From contig JABDKF010000215.1 in assembly GCA_013003155.1 (NCBI GenBank), forward strand, positions 1-56,098: a stretch of DNA of 56,098 bases, in the 5' to 3' direction. The notes beneath the pieces were generated by a model. That model was given only the letters and a program-made list of their open reading frames with translations, was not told the origin of the DNA and did no database searches. Positions within the stretch are counted from its first letter, which is position 1. The number at the start of each line of letters is the position of its first letter. The DNA is from Woeseia sp. GTDB taxonomy: Bacteria; Pseudomonadota; Gammaproteobacteria; Steroidobacterales; Woeseiaceae. This document shows positions 1 to 56,098 of the stretch, piece after piece. Made by a program: the position numbers and the translations under genes.

Positions 1-1979
1 GTCAGATCCTGCGATCCGGCCGGTAGCTCGATGCGTTCCGCCGGCATCAGGGCCTGGTCACCCGACTGTAGCTGTTCTATATGAACGGTTGGTGGGCCCT
101 CGGGTGAGCTGTAGCGCTCCGGGTCAACAACGACCAGCCCGCGCACGGTGGGAAACCACATGCGGCCGGCGCTGTCGCGTGCTGCAAGCGGTCCGTTAGC
201 TTCTGGTGTGCCGAGAAAGCGTTGCACGATAGTCGATTGCTCATCGATCGCGGCATTGAGGTTGGCCAGCGATTCGACGAACACACCCCGGTTGGAGTTG
301 ATCCACAGACGGCCCGAATCATCCTCTAGCATGCCGCCGAGCGACAGCTCGATCAGCCCATGTTGCGCGCCAAGCAGCGCCAGTTGCCAGTCACGTATGC
401 GAATTAGCCCGCGCCCGTAGGTGGACAACCACAACGCGCCGCTGGAATCTTCGTGTAACGCGCGCAGCTCGCTGCCAAGCCAGTCGTTGCCCTGGCCAAT
501 GAGCTTCGAGGTCAGCCGGTCACCGTCGAGCTTTGCGCCGCCGACGACGCCGGCTGCCGTAAACCACAACGTGCCGTCTTTGCCCACGAGGTGCGGCATG
601 ACGGGCCCGTCGACGTCGTCGATCAGGTGATGACGAAACACGCCATCCGTGAACGAGACCAGGGCCGCGTCACCGCCAAACCAGAGGCTGCCATCATGGT
701 GCTCAACGAGTCCCTGGACATTGCCCAACGGATATCGTTCGGCGGTGAACGGTCTCCCGTTAGCGCTACTCACTCGGACCAGCTCATCGTCCTCGCGCAA
801 CCAAATGTCGCCGCTGCTGCTTGAGCCGACGAGCTGTGAGCCGGCGTCAGCCGGAAAGCCACTTTCGTCGTCCATCACGGTAAAGCGACCGTTTTCGCCG
901 TACGCGAGCCAGCCATTGTCTCCCTGTAGCCAGACGCCGCCCTGGCGAGCACTCACCAGGGTATAAACGGTGCCGTACCGCAAACCCCGCGGGTCCTCAA
1001 ACTCCCTGAATGGCACAGTGCTCAGGCGCAAGAGACCAAACGAGTTGGTCCCGATCCACACGTCGCCGGTGCGCGATACGTGCAGCGCCGTCACGCCGCT
1101 TTGCAGCGACTGATCGTCGTTGCGCAACGATATGTTCCTGATCCAAACCTTGCCGCTGTCGTCCTCGCCCGCAACGTATAAACCCGAAGAGGTGCCGGCG
1201 AGAATTTGTCCCTGGGCATCGATGGCGTGCGAGTACACCGGCTCTGACAATTCTTTGACGATGGTCAGCCGGCCATCTTCCAGGTAGCCAATGCCGCGCG
1301 TCGAGACTATCCAGATTCGGTTAGCCGCATCGACACTGATAGCCCGCGCCGCGCGGGCAAACGCATCCTCACGGACTATTTCGAACGCCCCGTTCCGCAG
1401 GCGCAGCAAGCCACGGTCGGAAATTGCCCAGAGTTCACCAGCGGCCGTAACGAGAAGATCTTCGATATCGGCCTCTGGCAGCCAGGCGGGATCGAGAACG
1501 GGCTGAAATCGCTCTGTACCGTTCTCCTCGACAAGCCGCGAGATGCCCCGTCCCGCCGCCCAGATCACGCCGTTGCTATCCTGGACAAAATCCTGCACGT
1601 CGCCGCCGGGCGCGCCGTCCTCGAAGCGACGAAACTCGTTGTTGTCGTAAACGACGACGCCTCGGCCAAGCGTGCCGATGAATAGCCGATCGGCCTCATC
1701 CTGGAACAGCGAAAACAGCTGGTTCGTTCCAAGCGCCGGCGTGTCGTCGAGCTGGAAGTTGACAAAGCGTACGCCGTCGAAGCGCGTCAGGCCGCCAAGA
1801 GTGGTAAGCCACAAGTAGCCATTGCTGGCTTCGAGAACATCTGTGACGGTTTGCTGGGCGAGCCCGTCGAGAACGGTCCAGCGTTGATGGCTGAGATAAT
1901 CCGTCGCGGCCGGCGCCAGTTGCGCCGGGACTGCAGCCGTCGCGGTCAGCCCGATCATGGCAAGGGCGGCAGTTGACAT
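1..1979 (-). CDS. Two-propeller periplasmic sensor protein (reg_prop repeats), C-terminus off the window
   Basis: The reading frame is open from an ATG at 1979 to the window edge (659 residues seen, no stop). About 14 repeats of the form (I/V/L)W-x-G-x-x-x-G-L-x-x(F/V/Y) are visible, for example VWIGTNSFGLLRL and LWLSTYGRGLIRI, which fits two seven-bladed propellers of the ligand-sensing reg_prop type. The last visible part (RGLVVVDPERY and onward) is the usual entry into a Y_Y_Y domain. In this family the propellers lie in the periplasm and are followed by a membrane helix and a GGDEF, histidine-kinase or response-regulator output; that part is not in the window. The N-terminus after ATG is hydrophobic (ALAMIGLTATAAVPAQ) and looks like a signal peptide. 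An in-frame GTG at 2021 would give a longer basic n-region, so the start is uncertain. The family is clear; the signal sensed is unknown. Confidence 0.82.
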   Translation of the reverse strand, partial: MSTAALAMIGLTATAAVPAQLAPAATDYLSHQRWTVLDGLAQQTVTDVLEASNGYLWLTTLGGLTRFDGVRFVNFQLDDTPALGTNQLFSLFQDEADRLFIGTLGRGVVVYDNNEFRRFEDGAPGGDVQDFVQDSNGVIWAAGRGISRLVEENGTERFQPVLDPAWLPEADIEDLLVTAAGELWAISDRGLLRLRNGAFEIVREDAFARAARAISVDAANRIWIVSTRGIGYLEDGRLTIVKELSEPVYSHAIDAQGQILAGTSSGLYVAGEDDSGKVWIRNISLRNDDQSLQSGVTALHVSRTGDVWIGTNSFGLLRLSTVPFREFEDPRGLRYGTVYTLVSARQGGVWLQGDNGWLAYGENGRFTVMDDESGFPADAGSQLVGSSSSGDIWLREDDELVRVSSANGRPFTAERYPLGNVQGLVEHHDGSLWFGGDAALVSFTDGVFRHHLIDDVDGPVMPHLVGKDGTLWFTAAGVVGGAKLDGDRLTSKLIGQGNDWLGSELRALHEDSSGALWLSTYGRGLIRIRDWQLALLGAQHGLIELSLGGMLEDDSGRLWINSNRGVFVESLANLNAAIDEQSTIVQRFLGTPEANGPLAARDSAGRMWFPTVRGLVVVDPERYSSPEGPPTVHIEQLQSGDQALMPAERIELPAGSQDL

Positions 1980-2299
1980 TTTCAGCAAATCGATTCCACG
2001 TGCATAACTGGCCAGAAACACAGATCGAGAAATGGTACAGACAGGCAGTATACTGGTTGGGCCGCGAAAATTTCCCTGCCACTCGTTTTGCGCATGCGCC
2101 CGTCGGCCGGTTGCGGCGCTACCCGGGCACCGTGACAGGCCCCACACCCGCAGCCCGCGGCAGCACTGGCCAACATACCGGCACAGACCGTCATGCAACG
2201 GCCACCTGCGCTCAGCGATACGATTTAACGCTCAAGCGACTGCTTCTGACGGTCACGGTCACTCGTTTCGTGTCGGAGATCTTGTAACAAGGTTGAGAC

Positions 2300-2322
2300 G
2301 CCGGGATAGCTCCGGCTTTTTT
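2300..2322 (+). terminator. Orphan intrinsic terminator
   Basis: GCCGG at 2300-2304 pairs with CCGGC at 2312-2316 (an extra A-T pair is possible with one bulged G), followed directly by six T residues at 2317-2322. It works only for rightward transcription, yet the nearest upstream gene is on the minus strand. An unannotated transcript, perhaps a small RNA, is the simplest explanation. Confidence 0.6.
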
Positions 2323-2390
2323 ATTTGCGTACCCCGTGCCAGATTCCGGATAGGTCGGCGAAAAAATTGTACACCGCGCTGCTGCGCATG

Positions 2391-2418
2391 TTGTCCGGGT
2401 GGAGCTCAGAAATAAATA
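2391..2418 (+). promoter_or_regulatory. Possible sigma-70 promoter of hldE-waaA
   Basis: TTGTCC (2391-2396), a 16-base spacer and TAAATA (2413-2418) lie about 60 bases before the hldE start, inside an AT-rich patch of an otherwise GC-rich region. This is a pattern match only. Confidence 0.3.
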
Positions 2419-2479
2419 TTCTCGAGCAAATTCAGGCATAAGCCAGCGTGTAAAGCGGGAGCTGTAGTACCATCCGCGT

Positions 2480-3898
2480 GTGACGCTTTCAATTCCTGAT
2501 TTTAGTGTTGCCCGCGTCCTGGTCGCGGGCGACGTAATGCTGGACCGCTACCTGTTTGGCGGCACCAGTCGTATCTCGCCCGAAGCCCCTGTGCCCATCG
2601 TGCACGTGCGCGAAGAAGACGCACGACCCGGCGGTGCAGCCAACGTTGCGGTGAATCTCGCCAGTCTTGGCGCAAACACGCGGTTGCTAGGCATCGTCGG
2701 TGAGGATGACGACGCGAGCGTGCTCGAATCGCTGCTGACGCCGAAGGGCGTCGCCTGTCAATTGGTGCGTGTGAAGGGCCAGCCAACGATCACCAAGACG
2801 CGCGTCCAAAGCCGGGGCCAACAGCTGATAAGGCTGGACCGCGAAGAGCAACTGCTGGCGGGTGGCGACGCGCTACTCGAAGCGCTGGGTGCGAGTGCCG
2901 GGGAAACCTCGGTCATCGTATTGTCGGATTACGGGAAAGGCGCATTGCGCGATGTGCAAAAAATGATTCGCAACGGGCGCGCCGCAGGCTGTGCCGTCCT
3001 GATCGATCCCAAAGGCGCCGACTTCGAAAAATACCGCGGGGCCACATTGCTAACTCCGAATCAGGGTGAATTCGAAACGGTCGCGGGCAGCTGCGATACC
3101 GACCAGCAGCTGATCGATCGTGCCGTGACTATGGTTGAGTCGCTGGAGCTCGATGCGCTGCTCGTGACGCGCAGCGAGAAAGGGATGCTTCTCATAGAGC
3201 GCGGCTGCGAGCCCTTGTTGCTGTCGACCCAGGCGCGCGAAGTATTCGACGTAACCGGTGCTGGTGATACGGTGATTGCGACACTGGCGGCTTCACTGGC
3301 CAGCGGTGCGCCGCTGTCCGACGCGGCGAGACTTGCCAACCTTGCGGCCGGTCTCGTCGTACGGAAGATTGGCGTCGCGTCCGTGACGCGTTCCGAGCTG
3401 CAGGTTGCGTTACACCAGCGCGGTCAGGGCGGACGCGGCATGGTTCAGGAAACAGATTTGCTGCCGCTCGTCGCCGAAGCACGTGCGCGTAACGAACGAA
3501 TAGTGATGACCAACGGATGTTTTGATGTACTGCACGCGGGACACGTTGCCTACCTGGAAGAAGCAAAAGCGTTGGGCGACCGCCTGATTGTTGCGGTGAA
3601 CGATGACGATTCGGTCCGGCGGCTCAAAGGCGAATCGCGGCCCATCAACACACTGATTGACCGCATGGCAGTACTGTCCGGGCTTGCTGCAGTCGATTGG
3701 GTAGTGCCATTTTCAGAGGATACGCCCGCGCGCCTGATCTCTCAGGTATTGCCGCAGGTGCTCGTCAAAGGCGGTGACTACAAGCCTGACGAAATCGCGG
3801 GCGCCAGGGACGTACTCGCCGCGGGCGGTGAAGTTCGCGTTCTTGCATTCCATGAAGGCCATTCTTCGAGCCGAATTATTGAACGCATGAAGCATTGA
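2480..3898 (+). CDS. hldE: Bifunctional heptose-7-phosphate kinase / heptose-1-phosphate adenylyltransferase
   Basis: Cytosolic enzyme of ADP-heptose synthesis for the LPS inner core. The 472-residue length matches the two-domain family. Residues 1 to about 315 form a ribokinase-like kinase with the GAGD anion hole and catalytic Asp (FDVTGAGDTV, 256-265). Residues about 338-472 form a cytidylyltransferase-like domain with TNGCFDVLHAGH (344-355) carrying the HxGH motif, and it ends with HSSSRIIERM. The start is GTG; a GGGAG lies 18 bases upstream, farther than usual, so the leader is somewhat odd. It is followed after 32 bases by waaA, so both are probably one transcript. GmhA, which acts earlier in the same pathway, lies at the other end of the window. 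Confidence 0.97.
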   Translation: MTLSIPDFSVARVLVAGDVMLDRYLFGGTSRISPEAPVPIVHVREEDARPGGAANVAVNLASLGANTRLLGIVGEDDDASVLESLLTPKGVACQLVRVKGQPTITKTRVQSRGQQLIRLDREEQLLAGGDALLEALGASAGETSVIVLSDYGKGALRDVQKMIRNGRAAGCAVLIDPKGADFEKYRGATLLTPNQGEFETVAGSCDTDQQLIDRAVTMVESLELDALLVTRSEKGMLLIERGCEPLLLSTQAREVFDVTGAGDTVIATLAASLASGAPLSDAARLANLAAGLVVRKIGVASVTRSELQVALHQRGQGGRGMVQETDLLPLVAEARARNERIVMTNGCFDVLHAGHVAYLEEAKALGDRLIVAVNDDDSVRRLKGESRPINTLIDRMAVLSGLAAVDWVVPFSEDTPARLISQVLPQVLVKGGDYKPDEIAGARDVLAAGGEVRVLAFHEGHSSSRIIERMKH

Positions 3899-3930
3899 TA
3901 GCCGCTACCAGGCAGGGGTCTTGAATTCGG

Positions 3931-5205
3931 ATGCGCATCATCTACGTCATCCTGGCATATTTGATTTTGCCAATAGCGATTCTCTATTGGCTATTTCGCG
4001 GAATTTTTAACCGGAGCTACTGGGACCGCCTTGGCCAGCGTTTTGGATTTGGCTATCCGCAGCTCGACAACGGCAGCATCTGGGTTCATGCCGTCTCCGT
4101 CGGTGAAGTACAAGCGGCAGCGCCGCTTGTCAAATCACTGTTACAGCGATTTCCGGATCGTCGTTTGCTGTTGACCACGGTGACGCCGACGGGCGCCGCC
4201 CATGCGCGCAGATTGTTCGGTGAGCAAATCGAACACTGTTACCTGCCATTCGAGACGCCGTTGGCAGTGAGTCGCTTTTTCAATGCGGTACGGCCGGCAT
4301 TTGCACTGATCATGGAAACGGAAATCTGGCCGAATCTATACCGCGGTTGCGGTGTGCGGGGCATTCCCCTGATTCTCGTAAGCGCCAGGATTTCGCCGCG
4401 TTCAGTTAAAAACTATCGGAAGCTGTTGCCCCTTTTTCGCGAAACTCTGTCTCATGGAATTTTGATCGCCGCGCAAAGCCCTGCGGACGCAGAACGCTTT
4501 CTGTCGCTAGGCGCTAGTCCAGAACGCACCTGGGTGACCGGCAACATCAAGTTCGATATTGAGATTCCGGAAACATTGCCGCAACAGGGGGAGGAACTTC
4601 GGCAGCGGTTTTGGCCGGGCCGCCCCGTCTGGGTAGCTGCAAGTACTCACGATCACGAAGAGGCTCAGGTTCTTGATGCTCACGACAAGATTCTTGAGCG
4701 ATTCCCGGACGCATTGCTGGTGCTTGTGCCGCGCCACCCGCCGCGGTTTCCGGCTGTTGCCGGGCTGCTCGAGAAGCGGCGCGTCAATTTCGTGTCGCGA
4801 ACGTCAAAGCGTACGCCGGTCGCAGCAACGACGGTTTACCTTGTCGATACGCTTGGCGAACTGAAGCTCTTTTACGCTGCCAGCGACGTCGCATTCATGG
4901 GCGGTACTTTGCAAGCAATCGGCGGGCATAACCTGCTCGAGCCCGCCGGACTCGGAGTGCCGGTGATTACCGGGCCGCATTTATTTAACACCCAACAAAT
5001 TGCTGACATGTTCACATCAATCGGTGCGTCAGTGACCGTTCAAAATGCTGCCGAACTCAGCGCTGCCGTGTGCAGTTTGTTCGAAAATCCGCAAGCCGCA
5101 CGCGCCCAGGGCGCGCTGGGACGCAACATAGTCGCGCAGAACCGCGGTTCTTTGAACAGGCTGCTGATTCTGTTGGATCCGCTGGTCAGCGGAAATTCTC
5201 ACTGA
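3931..5205 (+). CDS. waaA: 3-deoxy-D-manno-octulosonic acid (Kdo) transferase
   Basis: Transfers Kdo from CMP-Kdo to lipid A precursor at the inner face of the inner membrane. The 424-residue length is normal. A single N-terminal membrane anchor covers residues about 3-22. Family motifs are visible: WVHAVSVGEVQAA (about residue 51), METEIWPNL (about 129) and the nucleotide-sugar binding loop GGHNLLEPAGLGVPVITGPH near residue 330, giving a GT-B fold of family GT30. It is downstream of hldE, consistent with an LPS core operon. Its last 7 bases overlap the stop end of tolC on the other strand. Whether it adds one or two Kdo residues cannot be told from sequence. Confidence 0.96.
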   Translation: MRIIYVILAYLILPIAILYWLFRGIFNRSYWDRLGQRFGFGYPQLDNGSIWVHAVSVGEVQAAAPLVKSLLQRFPDRRLLLTTVTPTGAAHARRLFGEQIEHCYLPFETPLAVSRFFNAVRPAFALIMETEIWPNLYRGCGVRGIPLILVSARISPRSVKNYRKLLPLFRETLSHGILIAAQSPADAERFLSLGASPERTWVTGNIKFDIEIPETLPQQGEELRQRFWPGRPVWVAASTHDHEEAQVLDAHDKILERFPDALLVLVPRHPPRFPAVAGLLEKRRVNFVSRTSKRTPVAATTVYLVDTLGELKLFYAASDVAFMGGTLQAIGGHNLLEPAGLGVPVITGPHLFNTQQIADMFTSIGASVTVQNAAELSAAVCSLFENPQAARAQGALGRNIVAQNRGSLNRLLILLDPLVSGNSH

Positions 5206-6632
5206 TCGCTGCTGTCGGTTACGCCGTATTCGTCCGGGGCCACGTCTTCGGGTGGCTTGCGCGGCGCCAGGTGTTGATCAATTTGTTCAAGATCTTCCAC
5301 TTTCAAAATGCCCGCAGCCTGTTTGAGTTGCAGAACGTTGCCAACGTACACGTAGCGGCTTTGGTAGAAATTGGTAATGGCGGAGTACAACGCGCGTTGT
5401 GAATTCAGCACGTCGACAATCGTACGTGTGCCCACTTCGAAGCCTGCCTGAGTTGCATCCAACGCGGTGCGGCTCGACGCTACCGCCTGCTCCAACGCAT
5501 TTACCCGGCTGATTTCAGAGAGCACACCGAGGTAGGCATCACGGGTCGCACGCTCTGTTTCGCGAGTTACGCGCTGGAGCTGCTCCCTCGCAGCGCGATG
5601 CAGATAGACGGCCTCGCGCACCCTGGATGAAGTGCCTCCCCCTGCAAACAACGGCACGGAAATTTGCAGGGAAATGCTGTCACCCTGATTTTCCGTATTG
5701 AAGTCAGGAATTTGCACGCCGCCACGGGTTTGATCCATCACGTCAGTCTGCGAGTCGTTATAACTGGCAACCAGGTCGATGGTCGGGTAGTGGCCAGTGC
5801 GTCGGAAACCGATCTCGTCGCGCGCGATGCGTTCATCCAGCCGGCTGGCAACAAGCGCCAGGTTTTGGGCCATTGCAAGATCAATCCAGCTTGCCTGATC
5901 GCCGGGATCCGGAGAGGGTAACGGGAAGGCATCGCCCGGCGCTGCAAGGTCCGCGACGTATTCACCGGTAATTTCGCGCAGCAGTTCGCTTGCGGTTGCC
6001 AATTCCCGTTTGGCACCGATTTCTGCGGCGACGGACTGATCGTATGCTGCCTGCGATTCCTGCACGTCTGTGATTGCGATCAGGCCGACTTCGAACCGTT
6101 GGCGCGCCTGCTCCAGTTGTCGCGCAATGGCGAGACGGTCAGCGCGAATGGACGTCAAGCGATCCTCTGCCGCCAGTACATCGAAATAGCGCTGCGATAC
6201 CCGCACGATAAGATCCTGCTGGGCCGCCTCTTTTTCCGCTTCGGCTTTGGCGACCAGCTTGTGTGCCTGTTTCAGGCTAACGAGTTGATCCCAGCGAAAC
6301 ACGGTTTGCTGCAAATTGACCTGCCAGCCCGTCGTTTCGTTGGCTGATTCAAAAGACAGGGTGTCGATGCCGGTCCGATCCTGCACGATATTGCGACCGG
6401 ACGAGTTCGCCTTCGTCAGTTGTCCCGCGGCGGACAGTTGTGGCAGCAATGCGCTGCGCGCCTGTGGCACCGCCTCGAGCGCGGCAAGGCGGCGCGACTC
6501 TGCCTCATGGATCAACGGGTCGCTTTGCAGCGCCTGCTGGTAGACCTCTAGCAAAGTAGCAGCGTGCAAAGCCGGTGCGGCACCAAGCAACACGGCGTAA
6601 AGCGCGAGCCGGTGTTTTTTATATTTATTCAT
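5199..6632 (-). CDS. tolC: TolC-family outer-membrane efflux/secretion channel
   Basis: Trimeric outer-membrane channel partnering inner-membrane exporters. I place the start at the ATG that gives a clear signal peptide, MNKYKKHRLALYAVLLGAAP followed by ALHA and cleavage before ATLLEVY (477 residues). A TTG nine codons upstream is less likely. The mature protein begins with the typical LLEVYQQALQSDP and contains two OEP repeats rich in coiled-coil helix, including LVSLKQAHKL and the second-repeat ALDATQAGFEVGTRTIVDVLNSQ cut short here. The C-terminus is charged (PPEDVAPDEYGVTDSSDQ). It is the third gene of a row with a methyltransferase-like gene and a rhodanese, 95 bases after the latter, and it converges on waaA with a 7-base overlap. 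Which exporter it serves is not shown here. Confidence 0.93.
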   Translation of the reverse strand: MNKYKKHRLALYAVLLGAAPALHAATLLEVYQQALQSDPLIHEAESRRLAALEAVPQARSALLPQLSAAGQLTKANSSGRNIVQDRTGIDTLSFESANETTGWQVNLQQTVFRWDQLVSLKQAHKLVAKAEAEKEAAQQDLIVRVSQRYFDVLAAEDRLTSIRADRLAIARQLEQARQRFEVGLIAITDVQESQAAYDQSVAAEIGAKRELATASELLREITGEYVADLAAPGDAFPLPSPDPGDQASWIDLAMAQNLALVASRLDERIARDEIGFRRTGHYPTIDLVASYNDSQTDVMDQTRGGVQIPDFNTENQGDSISLQISVPLFAGGGTSSRVREAVYLHRAAREQLQRVTRETERATRDAYLGVLSEISRVNALEQAVASSRTALDATQAGFEVGTRTIVDVLNSQRALYSAITNFYQSRYVYVGNVLQLKQAAGILKVEDLEQIDQHLAPRKPPEDVAPDEYGVTDSSDQ

Positions 6633-6727
6633 TTGCAGCAGTCCACGTTTACGGCGCAAGGCGCGTCGGGTGTTATGGTTATGTATATCACTATATCAGC
6701 AAGCGGGTTTTACAGCCAGCGCCGGTC

Positions 6728-7048
6728 TCAATAGCGCGGAATGGCACTGTCAATGTCTTGCGCCCAGGCGTCAATCCCACCCTCGATGTTGACGACGGTA
6801 ACAAATCCCGATTGATCCAGCAGCGCAGCAACCTGCGCACTGCGATGACCCGCGTGGCAGAGCACCGCGATGGGCAGCATTGGGTCGAGTTCATCAAGGC
6901 GCAACGGTACCTCACCCATCGGAATACATACGGCACCGTCAATCGCCGCGATTTCGATTTCCCATGACTCTCGGACGTCCAGCAGCTGCCAAAGTTCGTC
7001 ACTTTCCTTGCGCTGCAGCCACTCTGCGGGACGCATGTCTTCAAACAT
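6728..7048 (-). CDS. Single-domain rhodanese-like protein
   Basis: A 106-residue cytosolic protein that is one rhodanese domain. The active-site loop is CHAGHRS with the thiolate Cys64, and the structural motif LLDVRESWE (22-30) is the usual beta-strand and Asp-Val-Arg pair. A catalytic Cys implies persulfide or sulfur-transfer chemistry; the substrate is unknown. It lies 93 bases after the methyltransferase-like gene and 95 bases before tolC on the same strand, so co-transcription is likely. A direct role in export is not implied by the sequence. Confidence 0.88.
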   Translation of the reverse strand: MFEDMRPAEWLQRKESDELWQLLDVRESWEIEIAAIDGAVCIPMGEVPLRLDELDPMLPIAVLCHAGHRSAQVAALLDQSGFVTVVNIEGGIDAWAQDIDSAIPRY

Positions 7049-7141
7049 GACTTAACTCACTTTGTTCTGTCATCGACGATGCTCAAACATGGCACTGCTC
7101 TCAATAGCGATGTGCAGGCAAGATTCCCGCCAGTCCGCAGA

Positions 7142-7795
7142 TCACCAGGTAAAACCCGGGGGCTCATCGGCATTCTGTAGCCGTGCCAGGGAAGTCTCAA
7201 AAATGTTCGAGGACTTCCAGGCGCCGGCCTGGTCTTTTGTTACCACGATTGCGTCCATTACCGGATCATTGCCTGTCACGATAAAGAGTCTCCCTCCCGG
7301 TTTGAGCGCAGCAATGAAGCGCTCGTCGATAGCGGGAAGGGAACCGGTGACAGCAATGGCATCGAACTGACCCGCTGGCGGACCATCTTTAGCAGCATCA
7401 TGGTGTTTCAAGGCAACGTTCACGATGTTCTGTTTACCGAGTTTCTCCTCTGCCGCGTTCAGAAAGTCCTGATAAATATCGACGCTGACGACACTCTGAG
7501 CCAGCAGCGCCAGACACGCCGTCAAATAACCGCTGCCTGTGCCTATTTCCAGGACTTCATCTTCAGGTGCAAGGAGAAGTGACTGCAAGAGTTTACCTTC
7601 TACCATGGGATACATCATTCGCTCCCCGTGACCAAGTGGAATCTCGGTCTCGGCATACGCAAGCAAATGGTAGGCTCCGGGCACAAAATCCTCCCGCGGC
7701 ACCGTTCTCATTAGATCGAGCAGAGTGGGTTCAGGGATATCCCAGGTCCGAATCTGTTGATCGACCATTTGTCGTCTTATGCTTGCGGTATCCAT
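7142..7795 (-). CDS. Protein-L-isoaspartate methyltransferase-like protein (divergent)
   Basis: A 217-residue class I SAM-dependent methyltransferase fold of the PCMT family. The SAM-binding motif is VLEIGTGSGY (81-90), followed by an acidic ribose-binding Asp (SVVSVDIYQ). The N-terminal layout PREDFVPGAYHLLAYAETEI (33-51) is PIMT-like. In true isoaspartyl repair enzymes the next segment reads G-H-G-Q-T-I-S-Q-P, with the Thr/Ser pair at the active site; here it reads GHGERMMYP (55-63), so those residues are missing. It may therefore methylate something else or be a non-catalytic relative. It heads the operon with a rhodanese and tolC. Its upstream 354-base gap is shared with the divergent GGDEF gene. 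Confidence 0.85.
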   Translation of the reverse strand: MDTASIRRQMVDQQIRTWDIPEPTLLDLMRTVPREDFVPGAYHLLAYAETEIPLGHGERMMYPMVEGKLLQSLLLAPEDEVLEIGTGSGYLTACLALLAQSVVSVDIYQDFLNAAEEKLGKQNIVNVALKHHDAAKDGPPAGQFDAIAVTGSLPAIDERFIAALKPGGRLFIVTGNDPVMDAIVVTKDQAGAWKSSNIFETSLARLQNADEPPGFTW

Positions 7796-8149
7796 TTTTG
7801 TCTACCCTTAACCTGTTGAATATCTGTGACTAAAAGTAAGTGTCCGTCCACACCGACCCGCCGTTTCCATGCCTGACCTGTTTCCGAATTATGGTGAATC
7901 ACGCCGGTGAGGGGCAAGCGCTGGGCTATGCTTGATATTCAGTATTATTTCTACCCAAGAGTACCTCGCATCCCGGCACTCGATGAGTATTTTTCGAGTG
8001 CATAATAATAATAACAAACGGACCGGTAGCGACCCATGCTCGCGACCCATGCCGAAGAGGACACGGCGAATCTTGCGTTGCGAGCAAATCATAGACTGTC
8101 AAAGCCCCAATAACGACAACGCCGCTGTTGCGCTTGCCGGAGCGGTGCC
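7796..8149. other. 354-base divergent intergenic region
   Basis: It separates the minus-strand methyltransferase-like operon from the plus-strand GGDEF-EAL gene. No coding sequence is supported. It contains one clear inverted repeat followed by a short ATA tandem repeat (listed separately) and the GGAG ribosome binding site of the downstream gene at 8139-8142. No consensus -35/-10 pair stood out in either direction. Confidence 0.6.
7976..8014. repeat. Inverted repeat with adjoining ATA repeat, candidate operator or leader hairpin
   Basis: GCACTCGA (7976-7983) and TCGAGTGC (7994-8001) are perfect 8-base arms around a 10-base AT-rich loop, followed at once by four tandem ATA-type triplets (8002-8014). 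It sits about 150 bases before the GGDEF-EAL start. Symmetric DNA sites of this size are often regulator operators; an RNA hairpin is the other possibility. Confidence 0.4.
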
Positions 8150-10480
8150 GTGGTAGCGCTGGTGCTGGCGGCTTTCATGGGCGTGTTGGCGTTCGCCGGC
8201 GCGGGCATCGCTTTCCTCTTGTTCCGGCGCAAGCGCGAGCTGGAGCAGCAGCTGGATGAGTTTAACGACGAGTTGCTTGCAACCGCCGGCGATGCATCTG
8301 TAGGTCGCCGCCTTACCGAGTATAAAGAAACGTCGTTGTCTGACGTTGCAACCACGGTAAATCGGCTGTTCGACGCGCTGGCGGATCGCGACGATGAAAT
8401 TCAGGACCGGGACCGGCTGTTCGCCGAGTTCGCCCGGACCATTCCGGAAGTGGTATTGATTCACGACGAGCGCATCCTGCTCGCAAATGACAGCGCGGCC
8501 AGCCTGGTCGGCCTGAATCGTGACCAACTAGCCGGTCGCGAGGCCGCCGATTTGGTGAAGCCCGCCTATCGCGCCTTGTTCCGCAAGACAATGTCGCGCC
8601 GCCTCGCCGGCGAAGACGTGCCCGAGCGCCTGGAAATACAGTTGATAAACGGCGACGGTCAAGGCCTGTGGGTTGAGGCGCAAAGTTCGCCTATCGAATA
8701 TCGCGGTCAGCCGGCGATTCTGACCGTCGCGCGTGATGTCAGCTACCGCAAGAGCCTTGAAGTCAATTTGAGTCGGTCGAAGCGGCAGGCTCAGTACACT
8801 CTCGAATCCATTTCAGAGGGCGTAATCACCACCGATAACGAGGGTCGTATCGACTACATGAATCGTGCCGCGGAGGCTATGACCGGTACGGATCGTGAGG
8901 CAGCAGCAGGGCAACGTGCCAGCGAAATTTTTACCCTGATCGACGAGGCGGACCGTCGTTCGCTGGGCGACCCCGTGGATCGCTGTCTCGCCATGCGGCG
9001 GCGAGTGAATATGGGGCGCCGCGCTTTACTGGTTAGCAGCGATGCGGAGCATGAACATTCGGTGGAGATTACCGCCTCGCCGATTAAGGGGCCGGGTAAC
9101 AGCATCACCGGCGCCGTTGTGGTTTTTCATGATGTCAGCGAACTGCGCGGCTTAACCAAGCAAATGAGTTACCAGGCGACGCACGATGCGTTGACAGGTT
9201 TGATCAACCGTCGTGAGTTTGAGCGCCGACTGCAAGAAGCGATGGACCAGGCTCATGCCGAGGAAACCAGCCATATCCTTTGCTACATGGACCTCGATCG
9301 ATTCAAGGCCGTCAATGACAGTTGTGGTCACCTGGCTGGCGACAGCATGTTGCGGGAAGTTGCCTCGCTCATCAAGGATCAGGTTCGTGATTCGGATTTT
9401 GTCGGTCGTCTCGGCGGAGACGAATTTGGTACCTTGCTGGTTCGTTGCCCTATCGAGAAAGCGATACAGATTTCGACTGATATTTGCAACGCCGTTTCCG
9501 ACTATCGATTCGTCTGGCAGGACAAAATTTTCAACATAGGAATTTCGATCGGTCTGGTGCAGGTAACCCAAACGAGCGGCAATCTTGAAGACATCGTCAG
9601 CGCTGCAGATTCAGCGTGTTATGTCGCCAAACAACGCGGCCGAGGACAGGTCCACGTTTATTCTTCGCGGGACGAAGCGATTGCACGCGAGCGCGGCGAC
9701 ATACAGTGGTTACGGCAGATGCAGGCCGCGCTGCACGAAGACCGGTTTGAACTGGCTTTGCAGTCAATAATCGCAACTGGAGCACAGGATACGGGCCCCG
9801 CCTTTGAAGTGCTGTTGCGCATGCCGGATGAGAACAACCGGCTTTCGACTTCGGCCGAGTTCTTGAGGCCGGCTCAGCGTTACCAGTTGATGCCGCAGAT
9901 CGATCGCTGGGTCGTGTCTGCCACTCTCGCGGCATTGAGTAGCGGCGAGATTCGCTTGCCGCAAGGCCGCAGTTGCGCGATCAATATTTCCGGCCAGACG
10001 CTAAACGATGAAGGCTTTCTGAATTTCGTTGTAGATTCTCTCGATCGCAGCGGCGTTTTGCCTGAGAGCATCTCATTCGAAGTCAGTGAATCGGTTGTCA
10101 CGAACGACGCGCAGAGTATTCAGCGTTTTATCGAGGTGCTGCACGGTATCGGATGTGAATTCGCGCTGGATGACTTTGGCTCGGGGCTTGGCGCATTTTC
10201 GCGACTCAAAACGCTATCCATCGACTATTTGAAAATTGACGGCGGTTATACGCGCAACTTGCTTGCGGATGAGATCAACCAGGAAACCATAATGGCGATG
10301 ATCAAGCTGGCACGCACGATGCATTTTCGTGTTATCGCCGAGCAGGTTGAGAATCAGCAGGACTTCGACTGGTTACGCGATCAGGGCGTGGATTTTGTAC
10401 AGGGCAAATTCATTGATGAGCCCGCAACCCTCGGCACCAACGTTGCCGCGTCTGGTCGGTTTCGTGCGCTGACCAGCTAG
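8150..10480 (+). CDS. Membrane-anchored PAS-PAS-GGDEF-EAL cyclic-di-GMP protein
   Basis: A 776-residue signalling protein. One N-terminal helix (residues 2-25) anchors it in the inner membrane, followed by basic RRKRE and a short coiled segment. Two PAS-like domains cover about 90-200 and 210-335. The GGDEF domain (about 345-505) has an intact GGDEF at 422-426 and an inhibitory RxxD site (R413, D416) five residues before it, so an active, product-inhibited diguanylate cyclase is expected. The EAL domain (about 520-765) has EVL at 553-555 in place of EAL, but keeps N612, E644, D674-D675, K695, E731 and Q751 of the metal and catalytic set, so phosphodiesterase activity is plausible. The start is GTG with GGAG eight bases upstream; an in-frame stop at 8111 excludes a longer form. 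It appears monocistronic. Confidence 0.93.
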   Translation: MVALVLAAFMGVLAFAGAGIAFLLFRRKRELEQQLDEFNDELLATAGDASVGRRLTEYKETSLSDVATTVNRLFDALADRDDEIQDRDRLFAEFARTIPEVVLIHDERILLANDSAASLVGLNRDQLAGREAADLVKPAYRALFRKTMSRRLAGEDVPERLEIQLINGDGQGLWVEAQSSPIEYRGQPAILTVARDVSYRKSLEVNLSRSKRQAQYTLESISEGVITTDNEGRIDYMNRAAEAMTGTDREAAAGQRASEIFTLIDEADRRSLGDPVDRCLAMRRRVNMGRRALLVSSDAEHEHSVEITASPIKGPGNSITGAVVVFHDVSELRGLTKQMSYQATHDALTGLINRREFERRLQEAMDQAHAEETSHILCYMDLDRFKAVNDSCGHLAGDSMLREVASLIKDQVRDSDFVGRLGGDEFGTLLVRCPIEKAIQISTDICNAVSDYRFVWQDKIFNIGISIGLVQVTQTSGNLEDIVSAADSACYVAKQRGRGQVHVYSSRDEAIARERGDIQWLRQMQAALHEDRFELALQSIIATGAQDTGPAFEVLLRMPDENNRLSTSAEFLRPAQRYQLMPQIDRWVVSATLAALSSGEIRLPQGRSCAINISGQTLNDEGFLNFVVDSLDRSGVLPESISFEVSESVVTNDAQSIQRFIEVLHGIGCEFALDDFGSGLGAFSRLKTLSIDYLKIDGGYTRNLLADEINQETIMAMIKLARTMHFRVIAEQVENQQDFDWLRDQGVDFVQGKFIDEPATLGTNVAASGRFRALTS

Positions 10481-10564
10481 CGCCTGCGGAAAATCGCCCA
10501 AGGCTGTCAAGATTTGCCGGGGCCGCTCGCGTTTCGCGCAGCAAGTATCCGAGCTTTTATGGCG

Positions 10565-10596
10565 CAAAAAAAACCGCCGGCACATGGGCCGGCGGT
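10565..10596 (-). terminator. Intrinsic terminator of hppA
   Basis: ACCGCCGGC (10573-10581) and GCCGGCGGT (10588-10596) form a perfect 9-base stem with a 6-base loop. On the minus strand it is followed by a run of eight T residues. It lies 27 bases past the hppA stop. Confidence 0.88.
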
Positions 10597-10622
10597 CACT
10601 AATCCTGCTGCGACACTCAAGC

Positions 10623-12662
10623 TTAGAGTAGCGGCACCATCAGCAACGCCACGATGTTGATGATCTTGATCAGTGGGTTGATCGCCGGACCCGCGGTGTC
10701 TTTATAGGGATCCCCGACCGTGTCGCCGGTAACGGCCGCTTTATGTGCGTCTGAGCCTTTGCCGCCGCAGTTGCCGTCCTCGATGTACTTCTTGGCGTTA
10801 TCCCATGCGCCGCCTCCCGTCGTCATCGAGATGGCAACGAAAAGGCCGGTAACGATCGTACCGAGCAGCAAGCCGCCCAGCGCTTTCGGACCCAGCAACA
10901 GGCCAACGGCCAGCGGCACCAGGATTGGCAGCAGCGAGGGCACAATCATTTCCTTGATTGCTGCGCGGGTCAGCAAATCGACCGCGCGGCTGTAATCCGG
11001 TTTACCTGTGCCTTCCATGATGCCCGGGATTTCGCGGAACTGACGACGCACTTCTTGCACAACGGAGCCCGCGGCACGACCCACTGCTTCCATCGCCATC
11101 GATCCGAACAGAAACGGCACGAGGCCACCTATGAACAGGCCGATGATGACCAGATGGTCGGACAAATCAAAATCAACGACGATGCCGGCAGTCTCCAGCG
11201 CATTCGTGTAATCCGCGAACAACACGAGTGCCGCGAGACCGGCAGAGCCGATCGCATAACCCTTGGTTACCGCTTTTGTCGTGTTGCCGACTGCATCGAG
11301 CTGATCAGTAATCTTGCGAACTTCCGGTGGCAGTTCTGACATTTCGGCAATGCCACCGGCGTTGTCAGTGATCGGTCCAAAGGCATCCAGCGCTACAACG
11401 ACGCCGGTCATCGACAGCATGGTGGTAGCGGCGATAGCAATGTTGTAGAGGCCCGCGAGGGAATCGCCTGCCGGGGCCAATGCAAATGCGCCCCAGATAC
11501 TGGCGCAGACGGCGAGGACGGGCAGGGCGGTCGATTTCATCGAAATCCCGAGCCCGGCAATGATGTTGGTCGCATCACCGGTGAGGGAGGCTTCCGCAAT
11601 CGTTTTGACGGGTTTGAATTCTGTGCCCGTGTAGTACTCGGTGATGACGACCATGGCGGCGGTCAGCACCAAACCAATCAGCGCGGAGCCGTAAATGCCC
11701 ATCGCATTCCCGGAACCGCCCATCATCATGGTGGTAATCGGATAGAACGCGAGACCGGCAAGAACACCCGCAACGATCATGCCCTTATAAAGGGCCCCCA
11801 TCACTTTGCCGCCGTCCGAGGTGCTGACGAAAAAGGTGCCAATGATTGACGCAACGATTGAAACTGCGCCCAGCACCAGCGGATAAATAATAGCCTCGGG
11901 GCCAAGCGCCTGCGTCACCAGGCTGCCAAGCAGCATGGTGGCAATAATAGTGACCGCATAGGTTTCGAAAAGGTCAGCTGCCATGCCGGCGCAGTCACCC
12001 ACATTGTCACCCACGTTGTCAGCGATTACGCCAGGATTGCGGGGGTCGTCTTCCGGAATTCCAGCTTCAACTTTGCCGACGAGGTCGGCGCCTACGTCGG
12101 CACCTTTCGTGAAAATGCCGCCGCCGAGACGCGCGAAGATTGAGATCAACGAGCCGCCGAAGGCAAGTCCAACCAGCGCATGAATTGCATGATCGATCGT
12201 TTCTCCCATCGACATCAGCACAAGGTAGTAGCCTGCGACGCCAACCAGACCGAGGCCAACCACGAGCAGGCCGGTAATCGCGCCGCCGCGGAACGCGACG
12301 TTAAGCGCCGCGTTCACGCCGACGGTAGCTGCCTGAGCCGTACGCACATTGGCGCGCACCGAGACAAACATACCGATATAGCCAGCCAGAGCAGAGAAAA
12401 GTGCACCTATCGCAAAGCCAATGGCGGTGAGCCAATCCAGCGCTATACCCAGCACGATAAACAACACGACGCCGACAATGCCGATCGTAAAATACTGCCG
12501 GTTCATGTAAGCGCCTGCGCCTTCCTGAATCGCCAGCGAAATCTTTTGCATCCGCTCGTTGCCGGCTGGTTGCTTCAGAATCCACTGCGTGGACAAGAGG
12601 CCATACAAAATAGCGGCAACACCTGCCCCTATAGACAGCCAAAGTGCCAACTCATTAGTCAT
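10623..12662 (-). CDS. hppA: Membrane-bound proton-pumping pyrophosphatase, K+-insensitive type
   Basis: Couples PPi hydrolysis to proton transport across the inner membrane. The protein has 679 residues and about 16 membrane helices, as expected. The PPi/Mg site is seen in [13 protein letters not shown] (189-201) and [19 protein letters not shown] (215-233), and again near the end in [14 protein letters not shown]. Position 463 in [16 protein letters not shown] is Lys, followed by Thr at 466. Lys at this place marks K+-independent H+-pumping enzymes, whereas K+-dependent ones have Ala. The start is ATG with AGGAG eight bases upstream. It follows pfp on the same strand after 263 bases, so the two PPi enzymes may be co-regulated. 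Its own terminator lies just downstream. Confidence 0.97.
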
Positions 12663-12880
12663 GCGATTTTCTCCTGGTCTTAAGTCCCCATCGCAGCCCG
12701 AGTGCGCTACGAATCGTTTCTTTTTAAGTTATGTGTGATCAGGCGACCCGTGTTGGCGCCTGTTGGTCGTACGTGCGGGCATCACCTTTAGTCAGTGTGG
12801 CAACAAGCCCACGCTGCAGGCGGCGACGCCGCGGTATCGATCTGGCAAAGATTGGCGTTTACTGTTGCGGCGCCGGGATG

Positions 12881-12912
12881 AAAAAGCTCCGTTACGACCG
12901 GTCCGCCGGTCG
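12881..12912 (-). terminator. Weak terminator-like hairpin after pfp
   Basis: CGACCGG (12895-12901) and CCGGTCG (12906-12912) make a perfect 7-base stem with a 4-base loop. On the minus strand a run of five T residues follows, but about nine bases after the stem rather than directly. It sits 13 bases past the pfp stop and could partly separate pfp from hppA transcription. Confidence 0.4.
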
Positions 12913-12925
12913 CAAAAGCGCGGCA

Positions 12926-14188
12926 TCATACCACAAATTTGTCGTTCAGCCGCTTCTTAACCGGCAGGCCTTTGAGGGTAACGTACTTCGGTAAGCCATT
13001 GATAAATGGAGGGTAATCTTCGCCTTTGATCAGCGGTGCCAGGTAGCGGCGAGCAGCTTCGGTAATGCCAAAGCCATCCTTCGAAATATAGCGCCGTGGG
13101 ACCATTTTTTCCTTGTTGGCGATCCTGGACAACGGCGCCTCCGCGATCTTCCAGCGATAGGGCTTATCAGAGACGCGCTTGATGACGGGCATCACCGCGG
13201 TCTTGCCCGCCAACGCGAATTCGACAGCAGCCTTGCCTACTGCGTAGGCCTGTTTGACATCGACCGCGGACGCGATATGCCGGGCCGAGCGTTGCAGGTA
13301 GTCGGCAACGGCGTAGTGATATTTGTAACCCAGCGCCTCGCGAACCATGTTGGCGACGACGGGCGCAACACCGCCAAGTTGTGCGTGGCCGAACGCGTCA
13401 CGCGTGCCGGCTTCCGCCAGAAACTTGCCGTCCTTGTAGCTCGCCCCCTCACTGACGACAATCACGCAGTAGTCGTATTTCTCAACGCAGGCCTTGACCC
13501 GCTTGAGAAACGCTGTTTTGTTAAACGGAATCTCCGGGAAAAGAATGATGTGCGGCGCATCAGCCGGTTTTGATCCTGCCAGGCCTCCGGCCGCCGCTAT
13601 CCAGCCGGCATGACGGCCCATGACTTCGAGAATGAACACTTTCGTGGACGTCTTGGCCATTGACAAGACATCGAGCGCTGCCTCACGCGTGGATACGGCG
13701 ACGTATTTGGCGACCGAGCCAAAGCCGGGGCAGGTGTCGGTGATCGGCAGGTCGTTATCGACGGTTTTTGGAATCCCGAGACAGCTCACCGGGTAACCCA
13801 TGCGCTTTGAAATCTGTGACACTTTGTGTGCCGTGTCCATTGAATCATTGCCGCCGTTATAAAAAAAATAAGCAATATCATGCGCACGGAAAACATCGAT
13901 CAAGCGCTCATATTGCGCTCGGTTTTCCTCTAGCCCTTTTAGCTTGTAACGGGCGGAGCCAAAGGCGCCGCCGGGTGTGTGACGCAACGCCGCAATGGTT
14001 GCCGCGGTCTCGCGGTTTGTGTCGATCATGTCCTCGGTTAAGGCGCCGATGATGCCGTGCCGACCCGCGTAGACATTACTAATCTTGTTGCGATGCTTGC
14101 GCGCTGTTTCGATGACACCGCAGGCGCTGGCGTTGATAACGGCTGTAACGCCGCCGGACTGGGCATAAAACGCATTCTTTTTGGACAT
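12926..14188 (-). CDS. pfp: Pyrophosphate-dependent 6-phosphofructokinase
   Basis: Reversible PPi-fructose-6-phosphate phosphotransferase of the cytosol. The protein has 420 residues. The phosphoryl-donor loop reads GGNDS (112-116) with Asp115 where ATP enzymes have Gly, and the catalytic loop reads PKTVDND (140-146) with Lys141 where ATP enzymes have Gly. Both substitutions are the established marks of PPi use. The first Asp of the usual GGDDS is Asn here, as seen in the GGNDS subgroup. MGRHAGWIA binds fructose-6-phosphate. It is divergent from adk and upstream of hppA. With a PPi-driven proton pump beside it, PPi can be traded between glycolysis and the proton gradient. No ATP-type PfkA is visible in the window. 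Confidence 0.95.
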   Translation of the reverse strand: MSKKNAFYAQSGGVTAVINASACGVIETARKHRNKISNVYAGRHGIIGALTEDMIDTNRETAATIAALRHTPGGAFGSARYKLKGLEENRAQYERLIDVFRAHDIAYFFYNGGNDSMDTAHKVSQISKRMGYPVSCLGIPKTVDNDLPITDTCPGFGSVAKYVAVSTREAALDVLSMAKTSTKVFILEVMGRHAGWIAAAGGLAGSKPADAPHIILFPEIPFNKTAFLKRVKACVEKYDYCVIVVSEGASYKDGKFLAEAGTRDAFGHAQLGGVAPVVANMVREALGYKYHYAVADYLQRSARHIASAVDVKQAYAVGKAAVEFALAGKTAVMPVIKRVSDKPYRWKIAEAPLSRIANKEKMVPRRYISKDGFGITEAARRYLAPLIKGEDYPPFINGLPKYVTLKGLPVKKRLNDKFVV

Positions 14189-14281
14189 GGGCCTGGGACC
14201 TTTTCGATGGTGGCGAAACGCACAACAGAATAACGGAAACGACGCGCTGCTTCACGAGTGGCTGCCTGGAATCCGGAATTG

Positions 14282-14344
14282 AGGGCCGCTACCGGGCGGG
14301 CTTCATTGACCCATCTCAAAATTGTGGGTAGCGTACCCGGCCCT
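14282..14344. repeat. Nested inverted repeats between pfp and adk
   Basis: AGGGCCG (14282-14288) pairs with CGGCCCT (14338-14344) and GCTACC (14288-14293) pairs with GGTAGC (14327-14332), giving a long interrupted stem. An alternative pairing, ACCCA (14309-14313) with TGGGT (14325-14329), competes with the inner stem. It could be a regulatory structure in the pfp leader or a DNA operator; no function is shown. Confidence 0.35.
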
Positions 14345-14369
14345 GCAGGTGGGCATCGCGAAGCATGCC

Positions 14370-14398
14370 TTGGCAGGATCCTTGAATTACACGATAAA
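14370..14398 (+). promoter_or_regulatory. adk: Likely sigma-70 promoter of adk
   Basis: TTGGCA (14370-14375), a 17-base spacer and GATAAA (14393-14398) match the -35 and -10 consensus well. Transcription would start only about 6-8 bases before the adk ATG, which implies a near-leaderless mRNA. Confidence 0.42.
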
Positions 14399-14412
14399 AT
14401 GGGTAAGTAGAG

Positions 14413-15051
14413 ATGCGTATCGTACTGTTGGGCGCGCCAGGCTCGGGTAAGGGTACCCAAGCCAAGATTTTGATGGCCGAGCAAAATATTCCGCAAATTT
14501 CGACGGGCGACATGCTGCGGGCCGCGGTTGCGGCAGGCACACGCTTTGGCAAGCAGGCGAAAAAAGTCATGGATTCCGGTGACTTGGTGTCAGACGAGAT
14601 CGTACTTGGCATCATAAGCGAGCGGCTGAACGAGCCTGACGTCGAGAACGGCTTCATTCTCGACGGCTTTCCGCGCACTGAACAACAAGCACTCGATCTC
14701 GAGGAGCTGTTAAACGATCTGGAAATGCCACTCGATGCGGCAGTGCTGATGGACGTCGATTTCGACATCCTGATGAAACGGCTGACGGGTCGCCGTACCT
14801 GTTCTGCGACAGGAAAACTGTTGAATGTGCATTTCTCGTCGCCTGAGGAATTCGAAGAGTGCCGGCAAGCCGGCGGCGAACTGATACAGCGCGAGGACGA
14901 TAACGAAGAAACTATCGGCAATCGCCTGAACGTTTATCGCGAGCAAACCGAACCGCTCGTCGAGTTCTATCGCGACCGCGACCTGTTAAAGACAATCGAC
15001 GCCGACGGTGCCGTTGACGAAGTCAACAAGCGCCTGCTGGCAATTATTTAG
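14413..15051 (+). CDS. adk: Adenylate kinase
   Basis: Interconverts ATP, ADP and AMP. The 212 residues give the long form with a full LID. The P-loop is GAPGSGKGTQ (7-16), the AMP site includes STGDMLR and GFPRT, and the LID runs from GRRTC to about IQRED. In the LID, Cys stands at two of the four positions that hold the zinc ligands in zinc-type enzymes, with Thr and Ala at the other two, so a complete zinc site is not expected. The 3 prime end overlaps rnd on the opposite strand by 4 bases. Divergent from pfp; both act on the nucleotide and phosphate energy balance. Confidence 0.97.
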   Translation: MRIVLLGAPGSGKGTQAKILMAEQNIPQISTGDMLRAAVAAGTRFGKQAKKVMDSGDLVSDEIVLGIISERLNEPDVENGFILDGFPRTEQQALDLEELLNDLEMPLDAAVLMDVDFDILMKRLTGRRTCSATGKLLNVHFSSPEEFEECRQAGGELIQREDDNEETIGNRLNVYREQTEPLVEFYRDRDLLKTIDADGAVDEVNKRLLAII

Positions 15052-16133
15052 CCGCCCAGGAGCTCGAGCAGGTCGTCGCCCACCAACTCCTGTCGCCAGC
15101 CACGCAAGACACGTAATTGTCGGTTCCCGTCTATTGCCGCACTGAGTTCCCGGCGCGGCGCCAACACTTCGGCTGCGATGCCCAATTCTTTCGCACGAGC
15201 GGCGACTTTTTTCTGCAAAGCTTTCAATAGCGCCTTTTGCGCATCATCGGGTCGCACTGGCGCCACATAGTGCTCATCGTCCGCCTGTTCGGCTTCACGC
15301 AATATCGCGAGCAGGTCATCGCCCGAATGACGCACGACGCCGGACTGAATGTTGTTGATCCGGCCAAGAGCCGCAACGGTGGACGGATTATTGATCGCAA
15401 TATCCAGCAGAACAGCATCCCGCAAGATCCATTGTCGCGGTTTATCGCTGTGTTCCGCGCGACGTTCACGCCAGTCAGCCAATCTGACCGCGGCGCGGCG
15501 CGCGCGGCCCTGGAGGTTTCTCGCACCTTTGACACGATCAACTGCCGTCCCGGGAGCCATTTCATACAGCGACCGATCGAGCAGTTCCGCGCTGTCTTGC
15601 TCCGCCCACCCCAGGCGGCCGACGGCATCGAGCCGTTTCGTGAGTTCTTCACAGGCGGGCAGTAACCATGCCACATCTTCTGCTGCGTACCGAAGTTCCG
15701 CCGCCGACAACGGGCGCCTGCTCCAGTCGGCGCGGGTATGCGATTTCTCGAGTTGGACGTCGAAAAGTTCGTTGACGAGGTTGGCATAGCCCATCTGCGG
15801 AGCATGGCCAAGCAACGCAGCGGCAACCTGGGTATCGAACACGCCCGCAGGGAGCCGGCCTGATGATTGAATCACGACCTCAAAATCCTGCCGGCCCGAG
15901 TGCAGTACCCAATCGGGTGCGAGTATTGCATCCCAAAATGCGTCAAGGTTTTCAGCGGCCAGGGGGTCGGCACACCACAGTTCTTCGCCAATCGAAAATT
16001 GCACCAGGCATAGCTGCGCGTAATAGGTTTTTTCGCGCATGAATTCGGTATCAACGCCAATCTGCGCCGCGCCGGTTAACGCGTCACAAGCCGCTTGCGG
16101 CTGTGCGAGATCAATGTATCGGTGTTCTGCCAT
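15048..16133 (-). CDS. rnd: Ribonuclease D
   Basis: A 3 prime to 5 prime exoribonuclease used in tRNA 3-end maturation. The protein has 361 residues. The DEDDy exonuclease domain occupies about residues 1-190: the first pair is in VDTEFMREKT, the third Asp in HSGRQDFEV, and the Tyr/Asp pair in LRYAAEDVAWL. An HRDC domain follows at about 215-290, beginning near RAAVRLADWRE. A second helical region fills the rest. The start is ATG. It converges on adk with a 4-base overlap and is divergent from the small membrane protein that precedes mpl. Confidence 0.95.
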   Translation of the reverse strand: MAEHRYIDLAQPQAACDALTGAAQIGVDTEFMREKTYYAQLCLVQFSIGEELWCADPLAAENLDAFWDAILAPDWVLHSGRQDFEVVIQSSGRLPAGVFDTQVAAALLGHAPQMGYANLVNELFDVQLEKSHTRADWSRRPLSAAELRYAAEDVAWLLPACEELTKRLDAVGRLGWAEQDSAELLDRSLYEMAPGTAVDRVKGARNLQGRARRAAVRLADWRERRAEHSDKPRQWILRDAVLLDIAINNPSTVAALGRINNIQSGVVRHSGDDLLAILREAEQADDEHYVAPVRPDDAQKALLKALQKKVAARAKELGIAAEVLAPRRELSAAIDGNRQLRVLRGWRQELVGDDLLELLGG

Positions 16134-16212
16134 CTGCCCTATTCAGCGGGGTTCGATTCCGCAGGTTAACATGCGATGATTTCGACTACGCGACTAATGA
16201 CAGCTTGCCGAT

Positions 16213-16710
16213 TTGCTGCTACTTCTCAAAACATTTGCCGATATCCTCGCACTGCGAAAGGGGCCGCAGGACGTTCCCTCCTCGAGCGTCGTGTTGCTTA
16301 TTTCTGTCGCGATGTTTCTTCTATCGTCGTTTGCTGCTATCACCTTGATTGCGGTGAGTGAGGACACTAATTATTTCCTCACGCTACTTTCCTACGTGCT
16401 TGGTCTTGCGTTTTACGCGGCAATCATCTTTGTATCCGGTCACGCCGGCCGAATGCTATCGGCAATCTCCAGCATTATCGCTTGCGGCGCCATGATTACC
16501 TTGCTGTTCGTTATCGAGTTTTCTTTATTTGAACCGTTGCTCGGTCGGGATATCGCGGGATTGTTTGCCACGCTGATAATTTTCTGGTCGGTTCCGGTCG
16601 AAGGCCACATTATCGCGGCGGCGATCAGCCAGCACTGGTTTGTTGGTATCGTTATCGCCATGATTGCATTCATTCTTCAGTACGGGCTGCAGAGCGCTAT
16701 CGGCGCCTGA
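16213..16710 (+). CDS. Small five-helix membrane protein of unknown function
   Basis: I do not recognise the family firmly; a Yip1-like domain is a possible but weak guess. The 165-residue protein shows hydrophobic segments at about 25-48, 54-75, 82-103, 112-135 and 141-160, with a short basic cytosolic N-terminus (LALRKGPQD). The first possible start is a TTG at 16213, as an in-frame stop lies five codons upstream; no clear ribosome binding site is seen, so the start may lie later. It ends 16 bases before the preferred mpl start on the same strand and is probably co-transcribed with it. Confidence 0.6.
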   Translation: MLLLLKTFADILALRKGPQDVPSSSVVLLISVAMFLLSSFAAITLIAVSEDTNYFLTLLSYVLGLAFYAAIIFVSGHAGRMLSAISSIIACGAMITLLFVIEFSLFEPLLGRDIAGLFATLIIFWSVPVEGHIIAAAISQHWFVGIVIAMIAFILQYGLQSAIGA

Positions 16711-16726
16711 ATGGACAAAAGCTAAG

Positions 16727-18091
16727 ATGCACCTTCATATACTCGGTATCTGCGGCACGTTTATGGGTGGCGTGGCGGCGCTGGCACGAGCAGCCGGGCA
16801 TGATGTCACAGGCAGCGATGCCAACGTCTATCCACCCATGAGCACGCAGCTCGAACGGCTTGGCGTCGACGTGCACGAGGGCTACGACGACACGGTCTTG
16901 TCCCTTGCACCTGATACCGTCGTTATCGGCAACGCCCTTAGTCGCGGCAACCCGAGCGTCGAGGCCGTGCTGGACTCAGGATTGCCGTATCTCTCCGGGC
17001 CTGAATGGCTTGCCCGGCACGTGCTGAAAGACCGGCACGTCATTGCGGTAGCGGGTACCCACGGTAAGACAACTACCGCCAGCATGTTGGCCTGGATTCT
17101 GGAGTTCGCGGGCAAAGCCCCTGGCTTCCTAATCGGCGGTGTCCCGGAAAATTTCGGCGAGACGGCCCGCTACGGCGCTTCTGAATTTTTTGTGGTTGAG
17201 GCAGATGAATACGACACCGCGTTTTTCGACAAGCGCGCGAAGTTCGTGCACTACCGGCCGCGCACCGCGGTATTGAACAACCTCGAGTTCGATCACGCTG
17301 ATATTTACAAAGATCTTGACGCGATTCTCTGGCAATTCCACCAGTTGATTCGGAGCGTGCCTGGCAACGGCCGGTTGATCGTGAACGACGCGGACCAGCA
17401 GCTTAAATCCCTGTTGCGTATGGGCTGTTGGACGGCAACCGAATCGTTCAGTCACGGTGGCGACGGCGACTGGCGCGCGGAATTTGCCGACGAACAGGAG
17501 CGCCAGATTCATTTCAGGCACAACGGCGACGAAGCGGCCGGTCACTGGCAACTCAGTGGCAGCTACAATCTTGAAAACGCGATTGCGGCGACCGCCGCAG
17601 CGCAGTCCGCCGGAGTCGATCTGGCAACCGCTGTCGCAGCCCTGGCCGAGTTTGGCGGCGTCAAGCGACGCCTCGAACAGACGGCCGCGGTTAGCGGCAT
17701 CGTCATTTATGACGACTTTGCGCATCATCCCACGGCTATTCGCCGTACCATCGAAGGAATGCGGCGTCGATTTCCAACGGGGCGGCTGATTATCGCCCTC
17801 GAAGCACGGTCCAACACGATGAAACTGGGCGCTCATGATGAGAAATTGGGTGACGCATTATCCGGCGCGGACAGCGTCGTTTTGTATACGCCGCCGGAGC
17901 TGGAAGGACTTGTCGTTGCGATCCGCGGCGTGCTGCAGGAGCGTTTGCACGCCGTCACAACTTACGACCAGCTGGTGCAGGATCTGCGCGCGATGCTGCA
18001 GCAAGGCGATCATTTGATTTTTATGAGCAACGGCGGATTTGGCGGCGTGCGTCAAAAATTGACCCAACTGCTAAATAGAGTGCAGGCCTGA
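16727..18091 (+). CDS. mpl: UDP-N-acetylmuramate:L-alanyl-gamma-D-glutamyl-meso-diaminopimelate ligase
   Basis: Murein-recycling ligase that attaches the recovered tripeptide to UDP-MurNAc in the cytosol. The chosen ATG gives 454 residues beginning MHLHILGICGTFMGG, the family N-terminus; an upstream ATG would add 21 unrelated residues overlapping the previous gene. The Mur-ligase P-loop is GTHGKTTT (110-117). The acidic metal loop is EADEYDTAFFD, and AHHPTAIRRT and EARSNTMKLG are typical Mpl segments. It is preceded by a small membrane protein and followed by the Lon-substrate-domain gene. Together with murA and lpoA it is one of three peptidoglycan genes in the window. Confidence 0.96.
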   Translation: MHLHILGICGTFMGGVAALARAAGHDVTGSDANVYPPMSTQLERLGVDVHEGYDDTVLSLAPDTVVIGNALSRGNPSVEAVLDSGLPYLSGPEWLARHVLKDRHVIAVAGTHGKTTTASMLAWILEFAGKAPGFLIGGVPENFGETARYGASEFFVVEADEYDTAFFDKRAKFVHYRPRTAVLNNLEFDHADIYKDLDAILWQFHQLIRSVPGNGRLIVNDADQQLKSLLRMGCWTATESFSHGGDGDWRAEFADEQERQIHFRHNGDEAAGHWQLSGSYNLENAIAATAAAQSAGVDLATAVAALAEFGGVKRRLEQTAAVSGIVIYDDFAHHPTAIRRTIEGMRRRFPTGRLIIALEARSNTMKLGAHDEKLGDALSGADSVVLYTPPELEGLVVAIRGVLQERLHAVTTYDQLVQDLRAMLQQGDHLIFMSNGGFGGVRQKLTQLLNRVQA

Positions 18092-18166
18092 CAACCAGGT
18101 TGGCAGACGCGAACTATACTTAAGTCAGTTCATTGGTTCTCGGTTGCCTGTGACACAGAAGGTCTC

Positions 18167-18751
18167 ATGCGAATCCCCCTGTTTCCCCTGCAAACTGTGC
18201 TCTATCCGGGCGGGCCGCTGCCGTTGCGTATATTTGAGGCTCGCTACCTGGATATGGTGAGTTCCTGTTTGCGCGACGAGTCACCGTTTGGAATTGTGCA
18301 AATCCGGCGGGGCAGCGAAACTGGTGCGTCCGAAATCTGGAGCGTCGGCACCCTGGCGACCATATCTGACTGGTATCAGGGCAGCGACGGAATCCTTGGC
18401 ATCACTGCGCTTGGCGATCGACGTTTCCGTGTGATTTCGAAAGAACAGGGCGACGATGGCCTGTTGCACGGCAACGTCGAGCTACTGCCAATTGTCGAAC
18501 CCTTCGCTCTGCCCGAAGAATATCTGCCGCTTGTGCAGATACTGGACGGAGTGATGAACGATCTTGGCGCGCTTTATGAAGACTTGCCAAGACAATACGA
18601 CGACGCCGTGTGGCTTAGCTACCGGTTTGCGGAGATTCTGCCGTTCACGCCTGAGCAAAAACAAGACTGCCTGGAGATTGACGATCCGCTGAAACGACTC
18701 CAGCTCATTCGTAGTGCATTGCGCGATGTGCGCGGTATTAACCCGAGCTAG
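18167..18751 (+). CDS. Lon-substrate-binding-domain (LON N) protein
   Basis: A 194-residue cytosolic protein consisting of the Lon N-terminal substrate-binding domain alone, with no ATPase or protease part. It starts with the hallmark IPLFPLQTVLYPGGPLPLRI and continues with FEARYLDMV. Stand-alone proteins of this type are common in proteobacteria and their function is not established. The start is ATG, 75 bases after mpl on the same strand. It ends 10 bases before the convergent hemL stop. Confidence 0.9.
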   Translation: MRIPLFPLQTVLYPGGPLPLRIFEARYLDMVSSCLRDESPFGIVQIRRGSETGASEIWSVGTLATISDWYQGSDGILGITALGDRRFRVISKEQGDDGLLHGNVELLPIVEPFALPEEYLPLVQILDGVMNDLGALYEDLPRQYDDAVWLSYRFAEILPFTPEQKQDCLEIDDPLKRLQLIRSALRDVRGINPS

Positions 18752-18761
18752 GTCCGCAAGC

Positions 18762-20033
18762 TCAAACAAGCTGGGGCAAAACCTCGGATGCTGCCGCAAG
18801 CGTTAGTTCGAGCTCTTCGTCCCCGTGCGCTGCGGAAATAAAGCCCGCTTCGAACGCAGACGGCGCAAAATAGATGCCGCGATCCAGCATGCCGTGAAAG
18901 AAGCGTTTAAAACGCCCGATATCGGCGGCCGCGACCTGCGAGTAGTGACGAATCGGCGCGTCGTCGCTAAAAACAAAACCGAACATGCCGCCTGCGTACT
19001 CTGTTGCCAGCGGTACCCCAGCCCTGGCCGCGATCTCAGCGAGGCCTGCTGTCAACTGTTGCGCGCGGGCTTCGAGTCGTGCGTAAAAGCCGTCCTCCTG
19101 CAGAGCCGTCAGCGTTGCAATACCTGCTGCCATCGCCACCGGGTTACCGGACAAGGTGCCGGCCTGGTAAACCGGACCGTCCGGTGCGAGATGCGCCATG
19201 ATGTCAGCCCGCCCGCCGAACGCGGCGGCGGGCATGCCGCCACCAATGACTTTGCCGAGTGTCGTCAAATCAGGAGAGATGCCGTGCATGGCCTGTGCGC
19301 CACCGTGTGCTACCCGAAAGCCCGTCATCACTTCGTCGAAAACCAGTATCGCGCCGACAGCGGCGCAGGCATCAGAGAGCGCTTGCAGAAAACCCGCGAC
19401 CGGCGGCACCATGTTCATATTGCCTGCGATGGGCTCAACGATGACACAGGCGATCTCTTCAGAAAATTTCTCGAACGCTTGTTGCACAGCGCCGATATCA
19501 TTGAAAGGCAGCGTGACGGTGTGTTCGGCGAGCGCTGCCGGTACGCCCGGCGAGCTCGGAATGCCCAACGTCAGTGCACCGGACCCTGCTTTAATTAACA
19601 GTGAGTCCGAATGGCCGTGGTAGCAGCCCTCAAATTTTATAATCTTGTCGCGTCCGGTAAAGCCGCGTGCCAGGCGTATGGCGCTCATTGTGGCTTCCGT
19701 ACCTGAACTCACCATGCGCACGCGTTCAATGGACGGCATCGTTCTGCAAATCATACTGGCGATCCTGGTTTCGAGCGTGCAGGGCGCACCAAAACTCAAA
19801 CCATTCGCCGCGGTCTCTTTTACCGCCGCGACCACCTCAGGATGGGCGTGTCCGAGAATCATCGGACCCCAGGAACCCACGTAATCTATCAGTCGGCGAC
19901 CGTCTTCTGTTTCTACCCACGCACCTCTGGCGCTTTTAAAGAAAACGGGATCACCGCCGACGCCCGCGAATGCACGCACCGGCGAATTAACTCCGCCGGC
20001 AATGTATTTTTTCGCCTCGGCGAACTGTGTCAT
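18762..20033 (-). CDS. hemL: Glutamate-1-semialdehyde 2,1-aminomutase
   Basis: PLP enzyme that makes 5-aminolevulinate in the C5 heme pathway. The preferred ATG has AGGA close upstream and gives 423 residues starting [20 protein letters not shown]; a longer in-frame start is less likely. The PLP Lys is K261 in [18 protein letters not shown]. Other family segments are [24 protein letters not shown] and [10 protein letters not shown]. It is divergent from rubredoxin, an arrangement seen in many gammaproteobacteria. Heme made here would supply, among others, the bc1 cytochromes encoded by petB and petC. Confidence 0.96.
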
Positions 20034-20157
20034 GCGAATTCCTTTTTTCTGTGAGCAGGCAGGCCACCGCATGCTACCGAAGCCCGTGCATGGCGGAAAG
20101 TCCGCGTTGCCAGGCGCGGTTGACAGGTCAGGCGCGAGTCGCCACAGTCCTTTGTAT

Positions 20158-20322
20158 ATGAAAACTTACATGTGCCTGATCTGCGGCTATATCTATGACG
20201 AAGAGGAGGGCGACCCGGAAGGCGGTCTCCCGCCGGGCACGCGCTGGGACGATGTGCCGCTATCCTGGCGCTGTCCCGATTGCGGAGCCGGCAAGGAAGA
20301 CTTCGAAATGGTCGAGGTTTGA
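20158..20322 (+). CDS. rubA: Rubredoxin
   Basis: A 54-residue iron-sulfur electron carrier. The two Fe-binding knuckles are complete: [15 protein letters not shown] near the N-terminus and [12 protein letters not shown] near the C-terminus. The spacing and the central [13 protein letters not shown] segment are typical. A longer frame upstream exists but its added residues do not look like rubredoxin. A TTGACA at 20120-20125 lies upstream, with CACAGT 17 bases later as a weak -10, which would give an almost leaderless message. It is divergent from hemL and converges on the TraB/GumN gene. Confidence 0.95.
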
Positions 20323-20344
20323 GCGTGATGGCAAGACGAGATTT

Positions 20345-21235
20345 CTAGGGACTAAGCTGCCTGTCCATTTGCAGTGCCTCAAAGCCTTTCTCATGCAGCA
20401 TCGCCGGCACCCCGTCATCTCCGATAAGGTGCAAAGCACCAACAACAACGAGATAGTCATCGTGGTGCCGCAACAAATTTACGATTTGCCCGGTCCAGTT
20501 GCGATTACGTTCAACGACAATCTCCCTGTACAGAGTCGGTTGTTCTTGCATATCCTCTAGCGCAATGTTCTCCATGGTTCGCATGTCACCGCGCTGCCAG
20601 GCATCGATCAGTTCATTCATTTCGTGTTCGATATCCGGCCCGTCCTCAAGCGTCGTCATTACCAGCGTGCGCTGCGCGTCAAGCGGCAGCCGGTCCAGAA
20701 TTTCGAGTTGTTCGCGCAGCGTTTCAAGTCCCTCAATGGGCTTGCCGGCCTCCAACGCGCGTTGCAAAAGGTGATTTTCCAGGCCGAGCGTCGCGTCGAA
20801 CCCGAGCCTGGCCAGCAAGATTTGCTCGATAGACATTGCCGCCAGCCACGGCTCGCTCTTGGCCATCGTGTCAAGCGGTACGCCGATAGCGTTGGCAAGA
20901 CGTGTGGCGCGGGCGAACTCAGTATTGCCAAGTAGCGCGGCCAGGTTACCGTCCCCTTGAATAACCCCCAGTTCAGTTACAATGCGCGCGGCGTCACGCG
21001 GATCAAGGTCATCCATGTCGAGTTCCATGACAACGGTCTCGGCGTCATCAAATGCCGCATAGATGCCATCGGGTAGCGGGTAATCCGTCGCCCGCAACAG
21101 GTGCACGGATGCCAGCAAATAGACATCGTTGTGTTCGCCCTTGATGTGCCAAAGCGGCAGGCGCAAAGCCTCCTCCGCCATGGCCGTTCCCGCGAACAAG
21201 AGCGTTGCAATCGCAGTAAGCAGATACCGTCTCAT
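20345..21235 (-). CDS. TraB/GumN family protein, secreted
   Basis: A 296-residue protein with a signal peptide (MRRYLLTAIATLLFAGTAMA, then EEALRLPLW). Family hallmarks are YLLASVHLLRATDYPLP near the N-terminus and VVGALHLIGDDGVPAML near the C-terminus. The GxxH and GALHL motifs correspond to the putative metal site in TraB/PrgY/Tiki proteins, which have been proposed to act as metalloproteases or inhibitors. The true activity of bacterial GumN proteins is not settled. Its start overlaps the end of cpdA by four bases, so translation is probably coupled. Confidence 0.88.
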   Translation of the reverse strand: MRRYLLTAIATLLFAGTAMAEEALRLPLWHIKGEHNDVYLLASVHLLRATDYPLPDGIYAAFDDAETVVMELDMDDLDPRDAARIVTELGVIQGDGNLAALLGNTEFARATRLANAIGVPLDTMAKSEPWLAAMSIEQILLARLGFDATLGLENHLLQRALEAGKPIEGLETLREQLEILDRLPLDAQRTLVMTTLEDGPDIEHEMNELIDAWQRGDMRTMENIALEDMQEQPTLYREIVVERNRNWTGQIVNLLRHHDDYLVVVGALHLIGDDGVPAMLHEKGFEALQMDRQLSP

Positions 21236-21984
21236 GCCGCTGCATCCTCAACCTGCACCCAGACAAGCTGCTCTTCGATACTGCCATCCTCGTGCAGTTC
21301 AACCCGGCGGTAGGCCGGCGGTCGATCGTCCAGTGCGAATTCCTTGCTGCCCGGCATGAACTGGCGGCAGGTCGATGGCGTACCGATAATGCGTATCCCG
21401 GCGTGCATCTGATCAAAGTCCTGATGCACGTGGCCGAACAAACAACCGCGCACCTTCTTGAGATCCTTAAGCAGTGCAAGCAATTCGTCGCCATTCTCGA
21501 GGCCGACGGTATCCAGCCACGGCGTGCCGACGGCAAGCGGCGGATGATGCAAACAAACGAGGACGTGTGCGGCCTCGCTCTGCGCCACGAGTTTCCGCAG
21601 CCGGTTCAGTTCGGCGGTCGAGACCCAACCGCCAGCGCTGTCCTGTTTGCAGCTGTCGATCCCTGCAATTAACCAGTCGTGCTGGCGATGCGTACCGCAG
21701 TAGCGAAAGGGCGCTGCATGCAGAGCTTGCTGCATCAATTCGCGCACATCGTGATTGCCGGGTACGCACAATACGGGTAGGTCGAGCGCAACGAACTGTC
21801 GGGTGAAGTTTTCGTAAGCGCCGCGGCTGTCATCTTGAACAAGATCGCCCGTCATCGTGACAATGTCCGCCGTCCACTGCGACTTCCTAACGTGGTTTAG
21901 AACAGCGGCCAAGGTATTGTGGGTGACGGTGCCGCGCAAATTCCCACCTGTTTCCGCAAACAGGTGCGGGTCGGTTATCTGCAA
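21232..21984 (-). CDS. cpdA: 3 prime,5 prime-cyclic-AMP phosphodiesterase, metallophosphoesterase family
   Basis: Class III cyclic nucleotide phosphodiesterase. The metal motifs are all present in order: ITDPHLF, TGDLVQD, GNHD, CLHHPP and GHVHQDF. The C-terminus YRRVELHEDGSIEE is typical of CpdA. The start is a problem. The first normal start codon is TTG at 21984 and begins inside the first strand (LQITDPH). The frame continues upstream as NKPAPTLRV, as in family members, but has no ATG, GTG or TTG before the ahcY stop at 22113. An ATC at 22014 with GAGAG before it, a CTG at 21993 or an ATT at 22047 are alternatives. It shares four bases with the TraB/GumN gene downstream. Confidence 0.88.
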   Translation of the reverse strand: MQITDPHLFAETGGNLRGTVTHNTLAAVLNHVRKSQWTADIVTMTGDLVQDDSRGAYENFTRQFVALDLPVLCVPGNHDVRELMQQALHAAPFRYCGTHRQHDWLIAGIDSCKQDSAGGWVSTAELNRLRKLVAQSEAAHVLVCLHHPPLAVGTPWLDTVGLENGDELLALLKDLKKVRGCLFGHVHQDFDQMHAGIRIIGTPSTCRQFMPGSKEFALDDRPPAYRRVELHEDGSIEEQLVWVQVEDAAA

Positions 21985-22069
21985 GACTCGCAGGGTTGGG
22001 GCTGGTTTGTTGATGAAGCAGCTCTCGCGACACGCGTCAACTGAAATACTATCGCGAGTGGTCGTTGGA

Positions 22070-22095
22070 GGCCAGCGCCGGGACCGACGCTGGCC
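22070..22095 (-). repeat. Hairpin between ahcY and cpdA
   Basis: GGCCAGCG (22070-22077 on the plus strand) pairs with CGCTGGCC (22088-22095), an 8-base stem with a 10-base loop, 15 bases past the ahcY stop. No T-run follows, so it is not a standard terminator; an mRNA processing or stability element is possible. Confidence 0.45.
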
Positions 22096-22110
22096 ACACT
22101 GTGTTAGCCC

Positions 22111-23424
22111 CTAGTAGCGATAATGTTCCGGTTTGAACGGACCGTCGGTCGCAACGCCGATGTACTTCGCCTGTTCCTTAGAGAGTTCGGTCAGCCGCGC
22201 ACCGATGCGGTCAAGATGCAGGCGCGCTACTTTCTCGTCGAGGTGTTTCGGCAAAACGTACACGCCGACCTGGTACTTGTCGGAATGATTCCACAACTCA
22301 ATTTGTGCCAGCACCTGGTTGGTGAAGGAATTCGACATTACGAAACTTGGGTGGCCGGTACCGCATCCCAGGTTAACGAGTCGGCCTTCGGCTAACAGGA
22401 TAAGTCGTTTGCCGTCGGGAAAAATGATGTGATCGACTTGTGGCTTGATGTTTTCCCATTCAAATTTCTTCAAATGCTCAACATCAATTTCATTGTCGAA
22501 ATGACCGATATTGCAAACGATCGCCTGATCGCGCATTTTTTCCAGGTGTTTGCCCTCGATAATGTGGTAATTACCCGTTGCGGTTACGAAGATATCTACC
22601 TTGTCGACTACGTCATCGAGCCGCACGACGCGGTAGCCTTCCATTGCTGCCTGCAATGCGCAAATCGGATCAACCTCCGTGATCATAACGGTTGCGCCGA
22701 GGCCACGTAGCGACTGCGCTGATCCTTTACCTACATCGCCGTAACCGCAAACGAGCGCTACCTTGCCAGCAATCATTACGTCGGTAGCTCGCTTAATCGC
22801 GTCTACGAGCGATTCGCGGCAGCCGTACAAATTGTCAAACTTGCTCTTCGTGACCGAGTCATTCACGTTAAACGCCGGGCACTTCAGGCTGCCTTCTTTC
22901 TGCATGTCGTACAGGCGCTTGACGCCGGTGGTTGTCTCTTCTGACACGCCGCGCACACCTTTCATGATGTCCGGATACTTGTCGTGCATGAGCTGCGTCA
23001 AGTCGCCGCCGTCGTCGAGCAGCATGTTTGGTTGCCAGCCGTCGGGGCCATTGATGGTCTGCTCGACACACCACCAGTATTCGTCTTCTGTCTCACCTTT
23101 CCAGGCAAATACCGGCACACCACTCGCCGCAATGGCTGCAGCGGCATGATCCTGGGTAGAGAAAATATTGCAGGAGGACCAGCGCACTTCTGCGCCCAGA
23201 GCCGTCAAGGTTTCGATCAGGACGGCAGTTTGGATAGTCATGTGCAGGCAACCCGCAATTCGCGCACCCTTCAGCGGCTGCTTCTTGCCGTATTCCGTGC
23301 GCAGCGCAACGAGCCCCGGCATCTCGGTTTCTGCAATCGCGATTTCTTGCCGACCGAAACCGGCCTGCGCGATATCGGCAACCTTATAATCTTCCTTTGA
23401 CAGGGCAACAACCTTGCTGCTCAT
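22111..23424 (-). CDS. ahcY: Adenosylhomocysteinase (SAH hydrolase)
   Basis: NAD-dependent enzyme that splits S-adenosylhomocysteine into adenosine and homocysteine. The 437 residues show the expected segments: [46 protein letters not shown], the NAD loop [12 protein letters not shown] and the C-terminal FKPEHYRY. The ATG has AGGAG just upstream. It lies 62 bases after metK on the same strand. With metK it recycles the products of methylation. I looked for an SAH riboswitch in the short gap before it and saw none. Confidence 0.98.
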
Positions 23425-23486
23425 GAACTTCTCCTAGAATTTTCAGTAATGATTTTTGTTCGAAACAGGTAACGAATTGGTGCGTG

Positions 23487-24647
23487 CTACGCGGCAGCGG
23501 CACCTCGAAGTGCATCGGCGCGGTCGGTGCGTTCCCAGCTAAGATCGAGGTCTTCGCGACCGAAATGGCCGTAGGCCGCCGTGGCTTTGTAAATAGGCTT
23601 GATCAGGTCAAGCATTTTCAAAATGCCGAAGGGGCGCAGGTCGAAATTTTCGCGAATCAACGCGGTCAGTCGGTCCTCGCTGACTTTGCCGGTGCCGAAG
23701 GTCTGCACGCTGATCGAGGTTGGCTCCGCAACACCGATCGCGTAGGACACCTGGATTTCACAGCGGTCAGCGAGCCCTGCCGCAACGATATTTTTCGCGA
23801 CATAGCGGCAGGCATAGGCGGCCGAGCGGTCGACCTTCGATGGATCCTTGCCGGAGAATGCGCCGCCGCCGTGGCGCGCAGAACCGCCGTAAGTATCAAC
23901 GATGATCTTGCGTCCGGTCAGGCCGCAGTCGCCCATGGGTCCACCAATCTCGAAGCGACCCGTCGGATTTATATGGTACTGCGTTTCGTTCGTTAGCCAT
24001 GCCGATGGCAAAACGGGCTTAATAATTTCCTCCAGCACTGCCTCCTTCAGGTCTTTCATACTGATGTCGGCGTGGTGCTGCGTCGACAGCACCACGGCAT
24101 CGATGCCCGTCGGTTTTTCATTCTCGTAACGAAACGTGACCTGGCTCTTGGCGTCGGGTCGCAACCACGGCAACGTTCCATTCTTGCGAACTTCTGCCTG
24201 TCGTTTTACCAGGCGATGCGCGAACGTAATTGGCGCCGGCATCAGAACATCGGTTTCATTGGTTGCGTAGCCGAACATCAGTCCCTGATCGCCCGCGCCC
24301 TGGCTTTCCGCGTCTTCTCGATCGACGCCTTGCGCAATGTCAGGAGACTGTTTGCCCAGCGCGTTAATCACGGCGCACGATTCACCATCGAATCCCATGT
24401 CGGAATCGGTATAGCCGATCTCCAGGACTGTTTTTCGGACGAGTTCTTCGATGTCCACCCAGGCGCTGGTCGTGACCTCGCCCGCCACCAGTACCATGCC
24501 GGTCTTGACGAGCGTTTCGCAGGCAACCCGCGCGCTTGTGTCTTGTTCCAGAATGGCGTCGAGTACAGCGTCGGAAATCTGATCAGAGATTTTATCGGGA
24601 TGGCCCTCGGAAACGGATTCGGAGGTGAATAGGTAGGCGTTGCTCAT
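23487..24647 (-). CDS. metK: S-adenosylmethionine synthetase
   Basis: Makes SAM from methionine and ATP. The ATG at 24647 gives 386 residues beginning [20 protein letters not shown]; a TTG one codon earlier is not preferred. Characteristic motifs are [29 protein letters not shown] (the methionine and ATP site) and [19 protein letters not shown] (the P-loop-like segment). It is probably the first gene of metK-ahcY-cpdA-TraB and is divergent from tkt across 187 bases. TACAAT in that gap (on the minus strand) is a possible -10. Confidence 0.98.
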
Positions 24648-24834
24648 CAATTAATCACATAGTCGGTGGAAATGGAGCGGAATTGTACCTATTGCCCGCG
24701 GGAAGTACCACGTGCGGAACGTAACCCTCTGTATCAGCGCCGTTCCGGGCTTACGCTTGCTCCGCTGCGTTGAAACAGCCAAAATGCGCGAGCTTTGTCC
24801 CGCACCCGACCCGGTCATTTAACAATAACGCCGC

Positions 24835-26898
24835 ATGCAGCGGCCCCGGCCCCATATTATGTCTGAAAAAGCCACCCGCATGACTCCCGCCGGCCAACCG
24901 AGCCGCCGCCAGCTGGCCAACGCAATACGGGCGCTGAGCATGGATGCCGTGCAGGCCGCGAATTCCGGTCACCCCGGCGCGCCGATGGGCATGGCGGATA
25001 TTGCCGAAGTGCTGTGGAACGATTTCTTGAAACACAACCCGGCCAACCCGGAGTGGCTCGACCGTGATCGTTTCGTGTTGTCGAACGGCCACGGTTCGAT
25101 GCTGCTTTACAGCCTGCTGCATCTAGCGGGCTACCCCTTGAGCATGGACGAGATTCGCCACTTCAGACAGTTCGGTTATCGCACGGCCGGCCATCCGGAG
25201 CATGAGGCGGAGCTCGGCATTGAGACGACGACCGGGCCGCTGGGGCAGGGCATCAGCAACGCGGTCGGGATGGCGCTTGCCGAGAAGATGCTGGCTGCGC
25301 AGTTCAATCGGCCGGGTCACGACATTGTCGACCACCGTACCTGGGTATTCCTCGGTGACGGCTGTCTGATGGAAGGTATTTCGCACGAAGCCTGCTCGCT
25401 GGCCGGCACGCTGAAGCTCGGCAAGCTCATTTGCCTGTATGACGATAACGGCATATCGATCGATGGCGAAGTCGAGTCCTGGTTTACCGACGATACTGCT
25501 AAACGGTTCCGTGCCTACGGGTGGCATGTGGTCGACGATGTTGACGGGCACGACAGTACGGCTGTTGCTGCAGCGATCAACCGGGCAATGTCCGAGGGCG
25601 AACGGCCGTCGCTGATCTGCTGCAAAACCATCATCGGGTATGGCGCGCCGCATAAAAAAGGGACAGCGAGCACGCACGGCGCGCCCCTCGGCGAGGAGGA
25701 AGTTGCGGCGGCGCGCAAGGAGCTTGACTGGCCGTACGCCCCGTTCGAAGTGCCCGCCGAGATCGTCAACGCCTGGGACGCCCGCGAGTCGGGTGCTGCG
25801 CGCGAACAGGACTGGCAGCAACGCTTCACCGCCTACCAGTCAAAACACCCCGAGTTGGCCAAAGAATTTCTGCGCCGCCAACACGGCGAGCTGCCGGCAG
25901 ACTGGGATCAGTATGCCGCAGCGAAAATTGCCGACATCGCAAATGCCGGCGCCACGATGGCGACGCGCAAGGCGTCGCTTGTCGCGTTGAACGCATTTGC
26001 GCCCGTCTTGCCCGAACTCGCGGGTGGCTCTGCCGACCTGACCGGCTCAAACCTCACAGAACACGAGGGCTCAGTGAAAATCAGCGGGGATGACGCCGCG
26101 GGAAACTACATCTTTTTCGGCGTGCGCGAGTTCGGGATGTCCGCGGTATGCAACGGTATGGCGCTGCACGGCGGCATCATTCCCTACAGCGGTACCTTTC
26201 TCACGTTTTCCGATTACGCTCGCAATGCACTGCGCATGGCGGCGTTGATGCAGCTGCAAAACATTTTCGTTTACACGCATGATTCAATCGGTCTCGGTGA
26301 AGACGGTCCCACCCACCAGCCGGTCGAGCACACAGCAAGCCTGCGCCTGATGCCCAATATGGACGTTTGGCGGCCCTGCGATTCGGTTGAAACGGCGGTG
26401 GCCTGGCGTGCGGCCATCGAACGTCGCAACGGTCCGACCAGTCTCGTGCTGACACGACAAAATGTCCCTCACCAACCGCGCGATACCGCGCAACTCGGCA
26501 ACATTGCACGCGGTGGCTATATCCTGAGCGACAGCGACGGTGACCCTGACCTGGTAATTATTGCGACGGGCTCCGAGATCGCGCTGGCGCAGGGCGCCGC
26601 AGACGAATTGCGTCGAGAAGGCGTGGCGGTGCGCGTCGTATCGATGCCCTGCGTTGAGGTGTTCGACCAGCAGCCGGCGGACTATCGGGCAAGCGTCCTG
26701 CCGCACAGCGCAACGGCGCGACTGGTCGTCGAAGCCGGTGTTACCGCGGGCTGGTGGCGCTTTGCCGGCGCGCAGGGTGCAATAGTCGGGCTCGATCACT
26801 ACGGCGCATCGGCACCCGCGCCGGAATTATTTGAACATTTTGGTTTCAGTATCGGGAACGTCGTCGCGAAGGCGCGCGATGTGCTTGCACAAAACTAA
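24835..26898 (+). CDS. tkt: Transketolase
   Basis: Thiamine-diphosphate enzyme of the pentose phosphate pathway, and of the Calvin cycle where one exists. The protein is up to 687 residues. The TPP motif runs from GDGCLMEG through to NGISIDG (about residues 174-208). Other family segments are [34 protein letters not shown] and the histidine segment [20 protein letters not shown]. Two in-frame ATGs are possible, 24835 and 24859; the second ([10 protein letters not shown]) is closer to the usual length. Neither has a clear Shine-Dalgarno site. It is followed after 42 bases by gap and then pgk. Confidence 0.96.
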
Positions 26899-26901
26899 AC
26901 G

Positions 26902-26917
26902 GCCGGCGATTGCCGGC
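26902..26917 (+). repeat. Small hairpin between tkt and gap
   Basis: GCCGGC (26902-26907) and GCCGGC (26912-26917) form a 6-base stem with loop GATT, three bases past the tkt stop. It has no T-run, so it may be an intercistronic processing or stability hairpin rather than a terminator. Confidence 0.4.
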
Positions 26918-26940
26918 ATGAAAAACTCTGGGAGTAGACG

Positions 26941-27951
26941 ATGACAATTAAAGTAGGCATCAACGGCTACGGCCGCATTGGCCGCAATATTTTACGTGCG
27001 CTTTATGAGGGTGAGCGTCGTAAGGACATCGAAATCGTAGCGGTTAATGACCTGGGAGATGCCCATACGAACGCGCACCTGACGCGGCGCGATACCGCGC
27101 ACGGCCGCTTTCCCGGCACCATCAAAGTCGATGGCGATTCGATGCTCGTCAATGGTGATCGCATCAAGGTTCTGGCCGAGCGTGATCCGTCGAAGTTGCC
27201 TTGGGGCAAGCTCGGCGTTGACATCGTGCTGGAGTCCACGGGCCTGTTCGCGTCCAAAGAAAAAGCCGCGCTGCACATTCAGGGCGGCGCAAAAAAAGTG
27301 GTTATTTCTGCACCTGCCGGCAGTGACATGCCGACGATCGTTTACGGCGTAAATCACCAAACGCTGACCGCCGCGGACGCAATTATTTCCAATGCATCGT
27401 GCACGACGAACTGCCTCGCGCCGCTCGTCAAGCCGCTACACGAAAAAATTGGCGTAAAACACGGCCTGATGACAACGATTCACGCCTACACGAATGACCA
27501 GGTCCTGACCGATGTATTTCACAAGGACCTGCGCCGGGCGCGCTCGGCCACGATGTCGCAAATCCCGACGAAAACCGGTGCAGCCGCAGCGGTAGGTCTT
27601 GTGATGCCGGAGCTGGCAGGCCGACTGGACGGTTACGCCATGCGTGTACCGACGATCAACGTATCGGCGGTCGACCTGACGTTCGTCGCCGAGCGCGAAA
27701 CGAGCATCGACGAGATTGACAAGATCATGAAGGAGGCGGCCAACGGACCCTTGCAGGGTGTGCTCGCGTACAACGATGAGCCGCTCGTATCGATCGACTT
27801 CAACCACGACCCGGCGTCATCGACCTACGACGCAGGCTTGACAAAAGTGACGCAGGGCACGCTCGTTAAAGTGCTTGCCTGGTATGACAACGAATGGGGC
27901 TTCTCCAACCGCATGCTTGACACCACTGTCGCGCTCGCCAAAGCCAAGTAG
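26941..27951 (+). CDS. gap: Glyceraldehyde-3-phosphate dehydrogenase, type I
   Basis: Phosphorylating GAPDH of glycolysis. The 336 residues include the Rossmann motif [10 protein letters not shown] (7-16), the catalytic Cys154 in SNASCTTNC and His181 in [10 protein letters not shown]. The stretch after the first Asp, [20 protein letters not shown], is basic and differs from the common AHLLKYDS form, so cofactor preference should not be assumed. GGGAG stands six bases before the ATG. It is followed by pgk after 12 bases. Confidence 0.97.
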
Positions 27952-27963
27952 CGGATTCAAGTC

Positions 27964-29133
27964 ATGTTGAAGATGGCGGACCTCGATCTTGCCGGCAAGC
28001 GGGTGCTGATTCGTGAAGACCTGAACGTACCGCTGGCCGCCGGCAAGGTGTCGAGTGCCGCGCGCATCGAGGCCGCGTTGCCCACAGTACGTGCGGCGCT
28101 GGCAGAAGGCGCCAAAGTCATGCTGATGTCGCACCTCGGTCGGCCGGAGGAGGGTAAACCGGATCCGGCAGCCTCGCTTGCGCCGGTTGCGGCCTGCCTG
28201 TCTGATGCGCTCGGCGTCGACGTGCCATTGGTTAAAGACTGGCAGGGCGGCGTTGACGTTGCGGCAGGTTCAGCCGTCCTGCTCGAAAACATTCGTTTCG
28301 AGAAGGGTGAAAAAGCCTGCGATGACGAGCTTTCAAAGCGCCTTGCAAACCTTTGCGACATTTTCGTGATGGACGCATTCGGCACCGCACACCGCGCACA
28401 GGCCAGCACGGTCGGTGTTGCAAAGTTTGCGCCGGTCGCCTGCGCCGGCCCGCTGCTCGTTGCAGAGCTCAACGCGCTTGCACAGGCAATCGATAACCCG
28501 GCGCGACCGTTTGTTGCCATCGTCGGTGGATCGAAAGTATCAACAAAACTGAACGTGCTCGATACGCTCGGCGGTCTCGTCGACCAGCTCATTGTAGGTG
28601 GCGGGATTGCCAATACCTTTATCGCCGCGGCAGGACACCCGGTCGGCAAGTCGCTGCACGAGGCGGATATGCTTGAGACGGCCCGACGACTTGCTGCCGG
28701 CGGTGCGGGCCGTGCATCGATTCCGTTGCCTGTAGACGTCGTCGTCGCAAAGGAATTTGCGGCAACGGCGGAAGCGGAAATTAAAGCCGTGGAAAACGTG
28801 GCGGACGACGAGCTAATTCTCGACATCGGTCCGCAGACCGCAGAGTCCTTTGCCGGGTTGCTCGCGGAGGCCGGCACCATCATCTGGAACGGCCCGGTCG
28901 GTGTGTTTGAATTCGATCAGTTCGGTGAGGGCACGCGGCGTCTTGCAGAAGCAATCGCGGCCAGCAACGCATTTTCGGTGGCCGGCGGCGGCGACACGCT
29001 CGCTGCGATCGACAAGTACGGCGTCACCGACGGAATTTCCTACATCTCGACCGGCGGCGGTGCCTTCCTGGAGTTTGTCGAAGGTAAGACGCTGCCGGCC
29101 GTTGCGATCCTCGAGGAACGCGCAAGCAGCTGA
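27964..29133 (+). CDS. pgk: Phosphoglycerate kinase
   Basis: Makes ATP from 1,3-bisphosphoglycerate. The 389 residues include [12 protein letters not shown] near the N-terminus, [18 protein letters not shown], the [14 protein letters not shown] hinge region, WNGPVGVFE and the nucleotide loop GGGDTLAAI. The catalytic Arg is in REDLNVP. An alternative ATG three codons later is possible. It is third in tkt-gap-pgk. Its stop is one base away from the convergent stop of the PhoX-like gene, so there is no room for a conventional terminator between them. Confidence 0.97.
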
Positions 29134-29134
29134 T

Positions 29135-30568
29135 TCAGCTTTTGCCGGTGGGTGCAGCGGCGAGGTCCCACGGACCGCGAATCGCCAGCGTCAGGCCGCG
29201 CTGCTGCACGTTGACGAACATTTCGCTCCCGTCAGGTGAGAAACAAATGCCGGTGAGTTCTGCCGGGCTATAGGCGTTATCCGCCAGCGGATACTGTTTG
29301 CCATTCGCAGTCAGTCCAACGAGCCCACAATGCTCGGCGGTGTCTTCGCACAGTACGAGATCGCCCCACGGGCTTTGCGTGACGTTGTCCGCATTGCGCA
29401 GCAGGCTATCCACAGTAGATTCGGCGACCAGCCGGAGCTCGCCCTCCTGCTCACCTTGCGCCCCGACACGGCCGGGCCTGACAGCAAATACCTGGCCCAG
29501 TCTTTCGCTGCCGCCGATCGTGCAGGTCAGGACCAGTTCTCCGTTGGCAAAGCAGAGCCCTTCGCCACGGGCAAAGCGCGCTGCGCCCAAATCAAATCCT
29601 CTGAAGCGCAAATCGTTCCTCGCGCTATCCGCATCAGGCAGGTCCACCCAGCTGATCGGTAGCTGGTCGCCTGGCAGAAGATCCGGGCGCCAACCCCAGT
29701 TGCGCGTATCGAAAGAAGGTCGCCCGCTAATTACGAGCGCCTGCAGCTTGCCGCCGGCAGCCAGGCGACCCGGCACTTGCGGCACGTATCGATACAACAG
29801 GCTGCGATGTCGGTCCTCGCTCAGGTAAACGATGCCTGTATTGATGTCGACCGCCGCAGCCTCGTGCTCGAAACGGCCCATGTCCTTCAGAGGTTGTGGT
29901 GGCAACGCTCTATCGGCACTGGCGGACACTTCGAACACGTAGCCGTGGCGGCGCTCACGCGTCACGACGCGGCCGTATTCAAAAGTTCGCCCCGCATCTT
30001 CGAAGCATTCTTCACAGCTGAGCCAGCTGCCCCACGGGGTTTGTCCACCGGCGCAATTTACTTCGGTGCCAATGAGGCTCATGTGTTGCTTTACCGTGCG
30101 CTGCTCGCTGGAATTCCAGGTGACCGTCGTTGTGCCACCGGGACCGGGCGTTGCACCTTTACCGCGGTCATAGATGTTTGTTGTATCTACACGCGGCAGC
30201 AATGCAGCACCGCTGCCGAACGGTCCGGGCTGACTGCTCGCCGACGAGATTTCATGATTTCGCACCAGGACGGTGTTCCCGTGCTTCCCGGGGAAAGCGG
30301 CCATGCCATCGGGCTGGCCCGGCACTACGAGTCCGTCGTCCATTGCGTCGCCGGTCTGCGACACAATGCTGTAGTGAAAGCCTTGCGGCAGATCGAGAAT
30401 GCGCTGCGGATCGGGCTGCAAGGCACCGAAGCCGACACCACGGCCGGCGCGCACCAAAGCAGGGCGTGCCGCGGCTGCCGCTGCCAGCGTCAGCAGGAAT
30501 GTTCGGCGGTCAATCACTGGCGTCCGTCGAGGCGTCGATTGAGAAAAATCTGCATGAGATAAATTCAC
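29135..30568 (-). CDS. PhoX-like (DUF839) secreted phosphatase-family protein
   Basis: A protein of about 477 residues related to the Ca/Fe-dependent alkaline phosphatase PhoX. A twin-arginine-type signal is visible (DRRTFLLTLAAAAAARPALV), which agrees with export of the folded metalloprotein. Family segments include VLVRNHEISS, GGTTTVTWNSSEQ, WGSWLSCEECFED, GRFEHEAAAVD and YLSEDRHRSLLYRYVP. I prefer a GTG start at 30568, nine bases after AGGAG; a TTG at 30577 abuts the AGGAG and is too close. An overlapping ATG at 30570 reads ATG-TGA. Its genomic place, antisense between pgk and pyk, is unusual. Phosphatase activity is inferred from the family only. Confidence 0.85.
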   Translation of the reverse strand: MNLSHADFSQSTPRRTPVIDRRTFLLTLAAAAAARPALVRAGRGVGFGALQPDPQRILDLPQGFHYSIVSQTGDAMDDGLVVPGQPDGMAAFPGKHGNTVLVRNHEISSASSQPGPFGSGAALLPRVDTTNIYDRGKGATPGPGGTTTVTWNSSEQRTVKQHMSLIGTEVNCAGGQTPWGSWLSCEECFEDAGRTFEYGRVVTRERRHGYVFEVSASADRALPPQPLKDMGRFEHEAAAVDINTGIVYLSEDRHRSLLYRYVPQVPGRLAAGGKLQALVISGRPSFDTRNWGWRPDLLPGDQLPISWVDLPDADSARNDLRFRGFDLGAARFARGEGLCFANGELVLTCTIGGSERLGQVFAVRPGRVGAQGEQEGELRLVAESTVDSLLRNADNVTQSPWGDLVLCEDTAEHCGLVGLTANGKQYPLADNAYSPAELTGICFSPDGSEMFVNVQQRGLTLAIRGPWDLAAAPTGKS

Positions 30569-30659
30569 ATGAGACAACTCCTATTGCTGTCAATTGTAAC
30601 CGTATTCGCCTGCCTTCGGGGTCGTACGCCGGCAATACGACTGTGCAATAATCGCGGCC

Positions 30660-32096
30660 ATGCTGAGACGGACAAAAATAGTCGCGACCCTCGGGCCGGC
30701 GACGGACGATCCTGCCGTGCTGCAAGCAATGATCGCGGCAGGCCTGAACGTGGTGAGAATTAATTTCTCGCACGGCAACACAGCTGAGCATCGGCGTCGC
30801 ACCGAACAGCTGCGCGCGGCCGCCCGCGAGTCTGGCCGCGAAATCGGCATCATGGGCGACCTGCAAGGGCCCAAAATCAGAATCCGCCGGTTTCGCGATG
30901 GCAGCGTAGACCTCGAGGAGGGCGCCGACTTTTTTCTCGACTCGCAGCTCGGCGGTGACGATGGTGACGTGAACGGCGTCAGTGTGGCTTACGATGATTT
31001 GCACAAGGATGTTGCGGCCGGTGATGTCCTGTTGCTGAACGACGGCCAGATTACGCTGCTGGTGCGCAACGTCGACGGCACGCGCATCCACACAACCGTG
31101 CAGTTTGGTGGCGAGCTCTCGGATCACAAGGGAATAAATCGGCAGGGCGGCGGCTTGTCGGCTGCAGCATTAACAGAAACCGACAGAGAGAACATTCGCA
31201 CGGCGGCCGAGCTCGGCATGGATTATCTGGCTGTATCTTTCGTCCGCAACGCAGCCGACGTGAATGAAGCGCGCACACTGTTTCACGATGCGGGCGGACA
31301 CGGCCGGATTGTGGCGAAGATCGAGCGTGCCGAGGCGATAGGGCAGATCGAATCGATTATCAAGGCGTCGGACATCATCATGGTGGCCCGCGGTGATCTG
31401 GGCGTCGAAATGGGTTACGCCGAACTGCCCGGACTACAGAAACGCATTATTCGCCGCACGCGACATCTGAATAAAGTCGTCATCACGGCTACCCAAATGA
31501 TGGAGTCGATGATCAGCAGCCCCATACCGACTCGCGCTGAGGTTTCTGACGTCGCGAACGCGGTAATGGACGGTTCAGATGCCGTCATGTTGTCGGCGGA
31601 AACGGCGGTCGGTGATTACCCGGTCGAGGCTATCAAGGTGATGAGCGACGTATGCCGCAGCGCGGAAAAGCACGTGCTGGCACGCGGCCGCACGTCGCAC
31701 CGGCTGGATGATGAGTTTCAGGAGGTTGACGAGGCCATCGCCATGGCCGTCATGTACACCGCAAATCACATGGACGTTAAGGCAATCATTGCTTTGACGG
31801 AGTCGGGTTCCACGACGCTGTGGATGTCGCGAATACGTTCCGATATTCCGATCTATGCGTTTACGCCACACATCGAGACCCGGCGCCGCGTAACCATGTA
31901 CCGCGGCGTCTATCCGGTTGAATTCAAGATCGAGCACACCGAAATTCTCGCACTGTATCGCGATATCTTCTCGACTTTGCTGTCGAGAGAGCTGGTCGAG
32001 GAAAACGACCTCGTGCTATTCACAAAAGGCGATCTCAGCGGCGTTTCCGGTAGTACCAATTCAATGAAAATCATTCGCGTCACCTCGCAGCTCTGA
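30660..32096 (+). CDS. pyk: Pyruvate kinase
   Basis: Last step of glycolysis. The 478 residues start RRTKIVATLGPATDD. Key segments: VRINFSHG (Arg and Asn of the active site), DLQGPKIRI, AVSFVRNAADV, VAKIERAEAI with the catalytic Lys, MVARGDLGVEMGY, and TATQMMESMI. A C-terminal domain is present. It is divergent from the PhoX-like gene across 91 bases and probably has its own promoter in that gap. Its stop is only 14 bases before the next gene, a penicillin-acylase-family protein, so the two are likely co-transcribed. Confidence 0.97.
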   Translation: MLRRTKIVATLGPATDDPAVLQAMIAAGLNVVRINFSHGNTAEHRRRTEQLRAAARESGREIGIMGDLQGPKIRIRRFRDGSVDLEEGADFFLDSQLGGDDGDVNGVSVAYDDLHKDVAAGDVLLLNDGQITLLVRNVDGTRIHTTVQFGGELSDHKGINRQGGGLSAAALTETDRENIRTAAELGMDYLAVSFVRNAADVNEARTLFHDAGGHGRIVAKIERAEAIGQIESIIKASDIIMVARGDLGVEMGYAELPGLQKRIIRRTRHLNKVVITATQMMESMISSPIPTRAEVSDVANAVMDGSDAVMLSAETAVGDYPVEAIKVMSDVCRSAEKHVLARGRTSHRLDDEFQEVDEAIAMAVMYTANHMDVKAIIALTESGSTTLWMSRIRSDIPIYAFTPHIETRRRVTMYRGVYPVEFKIEHTEILALYRDIFSTLLSRELVEENDLVLFTKGDLSGVSGSTNSMKIIRVTSQL

Positions 32097-32110
32097 CGGC
32101 CCGGATCCTG

Positions 32111-34489
32111 GTGATCAGATTATTCGCGCGCTGGACGAAACGACTGTTGTTGACGGTCGTCATCCTGCTCGCTATTGCGGTGCTGCTCGCGTGGGCCACG
32201 CTCCGCGCCAGCTTGCCTCAACTCGATGGAGAGTTTGCAGTTGCTGGCATCACCGCCCCGGTAAGTATCGAGCGCGACGCAATCGGTGCGCCAACCCTGC
32301 ATGCCCAGAATCGCAATGACCTGGCTTTTGCGACTGGCTTCGTGCATGCCCAGGATCGATTCTTCCAGATGGATTTATCGCGCCGCAATGCCGCAGGCGA
32401 ACTCGCTGAGCTCATCGGTGCAGCACTGCTTGCGCGCGACCGCCGCGTGCGCATGCACCGCTTCCGCGCGCGGGCCGGTGAATTCCTGCTACAGCAAAAT
32501 GCGCAGGAAAAGGCATTGCTTGACGCGTACGCAGCGGGCGTCAATGCGGCGCTCGCTGCAATGGATGCCAAGCCATTTGAATACCACGTGCTGCAGAGTG
32601 AGCCAGAGCGCTGGGAGCCCGTCGACAGTTTGCTTACCGGTTTTTCCATGTTTCTCGATCTCAACGATGAGCGCGCGGATCGTGATGTGCAGCGAGGTTT
32701 TGCTGCACGCGTACTCCCGGCCGAAGTTTTTGACTGGATGTACCCTGAAGGCACCCGCTGGGATGCGCCCATCATGGGCGATGCGCGAGCAGAATCGGTA
32801 ATACCCGGTGCGGACCTCATCGATCTGCGAGACTTGCGCCTGCCCACGGCCAACCTTGTTGTGCCGGTCGACGTGCCGCTGCCCGGTAGTAACAACTGGG
32901 CGGTGACAGGGGCGCTGACGGCAGAAGGTCGGGCCATCGTCGCGGACGACATGCATCTCGGCCTGCGTGTTCCCAGCGTGTTCTACCGCGCGCGCTTGAA
33001 GTACGACGAACCGGCCGCGGTCGATCTCGCGGGCGTAACCTTGCCGGGCGTGCCGATTCTGGTGGCGGGGAGCAACGGGCATGTTGCCTGGGCATTCACT
33101 AACAGCTATGGCGACTGGTCAGACGCGATTATCGTTCGTCCGGGCAGCAAGCGCGGTACCTACCTGACGCCGGATGGCGAAAAACGTTTTGCAGAATTCA
33201 GAGAACTCATCAAGGTACGCGACGCGGCTACCGAAGAACTTGTGGTGCGCGAAACCGTGTGGGGTCCGGTACGCGATGACGTGGTGTATCCGGAAGGAGA
33301 GATTGCCGTCAGCTGGATCGCTCAGGAGCCAGGCGGCCTGAATCTCCGTCAGATCGATCTCGAAACCGTTCGTAGTGTTGCCGAGGTTATTGATGTTGCA
33401 AACGCGATCGGTCAGCCGCCGCAAAATTTCGTCAGTGGCGATGCCGACGGCAATATCGTGTGGACTATCGCGGGCCAGATTCCACTGCGTGATGGCTACG
33501 ACTCCGAGCTGCCGGTGGATGGCGCGATCTATCGCGGTTTTGTCGGCTGGTTGCCGAGTGACACTTATCCACGGGTCGTAAATCCGGAAACGGGTCGCAT
33601 CTGGACCGCCAACGCACGTGTCGTCGACGGAGAGGCTCTCGCCATTGTGGGCGACAGCGGTTATGCCCTCGGCGCTCGCGCCCGGCAAATTCGCGACGGC
33701 TTGTTTGCGCGTGACTCATTTACACCGCAAGACATGCTCGCTATCCAGCTTGACGACCGAGCGCTGTTCTTGTCGCGGTGGCGAGATTTGCTGCTTGGCG
33801 TGCTCGACGAAAACGCGGTTGCCGGCAATGAAGCGCGCGCACAGTATCGCGATCAGGTGCGCGACTGGATTCCGCGGGCCTCCACGGATTCTGTCGGTTT
33901 TCGCCTGGTGCGTGATTTTCGCAATCGGGTCAAAGCCACAGTCTTCGAAATGTTGACGATGCCGATTCGGGCGGCCTATCCCTTCCCGGTGCCATTGCGC
34001 ATGAGCCGGCAATTCGAAGCGCCGTTGTGGGCGATGGTCACCGAGCAGCCGGCACATTTGTTGACCGGCAATTTCGACAGCTGGGAGGCGCTGATGTTGT
34101 CGGTCATCGACAGCAACCTGAATGACCTGCAAGGCCGGCCGGGCGGTCTCGGGGAACGCACCTGGGGCGAAGTCAACCGGGCCGCCATTCGCCATCCGCT
34201 CAGCCCTTCCTTGCCGTGGTTTTCGCGTTGGCTCGACATGCCGCGCGAGCCGCTGCCGGGCGACAACGACATGCCGCGAGTGCAGGCGCCGGCGACCGGT
34301 GCATCGGAACGATTTGCCGTAGCGCCCGGCGACGAGGCCAACGGCTACCTGCACCTGCCGGCTGGTCAAAGCGGCCATCCGCTGTCGCCGTTCTACAGGT
34401 TGGGGCATGCAGACTGGGTTGCCGGTCGTCCGACGCCGTTTCTGCCCGGCCCCGCGGCGCACCGGCTGACATTGACGCCAGCGCCCTGA
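32111..34489 (+). CDS. Penicillin acylase family N-terminal nucleophile amidohydrolase
   Basis: The protein has 792 residues. An N-terminal hydrophobic segment (LLLTVVILLAIAVLLAWATL, 12-31) is a signal or membrane anchor, so the enzyme works in the periplasm. The alpha-chain start VSIERDAIGAPTLHA and FVHAQDRFFQMDLSRR are family hallmarks. Autocleavage would occur before Ser260 in LPGSNNWAV, which becomes the catalytic nucleophile. Substrates in the family include beta-lactam side chains, acyl-homoserine lactones and lipopeptides; nothing here decides which. The start is GTG, 14 bases after pyk. It is followed by a MoxR ATPase after 73 bases. Confidence 0.92.
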   Translation: MIRLFARWTKRLLLTVVILLAIAVLLAWATLRASLPQLDGEFAVAGITAPVSIERDAIGAPTLHAQNRNDLAFATGFVHAQDRFFQMDLSRRNAAGELAELIGAALLARDRRVRMHRFRARAGEFLLQQNAQEKALLDAYAAGVNAALAAMDAKPFEYHVLQSEPERWEPVDSLLTGFSMFLDLNDERADRDVQRGFAARVLPAEVFDWMYPEGTRWDAPIMGDARAESVIPGADLIDLRDLRLPTANLVVPVDVPLPGSNNWAVTGALTAEGRAIVADDMHLGLRVPSVFYRARLKYDEPAAVDLAGVTLPGVPILVAGSNGHVAWAFTNSYGDWSDAIIVRPGSKRGTYLTPDGEKRFAEFRELIKVRDAATEELVVRETVWGPVRDDVVYPEGEIAVSWIAQEPGGLNLRQIDLETVRSVAEVIDVANAIGQPPQNFVSGDADGNIVWTIAGQIPLRDGYDSELPVDGAIYRGFVGWLPSDTYPRVVNPETGRIWTANARVVDGEALAIVGDSGYALGARARQIRDGLFARDSFTPQDMLAIQLDDRALFLSRWRDLLLGVLDENAVAGNEARAQYRDQVRDWIPRASTDSVGFRLVRDFRNRVKATVFEMLTMPIRAAYPFPVPLRMSRQFEAPLWAMVTEQPAHLLTGNFDSWEALMLSVIDSNLNDLQGRPGGLGERTWGEVNRAAIRHPLSPSLPWFSRWLDMPREPLPGDNDMPRVQAPATGASERFAVAPGDEANGYLHLPAGQSGHPLSPFYRLGHADWVAGRPTPFLPGPAAHRLTLTPAP

Positions 34490-34562
34490 GAAAGGCCGCC
34501 GTGTACGGCTGCCGCGCCGCCGTGCTACTGTTTGTTGCAACGCAATAAGAGACGTTACCGGC

Positions 34563-35420
34563 ATGACCAAAACAAAATTTACAGGCACCGATTCCTACAT
34601 CGCCACCGAAGACCTGATGATGGCGATCAACGCAGCGGTGACGCTACAACGACCCATCCTGATAAAGGGAGAGCCCGGCACCGGCAAGACTCAGCTCGCC
34701 ATAGAGGTGGCCAGCGCGTTGCAGCGGCCGCTTTTTGAATGGCACATCAAGTCGACGACGAAAGCACAGCAGGGTCTGTATGAATACGATGCGGTGGCGC
34801 GTCTGCGCGATTCCCAGCTCGGTGACGATCGTGTCCATGATATTTCGAATTACATTTTGCGCGGCAAGATCTGGGAGTCGTTCGAGTCGGAGCAACAGCC
34901 TGTCTTATTAATTGATGAAATCGACAAAGCTGACATCGAGTTTCCGAATGACCTGCTACAGGAACTCGACCGAATGGAATTCTACGTTTACGAAACGCAG
35001 CAACTCATCAAGGCGCGTCACCGTCCGATCATTGTCATCACCAGCAACAATGAGAAAGAGCTGCCGGACGCGTTCCTGCGCCGCTGTTTCTTCCACTACA
35101 TCAAGTTTCCGGATAAGGCGACGATGGAACAAATTGTCGAAGTGCATTATCCGGGCCTGAAGAAAGCATTGCTGAAAGAGGCGCTCGAATCCTTTTATAA
35201 GCTGCGCGATGTGCCCGGCCTGAAAAAGAAACCATCGACGTCTGAGTTATTGGACTGGATCAAGCTGCTGCTCGCTGAGGACATACCTCCCGAAGCCTTG
35301 CGGTCGGAAAATTCGCGCAAGGCAATCCCGCCGCTTTACGGTGCGTTGCTCAAGAATGAACAAGACGTGCATTTGTTCGAGCAGCTGGTGTTCATGGATC
35401 GGCGTTCGCGCACGCAATAG
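34563..35420 (+). CDS. MoxR-type AAA+ ATPase
   Basis: A 285-residue cytosolic AAA+ protein. Walker A is GEPGTGKTQ (36-44), Walker B is VLLIDEIDKAD (about 114-124), sensor 1 is ITSNNEKELPDAFLRRC. MoxR proteins often act with a partner carrying a von Willebrand A domain in chaperone-like maturation of enzyme complexes, and exactly such a gene follows after 17 bases. The client is unknown; the upstream acylase is one possible candidate by position only. Confidence 0.93.
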   Translation: MTKTKFTGTDSYIATEDLMMAINAAVTLQRPILIKGEPGTGKTQLAIEVASALQRPLFEWHIKSTTKAQQGLYEYDAVARLRDSQLGDDRVHDISNYILRGKIWESFESEQQPVLLIDEIDKADIEFPNDLLQELDRMEFYVYETQQLIKARHRPIIVITSNNEKELPDAFLRRCFFHYIKFPDKATMEQIVEVHYPGLKKALLKEALESFYKLRDVPGLKKKPSTSELLDWIKLLLAEDIPPEALRSENSRKAIPPLYGALLKNEQDVHLFEQLVFMDRRSRTQ

Positions 35421-35437
35421 CGTAAGCCCGCTAACTG

Positions 35438-36613
35438 ATGCTGATCCCGTTCTTTTTCCTGCTACGCGAGGGTGGTCTGAAGCCGTCTATTACGGAACTG
35501 CTGACGCTGCATGGCGCGTTGCAAGAGGGGCTGGCCGGGCAAAGCATCGACGATTTTTACTACCTCGCGCGCGCCACACTTGTAAAGGATGAAACGAAGT
35601 TCGATCGTTTCGACCGCATTTTTGCAGCCTATTTCCGCGGCGTTAGCGATTCTTTGCAAGACCTGCGTCAGGCGTTGCCGGAAGACTGGCTCGAGAAGCA
35701 GGCTGAGCTCGCCCTGAGTGATGAAGAGCGCGCGCAGATCGAGGCGATGGGTGGTTTCGACAAGCTAATGGATGCGCTGCGCGAACGTCTTGACGAACAG
35801 CAAGAACGCCACGAGGGCGGGAGTAAATGGATCGGGACAGCAGGTACATCACCGTTTGGTGCCTACGGGTACAATCCGGAAGGTGTGCGCATCGGTCAGC
35901 AGGGTTCGCGGCACCGCAGTGCGGTGAAGGTCTGGGACAAGCGCGAGTACCGTAATCTTGACGACACACTCGAACTCGGTACCCGCAATATCAAGCTCGC
36001 ATTGCGCAAGCTGCGTAAGTTCGCGCGCGAAGGTGCTGCCGATCAACTGGATCTTGACGACACGATCGACAAGACGGCCCGCAATGCCGGTTTCCTTGAT
36101 ATTCGTATGGTGCCGGAACGCCACAATGCGGTGAAGGTTTTGCTGTGTCTCGACGTCGGCGGTTCAATGGATGATCACGTGCGTGTTTGTGAAGAGATGT
36201 TTTCCGCAGCACGTAGCGAATTCAAGCACCTTGAATACTATTATTTTCACAATTTCGTCTACGAGAGTTTGTGGAAGGATAATCGCCGGCGCCACAGTGA
36301 AACGATTCCGGTTAGCGAAGTTACCAATAAATACGGCGCTGACTATAAGCTGATTTTCGTAGGCGACGCGACGATGAGCCCCTATGAAATTGTATATCCC
36401 GGCGGCAGTGTAGAGCACTGGAACGAGGAAGCCGGCGCCGTGTGCATACAGCGGTTGCTAAAGACTTTCCCGAAAGCAGTCTGGTTGAATCCGGAGCCTC
36501 GCGATCGCTGGGAGTACACGCCGTCGATCAAACTGACGCGTGACCTGCTGGATGACCGAATGTTTCCTTTAACCATCAGCGGGCTCGACGAAGCGATCCG
36601 TGCGCTGCATTAG
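35438..36613 (+). CDS. VWA-domain (CoxE-like) partner of the MoxR ATPase
   Basis: A 391-residue protein. The N-terminal part is helical and charged. The C-terminal VWA domain begins near residue 233 with VKVLLCLDVGGSMDDHV. Its metal site reads D-V-G-G-S rather than the textbook D-x-S-x-S, a form often seen in this subgroup; a later Asp stands in VGDATMSPYE. There is no signal peptide, so the pair is cytosolic. Tightly linked to the MoxR gene, with 17 bases between. A 7-base-stem hairpin lies ten bases past its stop. Confidence 0.9.
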   Translation: MLIPFFFLLREGGLKPSITELLTLHGALQEGLAGQSIDDFYYLARATLVKDETKFDRFDRIFAAYFRGVSDSLQDLRQALPEDWLEKQAELALSDEERAQIEAMGGFDKLMDALRERLDEQQERHEGGSKWIGTAGTSPFGAYGYNPEGVRIGQQGSRHRSAVKVWDKREYRNLDDTLELGTRNIKLALRKLRKFAREGAADQLDLDDTIDKTARNAGFLDIRMVPERHNAVKVLLCLDVGGSMDDHVRVCEEMFSAARSEFKHLEYYYFHNFVYESLWKDNRRRHSETIPVSEVTNKYGADYKLIFVGDATMSPYEIVYPGGSVEHWNEEAGAVCIQRLLKTFPKAVWLNPEPRDRWEYTPSIKLTRDLLDDRMFPLTISGLDEAIRALH

Positions 36614-36622
36614 GTAAGCATT

Positions 36623-36646
36623 CTGCCGCCGTGCAATGCGCGGCAG
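36623..36646 (+). repeat. Hairpin after the VWA gene
   Basis: CTGCCGC (36623-36629) and GCGGCAG (36640-36646) form a perfect 7-base stem with a 10-base loop. No T-run follows. It may mark the end of the upstream transcript. The rest of the 233-base gap up to the patatin gene holds nothing I can name. Confidence 0.4.
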
Positions 36647-36846
36647 CCGGCACGAGAACGCGTTGCCCGAATTGCTTGCTGCGATGCTCGCCATGACCAG
36701 CAGTAGCCTGCCCGGCAAGCCGTGTAGCCGACTTCCCGCAGGCTTTGAAATGCCGGACTCTTTGCTGTATTCGAGCAGGCTCGCGGTGAGCGATGTGACT
36801 GAGTTCATTGGCAGCAGGTGCAGCCCCACTATAATGGGCAACAACG

Positions 36847-38085
36847 ATGAAGATCTCCCCGCCAAGTCACAAAATGGCGCTCGTCCTGCCGGGCGGTGGT
36901 GCGCGCGGCGCCTTCCAGGTGGGCGTGTTGAAGGCGATTGCCGAATTGCTGCCGGAGGGTGCGCCTAATCCCTTCCCGATTCTGAGCGGTACCTCGGCCG
37001 GCGCCATTAACTCGATAGTGCTCGCGAGCCGCGCGCGGCGCTTTAAAATTGCCGTGCAGCATCTCGAAGAAGTCTGGCAAAACTTTGAAAGCAATCAGGT
37101 TTTTCGAACCGACGGCTTGACCATGCTAAAGAGCAGCCTGCATTGGCTGTCAGCGATTGTGCTTGGCGGAACGCTCGTCGGTACGCCCAAATCGCTGTTA
37201 CACAACGAGCCCCTGCGACACTTGCTCAGCGAGAACATCCGGTTTCCGCGCATCCAGACATCGATCGACGCCGGCTTGCTTGATGCTGTCGCAATCACTG
37301 CTGCCGGCTATGCCAGCGCGCGTTCCACGTCATTCTTCCAGGCATCAGCGGTGCACGAGGAGTGGGCACGGACGCGCCGCGCTGGAGTCAGAAGCACGCT
37401 CAATCTCGATCACCTGATGGCAAGCGTTGCGGTTCCGCTCATTTTCCCGCCGGTGATGATTCACGGCGAGTACTTTGGCGATGGCGCCATGCGGCAGGCT
37501 ACACCGCTGAGTCCTGCCGTCCACCTGGGTGCTGATCGCATTCTTGTTATTGGTGTGCGCGATGAAAGCGGCACCCCGGAACATGATCCGAATACGCCGC
37601 AACCGTTCCCGAGTCTTGCACTGATCGCGGGCTACATGCTCGATACGTTGTTCATGGACGGACTCTACTCAGATCTCGAACGCCTGACGCGTATCAATCA
37701 GCTGCTCGATTGCGCCCCGGCAGAAGAGCGTCGCGGCGAGCTGCAAGATGTCCGGCCGATCGATACGATGGTAATCGTGCCCAGTGAGGATCTACGAGAA
37801 ATCGCCAACGAACAACGACTGGCCATGCCGCGCCCTGTGCGTGCCCTGTTGCGCGGAATCGGCGGACGCGGCGCGAACGGCAGCCGGCTATTGAGCTTCT
37901 TGATGTTCGAGAAAGCGTACACGAGCCGCCTCATCGACCTCGGCTATCGCGATGCGATGGAAGTCAGGGACGAGCTACGGGCGTTTGTTACTGGCGCGGA
38001 TGTCGCGCGCCTGTCTGCGCCGGAGCGACTGTCGGATGACCTGACGGGCCAGTACCGCAAGCTCGATCCCGACAAATTCAAATAA
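36847..38085 (+). CDS. Patatin-like phospholipase
   Basis: A 412-residue acyl hydrolase. The catalytic parts are complete: oxyanion loop GGGARG (16-21), nucleophile elbow GTSAG with Ser50, and the dyad Asp in FGDGAMRQATPLSPA. There is no signal peptide. A C-terminal region of about 150 residues beyond the patatin core is of unknown role. It ends with the mgtE stop overlapping by 8 bases on the other strand. The substrate is unknown. Confidence 0.92.
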   Translation: MKISPPSHKMALVLPGGGARGAFQVGVLKAIAELLPEGAPNPFPILSGTSAGAINSIVLASRARRFKIAVQHLEEVWQNFESNQVFRTDGLTMLKSSLHWLSAIVLGGTLVGTPKSLLHNEPLRHLLSENIRFPRIQTSIDAGLLDAVAITAAGYASARSTSFFQASAVHEEWARTRRAGVRSTLNLDHLMASVAVPLIFPPVMIHGEYFGDGAMRQATPLSPAVHLGADRILVIGVRDESGTPEHDPNTPQPFPSLALIAGYMLDTLFMDGLYSDLERLTRINQLLDCAPAEERRGELQDVRPIDTMVIVPSEDLREIANEQRLAMPRPVRALLRGIGGRGANGSRLLSFLMFEKAYTSRLIDLGYRDAMEVRDELRAFVTGADVARLSAPERLSDDLTGQYRKLDPDKFK

Positions 38086-39427
38086 GAATAAGCGCGCCCA
38101 AGCCGAGAAACGCGCCATACCCGACGACGTCCGTGACGGTTGTGAGCACAACGCCACCTGCCAGCGCGGGGTCTATGTGCATGCGCTTCATCGCGAGCGG
38201 AATGGCGAAACCGGCCGCCGCTGCGACGACAAGGTTGACGATCATGGCGCCGGCGATGACGCCGCCGATTCGCCAGTCGTTGAACCACAGGTAGGTGGCG
38301 ACCGAGACGACGATAGCCCAGCCGATACCGTTCAGAATGCCCACCAGCACTTCCTTGCGGAAAATGCGTTCAGCATTGGTTTTGTCTATCTGTCCGAGCG
38401 CAATGGCGCGCGTCATGATGGTAAGCGACTGGCTGCCCGCAACGCCGCCCATGCTTGGCACGACCGGCATCAACACGGCGAGCAGCACGACCTTGTCGAT
38501 CGTTGTCTGGAACAAATCCACGACTGACGCTGCGAGAAAAGCCGTTGCGAGATTAATACCCAGCCACAGTGCACGACGTCGCGCACTCTTCACGACCGGA
38601 GCGAACATGTCGTCCTCTTCGTCAAGTCCGGCCGCGCTCATCAGCGAGTGTTCAGCCTCTTCGCGAATGACATCGACGACGTCGTCAACCGTTATGCGGC
38701 CAACGACCCGATTGTTGTCGTCGGCAACCGGTGCCGACAAGAGGTCGCGATGCTCAAACTCCCAGACCACCTCCTGAGAACTCGCAGTCGCTTTGATCGG
38801 CACTATCTCTGTAGCCATCACCTCGGAGACAAGTTGCTCGGGGTCGGACGTCAGAAGGCGGGAGAGGAACACTGAGCCAACAAAACGGTTGTCGCGATCG
38901 ACAACGAAAATACTGTCGGTACCATCTGGAATCGAGCCGCGTGCCCGCAGGTAACGCTGCACTACATCGAGTGTAACGTCGGGGCGCACAGTCACGATGT
39001 CGACATTCATCAGGCCGCCGGCGCTATCCTCATCGTAGGAGAGCACCTGTCGTAGCCTGTCGCGATCCTGCTGGTCCAGTGAATGCAATACTTCGCGCGT
39101 CAGCGCTTCCGGCAGGTCTGCGAGCAGGTCGGCTAAGTCATCGACCTCCATCCCCTCGGCGGCGGCAACCAGTTCATCGGTTGCCATCCCGTCGATAAAT
39201 CCCTTGCGGACCTCGTCGCCCAATTCGACAAGGACGTCGCCCTCAAGGTCATGGTCGATCATTTCCCATAGCAGGCCGCGTTCCCGCAACGGAAGTGACT
39301 CAAGCAGTCTTGCCAGTTCTGCCGGGTGCAGATTGCCCGCGAGGCGTTGCGCTGCCCGCATGCGGCCAGCATCGAGCCGTTCGCGCAGCAAAGAAAGATT
39401 GGTCGGTTTGTTTTCCTTGCTTTCCAT
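38078..39427 (-). CDS. mgtE: MgtE-type magnesium transporter
   Basis: Mg2+-gated Mg2+ channel of the inner membrane. Order of domains: N-terminal helical MgtE_N domain (about 20-130), two CBS domains (about 135-255; for example SIFVVDRDNRFVGSVFL and SAPVADDNNRVVGRITVDDV), then five membrane helices with the pore segment MPVVPSMGGVAGSQSLTI. The ATG at 39427 is used here; a GTG two codons upstream has GGGA at a better distance and is an alternative. It lies at the end of the rpoN-rapZ block. In many gammaproteobacteria the HPr-like NPr gene lies between rapZ and mgtE; here there is none. Confidence 0.94.
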   Translation of the reverse strand: MESKENKPTNLSLLRERLDAGRMRAAQRLAGNLHPAELARLLESLPLRERGLLWEMIDHDLEGDVLVELGDEVRKGFIDGMATDELVAAAEGMEVDDLADLLADLPEALTREVLHSLDQQDRDRLRQVLSYDEDSAGGLMNVDIVTVRPDVTLDVVQRYLRARGSIPDGTDSIFVVDRDNRFVGSVFLSRLLTSDPEQLVSEVMATEIVPIKATASSQEVVWEFEHRDLLSAPVADDNNRVVGRITVDDVVDVIREEAEHSLMSAAGLDEEDDMFAPVVKSARRRALWLGINLATAFLAASVVDLFQTTIDKVVLLAVLMPVVPSMGGVAGSQSLTIMTRAIALGQIDKTNAERIFRKEVLVGILNGIGWAIVVSVATYLWFNDWRIGGVIAGAMIVNLVVAAAAGFAIPLAMKRMHIDPALAGGVVLTTVTDVVGYGAFLGLGALILI

Positions 39428-39569
39428 TAACACCAGGGTCCCGTAGTGCGCGGTCCGCCGCGAGCGTGCCGCCCTTAAATGATGTTAGCGGCGCCAGCGC
39501 AGTGTAACGGTGTTCGGGTTACAGGGCACGCCTGATTCACCCGCAAACGGATAAGGAATTGGGGTGCAG

Positions 39570-40460
39570 TCAGGCGGACTCAGACACTCGCAAGCCGAGT
39601 TCATTGTGGCGTGTCAGTACCGGCTCGTGAACTTCTCTTAGTGCAGCGGCCAGTTTTTCAGTCATGTACACGGAACGATGCTGACCACCCGTACAGCCAA
39701 GTGCCACGGTAAGGTAGCTACGCCCGGTACTCGCGTATTCTGGCACCCAGTGCCGCAAAAATTGCAGGATGTCTTCGTACATGCGCAGGAACGAAGGCTG
39801 TTCGTCCAGAAAAGCCGCGACCTCACTGTCTCTCCCGGTAAGTCTGCGCAATGGTGGTTCCCAGTACGGATTTGGCAGGCCGCGCAGATCAAACATGAAA
39901 TCCGCATCGGCCGGTATGCCGTGCTTGTAGCCGAAAGACTGGATCAGGACCGACAAGTCTCTGGGCGCGCGCCGATCAACCCGATCGCGAATAGTATCCG
40001 CCAATTCATAGACGCTGCACCGGGAAGTGTCGATGACCAGATCAGAAAGATTGATCATGGGCGCCAGCAGTTCTCGCTCGCGATGAATCGCGCCGCGCAA
40101 CGTAGTGCCTTTTTCTGCAAGCGGATGCCGCCGTCGCGTTTCGCTGTAGCGCTTTAACAGGATGTCGTCGCTGGCTTGCAGGAACAATACGTCTGTCTGA
40201 ATGCCATTGCTGCGCAGCTCACGAATCGTCGTGGGCAGGGTATCGAGGTCGCGTCTACGATTTCTTGCGTCGATACCGACGGCAATACGACTACCCGCTT
40301 GTTCCTCAAAGCTTGCGACTTCCTCGACCAGCGCCTTCAGCAATGCGGCGGGCATATTGTCGATACAGTAATAGCCCATATCTTCAAGCGCGTGCAGCGC
40401 GACGCTTTTACCGGAGCCGGACAGGCCACTGACAAGTACCAGGCGCGTTTTTTCAGACAT
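39570..40460 (-). CDS. rapZ: RNase adapter protein RapZ
   Basis: Nucleotide-binding regulator; in enterobacteria it targets the small RNA GlmZ to RNase E and so controls glucosamine-6-phosphate synthesis. The 296 residues show Walker A GLSGSGKS (12-19), an N-terminal kinase-like domain and the conserved C-terminal domain ending in the VALGCTGGQHRSVYMTEKLA segment. It is 19 bases after ptsN on the same strand. Whether a GlmZ-like RNA exists in this organism is not visible here. Confidence 0.96.
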   Translation of the reverse strand: MSEKTRLVLVSGLSGSGKSVALHALEDMGYYCIDNMPAALLKALVEEVASFEEQAGSRIAVGIDARNRRRDLDTLPTTIRELRSNGIQTDVLFLQASDDILLKRYSETRRRHPLAEKGTTLRGAIHRERELLAPMINLSDLVIDTSRCSVYELADTIRDRVDRRAPRDLSVLIQSFGYKHGIPADADFMFDLRGLPNPYWEPPLRRLTGRDSEVAAFLDEQPSFLRMYEDILQFLRHWVPEYASTGRSYLTVALGCTGGQHRSVYMTEKLAAALREVHEPVLTRHNELGLRVSESA

Positions 40461-40479
40461 ACGCTATTGCCGTTGCCGC

Positions 40480-40998
40480 TCAGGTAGGCGCCTCTTGCGG
40501 CTCAGAATCGGTCGGCGTCGCGCTTAGCAAGGCTTTGTAGAGTTCGCTGCTACTGTGCGCTTCGCGCAGGCGCTCCCGCAAATCTTTATCGTTTAGGGCG
40601 CTGGTAACGAGTTTGATATCGGCGACATGAGAATCGTCGAGCTCCAGTGGCACCATTAAGCCAAAAACCAGATCGACATGTTCACTGTCGCTCGTGTCAA
40701 AATCGACGGGACTGGATAGCCTCATGAACGCACCGCAACTGCGTTTGACGCCTTCAACGCGACAATGCGGGAACGCAATGCCTGAATCCAACCCGGTGCA
40801 GCCCAGGCGCTCGCGTTCAACCAGGCCTTCGAAAATTTCCTCGTGAGCGATTTCGCTGTCACAGCGCGACAGCAATTCACTCAGGATTTCAAGGCAATGC
40901 TTTTTGCTCCGCGCCTGTGCGTTGCACAGGACGTTTTCCGGCTTTACGAGATCTTCGAGAGTCATTGCTGTGAGGTCATTGCCCGGGATTATCGACAC
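40480..40998 (-). CDS. ptsN: Nitrogen-regulatory PTS EIIA protein
   Basis: Phosphorelay end point of the nitrogen PTS. The 172 residues carry the phosphorylatable His78 in SGIAFPHCRVEG. The GTG start has AGGA six bases upstream and is preferred over an ATG eleven codons later. It lies between hpf and rapZ as usual. Its phosphodonor, the HPr-like NPr, is not in the window. Confidence 0.94.
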   Translation of the reverse strand: MSIIPGNDLTAMTLEDLVKPENVLCNAQARSKKHCLEILSELLSRCDSEIAHEEIFEGLVERERLGCTGLDSGIAFPHCRVEGVKRSCGAFMRLSSPVDFDTSDSEHVDLVFGLMVPLELDDSHVADIKLVTSALNDKDLRERLREAHSSSELYKALLSATPTDSEPQEAPT

Positions 40999-41042
40999 GC
41001 AATTCCTGGTAGCCGCGGTATTCGGCTACCAGGACTGTGAGC

Positions 41043-41363
41043 TTATCCGAAAGAGCGCTTGTTCGCGTCTCTCGCATGGTGATCGACCATTTTTTCTTTG
41101 TGCTTCCTGACCTGTCGATCCAGTTTATCGACAAGACTATCGATCGCTGCGTACATATCTTCTTCTGTCGCGTCGGCATAAATCGTGCCGCCGCTAACGT
41201 TAACTGTTGCTTCCGCTTTGTGTCTCAGCTTTTCCACAGTAAGGATGCAGTGCGCATCCGTTACCAGGTCAAAATGACGCTCAACCTTTTCAAACTTGCT
41301 GGCAACGTAATTTCTCATTGCCGTTGTTACATCGACGTGATGACCTGTAACGCTTATTTGCAT
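41043..41363 (-). CDS. hpf: Ribosome hibernation promoting factor, short form
   Basis: A 106-residue protein of the YfiA/HPF family that binds the 30S subunit and helps 70S dimer formation in stationary phase. It begins MQISVTGHHVDVTTAMRNYV and has the beta-alpha-beta core ending in DKLDRQVRKHKEK. There is no long C-terminal extension, so it is short HPF and would need a modulation factor for 100S dimers. GGGAG lies eight bases before the ATG. It follows rpoN after 132 bases that hold a strong hairpin. Confidence 0.95.
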   Translation of the reverse strand: MQISVTGHHVDVTTAMRNYVASKFEKVERHFDLVTDAHCILTVEKLRHKAEATVNVSGGTIYADATEEDMYAAIDSLVDKLDRQVRKHKEKMVDHHARDANKRSFG

Positions 41364-41419
41364 GGTTTTCTCCCTTGATCTTCAGGGCGCGAAAGGCAGC
41401 CCTGACGAGTGGACAGAAC

Positions 41420-41444
41420 GGCGCTCCGCGATGCGCGCAGCGCC
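41420..41444 (-). repeat. Strong hairpin between rpoN and hpf
   Basis: GGCGCT (41420-41425) pairs with AGCGCC (41439-41444); inside, CGCG (41427-41430) pairs with CGCG (41434-41437) across one C-C mismatch, leaving a 3-base loop. No T-run follows on the minus strand. It probably acts as a processing or attenuation point that gives hpf a different level from rpoN. Confidence 0.45.
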
Positions 41445-41495
41445 CACGACTTGAAAAACTACCGGATATATTATGTCTAAAGCTCAGCACTGATT

Positions 41496-42890
41496 TTATT
41501 TTGGCTGGCGAACGCGGCGTTCGCTGGACGAAGAAATCTTCATAGCTTCACGGTACTTCGCAACCGTGCGCCTGGCAACATTTATGCCTTCGTCTTTCAG
41601 GATATTGGCGATTTTGCTGTCACTCAGGGGCTTGGCAGGATCTTCGGCACCGATCAGTTTCCGTATTTTCGCGCGGACCGCCGTAGACGACTGATCGTCA
41701 CCGTCAACGGTCGAAAGATTGCTTGAAAAAAAGTACTTGAATTCAAACACGCCGCGCGGTGTGTGCATGTATTTGTTTGTTGTTACACGTGAAATAGTCG
41801 ATTCATGCATGCCTATTGCATCGGCAATGTCACGTAATACCAGCGGCTTCATGCCTTCATCCCCCTGATCGAGGAAGTCCTGCTGCCGCGCCACGATGCA
41901 GGTCGCTACTTTAGTCAGAGTCTCGTTACGAATCTCCAGGCTGCGAACCAGCCAGCGCGCTTCCTGCAACTGCGACCGAAGAACGGAGTGATCGCCATTG
42001 CCACGTAACAATTGCGCATACTTCTGATTGACTGACAGCCGGGGAATGCCCGAAGAGCTGATTTCAACTTGCCAGATGCCATCGCTCTTGCGAACGAACA
42101 CGTCAGGTATGACGTACTCAGGTGCGGCGGGGCTGACAGCAAGGCCCGGTTTGGGATTACAACCTTTAACGAGCGCGAGCGCGTTGTTCAGCTCTTCTTC
42201 GGACGCGCGCTCGGTACGCCGAAGTTCACTGTATTCCTGGTTGGCGATTCGATCCAGGTGGTGTTCAGCCAGGCGCAGTGCGAGCGGCAGGCCAGTTGTT
42301 TCGGGGTCAAGCTGCCCGAGTTGCAAAATGATGCACTCTGATAAATTGCGTGCGCCCACACCGATAGGGTCCAGCCGCTGCACTTTTTTCAGCGTCTGTT
42401 CGATTTCCGTGTCGTCCACGGATTTGTTGGCTCGTACACTCGCGCGTATATCGTCGAAGTCAGCGACGAGGTAACCGTCGTCATTAATGGCGTCAATCAG
42501 TGCTTCACCAATGAGGGCTTCGCGCGGACTAAATTTTTCGAGTTCCAGTTGCCACAAAAGATGTTCGCGCAGCGATTGGCCACTCTGATCTTCATAATCG
42601 ATCTGGCTGCGGCCCTCGCCGTTCCAGCCGCCGTCCTGAAATTGTTCCGTTACGCTCGATTGCCAGTCCTCTTCGGACTTGACCGTCTCGACTTCTGCCG
42701 TCGACTCCGCCGAGGAGCTGGGGACGTCAGGCAAGTCCTCCATCTCCAACATGATGTTTTCTTCGAGCGCCTCCTGAATCTGCGCGCTCAAATCCAGTAC
42801 GGGTAGCTGTAACAGTCGGATCGCCTGCTGCAACTGCGGCGTCATCGTCAGCGACTGGCCAATCTTAAGTTGCAACGATGGCTTCAGCAT
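41496..42890 (-). CDS. rpoN: RNA polymerase sigma-54 factor
   Basis: Alternative sigma factor for enhancer-dependent promoters. The 464 residues have the Q-rich N-terminal activator region (LQLKIGQSLTMTPQLQQAIR), the acidic linker, the core-binding region, the helix-turn-helix and the RpoN box ARRTVAKYREAM near the C-terminus. It stands 44 bases after lptB, as in most gammaproteobacteria. I looked for convincing -24/-12 promoters in the window; only imperfect matches were found. Confidence 0.97.
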   Translation of the reverse strand: MLKPSLQLKIGQSLTMTPQLQQAIRLLQLPVLDLSAQIQEALEENIMLEMEDLPDVPSSSAESTAEVETVKSEEDWQSSVTEQFQDGGWNGEGRSQIDYEDQSGQSLREHLLWQLELEKFSPREALIGEALIDAINDDGYLVADFDDIRASVRANKSVDDTEIEQTLKKVQRLDPIGVGARNLSECIILQLGQLDPETTGLPLALRLAEHHLDRIANQEYSELRRTERASEEELNNALALVKGCNPKPGLAVSPAAPEYVIPDVFVRKSDGIWQVEISSSGIPRLSVNQKYAQLLRGNGDHSVLRSQLQEARWLVRSLEIRNETLTKVATCIVARQQDFLDQGDEGMKPLVLRDIADAIGMHESTISRVTTNKYMHTPRGVFEFKYFFSSNLSTVDGDDQSSTAVRAKIRKLIGAEDPAKPLSDSKIANILKDEGINVARRTVAKYREAMKISSSSERRVRQPK

Positions 42891-42933
42891 GAGCTTGCGA
42901 GGTCCAAAAGGTTATTCATTCGCTAAATTGTGC

Positions 42934-43659
42934 TCAGAGTTTAAATTCTTGTCCGAGATACACTTCTCGAACGTGCTGATTGGCCAGAATATCGTCAGGA
43001 GTGCCAGCCGCAATAAGGGTTCCGTCGTTGAGTATATAAGCTCGCTGGCAGATTCCGAGCGTTTCCCGCACGTTGTGGTCAGTAATCAGAACACCAATGC
43101 CACGGCCACATAAGTGATTGATAATACGTTGGATGTCCAATACCGAAATCGGGTCTACGCCCGCAAAGGGTTCGTCCAGCAATACAAAGCGCGGGTTGGC
43201 CGCGAGCGCCCTCGCGATTTCGACGCGGCGCCGCTCGCCGCCGGACAGGCTGATGCCGACGTTGTTCCTGACGTGGCCGACGTGCAGCTCCTCCAGCAAC
43301 TGATCGAGTTCCTGTTCGCGTCCGGCCCGATCGAGATCGCCGCGATTTTCGAGAATCGCGAGGATATTTTGCTCTACTGAGAGTTTGCGGAAAATGGAAG
43401 CTTCCTGCGGCAAATATCCCAGCCCCAACGACGCGCGTTTATGCATCGGCAGTGGCGTCAGGTCCTTACCATCGAGCAGTATGCGACCACGGTCTGCACT
43501 GACCAGCCCGACTATCATGTAAAAGGCGGTTGTCTTGCCGGCGCCATTGGGCCCTAGTAGCCCGACTACCTCGCCGCTGGAAATTTCCAGTGATATGTCT
43601 TTGACGACTTCGCGAAACTTGTAACGTTTGGCAATCCCCTGAACGCTGAGAATGCTCAT
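42934..43659 (-). CDS. lptB: LPS export ABC transporter ATP-binding protein
   Basis: ATPase that drives LPS extraction from the inner membrane with LptF and LptG. The 241 residues show Walker [10 protein letters not shown], the signature [15 protein letters not shown] and Walker [14 protein letters not shown], with the switch His in [10 protein letters not shown]. Its ATG overlaps the lptA stop by four bases (ATGA), so translation is coupled. LptF and LptG are not in the window. Confidence 0.97.
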
Positions 43660-44351
43660 AGAGTGCCGCCACCATCCGGTCCGTCGTCAGGGAAAAGCGT
43701 TGCGCCGCCACTATCTTCAGCGGGCTGCTGATCGGCATCTTCTGCTGTCGGGTCGACGGCGGGGGTATATATGATTTTTACTTTTTCGCCAGTCTCGCCG
43801 CTGGCCTCCGCGTTTATGCGTTGTTCGGCGATGTTGTAGACGAGGTAGTTGCTTGAGATTTGGTTGCCGCCCTCGGTGATCGTCGCCTGCTCCGAAAACT
43901 CTACGATGCCCTCGGCAAAGTTATACTCGAGGCGGCCAGCCTCTGCGTAAGTTATCTCGTCGCTGCCGCGGCGGCGCAGTTCGAACGTTGCAGGCGCACC
44001 ACTTATCGTCGCGATCTGCAGTTGGTGCTTACCAAAGCGCAGGTCCGCCTGGTCGCATTTGATGCTGGCAGTTCCTGTTTCGATACGTACATTTCCCGAG
44101 AACTGCCAAATGCTGTCTTCAAAATCGAGTTTGCTGGCGAGCCCTTGATCTGCTTCAACTCCAATCGTGCCTTGCGACAATCGCAAGCCGCGAAACATCA
44201 ACATGGAATTCTTGCCATCGTAATCTGTCGCATCCGCATCCAGGGAAATCGGCAGACGCAATTCTGCAATCTGCGCCCACGACGCCTGACCGGCCGTCAG
44301 GAACAAGGCAAGTACAAAAAGGTTGCGCAAATTTTTAAAAAGTTTTTGCAT
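43656..44351 (-). CDS. lptA: LPS-transport periplasmic bridge protein
   Basis: Periplasmic beta-jellyroll (OstA-like) protein that carries LPS between LptC and LptD. The 231 residues begin with a signal peptide ([17 protein letters not shown]), followed by the repetitive beta-strand domain. The C-terminal 35 residues are acidic and Gly/Pro-rich ([20 protein letters not shown]), an extension beyond the usual fold. The ATG has only a weak ribosome binding site. Confidence 0.93.
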
Positions 44352-44406
44352 AAATTGCTGGCAGCATTCTTACGCTGGTAAATACGGTAAAAGTTATTCT
44401 ACGCGA

Positions 44407-45000
44407 TCACGGGACAAACTTGCCGCTAACGTTCGACTTCAACTGCAAGCGGTTGTCCTGTAATGATGCTTCCATGCCGGTCGCCGATATACTTCGGTCA
44501 CCGATTCGAATTCGAACGCGTCGATCTGTATATGCGATGTATTTTTCCGGCTCCAACGCTAACCAGTCCGTGCTGATCTCGGTTACATCGCCTTCAAAAC
44601 CCTGTTCACTGGTCGCCAGCACGTGTCCGCTCAACGTCAACTTATCCTGGTTGCCGCTAATCACCGCCCTGTCGGCGCTCAACGACCAGGGTATTTCACT
44701 CGCGGTTGTGTAACGTACTTTGACGCCGTCAAACGCGATTTGTTCTTCGTTTTGTTGTTCCGCGTAGTCGGCCTCAATTTCATAGAGCAGATTCCCGTTT
44801 TCGCCGGTTCCGAGAATACGCGCATCGCGCAAGTAAAAGCCTTGCTGAGCAACGTTCCCGGCATCAGCGAGTTCTGATCCCTGGTCCAGAGAGCTTGCGA
44901 GGTACCAGCTGCCCATGGCGCCAGCCAACAACAAGATGATGCCAAAAAGATTTCGTGCACTCACCGGGTCAGCAGCCTTGCGAGACATCGGCCCCAGCAT
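44407..45000 (-). CDS. lptC: LPS export component LptC
   Basis: Single-pass inner-membrane protein that hands LPS to LptA. A membrane helix (NLFGIILLLAGAMGSWYLAS) is followed by the periplasmic LptC jellyroll, including QQGFYLRDARILGTGENGN and LTLSGHVLATSEQGFEGD. The start is uncertain: ATG at 45000 (MLGPM) is used; ATG at 44988 (MSRKAA) and a GTG at 45042 are alternatives. The order kdsC-lptC-lptA-lptB is standard. Confidence 0.92.
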   Translation of the reverse strand: MLGPMSRKAADPVSARNLFGIILLLAGAMGSWYLASSLDQGSELADAGNVAQQGFYLRDARILGTGENGNLLYEIEADYAEQQNEEQIAFDGVKVRYTTASEIPWSLSADRAVISGNQDKLTLSGHVLATSEQGFEGDVTEISTDWLALEPEKYIAYTDRRVRIRIGDRSISATGMEASLQDNRLQLKSNVSGKFVP

Positions 45001-45064
45001 GAATTCATCGCCACGCGAGCTAGGCGACAGGATGGCAAGCACATCGGTGGTGCGTCGCAGATGC

Positions 45065-45562
45065 TCAAGTGGCGGATTGCCTCGCGTTGATCAGCTGGTC
45101 GCAAATTTCGCGTACCGCGCCAAAGCCGCCACGCCATTTGGTCGTCACGTCGCAGGCCGAAATTATGTCGGGATGCGCATTGGCGACGGCTACCGGAATA
45201 CCTACCCTTTGCAACAAGGGGAGGTCTGGCAGATCATCCCCTGCATAAAGGCATTCGTCCGCGCTTATCGACAATTCCTTTCGCAACTCCTCGAACGCCG
45301 CTACCTTGTCTTTGCAACCCAGGTAAACATGGCGGACGCCCAATTCTCGCATGCGTTCAGCGACGGCCGGCGACGGTCTGCCGCTGATGATGGCGACGGC
45401 AATTCCGGCCTCGAGCAAGCGCCTCACCCCGTAACCATCCAGCGTGCAAAACGCCTTGCTCTCGACCAGGTCATTCGACAGATAGAAGCGGCCATCGGTG
45501 AAAACGCCGTCCACGTCGAACGCCGCCAGCCGGATTTTTCTTAAGCGCTCAGTCAGGCTCAT
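45065..45562 (-). CDS. kdsC: 3-deoxy-D-manno-octulosonate 8-phosphate phosphatase
   Basis: HAD phosphatase of Kdo synthesis. The 165 residues contain the nucleophile motif FDVDGVFTDG (15-24), motif II IISGRPS, and motif III with YAGDDLPDLPLL. It has the short C0-type form without a cap domain, as expected for a tetramer. Its ATG overlaps the kdsD stop by four bases. Confidence 0.96.
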   Translation of the reverse strand: MSLTERLRKIRLAAFDVDGVFTDGRFYLSNDLVESKAFCTLDGYGVRRLLEAGIAVAIISGRPSPAVAERMRELGVRHVYLGCKDKVAAFEELRKELSISADECLYAGDDLPDLPLLQRVGIPVAVANAHPDIISACDVTTKWRGGFGAVREICDQLINARQSAT

Positions 45563-46542
45563 ACGACGCCTGCCCGAAACAAATCGTGAATATTGAGTGC
45601 GCCAACCAGGCGGCCGTCGGTGTCCGCGACAAGCAAGCCGTTGATCTTGTGTTGTTCCATCAGGTGTACCGCTTCTGCGGCCAGAATGCCGGGTTCAGTC
45701 ACGCGGCAATCCTCGTGCATGACCGTCGCGATTTTTGTTTTGTGCACATCGACGCCTGCATCGAGTGCCCGACGCAAATCTCCGTCAGTAAATACTCCCA
45801 GAATTTGTCGCTGTGCGTCGACGATGGCTGTCATACCGAGGCCCTTCTGCGACATTTCGACAAGCCCCGCACTCAAACTGACGTCAGGTGTAACGGCGGG
45901 AATTTCGTCGCCGCTATGCATGATATCGGCAACGCGTAAAATCAGGCGTTTACCCAATGTACCGCTAGGGTGAGAGCGCGCGAAATCTTCCGCTGTAAAA
46001 CCGCGACTTTCGAGCAACGCCACGGCGAGCGCATCTCCCATTGCCAGCGTTGCCGTTGTGCTGGCCGTTGGCGCCAGGTTTAGCGGACAGGCTTCTTCAC
46101 TGACGCTGACATCAAGGTGTACATCCGCTGTTCTCGCGAGCGTGGAGCCCTTCTTTCCTGTCATTGAAATCAGCTTTGCCCCCATCCTTTTAACGAGCGG
46201 CAATATTGTGACGATTTCCTGGGTTTCGCCGGAATTTGACACTGCCAGTAACAGGTCGTGCGCGGTGATCATGCCGAGGTCACCGTGACTCGCTTCAGCC
46301 GGGTGCATGTAAAAAGACGGGGTGCCGGTACTGGCCAGCGTCGCGGAAATCTTGCGCGCAATGTGTCCGGACTTGCCCATGCCCGTCACCACCACGCGGC
46401 CTTCTGTTTCGAGACAAAGCTGGCAGGCGTCAGCGAATGATTGATCAAGCCGACTTGCGAGTTGGCTCACTGCGCGAGATTCAACATCCAGAACACGCTC
46501 TGCCAGCGCCAGTTGTTGTGAGGCTGAAAGCTTCGAATTCAT
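45559..46542 (-). CDS. kdsD: D-arabinose-5-phosphate isomerase
   Basis: First step of Kdo synthesis. The ATG at 46542 has GAGG six bases upstream and gives 327 residues; a TTG eight codons earlier is less likely. The N-terminal SIS domain has VVTGMGKSGHIARKI and the substrate loop SNSGETQEI. Two CBS domains follow from about residue 205 (DIMHSGDEIPAVTPDVSLSA and later ALNIHDLFRAGVV). Overlaps kdsC by four bases. Confidence 0.96.
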   Translation of the reverse strand: MNSKLSASQQLALAERVLDVESRAVSQLASRLDQSFADACQLCLETEGRVVVTGMGKSGHIARKISATLASTGTPSFYMHPAEASHGDLGMITAHDLLLAVSNSGETQEIVTILPLVKRMGAKLISMTGKKGSTLARTADVHLDVSVSEEACPLNLAPTASTTATLAMGDALAVALLESRGFTAEDFARSHPSGTLGKRLILRVADIMHSGDEIPAVTPDVSLSAGLVEMSQKGLGMTAIVDAQRQILGVFTDGDLRRALDAGVDVHKTKIATVMHEDCRVTEPGILAAEAVHLMEQHKINGLLVADTDGRLVGALNIHDLFRAGVV

Positions 46543-46572
46543 TCGCTGCCTCGTGGTTGCATACAATTGCGC

Positions 46573-47538
46573 TTACACATTCTGAACCGTTACGTAGCTG
46601 ATGTACCCAATATATGCCGCCAGCAGGCAAAAGCCCTCGAAGCGATTGACTCGACCGACGTCATTGTCCTCGTAGGTCGTCGCAAACAAGACCAGCGTGA
46701 AGGCGACCATGACGAAAATGTGCAATGACAGCACCGATTGCGGCAGCGCCGTGGGTTCAATGGTGATTGCAATGCCTATGACGGCGAGCAGGTTAAAAAC
46801 ATTGGAGCCAACGATGTTACCTATAGCCAAACCGTATTCGCCCTTAAACGCACTCACGACTGATACCGCCAGCTCTGGCAGGCTTGTGCCTATCGCGACC
46901 AGCGTCAGACCAATAACAACTTCAGAAATGCCGAAGTCGAGCGCAATCTGAATTGCGCCTTCGACCAACAGGTCCGCACCGAGCAGCAGCGTCGCGAGGC
47001 CGACCAGCAACCAGATGATTGCGGCACGCATCGAGACGTCTACGGGAATCTCTGCTTCGTAATCACTGCGCATCGGGTCTGACGCCGAGGAACGAATACC
47101 GACGCGTGTCAGCCAGACCATCACGATGATCAGGCTCGCCAATAACACCAGGCCGTCGACGCGACTCAAATAAGAGTCGAGGAACAGGGAGACCGTTAAC
47201 AGCGAAACGGCGAGCAGTGCGGGCATTTCGCGGCGCAGCGTTGCAGACGTTAATTCAATCGGCCGCAGTAACGCCACGGTTCCGAGTACGAGGCCAATGT
47301 TCGCCGTGTTGGAGCCAATGGCATTGCCGATCGCCAGCGACGGCTCGCCGCGCAGCGCGGCAACTATTGACACGAGAACTTCCGGTGCCGAGGTTGCAAA
47401 GGCGACGACTGTCAGGCCGATCAGAATCGGCGCAATCCCAAGGTTTCTTGCGGTTGCTGCACCACCGTACACGAAGCGATCCGCGCCCCAAATCAGCAAT
47501 GCAAATCCGGCAACGACGTTAAAAATATTTCCTAGCAT
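46573..47538 (-). CDS. yrbG: Calcium/sodium antiporter family protein
   Basis: Inner-membrane cation exchanger of the CaCA family, about ten helices. The ATG at 47538 (MLGNIFNVVAGFALLIWGAD) fits the family N-terminus; an upstream in-frame start would add 27 unrelated residues. The two alpha repeats are visible: TSAPEVLVS with GNAIGSNTANIG, and GTSLPELAVS with GNIVGSNVFNLL. The acidic Glu in each PE pair is the ion ligand. It is 31 bases before kdsD and divergent from ibaG. Ion specificity is inferred. Confidence 0.92.
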   Translation of the reverse strand: MLGNIFNVVAGFALLIWGADRFVYGGAATARNLGIAPILIGLTVVAFATSAPEVLVSIVAALRGEPSLAIGNAIGSNTANIGLVLGTVALLRPIELTSATLRREMPALLAVSLLTVSLFLDSYLSRVDGLVLLASLIIVMVWLTRVGIRSSASDPMRSDYEAEIPVDVSMRAAIIWLLVGLATLLLGADLLVEGAIQIALDFGISEVVIGLTLVAIGTSLPELAVSVVSAFKGEYGLAIGNIVGSNVFNLLAVIGIAITIEPTALPQSVLSLHIFVMVAFTLVLFATTYEDNDVGRVNRFEGFCLLAAYIGYISYVTVQNV

Positions 47539-47703
47539 TCCGTAGAGTAAAACCTGTTCGACACGGTTTCCGGAACCGTTGCAGGATTCCGACCAAGCGA
47601 GGACTTGAATCATACACAATCGCCTCTGGGCATTGGACGAAAGCTACGATTTGCTACACTTGCCGGCCTGATTGAGCGGCGGGCCTCCGTTGCACTAGAG
47701 CCG

Positions 47704-49237
<1,534 letters not shown>

Positions 49238-49245
49238 TCATCGCA

Positions 49246-50322
49246 TCAAGGCCCGGGCGGTCGCTCCGCGACGGTCAATTGTACGAGAAAGCGCTGGCCG
49301 TCGCGCCAGCAGCTCATGTCCACTGTATCGCCAGGCTCAAGGCCCGCGACGATCAGCAGAGCTTGCTGGCGGCTGCGGATGGCTTCGCCATTGATGGTCA
49401 GAATGACGTCACCCGGCAGTAGCCCGGCAGCTTCTGCCGGCCCGCTCGGAATCACCGTTTGCAGCACGATGCCCAGGTCTGGCTCCAAACCCAGCGCCGC
49501 TGCTTCTGCCGGCGCCAGCTCGGCGGGTTCGAGGCCGACCCAACCCCGGATAACCCGGCCATCCTGCTTGATTGCGGCGACGACGCCGCGGACCAGATCT
49601 ACCGGTATCGCGAAACTGATCCCTTCAGTACCGGCGTCCTGAGCAAGCACCGCCGTATTGATTCCGACGAGTTCACCGAGGCTATTTATAAGCGCTCCGC
49701 CTGAATTGCCCTCATTAATCGCGGCGTCAGTTTGAATAAAGTTTTCGAAGGTCATAAGACCGAGGAGACCGCGACCCGTCGCGCTGACAATTCCCTGTGT
49801 TACGGTTTTCGTCAGGCCGTAAGGATTGCCAATTGCAAGTACCACGTCGCCGATTCGCAACTGGCTGGAGCGGCCCAGCGGTATCGCCGGAAGCACGCCG
49901 AGTTCCACTTTCAGCAGCGCGAGATCCGTTTCGGCATCAAAGCCGACAACCTGTGGGTCGGCGATCCGGCCGTCTGCCAGCTGCACCCGGATTTCCGCGG
50001 CTTCTGCGACGACATGGTAGTTGGTGACCAGCAGACCCTCGCTATCGATGATAACGGCTGAGCCAAGACTCGTGTTCAGGCGCAGCAGAGGGGCATCGTC
50101 AGTGGCTTCTGTTCCGGCAATCCGCCGGCGCGTGTAGACGTTGGCGACGGACGGCGCACTTCTGTCAACGGCATCCGCGTAGCTTGCGGGCGCCGGCGCG
50201 AGCAGCGGACCGTTGCTGCCGGACAGCCATTCCGGTCGCAAGAGCACCACGAGAAATGCGGCGGCTAGCCCGATGCACGCCGATTGCAGCAAGAACAGCA
50301 CGACGGGCTTGATACGGGCCAA
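49246..50322 (-). CDS. degS: DegS/AlgW-type periplasmic serine protease with PDZ domain
   Basis: Inner-membrane-anchored trypsin-like protease; the family cuts the anti-sigma factor RseA/MucA in response to outer-membrane stress. The TTG start is chosen because GGAGG lies six bases before it and it gives a proper anchor (IKPVVLFLLQSACIGLAAAF). The catalytic triad is complete: His103 in TNYHVV, Asp133 in DLALL and Ser208 in GNSGG. One PDZ domain follows (about 260-350), so it is DegS-like rather than DegP-like. It is convergent with murA and divergent from petABC. Confidence 0.92.
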   Translation of the reverse strand: MARIKPVVLFLLQSACIGLAAAFLVVLLRPEWLSGSNGPLLAPAPASYADAVDRSAPSVANVYTRRRIAGTEATDDAPLLRLNTSLGSAVIIDSEGLLVTNYHVVAEAAEIRVQLADGRIADPQVVGFDAETDLALLKVELGVLPAIPLGRSSQLRIGDVVLAIGNPYGLTKTVTQGIVSATGRGLLGLMTFENFIQTDAAINEGNSGGALINSLGELVGINTAVLAQDAGTEGISFAIPVDLVRGVVAAIKQDGRVIRGWVGLEPAELAPAEAAALGLEPDLGIVLQTVIPSGPAEAAGLLPGDVILTINGEAIRSRQQALLIVAGLEPGDTVDMSCWRDGQRFLVQLTVAERPPGP

Positions 50323-50408
50323 TTGATTCCTCCAAAATATTCTGTCTTTACAGCTAGTTCGCGTACCGAGAAACTCACCTTGTCGGCGCCGCGATATAGC
50401 CAATTTTG

Positions 50409-50490
50409 AGCAGCCCCGTGTATAATGCCGCCTGGTTCCGCACCCAGTCCCGAAACCTTAAGTCATCCTGACTTAAATAACGGGGCTGCT
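50409..50490 (+). promoter_or_regulatory. Nested inverted-repeat element upstream of petABC
   Basis: Outer arms AGCAGCCCCGT (50409-50419) and ACGGGGCTGCT (50480-50490) are perfectly complementary over 11 bases. Inside lies a second dyad, TTAAGTCA (50458-50465) and TGACTTAA (50469-50476) with a 3-base loop, and a short CTGG/CCAG stem (50432-50435, 50444-50447). A perfect TATAAT is enclosed as well. It may be a structured RNA leader or a compound operator; see findings. Confidence 0.45.
50421..50426 (+). promoter_or_regulatory. petA: Probable -10 box for petABC
   Basis: A perfect TATAAT about 132 bases before the petA ATG, with no recognisable -35 at 16-18 bases. Transcription from here would start near 50433, so an activator may be needed. 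The flanking dyad at 50458-50476 would lie just after the start point. Confidence 0.4.
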
Positions 50491-50557
50491 GCAAATCTAC
50501 CAGTTTTTGAATCAAGCAAAGAAATAGCGGCTCTGAGCCTGCGTATGGGAGCGCCTG

Positions 50558-51139
50558 ATGACAGACGACGTTGATCGCAACAGACGTCATTTTCTTACCG
50601 TAGCCACGGCGGTAACCGGCGGGGCGGGCGTTGTGCTGGCCGCGATTCCTTTTTTATCGTCGCTGAAACCCAGTGCTCGGGCGCAGGCGTTGGGTGCCCC
50701 CGTCGAGGTGCCGCTCGACTCGCTTGAGCCGGGCGCGATGATTCGGGTCATCTGGCGCGGCAAACTGGTCTATGTGGTGCGCCGCGACGAGGCGATGCTG
50801 TCGCGCTTGCCGGAAACGGACGCGCTGCTGCGCGATCCCGAGTCCGAGGTGGATCAGCAACCGCCCTATGCGGTGAACGAATATCGCTCGGTGCGACCCG
50901 AGTATCTGGTCGTTGAAGGGTCTTGTACCCATCTGGGCTGTGCGCCACTGCCGGAGTTTGAGGTCGTGCCCGCCGAAAACTGGTATGGCGGATTTTTCTG
51001 TCCTTGCCACGGGTCGAGGTTTGATCTGGCCGGGCGCGTCTACAAAGGCGTGCCCGCACCGACCAACCTGCGGGTTCCGCCGTACCGCTTTATCCGTGAT
51101 GACGTCATCATTATTGGCGCCGACACAGGAGCAGCGTAA
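50558..51139 (+). CDS. petA: Ubiquinol-cytochrome c reductase, Rieske iron-sulfur subunit
   Basis: Carries the 2Fe-2S cluster of the cytochrome bc1 complex. The 193 residues begin with a twin-arginine-type signal anchor ([17 protein letters not shown]). Cluster ligands are Cys123 and His125 in CTHLGC and Cys148 and His151 in CPCHGS, with Cys128 and Cys150 as the disulfide. Directly followed by petB with no gap. The upstream region carries a TATAAT box and a nested inverted repeat. Confidence 0.97.
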
Positions 51140-52393
51140 ATGGCGCGTATTGAATCAGAGGTCGGAACGCCGAAGGGCGGACTGCTGAAATGGATCGACG
51201 ACAGGTTCCCGCTCTCCTCGACGATGCGGCAGCACGTTACAGAGTATTACGCGTCAAAGAACTTCAACATCTGGTACGTGTTCGGTGTGCTTGCGATGGT
51301 CGTGCTCGTGATTCAGCTCGTCACCGGAATTTTCCTGACGATGAATTACAAGCCAGACGCTTCCGAGGCGTTTGCGTCTGTTGAATACATCATGCGCGAT
51401 GTCGAATGGGGCTGGCTCATTCGCTACATGCATTCCACCGGCGCATCGTTCTTTTTTATTGTCGTCTACCTGCACATGTTTCGGGCAATGCTCTACGGCT
51501 CCTACAAAAAGCCGCGCGAGCTGATCTGGATTATTGGCATGCTGATATTCCTGGTCCTGATGGCCGAGGCGTTTGCTGGCTACCTGCTGCCCTGGGGGCA
51601 GATGTCCTATTGGGGCGCGCAAGTCATTATTTCCCTGTTTGGCGCCATACCGTTTGTCGGCGACGCCATAGTTGAAATAATCCGCGGCGACTACTCAATC
51701 TCCGATATCACGCTGAATCGCTTCTTTGCACTGCACGTCATTGCATTGCCGTTGGCGCTAATCGGTCTTGTGTTCGTGCACATCGTCGCGCTGCACGAAG
51801 TGGGTTCCAATAATCCGGACGGTATCGAGATTAAGGAAAAGAAGGGGCCTGACGGCGTGCCATTGGATGGCGTTGCATTCCACCCGTACCACACCAGCAA
51901 GGACCTTGTCGCGATCATTGTTTTCCTGATGATATTTTCCTTTGTCGTGTTTTTCGCGCCAGACATGGGCGGTTACTTTCTGGAGCACGCGAACTTTGAG
52001 CCAGCCAACACCATGGCAACGCCTGAGCATATCGCGCCAGTCTGGTATTTCACGCCTTACTACGCCATTTTGCGGGCGGTTCCCGACAAGTTATGGGGCG
52101 CCATCCTGATGGGCGCGGCCGTGATGCTGCCATTCTTTCTGCCGTGGCTGGATCGGTCGCGGGTTCGATCGATTCGTTACCGCGGCTGGATATACAAAAG
52201 CGCGTTGGCATTATTTGTACTCAGCTTCCTGATGTTAGGCTGGCTTGGACTTCAGCCTGCTGAAGACGTCTACGTAACCTTGGCCCGTATATTTTCCGTC
52301 ATCTATTTCGGCTTCTTCCTGTTGATGCCGTACTACTCCTCGATCGACAAGACCAAGCCGGTGCCAGACAGGGTGGTTTACAATGCTGATTAA
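51140..52393 (+). CDS. petB: Cytochrome b subunit of the bc1 complex
   Basis: Membrane subunit with the quinone sites and two b hemes. At 417 residues it is the fused full-length cytochrome b. The heme and Qo regions are seen in YMHSTGASFFFIVVYLHMFR, GYLLPWGQMSYWGAQVI, FFALHVIALPLA and the PEHIAPVWYF segment (the PEWY-like motif is PVWY here). About eight or nine helices. It starts immediately after petA and overlaps petC by 11 bases. Confidence 0.97.
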   Translation: MARIESEVGTPKGGLLKWIDDRFPLSSTMRQHVTEYYASKNFNIWYVFGVLAMVVLVIQLVTGIFLTMNYKPDASEAFASVEYIMRDVEWGWLIRYMHSTGASFFFIVVYLHMFRAMLYGSYKKPRELIWIIGMLIFLVLMAEAFAGYLLPWGQMSYWGAQVIISLFGAIPFVGDAIVEIIRGDYSISDITLNRFFALHVIALPLALIGLVFVHIVALHEVGSNNPDGIEIKEKKGPDGVPLDGVAFHPYHTSKDLVAIIVFLMIFSFVVFFAPDMGGYFLEHANFEPANTMATPEHIAPVWYFTPYYAILRAVPDKLWGAILMGAAVMLPFFLPWLDRSRVRSIRYRGWIYKSALALFVLSFLMLGWLGLQPAEDVYVTLARIFSVIYFGFFLLMPYYSSIDKTKPVPDRVVYNAD

Positions 52394-53144
52394 GAAAGGG
52401 ATTCTGCTTGGCTCTTGGTTGCTGCTGGCTACCGGCGCGGCGTTTGCTGCCAGTTCCGGCCCTGAACTCGAGAAAGCCGGAAACGACGTCGAGAACATCG
52501 CGTCGCTGCAGCGCGGCGCGCGCAATTTCATGAACTATTGCTCGGGCTGTCATTCTGCCAAGTACGTTCGGTATACGACGATTGCCAAGGATCTTGAGCT
52601 GTCGGAGGACCAGGTTGTCGCAAACCTGATGTTCAATGCTGACAAGACGTTTGAAACGATCAAGGTCAATATGCCCGAAGATGATGCCCGCCGCTGGTTC
52701 GGCCAGGCGCCGCCCGATTTGTCGCTGATGGCCCGGTCGAAAGGCACTGACTACATCTACAATTTCTTGCGCGGTTTTTACCTCGATGCGGATAGCCCGA
52801 CCGGCGTTGACAATCTTTACCTTGGCGGCACATCAATGCCTCATGTTTTGTGGGAGCTGCAAGGTTTTCGGGAGGCTGAATTTGCGGTCGAACAGGATAC
52901 GGGCGAAGACGGCGAAACGGTAGCCGTCACGCATTTTGAGAGTTTCAAGCCTGTGATTGCCGGATCAATGAGTGCAGAAAATTTTGATGCATTTGTACGT
53001 GATACGGTCAATTTCCTGGAATACATCAGCGAGCCGATTCGCAGCACGAGACGAGTGCTCGGGACCTGGGTGCTGATGTTCCTGATTTTCTTTTACATCA
53101 TTGCCTCGATGTTGAAGAAACAAATCTGGAAGGACGTGTCCTAG
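52383..53144 (+). CDS. petC: Cytochrome c1
   Basis: Heme c subunit of the bc1 complex. The 253 residues begin with a signal peptide (GILLGSWLLLATGAAFA). The heme-binding motif is CSGCH in FMNYCSGCHSAKYVRY; the distal Met is probably in GGTSMPHVLW. A C-terminal membrane helix (LGTWVLMFLIFFYIIASML) anchors it. It overlaps petB by 11 bases, so the three subunits are coupled. Confidence 0.97.
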   Translation: MLIKKGILLGSWLLLATGAAFAASSGPELEKAGNDVENIASLQRGARNFMNYCSGCHSAKYVRYTTIAKDLELSEDQVVANLMFNADKTFETIKVNMPEDDARRWFGQAPPDLSLMARSKGTDYIYNFLRGFYLDADSPTGVDNLYLGGTSMPHVLWELQGFREAEFAVEQDTGEDGETVAVTHFESFKPVIAGSMSAENFDAFVRDTVNFLEYISEPIRSTRRVLGTWVLMFLIFFYIIASMLKKQIWKDVS

Positions 53145-53202
53145 GCCGAATGCGTAGCGCTGGCGTGACGCGCCTTTGATCGCACCGCGCCTGGCCAATT
53201 CT

Positions 53203-53208
53203 TATACT
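53203..53208 (+). promoter_or_regulatory. sspA: Possible -10 box of sspA
   Basis: TATACT lies 25 bases before the sspA ATG in an AT-rich patch, with GAGGGG as ribosome binding site at about 53219. A TTGATC sits 21 bases upstream, too far for a standard spacer. Weak evidence. Confidence 0.3.
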
Positions 53209-53233
53209 TTATTAGTTCCGAGGGGACTTCACT

Positions 53234-53863
53234 ATGGCAGTTATTGCCAACCGACGCTCTGTAATGACACTTTTCTCCAGGCCGACTTGTATCCACAGTC
53301 ATCGTACGAGGCTGGTACTGGCAGAAAAAAATATCAATATCGAGATCGCAAATGTCGACGGTCCGGATCTTCCTGAAGACTTGATGGACCTGAATCCCTA
53401 CCACACGGTTCCGACTTTGGTCGACCGTGACCTCGTGCTCTACGACTCGCGGGTAATCATTGAGTATCTGGACGAACGTTTTCCGCACCCGCCCTTGATG
53501 CCGGTGGATCCGGTAACCCGAGCGCAATTCCGCTTGGCATTATTTCGGATCGAAACAGACTGGTATCGAATTGCCGAGGAGTTCGAGTCTGACGGCGATC
53601 GCAAGTTAAGTGTCAAATCCAAGAAGTTATTACGTGAAAGTATTCTCGCGAGCGCAGACTTGTTCGGCGCAGGAACGTACTTCCTTAGCGAGGATTTTTC
53701 GCTCGTTGATTGCAGTATCGCCCCAATTTTATGGCGGCTACCGTTATATGGCATTGATCTGGGATCGAAAGCGGAGCCCATAGAGGAGTACGCGAATCGC
53801 GTATTCGCGCGCCCGTCATTCCAGGATAGCCTGACCGAACTGGAACAGGAAATGCGCATGTAA
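53234..53863 (+). CDS. sspA: Stringent starvation protein A
   Basis: RNA-polymerase-associated protein of the glutathione-S-transferase fold that is important in stationary phase. The 209 residues show the thioredoxin-like N-terminal domain (VMTLFSRPTCIHSHRTRLVL) with the NPYHTVPTLVDRDLVLYDSR segment and the helical C-terminal domain. A good ribosome binding site, GAGGGG, precedes the ATG. It follows petC by 89 bases and precedes sspB by 175 bases, the order found in pseudomonads and relatives. Confidence 0.95.
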   Translation: MAVIANRRSVMTLFSRPTCIHSHRTRLVLAEKNINIEIANVDGPDLPEDLMDLNPYHTVPTLVDRDLVLYDSRVIIEYLDERFPHPPLMPVDPVTRAQFRLALFRIETDWYRIAEEFESDGDRKLSVKSKKLLRESILASADLFGAGTYFLSEDFSLVDCSIAPILWRLPLYGIDLGSKAEPIEEYANRVFARPSFQDSLTELEQEMRM

Positions 53864-53977
53864 CATATTGTTTTTGAGCGGCATGGCGTGCCCAGCGTGC
53901 GCCAGCAATGGTATCCTTAACGAAACAATTTATAGCCGCAAGTTGCACCGTCGCTGACGCGATTTCGCCCGTCAACG

Positions 53978-54022
53978 ATTTGCTAAGAAAAAATTTGCTA
54001 AGAAAAGATTTGCTAAGAAAAA
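53978..54022 (+). repeat. Three tandem 15-base repeats before sspB
   Basis: ATTTGCTAAGAAAAR is repeated three times at 53978-53992, 53993-54007 and 54008-54022 with only the last base changing. It ends 16 bases before the sspB start. Read in the sspB frame it spells FAKK(K/R) three times, but no normal start codon precedes it after the in-frame stop at 53955. Confidence 0.9.
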
Positions 54023-54038
54023 GTCGGGAGCCCCAGAT

Positions 54039-54437
54039 TTGAGCACCCCCAGTCGCTCAAAAAGACCGTACCTCATTCGTGCGATGCACGAATGGATGGG
54101 CGACAATGGCAATACTCCGCACATTGTCGTCGACGCATCGGCCGAAGGTGTCGTCGTTCCGCAAGAACACGTCAAAGACGGCAAGATAATCCTGAATATC
54201 AGTAATTCTGCTGCCCACAACTTAAATATGACGAACGAGGCGGTGAGTTTCCGGGCACGGTTTTCCGGAGTAGCGTTCGACGTCTGGGTGCCGGTAGTTT
54301 CAGTGCTTGGCATCTATGCGAAAGAAACGGGCCAGGGCATGATTTTTTCGCAGGGTGCGAATCAGCCGGAGCCACCGGATCCGGAAATAAAAGACGTGCC
54401 ACGCGCCGGCCGTTCACACTTGAAGGTCGTAAAATAA
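54039..54437 (+). CDS. sspB: ClpXP protease specificity-enhancing factor SspB
   Basis: Adaptor that brings ssrA-tagged proteins to ClpXP. The 132 residues contain the SspB core: RPYLIRAMHEWMGDNGNTPHI and VDASAEGVVVPQEHVKDGKI, followed by NISNSAAHNLNMTNE, and end in the flexible ClpX-binding tail with VPRAGRSHLKVVK. The start is TTG with GGGAG eight bases upstream. The N-terminal segment is preceded in the same frame by a Lys-rich repeat that may or may not be translated. It converges on gmhA. Confidence 0.95.
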   Translation: MSTPSRSKRPYLIRAMHEWMGDNGNTPHIVVDASAEGVVVPQEHVKDGKIILNISNSAAHNLNMTNEAVSFRARFSGVAFDVWVPVVSVLGIYAKETGQGMIFSQGANQPEPPDPEIKDVPRAGRSHLKVVK

Positions 54438-54456
54438 AAGCCGTCGAGAGTCGCTG

Positions 54457-55047
<591 letters not shown>

Positions 55048-55051
55048 TTAG

Positions 55052-55426
55052 TCAGGCTCCGGGTCTGAATGCATCCTGTATCCATTGTAGCGCGTATTGA
55101 CCATCCGACCGGCCGTCTATGGCAACAACATCGAAACGAACGGCGCAGGACTGCCACCGTTTGGAGCGCGACAGGTACCAGGATGCCGTTTGCGCAAGTT
55201 TTCGCTGTTTGTTGCGATCGATCGATTCGACTGCGCTGATCAAATTCCTGGCACGTCGAAAGCGCACTTCAGCAAAAACCAGCAGTTGGTCCGACCGCAT
55301 GACCAGGTCAATTTCGCCGAAACGGCAGCGAATGTTGCGGTCAACGTAACGCAGGCCATGACGCTCGAGAAATTTTCGCGCATACACTTCCGCCCTGGCG
55401 CCTTTCGTAGCTGTGCGTCCATGCAT
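55052..55426 (-). CDS. yraN: YraN/UPF0102 nuclease-fold protein
   Basis: A 124-residue protein of the UPF0102 family, related to the restriction-endonuclease-like fold. The start MHGRTATKGARAEVYA is the family N-terminus; an open frame upstream overlaps lpoA and is not used. The nuclease-fold motif is visible: NIRCRFGEIDLVMRSDQLLVFAEV with E-x-D and FAEVR. No biochemical role is settled. It sits between lpoA (13 bases) and gmhA (7 bases). Confidence 0.9.
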   Translation of the reverse strand: MHGRTATKGARAEVYARKFLERHGLRYVDRNIRCRFGEIDLVMRSDQLLVFAEVRFRRARNLISAVESIDRNKQRKLAQTASWYLSRSKRWQSCAVRFDVVAIDGRSDGQYALQWIQDAFRPGA

Positions 55427-55439
55427 GTGCGGTAATCGC

Positions 55440-56098
55440 TCAGCGCCCGCTGGCATCCCCGCTCGCGCCGGCTTCCTGGTTTGGCAAGTCAATACGGCCA
55501 GGCGGCAGTGCGTCGACGGGCAGGCGGCGTTGTTGATCGCCCGGTGCGGCGACCGGCTCGCCACCTTCAAACCGGGCCCAGGCAAGTTTGCGGTGAATCC
55601 GTCCGTCTTGATCCATGTACAAGCGACCTGTGGCACCGTCCACTTCAGGCATCCCCTTAAAACGCATCGAATGTAAATTCGCAATCAGTTGATAGGCATC
55701 AAAACCAAGCGCATGCAATCGACCCAGACTTTGTTGTTCGGGAAAAAGTTCGCGAAACTGACTGACGAGATCCGCGATCCACGGCTGCGGAGCGACTATC
55801 CAGGGTGTGTCAGCAAACATTATGCCGTTAAGGTCCGAATTGGAGCGTCCGTCCATTGCGTAGATGCGCGAGGTTGAGTAGACGGGGAGGTCACCCGCGT
55901 AATGAAACTTCAGCTGGGATTTCAACAGGCGGCCCTGCTGCGCGGTCGCAGCAAGAAATATGAAGTCCGCGTCTTGCCTGCGCCGCGGGTCGTATTGTAG
56001 TGGCCCGCCAATATTTGCCCGCAGCCGCTGATAGCGTTGCACGCTTTCGGTGAGCAACATCAGGTTTTCAATTTCGAATGAAAAATCATTCTTATCCG
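55440..56098 (-). CDS. lpoA: Penicillin-binding-protein activator LpoA, C-terminal part only
   Basis: The last 219 codons of lpoA are visible; the N-terminal part with the lipoprotein signal lies beyond the right edge. The frame is open to the edge. The domain is the periplasmic-binding-protein-like LpoA C-terminal domain: QYDPRRRQDADFIFLAA and MFADTPWIVAP are typical. In E. coli LpoA activates PBP1A from the outer membrane. It leads a minus-strand operon lpoA-yraN-gmhA. Confidence 0.9.
   Translation of the reverse strand, partial: DKNDFSFEIENLMLLTESVQRYQRLRANIGGPLQYDPRRRQDADFIFLAATAQQGRLLKSQLKFHYAGDLPVYSTSRIYAMDGRSNSDLNGIMFADTPWIVAPQPWIADLVSQFRELFPEQQSLGRLHALGFDAYQLIANLHSMRFKGMPEVDGATGRLYMDQDGRIHRKLAWARFEGGEPVAAPGDQQRRLPVDALPPGRIDLPNQEAGASGDASGR

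Follow-up and report, generated by a model that had tools for sequence, protein, structure and literature searches.

The 56,098-nucleotide stretch of Woeseia sp. DNA analysed here (contig JABDKF010000215.1, hereafter the window) carries petA, petB and petC together with genes for a DegS-like protease, MurA and SspB, all confirmed by Pfam. A gap of about 235 bases separates the likely start of degS (about 50325) from petA (50558). A preliminary description had reported two nested inverted repeats and a TATAAT hexamer in this gap, and all of these are present. On the + strand, the outer arms AGCAGCCCCGT (50409-50419) and ACGGGGCTGCT (50480-50490) are complementary at 11 of 11 positions, and the inner dyad TTAAGTCA-TCC-TGACTTAA occupies 50458-50476. 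A short CTGG/CCAG pairing is found within 50432-50447 of the same strand. The repeats had been judged unlikely to arise by chance. This holds against 1000 first-order Markov sequences with the composition of the same degS-petA gap: an 8-bp short-loop dyad occurred in 2.3% of them and an 11-bp long-range pair in 0.9%; no sequence had the two jointly (0/1000). The fold of 50400-50500 has z = -5.2, and the fold that includes the outer arms reaches -35.5 kcal/mol in the window genome. The conserved element is larger than was described, starting at 50397 and reaching at least 50503 (Table 1). It is in two parts, a promoter of fixed spacing followed by a leader that is predicted to be transcribed.

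Table 1. Features of the petABC upstream region, in window coordinates.
Feature	Position	Strand	Support
TAGCCAAT, upstream box at the -35 position of the petA promoter	50397..50404	+	conservation in 99 leaders
Left outer arm of the preliminary description; promoter spacer, not RNA	50409..50419	+	pairing not kept in relatives
GTGTATAATG, -10 element (TATAAT 50421-50426)	50418..50427	+	97-100% conserved
Transcription start, predicted	50433..50434	+	inferred from the -10 position, about 7 nt past TATAAT
TTCCGCACC, 5' block of the leader	50436..50444	+	conserved in alignments
P1 left strand CAGTCCCG, true lower stem	50445..50452	+	covariation
P2 left strand TTAAGTCA	50458..50465	+	stem-swap, simulation and pair-count tests
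UCC loop inside invariant AUCCUGA	50466..50468	+	conservation
P2 right strand TGACTTAA	50469..50476	+	stem-swap, simulation and pair-count tests
P1 right strand CGGGGCTG, overlapping the right outer arm of the preliminary description	50481..50488	+	stem-swap, simulation and pair-count tests
GCTGCAAATCTACCAG, tail, probably single-stranded	50488..50503	+	strong conservation
Hairpin just 5' of the petA ribosome-binding site	50527..50542	+	predicted; sequence not conserved
petA ribosome-binding site GGGAG	50547..50551	+	GGGAG or AGGAG before petA in most leaders
petA, Rieske Fe-S subunit of cytochrome bc1	50558..51139	+	Pfam PF10399, PF00355
petB, petC	3' of petA	+	Pfam PF00033/PF00032 (petB), PF02167 (petC)

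Nearly all of the genomes compared are metagenome bins. DNA similarity to the intergenic region was found in 24 of 60 related genomes, with most matches starting at window position 50397. Of the 107 Woeseiaceae genomes, 95 have the element 5' of petA according to R1, a sequence-only profile built from 44 copies (E <= 0.001). There is one copy per genome, except for one bin with two. Two different element-petA loci lie on contigs G091:C37 and G091:C70 of one bin, which points to either mixing of genomes in the bin or a duplication. No element was detected in some genomes of the family (g5, g6 and g7), though most of the g5 genomes, and g7, have petA. Outside Woeseiaceae, a 296-genome sample of the order gave the element in one genome only. 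It lies on a 3494-base contig (G244:C225), and its leader, L077, hardly differs from L005, the leader of a family member. This contig (L077, L213) is binned in a genome of another family and is probably misbinned, that is, bin contamination. A pattern scan of named genomes returned 41 records labelled Woeseiaceae or Woeseia or carrying broader or other proteobacterial names. R2, the model with structure, rose above chance, among 369 genomes of the class, only in the two Woeseiaceae genomes of that sample, and the weak class-level matches that were fetched had no petA nearby. Within the window, positions 6246-6323 match the structured model weakly (E = 0.03), probably by chance. The element appears, from these searches, to be restricted to one family, Woeseiaceae. 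It matched none of 4227 Rfam families at E <= 1, and no paper describing it was found in the literature on Woeseiaceae small RNAs and petABC leaders. We regard it as a new, lineage-specific structured leader, absent from the RNA libraries searched and from the literature found.

The promoter follows the pattern TAGCCAAT-N13-GTGTATAAT (50397-50426) with invariant spacing. TAGCCAA lies exactly 24 nt 5' of the -10 hexamer in 99/99 distinct petA leaders, a set defined as those in which the promoter was found with at most two mismatches allowed in TAGCCAA. In these leaders, positions 1-7 of TAGCCAAT are 92-100% conserved and position 8 is 74% conserved; GTGTATAAT is 97-100% conserved, whereas the intervening spacer ranges from 36 to 83%. 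Across 246 genomes of the order, the exact pattern is present as a single copy in each carrier genome, the window genome included, except for one bin with two copies, which is probably mixed. The reversed control gave 0 matches in the same 246 genomes. The conservation and fixed spacing uphold the earlier alternative in which TATAAT is the promoter, and also its corollary that the left outer arm, which lies upstream of the predicted start, is not transcribed. TAGCCAAT is an unusual -35 box and probably adds a petABC-specific transcriptional input. Three reduced genomes of genus g5 (L208, L209, L214; 1.1-2.0 Mb, AT-rich) keep TAGCCAAT-N13-GTGTATAAT before petA and have lost the structured RNA block.

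Three conserved blocks, TTCCGCACC, AUCCUGA and UGCAAAUCUACCAG, are found 3' of the promoter. The distance from AUCCUGA to UGCAAAUC is 24 nt in nearly all leaders and 25 in a few. Between the conserved block and petA, both the length and the sequence of the spacer vary, and the tail lies 52-324 nt from petA. The inner dyad is the tip (P2) of a two-part stem-loop whose lower stem (P1) pairs 50445-50452 with 50481-50488. In the window genome, each P2 arm has one additional base, which lengthens the helix to 8 bp. The fold was tested by swapping stem halves between lineages, by tree-aware simulation (200 replicates on one tree, keeping the changes per column) and by counting pairs against shuffled and slid controls. 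Stem halves of the same leader fold better together than halves exchanged across lineages, with z = -4.1 to -4.8. The RNAalifold consensus is -19.3 kcal/mol, compared with -9.1 +/- 2.3 in the tree-aware null, where 0/200 replicates were as low. In the remaining counts, for which the structure was derived from the test sequences themselves (the swap test and the re-derived alifold energy are the exceptions), P1 shows 563 double-change sequence pairs versus 215 +/- 86 in the tree-aware null (1/200), P2 paired cells reach the observed level in 7/200, and paired cells overall amount to 87.6%, with 0/500 shuffles as high and slid controls at most 42%. All three tests back the predicted P1 and P2 fold, with strong support for P1 and moderate support for P2. 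Examples of compensation are CUCAG/CUGAG in L049, where neighbours have CCCGG/CCGAG, and GCGGUC/GACUGC in L171. At paired positions G-U outnumbers A-C two to one (58 versus 27), which argues for an RNA on the + strand.

RNAalifold found no structure in the first, unanchored MAFFT alignment of 24 sequences; anchoring the alignment at AUCCUGA and UGCAAAUC recovered it. For some relatives, the individual sequence folds no more stably than its shuffles. A 5' hairpin around UUCCGCA was rejected as unsupported (z = -0.33), as was a pairing of 5' UGGU with ACCA in the tail, which showed no coupling. No covarying partner of the tail GCTGCAAATCTACCAG was found.

The covariation check proposed at the outset gave different answers for the two repeats. 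Compensatory changes in relatives confirm the inner dyad as a stem, but none couples the outer arms, which had been taken as part of the element. In 32 representatives, pairing between the spacer and the right arm is no better than swapped pairing (z = -0.95, p = 0.17), and the arms are missing in the one further genome sampled from the genus. The outer arms are complementary by accident: GCCCCGTGTATAAT and CGGGnCTGCT, two motifs that are each conserved on their own, happen to match, and chance extended the match in this genome. The inverted repeat is striking, and comparison with relatives shows it to be accidental.

Wherever both were located, the element is on the petA strand and 5' of petA. 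Of 90 loci, 85 have degS in divergent orientation. No intact degS was found in L024, L149 and L166, where murA is directly before the promoter, and the element is still present there. Second Rieske genes, which are found in several genomes, are without it. Since the element is kept where degS is lost and is missing at second Rieske genes, it serves petABC. Control shared with degS, which the divergent arrangement had suggested, is disfavoured because the promoter and the RNA face petA and persist with degS deleted. Altogether, five loci with an intact petA promoter (L149, L166, L047, L107 and L024) lack degS in the interval from murA to petA, and L149 and L107 retain only a short C-terminal remnant of it. 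The second Rieske proteins in G082, G066, G010, G119 and G114, which are without the leader element, are 41-59% identical.

We think it probable, though well short of certain, that this region is a dedicated petABC promoter with a structured, cis-acting 5' leader specific to Woeseiaceae. RNA polymerase would start near 50433. The first 70 nt of the leader would contain TTCCGCACC, the P1/P2 stem-loop with its internal loop, and GCUGCAAAUCUACCAG as an unpaired tail. Next would come a variable spacer, in which a hairpin is often present, and then the petA ribosome-binding site. The leader lies between the promoter and the first gene of the operon on the same strand, and it may act in cis as a landing site for a putative trans-acting regulator. 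The regulator, either an RNA-binding protein or a small RNA, would read the tail and the loop and adjust the translation or the stability and decay of the petABC mRNA. Terminator-like sites between the element and petA occur in 2 of 90 leaders and are marginal, and no terminator was found in the window. No conserved pairing that masks the ribosome-binding site was seen on inspection of the leaders. A cis leader that recruits a trans-acting factor is suggested because there is no terminator, no reading frame that is kept and no mask of the ribosome-binding site. The leader probably tunes the amount of the bc1 complex.

Post-transcriptional control of petABC has a precedent in Neisseria, where the small RNA NrrF represses petABC (PMC5586341). 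The likeness lies in the inferred control of the mRNA that encodes cytochrome bc1. However, NrrF is a separate, Fur-controlled, trans-acting RNA, whereas the Woeseiaceae RNA is in cis, as the leader of petABC. By analogy, the precedent makes such control reasonable; it carries no information on the Woeseiaceae RNA.

Structured leaders that are autogenously controlled or bound by proteins are known in bacterial operons, such as the leaders of ribosomal-protein operons. Like these, the Woeseiaceae leader forms a stem-loop whose loop and joining regions are conserved, is the 5' leader of a single operon and is restricted to one lineage. It differs in that it matches no Rfam leader model and its operon encodes a respiratory complex.

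The main rival to the cis leader is a leader-derived small RNA of 80-100 nt, released by processing or termination and acting in trans with the tail GCUGCAAAUCUACCAG as its seed. A strong dedicated promoter, a conserved block that stops about 50-320 nt before petA with a variable spacer behind it, and a probably single-stranded, almost invariant tail would all suit such an RNA, and we hold it to be a possible reading, at roughly a third of the weight given to the cis leader. The consistent terminator that it calls for is absent after the block (2/90), the element is never found away from petA, and second Rieske paralogues are without it; it shows neither the terminator of its own nor the independence from a neighbour gene that mark an independent small RNA gene. 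UpsM of Rhodobacter is a 5'UTR-derived small RNA. The Woeseiaceae leader is like UpsM in its strong promoter, its conservation in the leader of one operon and its lineage restriction, but no internal terminator was seen in it. It is a more doubtful idea that the bc1 leader doubles as a Woeseiaceae-specific trans-acting small RNA whose invariant tail GCUGCAAAUCUACCAG serves to coordinate other respiratory mRNAs. If true, this would link bc1 synthesis with the other parts of the electron transport chain.

A compound DNA operator for a dimeric repressor or activator, possibly also acting on degS, had been preferred for the case in which TATAAT is the promoter, but it is now unlikely. There is dyad symmetry near the promoter, and the TAGCCAAT box may well be a protein-binding DNA site. 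However, the stem halves vary in sequence while their complementarity is kept, leaving no conserved half-site; G-U is tolerated above A-C, the outer arms are not conserved, and the element is kept where degS is gone. A ligand-sensing riboswitch controlling petABC is slightly less likely still. A riboswitch would suit a 5' leader whose covarying stem is flanked by conserved loop and joining sequences, but this leader has a single small helix stack, lacks an expression platform (neither a terminator nor a conserved mask of the ribosome-binding site), is limited to one family and one operon, and matches no known Rfam riboswitch class.

Conservation due to a small ORF or leader peptide is very improbable. 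Several genomes have open frames from the ATG in TATAATG, and by eye the conserved TCCTGA could provide a stop. However, this ATG is inside the -10 element, 5' of the predicted start. The distances between blocks (22-30 nt; 24 or 25 nt) differ by 1, 2, 4 and 6 nt, so no reading frame is kept, and these frame-breaking indels rule out a coding explanation. The closed multi-branch RNA with arms 50409-50419/50480-50490 can practically be set aside, since its very stable fold is that of one genome, its left arm lies between the promoter boxes and the arms are uncoupled across the family.

Woeseiaceae are widespread in marine sediment, but because nearly all are known only as metagenome bins, the regulation of their respiration is unstudied. 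A family-wide promoter box and a structured RNA before the bc1 genes suggest lineage-specific post-transcriptional control of petABC, and the exact sequence and structure of the leader are now given for testing.

In G020 (C13:110848-111374; L020), petA is present as two overlapping pieces in different frames, reflecting a frameshift or an assembly error. In most short leaders, a hairpin is predicted at the same place as in the window, 5' of the petA ribosome-binding site. In L144, L158, L167 and others, a long and variable hairpin region separates the conserved block from the ribosome-binding site, and in many genomes this region is closed by GCGCUGA...UCAGC.
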